From JAGLHV01 sp023132075 [NCBI: bacterium] (GTDB taxonomy: Bacteria > CBDUZB01 > JAGLHV01): DNA of 8,242 nt. The notes below the pieces were generated by a model. That model did not search any database. It saw only the letters and a program-made list of their open reading frames with translations, and was not told the origin of the DNA. Shown here piece after piece: positions 1 through 8,242 of this stretch. Position numbers and translations under genes: made by a program. The stretch lies in contig JAGLYT010000062.1 in NCBI GenBank assembly GCA_023132075.1, forward strand, positions 1-8,242, given 5' to 3'. Each line of letters opens with the position of its first letter. Positions within the stretch are counted from its first letter, which is position 1.

Positions 1-245
1 AATGTCCTCTTTGCGACGGATTTGTTATTAAACGTTTCAGCCGCCGAAGAAGATTATTTTATGGTTGTTCCAATTATCCTGAATGTCACTTTGTATCATG
101 GGATAAACCGGTATTGGAACCCTGTCCCTTATGTGGAGCAAAATATTTGGTTGAAAAAACATCTAAAAAAAACAGCTATATTAAATGTGCCAAAAAAGAA
201 TGTCCTTATCAAAAGCAATTAGATTCAAAACAGGAAATAAAATAA
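1..245 (+). CDS. topA: DNA topoisomerase I, C-terminal zinc-ribbon end (5' truncated)
   Basis: This is the last 80 codons of a gene that enters from the left; the frame starts at base 3 and stops with TAA at 243-245. Two consecutive four-cysteine zinc ribbons are visible. The first is CPLC followed by GCSNYPEC (cysteines at visible residues 1, 4, 22 and 28), and the second is CPLCG followed by KCAKKEC (41, 44, 62 and 67). The [16 protein letters not shown] stretch is characteristic of bacterial type IA topoisomerase I, whose C-terminal fingers bind single-stranded DNA while the enzyme relaxes negative supercoils. The catalytic domain lies outside the window. The stop overlaps the xerC start by one base, a gene order seen in several bacterial groups. 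Identification is firm, although only the tail can be seen. Confidence 0.92.
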
Positions 246-1138
246 TGACAAAAAAACATATAGAAGACTTTATTCTTCATTTACAAATAGAAAAAAATGC
301 TTCTTCATATACGATACAAAATTATAAAATTGATTTAATGCAGGCTTTTGATTTATTTGCTAAAATGAAAATTTTTGAAGCTGGAAATATGGATCGTCTT
401 CACATACGGAATTATTTGTCTGTTTTACAAAATAACGGATATGAAAAAACCAGCATAAAACGAAAACTTTCTGTTTTGCGTTCTTTTTTTTCTTTTCTGG
501 TTAGAGAAAGGGTAATAGATAAAAATCCATTTATTAACATAAGAAGTCCGCGAATAGAAAAAAAAATACCGGTGTTTTTAGATGAAAGTGAGATAAAAAC
601 ATTGCTTGAATTACCAAAAGGAACGACTATTTTGAATTTAAGAGACAAAGCAATAATGGAAACTCTTTATGCTACAGGGATACGGGTGAGTGAGTTAGTG
701 TCTTTAAATATACAGGATTTGGATTTTTTAGGAGAAATGATAAAAATTACCGGAAAGGGAAGAAAACAACGTTTAATTCCTATCGGGAGTGTCGCCTTGG
801 AAGTGTTAAACGATTATCTGGCTTTGAGAGAAAAATATCTTAGTAAAAAGAAGATTTTTCATAATGTGGTTTTTATTAATGCAAGAGGCGGAAGACTTAC
901 AACCAGAAGTGTTTGTCGTGTAATTAATCATTATGTTAAAGTAAGCGGTATAAAAAAGAGTATCACCCCGCATAGTTTACGGCATACTTTTGCTACTCAT
1001 TTATTAAATGCCGGATGTAATTTGCGTGCAGTGCAGGAAATGTTGGGCCACGTTAACATATCCACTACCCAAATTTATACTCATTTATCCACAAGCAGGA
1101 TAAAGAAAATTTATGAAAAAGCCCATCCAAGGGCTTGA
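245..1138 (+). CDS. xerC: Tyrosine recombinase XerC/XerD-type
   Basis: A 297-residue site-specific recombinase of the usual Xer length, expected to resolve chromosome dimers at dif by cutting and rejoining DNA through a 3'-phosphotyrosine. The N-terminal SAM-like core-binding domain covers about residues 1-90 and the catalytic domain about 108-297. The full catalytic set is visible: R147 (ATGIRVSE), K171 (GKGRKQR), H243 and R246 (PHSLRH), H269 (LGH) and nucleophile Y278 (IYTHLS). The ATG at 245 is chosen because it has an AGGAA site eight bases upstream and forms a TAATG overlap with topA, suggesting translational coupling; an in-frame ATG at 185 would intrude deep into topA. The symbol xerC rests on the topA linkage, and XerD or a sole Xer protein is not excluded. 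Confidence 0.92.
   Translation: MTKKHIEDFILHLQIEKNASSYTIQNYKIDLMQAFDLFAKMKIFEAGNMDRLHIRNYLSVLQNNGYEKTSIKRKLSVLRSFFSFLVRERVIDKNPFINIRSPRIEKKIPVFLDESEIKTLLELPKGTTILNLRDKAIMETLYATGIRVSELVSLNIQDLDFLGEMIKITGKGRKQRLIPIGSVALEVLNDYLALREKYLSKKKIFHNVVFINARGGRLTTRSVCRVINHYVKVSGIKKSITPHSLRHTFATHLLNAGCNLRAVQEMLGHVNISTTQIYTHLSTSRIKKIYEKAHPRA
1119..1136. other. Hairpin at the xerC stop codon
   Basis: AAGCCC (1119-1124) and GGGCTT (1131-1136) form a perfect 6-bp stem around a 6-base loop, ending on the first base of the xerC TGA stop. On the + strand no T-run follows, so it is not a standard terminator for xerC. Read on the - strand, the stem is followed directly by a short T-run, as in an intrinsic terminator, but no convergent gene is seen. 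It may affect read-through or RNA stability between xerC and the next gene, or be chance. Confidence 0.35.
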
Positions 1139-1172
1139 GTCTAATAAAAATTATTATAAAAGGTTTAAAAAA

Positions 1173-1589
1173 ATGACAAAAGAGATAAAGAATAATTTTC
1201 CGGGTGAATTTAATGACACACAAGATACAACTGTCTTTTTGGAAACAGAATTAGTTTTACAGGATTCGATGTCAGCAGATATTGTCATGGCTCATAAACT
1301 AAAAAAAAGGGATTTGGTTTTAGCAAAAATTGTAGACCAGCGTGATATAGCTCAATATCTTGCACATTTATTAGGAGGTAAAAAGGAAGAAAAAGTTGTT
1401 CCTTTAGCCATTGCTGTTGACAGAATAGAAGTAGATGAGAAAAAAGTTAAAGTATATACTATTTTTAGTCCTCGAGTAGTCGGTATATCTATTCTTTCTA
1501 TAGAAGACAAGGTGAAAATTGTAAAAAAAGAAAGAACAGGTTTATTTGAAAAAATCTTAGGTTTTTTCTTCAGAAAAAAAGGTGATTAA
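1173..1589 (+). CDS. Protein of unknown function, 138 residues
   Basis: I do not recognise this protein. From the ATG at 1173 it has 138 residues, no signal peptide and no clear membrane segment. It looks like a small alpha/beta protein: a polar N-terminus (1-20), a stretch around 21-58 with an MSADIVMAHKLKKRDLVLAKI core, a short helix near 58-68, then alternating hydrophobic strands at 75-117. It ends in a basic, aromatic tail (GLFEKILGFFFRKKGD) that could be an amphipathic membrane- or partner-binding helix. The start is chosen because AAAAGG lies about ten bases upstream; an earlier in-frame ATG at 1113 would overlap xerC by 26 bases and has a weaker site. It begins 34 bases after xerC and is probably cotranscribed with topA-xerC. 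In many Firmicutes this slot holds hslV, but no N-terminal threonine-protease features are seen. Confidence 0.75.
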   Translation: MTKEIKNNFPGEFNDTQDTTVFLETELVLQDSMSADIVMAHKLKKRDLVLAKIVDQRDIAQYLAHLLGGKKEEKVVPLAIAVDRIEVDEKKVKVYTIFSPRVVGISILSIEDKVKIVKKERTGLFEKILGFFFRKKGD

Positions 1590-1620
1590 ATTGAAAGTGT
1601 TACATTTTTACAGTTTTATG

Positions 1621-1650
1621 TTGACATGAAAACAATAATTGTATTAGAAT
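1621..1650 (+). promoter_or_regulatory. Sigma-70-type promoter upstream of the ferredoxin gene
   Basis: TTGACA at 1621-1626 is a perfect -35 box. TAGAAT at 1645-1650 matches the -10 consensus at five of six positions, and the spacer is 18 bp. Transcription would start near 1657, about 50 bases before the ferredoxin ATG. It sits in the only gap of more than 40 bases between 1139 and 5696, so it probably drives the whole run from the ferredoxin to the THEP1-type NTPase. Confidence 0.7.
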
Positions 1651-1706
1651 GAATGAGGATTTGATCGACAATGGCGTAGAAATAAAAGGGGGGGAGAAAG
1701 AGGAAA

Positions 1707-1898
1707 ATGAAAGTAGAAATTATTGATGAATTGTGTACAGGATGTGGACTTTGTATTGATACATGTGCAGATTTGTTCGATATGGAGGAAAGTACAGTGA
1801 CAGTGAAAGTGGAAATTGTTCCACCGGAACAAGAAGGTTGTTGTAGAGAAGCTGCGGAAAATTGTCCAATGGAAGCAATAAAAATAGAAGAAAATTAA
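1707..1898 (+). CDS. Single [4Fe-4S] cluster ferredoxin
   Basis: A 63-residue acidic, soluble electron carrier. The cluster ligands are C10, C13 and C16 (CTGCGLC) plus remote C53 in ENCP, the pattern of monocluster ferredoxins such as those of Thermotoga and Desulfovibrio. The second cluster of the 2[4Fe-4S] clostridial type is absent. C20 and either C45 or C46 lie where the family often has a structural disulfide. A strong purine-rich ribosome site (GGAGAAAGAGGAA) follows a run of seven G at 1688-1694 and ends just before the ATG. The gene is first after the promoter at 1621, and sppA starts 39 bases downstream. It could donate electrons to the radical SAM protein encoded downstream, but nothing in the sequence proves this partnership. 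Confidence 0.9.
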   Translation: MKVEIIDELCTGCGLCIDTCADLFDMEESTVTVKVEIVPPEQEGCCREAAENCPMEAIKIEEN

Positions 1899-1937
1899 GT
1901 TTTATTATCATTTCAGTATTAAAATTTGAGGACTATT

Positions 1938-2846
1938 ATGAAAAAGCGAAAAATTATTTTTTTAATTGTTTTGTTATATCTTTTCTCAGTGGTTTTAGGG
2001 ATCATTTCTGTAATAAAACCAATTCCTGAATCTTTGCAAGGAATTGCTATTGTCCACATATACGGACCCATTAGAGTTGGAGATAAGGCAAGTTCATGGC
2101 CGGGGACCTTACGAGGGTCCGATAGTATCGTTAAAAAATTGAAAGAACTTGGGGATAATAAAGCGGTAAAAGTGGTGATTTTGCGAATTAATAGTCCCGG
2201 AGGAAGTGTAGCAGCGGTTCAGGAGATTTATACCGAGGTACTTAAAATTAGGGAAAAAGGTAAAAAAGTTGTTGCTTCAATGGGTGATGTTGCTGCTTCG
2301 GGTGGATACTATATTGCTTGTGCTGCGGATAAAATCATGGCTAATCCCGGAACCCTAACGGGTAGTATTGGTGTAATTATGATGATAGAAAATGTTGAAA
2401 TGTTGTTTACTAAAATCGGAATAGAAACAAATGTTATTAAAAGCGGACAATATAAAGATATCGGTTCTTTTGCCCGTAAAATGACTGAGGAGGAAAAAGG
2501 AATACTCCAAGGGATTATAGATAATGCTTTCGGACAATTCGTTTATGCCATTGCTAAAGGAAGGGATATAGATAAAGATGAAGTTCTTTCATTGGCTGAT
2601 GGAAGAATCTTTACCGGAGAACAAGCAAAAGAAAATGGATTAATTGATGAATTAGGGAATAAAGAAGATGCAATAAAATTAGCTGCAGAATTAGCCGGCA
2701 TTAAAAAGAAACCGAAAATCATATCAAGTTTTGAATCTCCGCTGGGTAATGCTTTACAAATAATGGGTAATTATAAAAATCCCTATAGTATTTTTAGTAA
2801 TATCTTTCCCGAACAAAAGGTACGGCTTGAATACATGTTAAAATAA
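1938..2846 (+). CDS. sppA: Signal peptide peptidase SppA, short (single-domain) type
   Basis: A 302-residue membrane-anchored serine protease of the S49 family that degrades signal peptides left in the membrane after secretion. Residues about 5-26 form an N-terminal transmembrane anchor, and the protease domain follows from about 35. S121 (DVAASGGYYIA) is the expected nucleophile and K173 (SGQYKDIG) the general base. The 52-residue spacing equals that of Bacillus subtilis SppA (S147/K199), as I recall it. The NSPGGS (85-90) and TGSIGV (141-146) motifs are also present. The length fits the Gram-positive/archaeal half-size form that works as an oligomer, not the duplicated E. coli form. The ATG at 1938 has GAGGA five bases upstream; an in-frame TTG at 1926 sits on that ribosome site and is less likely. 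The Yip1-like gene begins nine bases after the stop. Confidence 0.93.
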   Translation: MKKRKIIFLIVLLYLFSVVLGIISVIKPIPESLQGIAIVHIYGPIRVGDKASSWPGTLRGSDSIVKKLKELGDNKAVKVVILRINSPGGSVAAVQEIYTEVLKIREKGKKVVASMGDVAASGGYYIACAADKIMANPGTLTGSIGVIMMIENVEMLFTKIGIETNVIKSGQYKDIGSFARKMTEEEKGILQGIIDNAFGQFVYAIAKGRDIDKDEVLSLADGRIFTGEQAKENGLIDELGNKEDAIKLAAELAGIKKKPKIISSFESPLGNALQIMGNYKNPYSIFSNIFPEQKVRLEYMLK

Positions 2847-2855
2847 TCTAACCGG

Positions 2856-3446
2856 ATGGATTTATTTAGGAGAAAGAATATTTTAGAAACAATTTATGAT
2901 TTTTTTGAAAATCCTCAAGGGACAATGGAAAAAGTTATTAATTTAAAATCATCTAAGTGGTGGTTTTTTTTATTTGTTTTCATTGGTATTTTCAGTTATG
3001 TTGCCAGTTGTTCTTTTCTTTTTTTTAAAAAATTCAATATGATACAATTAGTAGGTAAATGGTTCGTTTTTTTAACTATTCTTTATTTGTTTTGTCACGT
3101 TAATATTGTTTTCTTTGATTTAGTGGCTAAATGGTATGGTAAAGAACCGTCATTAAATGAACTTTTTGCTATATCGGGTTTTAATTTTTTATTTGCAACC
3201 TTGTTAATTCCTCTTTCTTTAATTTGTAAATATCTCATTCCGTTAAGATTTCTTATTTATGGTATTATTCTCTTTATTTTTACATTCTGGATTTTAAAAC
3301 TTCAATTCTTGGGTATAAAAAAAATTTATAATTTAAAAAATATTGAAGTATTTTTGATGTTAACAAGTTCATTACTCATCGAGATATTATTATTAGGTGC
3401 AGGTGTTTTTTTGTTTTTGTTAACATTTGTTGTTGCCATTCTATAA
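2856..3446 (+). CDS. Yip1-family-like integral membrane protein
   Basis: A 196-residue, very hydrophobic protein with about five membrane segments (near residues 36-57, 69-92, 107-126, 132-150 and 166-193) and a basic, amphipathic N-terminus. The layout resembles bacterial Yip1/YIP1-domain proteins: a cytoplasmic helix with a FFENPQGTM stretch, then a first membrane helix, then an FDLVAKWYGKEPSLNELFAISGFN-like loop before the third. Bacterial members have no settled function. It lies nine bases after sppA and four before the radical SAM gene, so it is within the operon. The ATG has only a poor ribosome site (ACCGG), suggesting translation coupled to sppA. The family call rests on pattern and topology, with no catalytic motif; a generic membrane protein is the alternative. 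Confidence 0.65.
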   Translation: MDLFRRKNILETIYDFFENPQGTMEKVINLKSSKWWFFLFVFIGIFSYVASCSFLFFKKFNMIQLVGKWFVFLTILYLFCHVNIVFFDLVAKWYGKEPSLNELFAISGFNFLFATLLIPLSLICKYLIPLRFLIYGIILFIFTFWILKLQFLGIKKIYNLKNIEVFLMLTSSLLIEILLLGAGVFLFLLTFVVAIL

Positions 3447-3449
3447 AAG

Positions 3450-4331
3450 ATGACACATTATGCATTAAGTAGCAAAAAGCTTGCTGTTTTGCTTGAGAAA
3501 TGTACTCTTTGTCCCCGACAATGTAAAGTTAATCGCCTAAAGGGAGAAAAAGGGTTTTGCCGGGCAGGGAAAGATCCTGTAATTTCGAGTTTTAATCTCC
3601 ATTTTGGAGAAGAACCGCCCATTTCAGGGATTAAGGGTTCAGGAACAATTTTTTTTACCCATTGCAATTTGCGTTGTGTATTTTGTCAAAATTATCCAAT
3701 AAGCCAATTAGGGAACGGTAAAGAGATTTCTATTGAAAAATTATCACAAATAATGCTTAAATTACAAGAAGATGGAGCTTGTAATATAAATTTGGTTACT
3801 CCGACACATTTTGTCCCTCAAATAATAGAAGCATATTACCTGGCAAGAAAGAAACATCTGCAAATTCCGTTAGTTTATAATTGCAGTGGTTATGAATCCA
3901 TAGAAACATTGAAGTTGTTAGAGGGAATAGTAGATATTTATATGCCGGATTCAAAATATAGTAATAATAATATGGCATTGAGATATTCAAATAGTTTTGA
4001 CTATTGGCAGATAAACAAACTTGCTTTAAAGGAAATGTTTCGGCAAGTAGGGGAATTGAAGTTTAATAAACAAGGAATTGCTATCAGAGGACTATTAGTC
4101 CGTCATCTGGTTTTGCCGAAAAACATTTCCGGTTCACGGGAAATTTTTCGTTTTATTGCCCGGGAAATTTCTCCGAACACTTATATGAGCATTATGTCTC
4201 AATACCATCCGGCACACTTATCTTATCAATTTACTGAATTATCGCGTAAAATTAGCATAAAAGAGTATCAGGAAGTTTTGAGAATTGCTGACAAGGAAGG
4301 GCTTCATCAAGGATGGAGACAAGAATTATAA
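3450..4331 (+). CDS. PflX-type radical SAM protein (COG1313-like)
   Basis: A 293-residue radical SAM enzyme of unknown substrate. C72, C76 and C79 (HCNLRCVFCQN) form the CxxxCxxC motif that holds the SAM-binding [4Fe-4S] cluster. An upstream cysteine set, C18, C21 and C25 (CTLCPRQC) with C37 (GFC), may bind a second metal centre. HFGEEPPISG, GSGTIFF, VTPTHFVPQI, YNCSGYES and VRHLVLP are typical of the PflX/COG1313 group, related to pyruvate formate-lyase activating enzymes. No formate-lyase-like partner is seen nearby. The ATG at 3450 is four bases past the previous stop and lacks a good ribosome site, so translational coupling is likely. It sits 31 bases before a Memo gene, echoing the AmmeMemoRadiSam association, although the classic partner there is a COG1180-type enzyme. 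Confidence 0.88.
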   Translation: MTHYALSSKKLAVLLEKCTLCPRQCKVNRLKGEKGFCRAGKDPVISSFNLHFGEEPPISGIKGSGTIFFTHCNLRCVFCQNYPISQLGNGKEISIEKLSQIMLKLQEDGACNINLVTPTHFVPQIIEAYYLARKKHLQIPLVYNCSGYESIETLKLLEGIVDIYMPDSKYSNNNMALRYSNSFDYWQINKLALKEMFRQVGELKFNKQGIAIRGLLVRHLVLPKNISGSREIFRFIAREISPNTYMSIMSQYHPAHLSYQFTELSRKISIKEYQEVLRIADKEGLHQGWRQEL

Positions 4332-4344
4332 ACTTGTTTTTTCA

Positions 4345-4353
4345 AAAGGAGAT
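4345..4353 (+). promoter_or_regulatory. Strong ribosome binding site fixing the Memo-gene start
   Basis: AAAGGAGAT is a near-perfect anti-16S complement ending nine bases before the ATG at 4363. It decides in favour of this start over an in-frame upstream start at 4285, which would lie inside the radical SAM gene. It is the best ribosome site in the middle operon, so the Memo protein may be made at a higher level than its neighbours. Confidence 0.8.
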
Positions 4354-4362
4354 ATCTTAATT

Positions 4363-5163
4363 ATGATAACACGTAAACCTGCACATTCAGGCATGTTTTA
4401 TCCGGCAGATTCTTATCAATTAAAAAAAATGGTTGAGCAATACATAATTGCTTCTACCCGAAAACAAGACATTATCGGGATAGTTAGTCCGCACGCAGGA
4501 TATATTTATTCCGGCAAAGTAGCAGGGGCGGTTTATTCTCAAATAAAAACCTGTTCTGTTTTTATTATTATCGGTCCTAATCATTCGGGTAGGGGGAAAA
4601 AATCCGCAATTATGACTGAAGGGGAATGGATAATGCCTTTTGGGGGAATAAAAATTAATTCTTCTTTAGCTGAAAAAATTCTTTCGCATTCAGTTTTTTT
4701 AGAAGAAGATGAAAAAGCTCACTTATATGAGCATTCATTAGAAGTACAATTGCCTTTTATTCAACACTTAAATTCTTCAGCACAGATTGTCCCCATTTGT
4801 ATGAAGGATTATAGTCTCAATGTTTGTCAGGATATAGGAAAAGCAATTGCTAAGTCTGTTACAGAAGAAAAGGTGATGATTGTCGCCAGTAGTGATATGA
4901 CTCATTATGAATCACAGGAAATAGCAGAACAAAAAGACAAACTCGCTATAGAAAAAATATTGAATATTGATCCGGAAGGATTATTGACAATTGTCGAAAA
5001 AGAAGGGATTTCAATGTGTGGAGCAGGCCCTGTAGCCACAATGCTTTATGCATGTAAAAAATTAGCTGCTCGACACAGCCAGCTTATTTTATACCAAACC
5101 AGCGGAGATATTACTCATGATTATCATTCCGTTGTAGGATATGCAGGAATAATTATTAAATAA
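4363..5163 (+). CDS. Memo-family protein (AmmeMemoRadiSam system protein B-like)
   Basis: A 266-residue cytosolic protein of the Memo family, which shares the fold of class III extradiol dioxygenases but whose bacterial role is unknown. Family motifs appear in order: RKPAHSGMFYPAD near the N-terminus, SPHAGYIYSG with H44, GPNHSG with H74, EHSLEVQLPF with H124, SSDMTHYE with D178 and H181, and MCGAGPV with C219. H44, H74 and C219 correspond to the metal-site residues reported for human MEMO1. Length is close to the family norm. Neighbours are the radical SAM gene upstream and the NTPase gene 14 bases downstream, so all three are probably cotranscribed. The AMMECR1 partner (system protein A) is absent from this window. 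The family call is firm; no substrate can be inferred. Confidence 0.92.
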   Translation: MITRKPAHSGMFYPADSYQLKKMVEQYIIASTRKQDIIGIVSPHAGYIYSGKVAGAVYSQIKTCSVFIIIGPNHSGRGKKSAIMTEGEWIMPFGGIKINSSLAEKILSHSVFLEEDEKAHLYEHSLEVQLPFIQHLNSSAQIVPICMKDYSLNVCQDIGKAIAKSVTEEKVMIVASSDMTHYESQEIAEQKDKLAIEKILNIDPEGLLTIVEKEGISMCGAGPVATMLYACKKLAARHSQLILYQTSGDITHDYHSVVGYAGIIIK

Positions 5164-5177
5164 CAAGAGAACATATT

Positions 5178-5696
5178 ATGGTAAAAAATATCTTTTTGAC
5201 CGGATTGCCTTGTAGCGGCAAAACTTCTTTAATAAAAGAAATAGTGAAGGAATTAAAGGGTAAACAAGGCGGCTTTTATACTTCTGAAATTAAAGAAAAA
5301 AACAAACGTATTGGATTTAAAATTGAAAATTTTAATGGAAAAAGTGGTTTGCTTGCCCATATTGATTTCAAAAGTCCTTACAGGATTAGTAAATATGGTG
5401 TCAATTTGAAAGAGTTGAATAAAATTGGTACTCATTCGATTGTGAAAGCAATGCAGGAAAGTGAATTTATTGTTGTTGATGAAATAGGAAAAATGGAATT
5501 ACTTTCTCCCCAATTTAAAAAAGTTGTGTGGAAAGCTTTAGAAACTAATAAGAAAATAATAGGAACTATTAAAGTAAAACATGATTATTTTACTGCAGAA
5601 ATAAAAAAAAGAAACGACACCCGCATATTTGAACTTACCAAAACAAATAGGAAAGAGGTTAAAAGAAAAATCTTAAAACTCCTATTAGAAAACTAA
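5178..5696 (+). CDS. THEP1-type nucleoside-triphosphatase (NTPase_1 family)
   Basis: A 172-residue P-loop protein of the THEP1/COG1618 family, best known from thermophiles and archaea, which hydrolyses ATP and GTP and other NTPs in vitro. The Walker A motif is GLPCSGKTS (residues 9-17, K15) and the Walker B is FIVVDEIGKMEL (D101, E102). The family-specific GGFYTSEIKE, IGFKI, KYGVN and TKTNR stretches are all present, and length is normal. The cellular role is unsettled; related human NTPCR has been linked to nucleotide or RNA metabolism. The ATG lies 14 bases after the Memo stop with only a weak AGAGA ribosome site. It is the last gene of the operon before the 415-base intergenic region, and no strong terminator follows directly. 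Confidence 0.92.
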   Translation: MVKNIFLTGLPCSGKTSLIKEIVKELKGKQGGFYTSEIKEKNKRIGFKIENFNGKSGLLAHIDFKSPYRISKYGVNLKELNKIGTHSIVKAMQESEFIVVDEIGKMELLSPQFKKVVWKALETNKKIIGTIKVKHDYFTAEIKKRNDTRIFELTKTNRKEVKRKILKLLLEN

Positions 5697-5752
5697 TTTT
5701 AAAACTCCCATTTTTTTAAACTGATTTTTTTTATCTTTTAACCAATTCAAAT

Positions 5753-5795
5753 TCCGCCTTAACAGATTGGCGGATCCTCCTTAAAGATTGGAGGA
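5753..5795. repeat. Two tandem hairpin repeats with a compensatory stem change
   Basis: Copy 1 is TCCGCC, loop TTAACAGATT, GGCGGA (5753-5774). Copy 2 is TCCTCC, loop TTAAAGATT, GGAGGA (5775-5795). The copies abut exactly and each forms a perfect 6-bp stem. They differ by one loop base and by a paired change, G-C in copy 1 against T-A in copy 2, so base pairing is kept. Neither is followed directly by a T-run, so they do not look like ordinary terminators. They may be REP-like dispersed elements or RNA 3' ends. Confidence 0.75.
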
Positions 5796-5809
5796 CAGAC
5801 AGGCAAATT

Positions 5810-5831
5810 CAACTGTCTTTCAACTGTCTTT
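5810..5831. repeat. Perfect 11-bp tandem duplication
   Basis: CAACTGTCTTT occurs twice back to back (5810-5820 and 5821-5831) and runs into a T-tract. A 10-base part, ACTGTCTTTC, recurs exactly at 5971-5980 in the heptamer block, linking the two repeat areas. Confidence 0.85.
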
Positions 5832-5878
5832 TTTTTCTTTTCACTTTGTGCCAATCCTTGTCTTTGTTTTTTTGTAGT

Positions 5879-5899
5879 TAACTAATAACTTATAACTGT
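5879..5899. repeat. Three tandem heptamers, TAACTNN
   Basis: TAACTAA, TAACTTA and TAACTGT follow each other without gaps. They share the first five bases and vary in the last two, in the manner of short tandemly repeated repetitive sequences. Confidence 0.6.
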
Positions 5900-5903
5900 A
5901 CTT

Positions 5904-5927
5904 TTTGTGCCTTGATGCCTTTGTGCC
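5904..5927. repeat. Three tandem octamers, TTTGTGCC-like
   Basis: TTTGTGCC, TTGATGCC and TTTGTGCC are contiguous (5904-5911, 5912-5919 and 5920-5927). A further exact TTTGTGCC stands alone at 5845-5852. Confidence 0.65.
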
Positions 5928-5934
5928 TGTTTTT

Positions 5935-5976
5935 GTCTGTTATCTGTTGTCTATCGACTGTGGACTATGGACTGTC
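5935..5976. repeat. Six tandem degenerate heptamers, NWCTRTN
   Basis: Cut in sevens from 5935, the sequence reads GTCTGTT, ATCTGTT, GTCTATC, GACTGTG, GACTATG and GACTGTC. All six fit NWCTRTN and the last three fit GACTRTS. The 7-base phase holds for 42 bases, which suggests slippage expansion followed by drift. Confidence 0.65.
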
Positions 5977-6000
5977 TTTCTGTCTGTGAAGTGTTATCGG

Positions 6001-6029
6001 TTGACAGTTTTTTGTTTTTTATGTATAAT
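6001..6029 (+). promoter_or_regulatory. Perfect consensus sigma-70 promoter for mgtE
   Basis: TTGACA (6001-6006) and TATAAT (6024-6029) match the consensus at all twelve positions, with the ideal 17-bp spacer. The expected start near 6036 leaves a leader of about 75 bases before mgtE. No operator or competing site is obvious around it. Confidence 0.85.
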
Positions 6030-6052
6030 CAAAAAAATAATTGAATTTTTTA

Positions 6053-6088
6053 ACAAAAAACATTTTGTAAGCGGTATTTTTACCTGCT
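6053..6088 (+). other. Two small hairpins in the mgtE leader
   Basis: ACAAAA/TTTTGT (6053-6068) gives a 6-bp AT stem. AGC-GGTA/TACC-T-GCT (6070-6088) gives a 7-bp stem with one bulged T and a TTTT loop. Both fall between the expected transcript start and the ribosome site AGGGA (6102-6106). The leader is too short for a known M-box magnesium riboswitch, and any regulatory role is speculative. Confidence 0.25.
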
Positions 6089-6111
6089 CAAGATAAAAAA
6101 CAGGGATAATA

Positions 6112-7506
6112 ATGAAACAAAACAAGTGGAAGTATGGTATTTCTTTATTTCTACCGGAAATAAAAGAATTGCTTGCTAAAAAAAATTATGAAGAATTGAA
6201 AAAATTCCAAAAGGAAATTTATCCTATCGATCTTGCTGAAGATTGGGAGAAATTTTCTTCTTCTGAGAAATTTATTCTTTTCCATTTACTTCCTCATGGG
6301 CGAATGATTGATTTATTTGAAGAGTTGGAATTTGATCAGCAAAAAGAGTTAATAGATAATTTAGAATCTCAGGAATTGAAGGAAGTTTTGGATGAAATGG
6401 CTTCCGATGAAAGAGCTGATTTATTCAGGGAATTATCCGAAAAAACTAAAAAGAAACTTTTTGCTGTAATGAAGAAAGAAAAAGTAGAGGATGTAAAAAA
6501 ACTCCTTACTTATGAAGAAAATACTGCCGGCAGTGTGATGACAACAGAGTTTTTAGAATTAAAAAAAGATATGACTGCCCGAATATCTTTATTGAAACTG
6601 CAGGATTTTTGTGGTCGGCATAAAACAGAAGATGTATCCAACGTTTATATTACCGACGAACGGCATCATTTAATAGGAAGTGTTTCCTTACAAAAGCTGG
6701 TTACTGCTCCCAGTACTAATATGTTATTGGAAAATATTATGTCCGCTGTTCAAACAGTTAAAATTAACGTTAATCAGGATCAGGAGGAAGTTGCACATTT
6801 ATTTAGTAAATACGATCTTCTCTCTGCACCGGTAGTAGGAGATGAAAATCAATTGTTAGGGGTTATTTCTATAGACGATGTAGTTGATGTCATGGAAGAA
6901 GAAACGTCTGAAGATATTTATGGAATGGGGAAAATCAGCAGTGTGCACGATGCGGTACAAATAAATTATGGCCGTGCTTCGGTTTTTGTTTTAGCAAAAA
7001 ACCGGCTTATTTGGTTATTTATTCTTTTATTAATTGAGGTCTTTATTTCCGGACGATTAATCAAAAATTATTCCCATATGTTAGAGACATTAATTGTGCT
7101 TACTTGTTTTATTCCTATGTTAATGGATACAGGAGGAAACGCCGGCTCGCAATCCCTGACAATGGTAGTTAGAGGACTGGCTACCGGTGAAATCGGGTTA
7201 AATCAAATATGGAAAATAATCTGCAAAGAGATTTTTGCCGGATTATCTGTGGGATTATTAATAGGAATAGCAGGAATGATTGTTGTTTTTCTAGTATATG
7301 GATTTAGTTTCCGGTTGGGAATTTTAGTGGGATTATCATTATTATTAGTAATCACTATTTCTACGGTAACCGGAGCATTGTTGCCCTTACTATGTAAACG
7401 GATCGGACTTGACCCTGCGGTATCGGCAAGTCCTTTTATCACCACTGTAGTAGACGCAACCACTATTGTTGTTTATTTTGAAATAGCCCGTTATTTATTT
7501 TTTTAA
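6112..7506 (+). CDS. mgtE: Magnesium channel/transporter MgtE
   Basis: A 464-residue Mg2+ importer of the inner membrane, close in length to the Thermus thermophilus protein. Domains in order: cytosolic superhelical N domain (about 20-140), two CBS domains (about 141-265), a plug helix near 270-297, and five membrane helices from about 298 to 463. PMLMDTGGNAGSQSLTMV and GLDPAVSASPFITTVVD are family signatures. D448 matches the pore Mg2+-binding aspartate (D432 in T. thermophilus). The acidic N and CBS domains are known to sense cytosolic Mg2+ and close the channel, so control may be mainly at protein level. The ATG follows AGGGA by five bases. The gene has its own consensus promoter and probably forms a single-gene unit, because another promoter starts directly downstream. 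Nothing appears truncated. Confidence 0.96.
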   Translation: MKQNKWKYGISLFLPEIKELLAKKNYEELKKFQKEIYPIDLAEDWEKFSSSEKFILFHLLPHGRMIDLFEELEFDQQKELIDNLESQELKEVLDEMASDERADLFRELSEKTKKKLFAVMKKEKVEDVKKLLTYEENTAGSVMTTEFLELKKDMTARISLLKLQDFCGRHKTEDVSNVYITDERHHLIGSVSLQKLVTAPSTNMLLENIMSAVQTVKINVNQDQEEVAHLFSKYDLLSAPVVGDENQLLGVISIDDVVDVMEEETSEDIYGMGKISSVHDAVQINYGRASVFVLAKNRLIWLFILLLIEVFISGRLIKNYSHMLETLIVLTCFIPMLMDTGGNAGSQSLTMVVRGLATGEIGLNQIWKIICKEIFAGLSVGLLIGIAGMIVVFLVYGFSFRLGILVGLSLLLVITISTVTGALLPLLCKRIGLDPAVSASPFITTVVDATTIVVYFEIARYLFF

Positions 7507-7520
7507 ATTTTTATTTTTAG

Positions 7521-7549
7521 TTGACATTTAGATTTAATGTTTCTATGAT
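7521..7549 (+). promoter_or_regulatory. Sigma-70-type promoter for the response regulator gene
   Basis: TTGACA (7521-7526), a 17-bp spacer and TATGAT (7544-7549) match the consensus at eleven of twelve positions. Transcription would start near 7556, about 50 bases before the GTG start codon. The site lies 14 bases past the mgtE stop. Confidence 0.8.
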
Positions 7550-7606
7550 AGAGAAGAGAAAAGGAATAATTAGAAGAATTAATTTTTTTTAAAAAGAGGT
7601 TTTATT

Positions 7607-8242
7607 GTGAAACAGGAAACGAATATTTTAGTAATAGATGATGCAGGTGTTATGCGGGATTTACTCATGGATATTTTAACGGAAGCGGGACATAAAACAA
7701 CAGTTGCGTCTACAGGAAGAGAAGGGCTTGACCGTGCGAAAAAGAACATTTTTGATTTGGTAATAACCGATTTGAAAATATCTGATATTGATGGACTCCA
7801 AATTATTGAGGCAATTAAAAAAAATGATCCGGAAATAATGACTATTATAATTACTGCTTATGCTTCGGTAGAAACAGCACAAGACGCATTAAGAAAAGGA
7901 GTGTTTGATTATATAACTAAACCATTTGAATCCAAGGAACTTCTTTTTATAGTTGATAGAGCAATAAAAGCCAAAAAATTAAAAATGGCTAATCAGCAAT
8001 TAATGAAAAATCTTATAGATCAAAAAGTTAAATTAGAAGAAGAAGTAGAAGATCTTTCGATTTTATATAAAATAAAGCAGGAAATTAGTTCAACATTAGA
8101 ATTAAATGCGATATTTAAGATTATTGTCGATAGGGCAGCTGATATTGTAGATGCGGAAACATGTGTAATCCTTTTAATTAATTCCGAATCCAAGGAATTA
8201 TTTATTCAATGGTCACATGGACTAAGCAAAGAAAAGATAGAA
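7607..8242 (+). CDS. Response regulator with receiver and GAF-like domains (3' truncated)
   Basis: The first 212 codons of a signalling protein that continues past the window. Residues about 6-120 form a CheY-like receiver with acidic pair D11-D12, phospho-acceptor D55 (VITDLKI), switch T83 (IITAYAS) and K105 (YITKPF). A helical, charged linker with coiled-coil character follows (about 120-160). From about 152 the sequence (LYKIKQEISSTLELNAIFKIIV, then AETCVILLI) matches the start of a GAF domain, a small-molecule or partner sensor. The output domain is beyond the edge and could be a histidine kinase, GGDEF, phosphatase or sigma-54 module. The GTG start has AGAGG seven bases upstream and fits the receiver's usual N-terminus. 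No cognate histidine kinase gene is in the window. The receiver call is firm and the GAF call likely. Confidence 0.88.
   Translation, partial: MKQETNILVIDDAGVMRDLLMDILTEAGHKTTVASTGREGLDRAKKNIFDLVITDLKISDIDGLQIIEAIKKNDPEIMTIIITAYASVETAQDALRKGVFDYITKPFESKELLFIVDRAIKAKKLKMANQQLMKNLIDQKVKLEEEVEDLSILYKIKQEISSTLELNAIFKIIVDRAADIVDAETCVILLINSESKELFIQWSHGLSKEKIE

What the first reader, a model, noticed from the sequence alone, without database searches (positions are those of the whole stretch)
3450..5163. Memo protein paired with a PflX-type radical SAM enzyme and no AMMECR1
The known AmmeMemoRadiSam set couples AMMECR1, Memo and a radical SAM protein usually of the COG1180 type. Here the radical SAM protein has the COG1313 hallmarks (HFGEEPPISG, VRHLVLP), AMMECR1 is not in the window, and a THEP1-type NTPase follows. 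This may be a variant of a still-unexplained conserved modification system.
Basis: partly seen in the sequence, partly recalled or inferred. Interest (0 to 1): 0.6.

Follow-up and report, generated by a model that had tools for sequence, protein, structure and literature searches.

The report
Memo gene beside unusual radical-SAM gene
A gene for an iron-binding Memo protein sits in a tight gene array with an uncharacterised radical-SAM enzyme instead of its textbook partners; the pairing recurs in several bacterial groups, but a textbook radical-SAM partner is still present elsewhere in this genome, so it may be a variant of an unsolved system or only conserved gene order.

Summary
The window has a tight array: ferredoxin, SppA, Yip1, radical SAM (3450-4331), Memo (4363-5163), THEP1. 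The radical SAM protein is not TIGR04337 (21.2 bits, cut-off 220); no AMMECR1 was found in the 87%-complete genome. Radical SAM-Memo adjacency recurs: 3 of 3 genomes of the window's phylum, 5 of 5 of a second small phylum, at least 8 of 79 carriers in Elusimicrobiota, and two further families. THEP1 was adjacent only in the window's genus. In 23 genomes with the window-type enzyme, 19 have Memo and TIGR04337, 3 neither, 1 Memo alone; the window-type enzyme persists without Memo, and only 18 of 216 of its loci have Memo within 2.2 kb. Found here: this radical SAM family is a near full-length relative of TIGR04337 sharing its N-terminal four-cysteine motif, and the stand-alone Memo beside it groups apart (support 91/82) from AMMECR1-fused Memo, keeping the predicted iron ligands. 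Best reading, moderate confidence: a parallel radical-SAM/iron-Memo module without linked AMMECR1; main rival: conserved gene order without joint function.

The parts
1621..1650 (+). sigma-70-like promoter (TTGACA, 18 nt, TAGAAT; 11 of 12) upstream of the array
   Evidence: promoter-like sites in the region are no more frequent than in shuffles (20 vs 19.3), so only its score and place speak for it
1707..1898 (+). 63-aa single-cluster 4Fe-4S ferredoxin, kept in both congeners
   Evidence: Fer4_13 43.9 bits; 53 of 63 and 50 of 63 residues identical in L027 and L028
1938..2846 (+). SppA-type signal peptide peptidase (S49); start codon chosen by me
   Evidence: TIGR00706 249.1 bits, cut-off 155.45
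2856..3446 (+). Yip1-domain membrane protein
   Evidence: PF04893 41.7 bits; the order SppA, Yip1, radical SAM also in Elusimicrobia and the second phylum
3450..4331 (+). radical SAM enzyme, COG1313/PflX type (label recalled)
   Evidence: PF04055 36 bits; TIGR04337 21.2 bits, below cut-off 220; AlphaFold mean pLDDT 93.8, nearest PDB fold PFL activating enzyme
3501..3560 (+). N-terminal cysteine motif C18, C21, C25, C37, also found in TIGR04337
   Evidence: 98 of 98 sequences keep all four; aligned with the TIGR04337 cysteines
3600..3629 (+). HFGEEPPISG motif, residues 51-60
3663..3686 (+). radical SAM motif CX3CX2C: C72, C76, C79
   Evidence: 98 of 98
4098..4118 (+). VRHLVLP motif, residues 217-223
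4363..5163 (+). stand-alone Memo (called MemoB here)
   Evidence: TIGR04336 313.5 bits; model mean pLDDT 96.5, TM 0.88 to iron-bound human MEMO1 7kq8
4492..5019 (+). span of the predicted iron ligands H44 (4492-4494), H74 (4582-4584), C219 (5017-5019), matching human H49, H81, C244
   Evidence: alignment; kept in both Memo groups; human ligands from PMC11081632, passages
5178..5696 (+). THEP1-type NTPase; adjacency seen only in the window's genus

Best explanation
The pair is a parallel version of the radical-SAM/Memo module without a linked AMMECR1. Shown by sequence: this radical SAM family and the TIGR04337 enzyme of the known set are relatives over nearly their whole common length with the same two cysteine motifs; MemoB keeps the predicted iron ligands; in two Endomicrobia the two genes overlap by ATGA. 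Inferred: the radical SAM enzyme, reduced by ferredoxin (one is encoded at the head of this array), makes a 5'-deoxyadenosyl radical and modifies a C-H position of a substrate; MemoB, a LigB-fold iron protein in what is probably an anaerobe and so perhaps acting without O2, does a second redox or lyase step on the same substrate. The substrate is unknown. Some neighbours in relatives (endonuclease V, Fpg, PolX, D-Tyr-tRNA deacylase, AlaRS, CCA-adding enzyme) lean towards a nucleotide or nucleic acid, others (M16 peptidases, SppA, ABC transporter) do not. THEP1, SppA and Yip1 are taken as companions, not parts.
For: Adjacency in several lineages: 3 of 3 genomes of the window's phylum; 5 of 5 of the phylum of G005 (one gene between in G025, and in G027 only Memo's first 58 residues before the contig ends); at least 8 of 79 COG1313 carriers among 340 Elusimicrobiota within 2 kb (the Memo list was cut); radical SAM, EndoV, Memo in L241 and L242; Memo-AMMECR1 fusion, radical SAM, EndoV in L306. 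On a FastTree tree of 233 radical SAM rows, the 18 with Memo within 2.2 kb need 11 gains or losses, at least 5 of them forced by starred branches (L306 sits on a flagged long branch). ATGA overlap in L067 and L077. Profile match to TIGR04337: probability 99.1, E 1.9e-18, 246 columns. Control: of the own genome's 22 radical SAM proteins, apart from the query itself, only the TIGR04337 protein L008 aligned through the N-terminal cysteines (97.8, 254 columns; next 90.6 over 149 and 87.4 over 74 columns; some proteins are cut by contig ends). In 340 Elusimicrobiota 14 of 22 genomes with a stand-alone Memo carry COG1313 against 65 of the other 318 (Fisher p 3e-5, not corrected for kinship, the 22 picked by hand from a cut list). 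Four genomes hold the pair and no AMMECR1 match: G000, G002, G006, G322.
Against: Only 18 of 216 scorable COG1313 loci have Memo within 2.2 kb; in the domain-wide sample 4 of 145 loci, one of them a place already counted (L246 has the coordinates of G005's). COG1313 is kept in G017, G018 and G024, which have no Memo, no AMMECR1 and no TIGR04337 above cut-off. Across 23 genomes that all hold COG1313 by choice, Memo goes with TIGR04337: 19 both, 3 neither, 1 (G009) Memo alone (p 0.002, not corrected for kinship). 8 of the 22 Elusimicrobiota with stand-alone Memo have no COG1313 match. SppA, Yip1 and GalT keep their places too, so adjacency may be plain gene order. The most frequent neighbours of COG1313 in the 77 loci tallied are M16 peptidases (21 loci).
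Confidence: 0.42

Rival explanations
1. Conserved gene order only: sppA, yip1, COG1313, memo (with endoV, galT or polX in relatives) is an old housekeeping string, and Memo's working partner is still TIGR04337, encoded elsewhere. The window then shows a scattered AmmeMemoRadiSam set whose AMMECR1 is lost or lies in the missing 13% of the genome.
For: SppA, Yip1 and COG1313 stay together in 8 distinct loci without Memo at that place (L029, L030, L032, L046, L177, L178, L180, L182) and SppA, Yip1, Memo stand together without COG1313 in L230. Memo presence goes with TIGR04337 in 23 genomes; G000, G002 and G006 have a single Memo, TIGR04337 above cut-off and no AMMECR1 match.
Against: G009 has Memo and AMMECR1 but no TIGR04337 match (completeness not told). 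The COG1313-Memo adjacency also occurs outside the SppA string (Endomicrobia; L241, L242, L306). The kinship of this family with TIGR04337 would be a coincidence.
Confidence: 0.38
2. COG1313 has taken TIGR04337's place as the radical SAM partner of Memo.
For: Related sequence; G009 has AMMECR1, Memo beside COG1313 and no TIGR04337 match; in L306 a Memo-AMMECR1 fusion lies beside COG1313.
Against: TIGR04337 above cut-off is present in the own genome, both congeners and 19 of 23 genomes tested.
Confidence: 0.1
3. A Memo, COG1313, THEP1 and ferredoxin system special to the window's genus.
For: The order ferredoxin, SppA, Yip1, radical SAM, Memo, THEP1 is kept in all 3 genomes of the genus.
Against: THEP1 was not seen next to the pair in any other lineage examined; three close genomes cannot tell function from recent shared ancestry.
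Confidence: 0.05

Closest known systems
AmmeMemoRadiSam set (TIGR04335, TIGR04336, TIGR04337)
   Same: Has protein B (Memo, TIGR04336) and a radical SAM enzyme with the same N-terminal four-cysteine and CX3CX2C motifs
   Different: The linked radical SAM is another subfamily (21.2 bits, cut-off 220) and lacks the C-terminal CX2C pairs of TIGR04337; protein A (AMMECR1) is not found in the genome; TIGR04337 lies elsewhere
Human MEMO1
   Same: Fold (TM 0.88-0.90) and His-His-Cys metal ligands
   Different: About 22% identity; no dioxygenase activity has been detected for human MEMO1 (PMC11081632, passages)
Pyruvate formate-lyase activating enzyme (PDB 3c8f, 8fo0, 3cb8)
   Same: Nearest solved fold of the radical SAM enzyme (TM 0.60-0.62 by query)
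   Different: TIGR02493 16.1 bits, cut-off 231.75; the N-terminal cysteine motif lies outside the part aligned by sequence; no glycyl radical enzyme among the window proteins scanned
THEP1 (NTPase_1)
   Same: PF03266 and NF010248 above cut-off
   Different: Its place beside the pair was seen only in the window's genus

Membership tests
AmmeMemoRadiSam | protein B, Memo (TIGR04336) | tested here: met
   313.5 bits, cut-off 26
AmmeMemoRadiSam | linked radical SAM of TIGR04337 | tested here: not met
   21.2 bits, cut-off 220; an unlinked TIGR04337 at G000:C27 scores 357.1 bits
AmmeMemoRadiSam | protein A, AMMECR1, linked or in the genome | tested here: not met
   PF01871: 0 hits in G000, 86.7% complete, and in G002, 97% complete; present in congener G001
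COG1313 (PflX) | match to the COG1313 model | not testable with these tools
   no COG library; among NCBIfam and Pfam only PF04055 is above cut-off
   present, core residues invariant in 38 sequences
PFL activating enzyme | TIGR02493 above cut-off | tested here: not met
   16.1 bits, cut-off 231.75
Memo | His-His-Cys metal ligands | tested here: met
   H44, H74, C219 kept in at least 90% of the 19 long-frame (AMMECR1-fused) and 29 stand-alone sequences
Memo | iron binding or enzyme activity | not testable with these tools
   needs protein
THEP1 | PF03266 above cut-off | tested here: met
   155.3 bits, cut-off 23.9

The most novel reading that the evidence does not exclude
COG1313 and the stand-alone Memo are a second, AMMECR1-independent radical-SAM/iron-enzyme pair that act one after the other on a damaged or hypermodified nucleotide, tied to endonuclease V and other nucleic-acid quality-control genes; the AMMECR1 set would then be one branch of a wider class of radical-SAM/Memo modules.
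Probability: 0.17. Interest if true: 0.75.

Novelty: new variant of a known kind. Interest (0 to 1): 0.4.

Why it matters
AMMECR1 and Memo are widely conserved families without a known molecular task: a review of archaeal dark matter lists the AMMECR1 family, found in 429 of 524 archaeal genomes, among top-priority uncharacterised proteins (PMC6393860, passage seen), and the molecular function of human MEMO1 is called unknown (PMC11081632, abstract and passages). Genomes where Memo stands without an AMMECR1 match and next to a different, related radical SAM enzyme separate the contributions of the parts: they offer natural tests of whether Memo's partner is TIGR04337, COG1313 or both, and whether AMMECR1 is needed. 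COG1313-type enzymes themselves had a match in 194 of 386 genomes of a domain-wide sample and I know of no assigned reaction (recall).

Tried and rejected
THEP1 as part of a three-gene system: rejected, seen beside the pair only in the window's genus. COG1313 as outright substitute for TIGR04337: held at 0.1, because TIGR04337 is above cut-off in 19 of 23 genomes. PFL activation: no glycyl radical enzyme among the window proteins scanned and TIGR02493 far below cut-off. A solved relative by sequence: none for the radical SAM protein with phmmer, two weak PFL-AE hits by profile. Literature: searches gave no description of a COG1313-Memo pairing in the listings; the library holds only open-licence papers, the listings were capped, and the paper most likely to discuss Memo-AMMECR1-radical SAM neighbourhoods (Burroughs et al. 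2019, cited in PMC7159879) is not held, so its content is unseen.

Choices and rows dropped; 3 of 80 loci (L049, L084, L087) had no anchor ORF and were left out of the neighbour tally (77 left); 25 loci skipped as second copies or parts of genes already in, L133 and L140 dropped as weak (68.0 and 88.5 bits), leaving 52 rows; the Memos of L241, L242 and L306 came later and are not in that tree; 'fused' there means an open frame over 440 aa (L120 is cut by a contig end). The 22 'stand-alone Memo' Elusimicrobiota were picked by hand from the listed rows (frame under 330 aa, over 205 bits); the list was cut, and rows of G133, G145, G196, G199 and the second row of G345 were left out as unclear; 17 of 233 rows not scorable for want of flank; 27 loci have up to 1.5 kb and 118 up to 3 kb of flank, some cut by contig ends; matches below the end of its list were not examined. 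L323's cut TIGR04337-like frame was not checked with NCBIfam.

Full report
What is there. The window (8242 bases, one contig of a 1.87 Mb, 389-contig assembly, 86.7% complete) holds on the + strand a topoisomerase I tail, a XerC-type recombinase, a 138-158 aa protein without a match, a 63-aa ferredoxin, SppA, a Yip1-domain protein, a radical SAM protein, Memo, a THEP1-type NTPase, MgtE and the start of a response regulator-like protein (the last was not scanned). From SppA to THEP1 the genes are 9, 3, 31 and 14 nt apart. The best promoter-like site upstream (1621-1650, 11 of 12) lies before the ferredoxin and a perfect one (6001-6029) before MgtE, which fits one transcript from ferredoxin to THEP1, though such sites are no more frequent than in shuffled sequence. 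The same array is in the two other genomes of the genus: Memo and THEP1 follow the radical SAM gene, and the ferredoxin is 53 of 63 and 50 of 63 identical.

The radical SAM protein. It passes the radical SAM model of Pfam (36 bits) and no specific model: TIGR04337 21.2 bits against a cut-off of 220, TIGR02493 16.1 against 231.75, TIGR02495 28.4 against 131.15. No COG model was at hand, so COG1313 is a recalled label supported by its two motifs. All of 98 sequences keep C18, C21, C25, C37 and the radical SAM cysteines C72, C76, C79. Profile against profile, the family matches the TIGR04337 enzymes with probability 99.1, E 1.9e-18, 246 columns, 19% identity, the N-terminal cysteines aligned with each other. 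As a control the same profile was held against the 22 radical SAM proteins of the own genome: beside the query itself, only the TIGR04337 protein L008 matched through the N-terminus (97.8, 254 columns); the next two scored 90.6 over 149 and 87.4 over 74 columns, the second being the cut TIGR04337-like protein of C366; some of these proteins are cut by contig ends. TIGR04337 has two further C-terminal CX2C pairs that this family lacks. The AlphaFold model (mean pLDDT 93.8) is nearest to PFL activating enzyme in the PDB, TM 0.60-0.62. So the enzyme is not TIGR04337 but, among what was tested here, its nearest relative.

Memo. The protein is a clear Memo; its model superposes on human MEMO1 with TM 0.88-0.90. 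H44, H74 and C219 correspond to the iron ligands H49, H81, C244 of human MEMO1 (alignment; ligands from PMC11081632, passages). In a tree of 52 Memo sequences all 19 long-frame (AMMECR1-fused) ones fall on one side and 16 of the 17 rows near the COG1313-type gene on the other; the exception, L057, lies about 5 kb from that gene; the dividing branch has support 91/82, below the tool's star, and the root is a midpoint. Both groups keep the ligands.

How often the pair occurs. In a scan of one genome per species (84,980), 358 loci encoded a relative and the best 80 were kept. Memo lies in 10 of the 80: next gene in 7, within 2.2 kb in 8, about 5 kb away in L048 and L057. All 3 held genomes of the window's phylum and all 5 of the phylum of G005 have the pair; in G025 a DUF3108-like gene lies between, and in G027 only Memo's first 58 residues are seen before the contig ends. 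In 340 Elusimicrobiota 79 genomes have the radical SAM gene, 149 have Memo and 124 AMMECR1; at least 8 of the 79 have the two genes within 2 kb (G346, G009, G319, G007, G006, G322 adjacent; G344, G010 with 0.9 and 1.8 kb between), with G011 5 kb, G272 12 kb and G350 16 kb apart and three others on different contigs. A domain-wide sample of 386 genomes gave 194 carriers; of 145 loci examined, 4 have Memo in the flank: L241 and L242 (radical SAM, EndoV, Memo), L246 (the place of G005 again) and L306, where a Memo-AMMECR1 fusion (TIGR04336 237.8, TIGR04335 184.3 bits) precedes radical SAM and EndoV. TIGR04337-like genes lie in the flank in 5 of the 145, four of them confirmed above cut-off. Over 233 distinct radical SAM rows, 18 of 216 scorable ones have Memo within 2.2 kb, and the label needs 11 changes on the tree, at least 5 of them forced by starred branches. 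The pair is thus real and recurrent, but a minority arrangement of a widespread enzyme.

The wider neighbourhood. In the window's phylum, the phylum of G005 and part of Elusimicrobiota the order is SppA, Yip1, radical SAM, then EndoV, nitroreductase or Memo, then a GalT-like gene or PolX. Eight distinct loci have SppA, Yip1 and radical SAM without Memo there, and L230 has SppA, Yip1 and Memo without radical SAM. In Endomicrobia the neighbours are peptide deformylase, D-Tyr-tRNA deacylase and M16 peptidases. In the 77 loci tallied (3 of 80 dropped) M16 peptidases are the most frequent neighbour (21 loci), with AlaRS, peptide deformylase, an ABC transporter ATPase and Memo in 10 each, the CCA-adding enzyme in 9, SppA and D-Tyr-tRNA deacylase in 8 each. 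The lean towards nucleic acids is therefore weak. In L067 and L077 the radical SAM stop and the Memo start overlap as ATGA.

AMMECR1 and TIGR04337. The own genome has no AMMECR1 match and one Memo, but a TIGR04337 protein of 357.1 bits on C27, a cut one of 204.6 bits on C366 and a fragment of 69 bits on C335. G002 (97% complete) has one Memo, no AMMECR1 and three TIGR04337 above cut-off; G001 (94%) has a second Memo fused to AMMECR1 on a 4.8 kb contig and three TIGR04337 above cut-off. That contig's GC (0.350) is somewhat above the pair's contig (0.325), so its binning is not certain. Over 23 genomes, all chosen for holding the radical SAM gene, 19 have Memo and TIGR04337, 3 neither (G017, G018, G024), 1 (G009) Memo without TIGR04337 (p 0.002); AMMECR1 against TIGR04337 gives p 0.067 and Memo against AMMECR1 p 0.02; none is corrected for kinship. 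G000, G002, G006 and G021 have Memo and TIGR04337 without an AMMECR1 match. Of 13 genomes with the pair within 2 kb for which AMMECR1 was searched, 9 have it (G001, G005, G007, G008, G009, G010, G319, G344, G346) and 4 do not (G000, G002, G006, G322).

Reading. Two facts pull apart. The relatedness of this enzyme to TIGR04337, the repeated adjacency and the overlapping genes suggest that it works with Memo. The presence patterns suggest that Memo depends on TIGR04337 and that this enzyme has a life of its own. I hold a parallel module at 0.42 and gene order only at 0.38. In the first, the radical SAM enzyme would activate a C-H bond and the iron site of Memo would carry out the next step on the same substrate; no step of that chemistry is shown. 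AMMECR1 is not tied to either arrangement: it may be present in the genome, fused to another Memo, fused to the Memo beside the radical SAM gene (L306), or not found.

Known or new. The parts are known families. A pairing of Memo with this radical SAM family was not found in the listings of the literature searches made here, but the library is limited and the most relevant paper (Burroughs et al. 2019) could not be read. I file it as a new variant of a known kind, with interest 0.4.

Noticed in passing
L306 (G568:C166) 166-3420: A Memo-AMMECR1 fusion gene, the COG1313-type radical SAM gene and endonuclease V in a row on one strand: AMMECR1 and this radical SAM family can be neighbours.
   Followed up: partly
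L241, L242 and the endonuclease V loci: Endonuclease V recurs next to the COG1313-type gene or next to stand-alone Memo (11 loci, 9 distinct places by contig; L241, L242, L306); in L241 a formamidopyrimidine-DNA glycosylase is two genes upstream.
   Followed up: partly
G009 (L093): Stand-alone AMMECR1 and Memo but no TIGR04337 match; the radical SAM gene beside Memo is COG1313-type. Completeness not told.
   Followed up: no
G002, G001: Three TIGR04337 proteins above cut-off in each genome of about 2 Mb; in G002 with one Memo and no AMMECR1 match.
   Followed up: no
window 1113-1589: ORF of up to 158 aa between XerC and ferredoxin without an NCBIfam or Pfam match.
   Followed up: no
window 5697-6111: About 410 bp non-coding stretch rich in GTCTGT/CTGTCT-like words, with an imperfect 32-nt direct repeat (5844 and 5919) and a perfect sigma-70-like promoter (6001-6029) before MgtE.
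   Followed up: no
L282 (G582:C51) 1-3834: TIGR04337 enzyme, a 230-aa ORF, RNA 3'-phosphate cyclase and the COG1313-type enzyme in a row on one strand.
   Followed up: no
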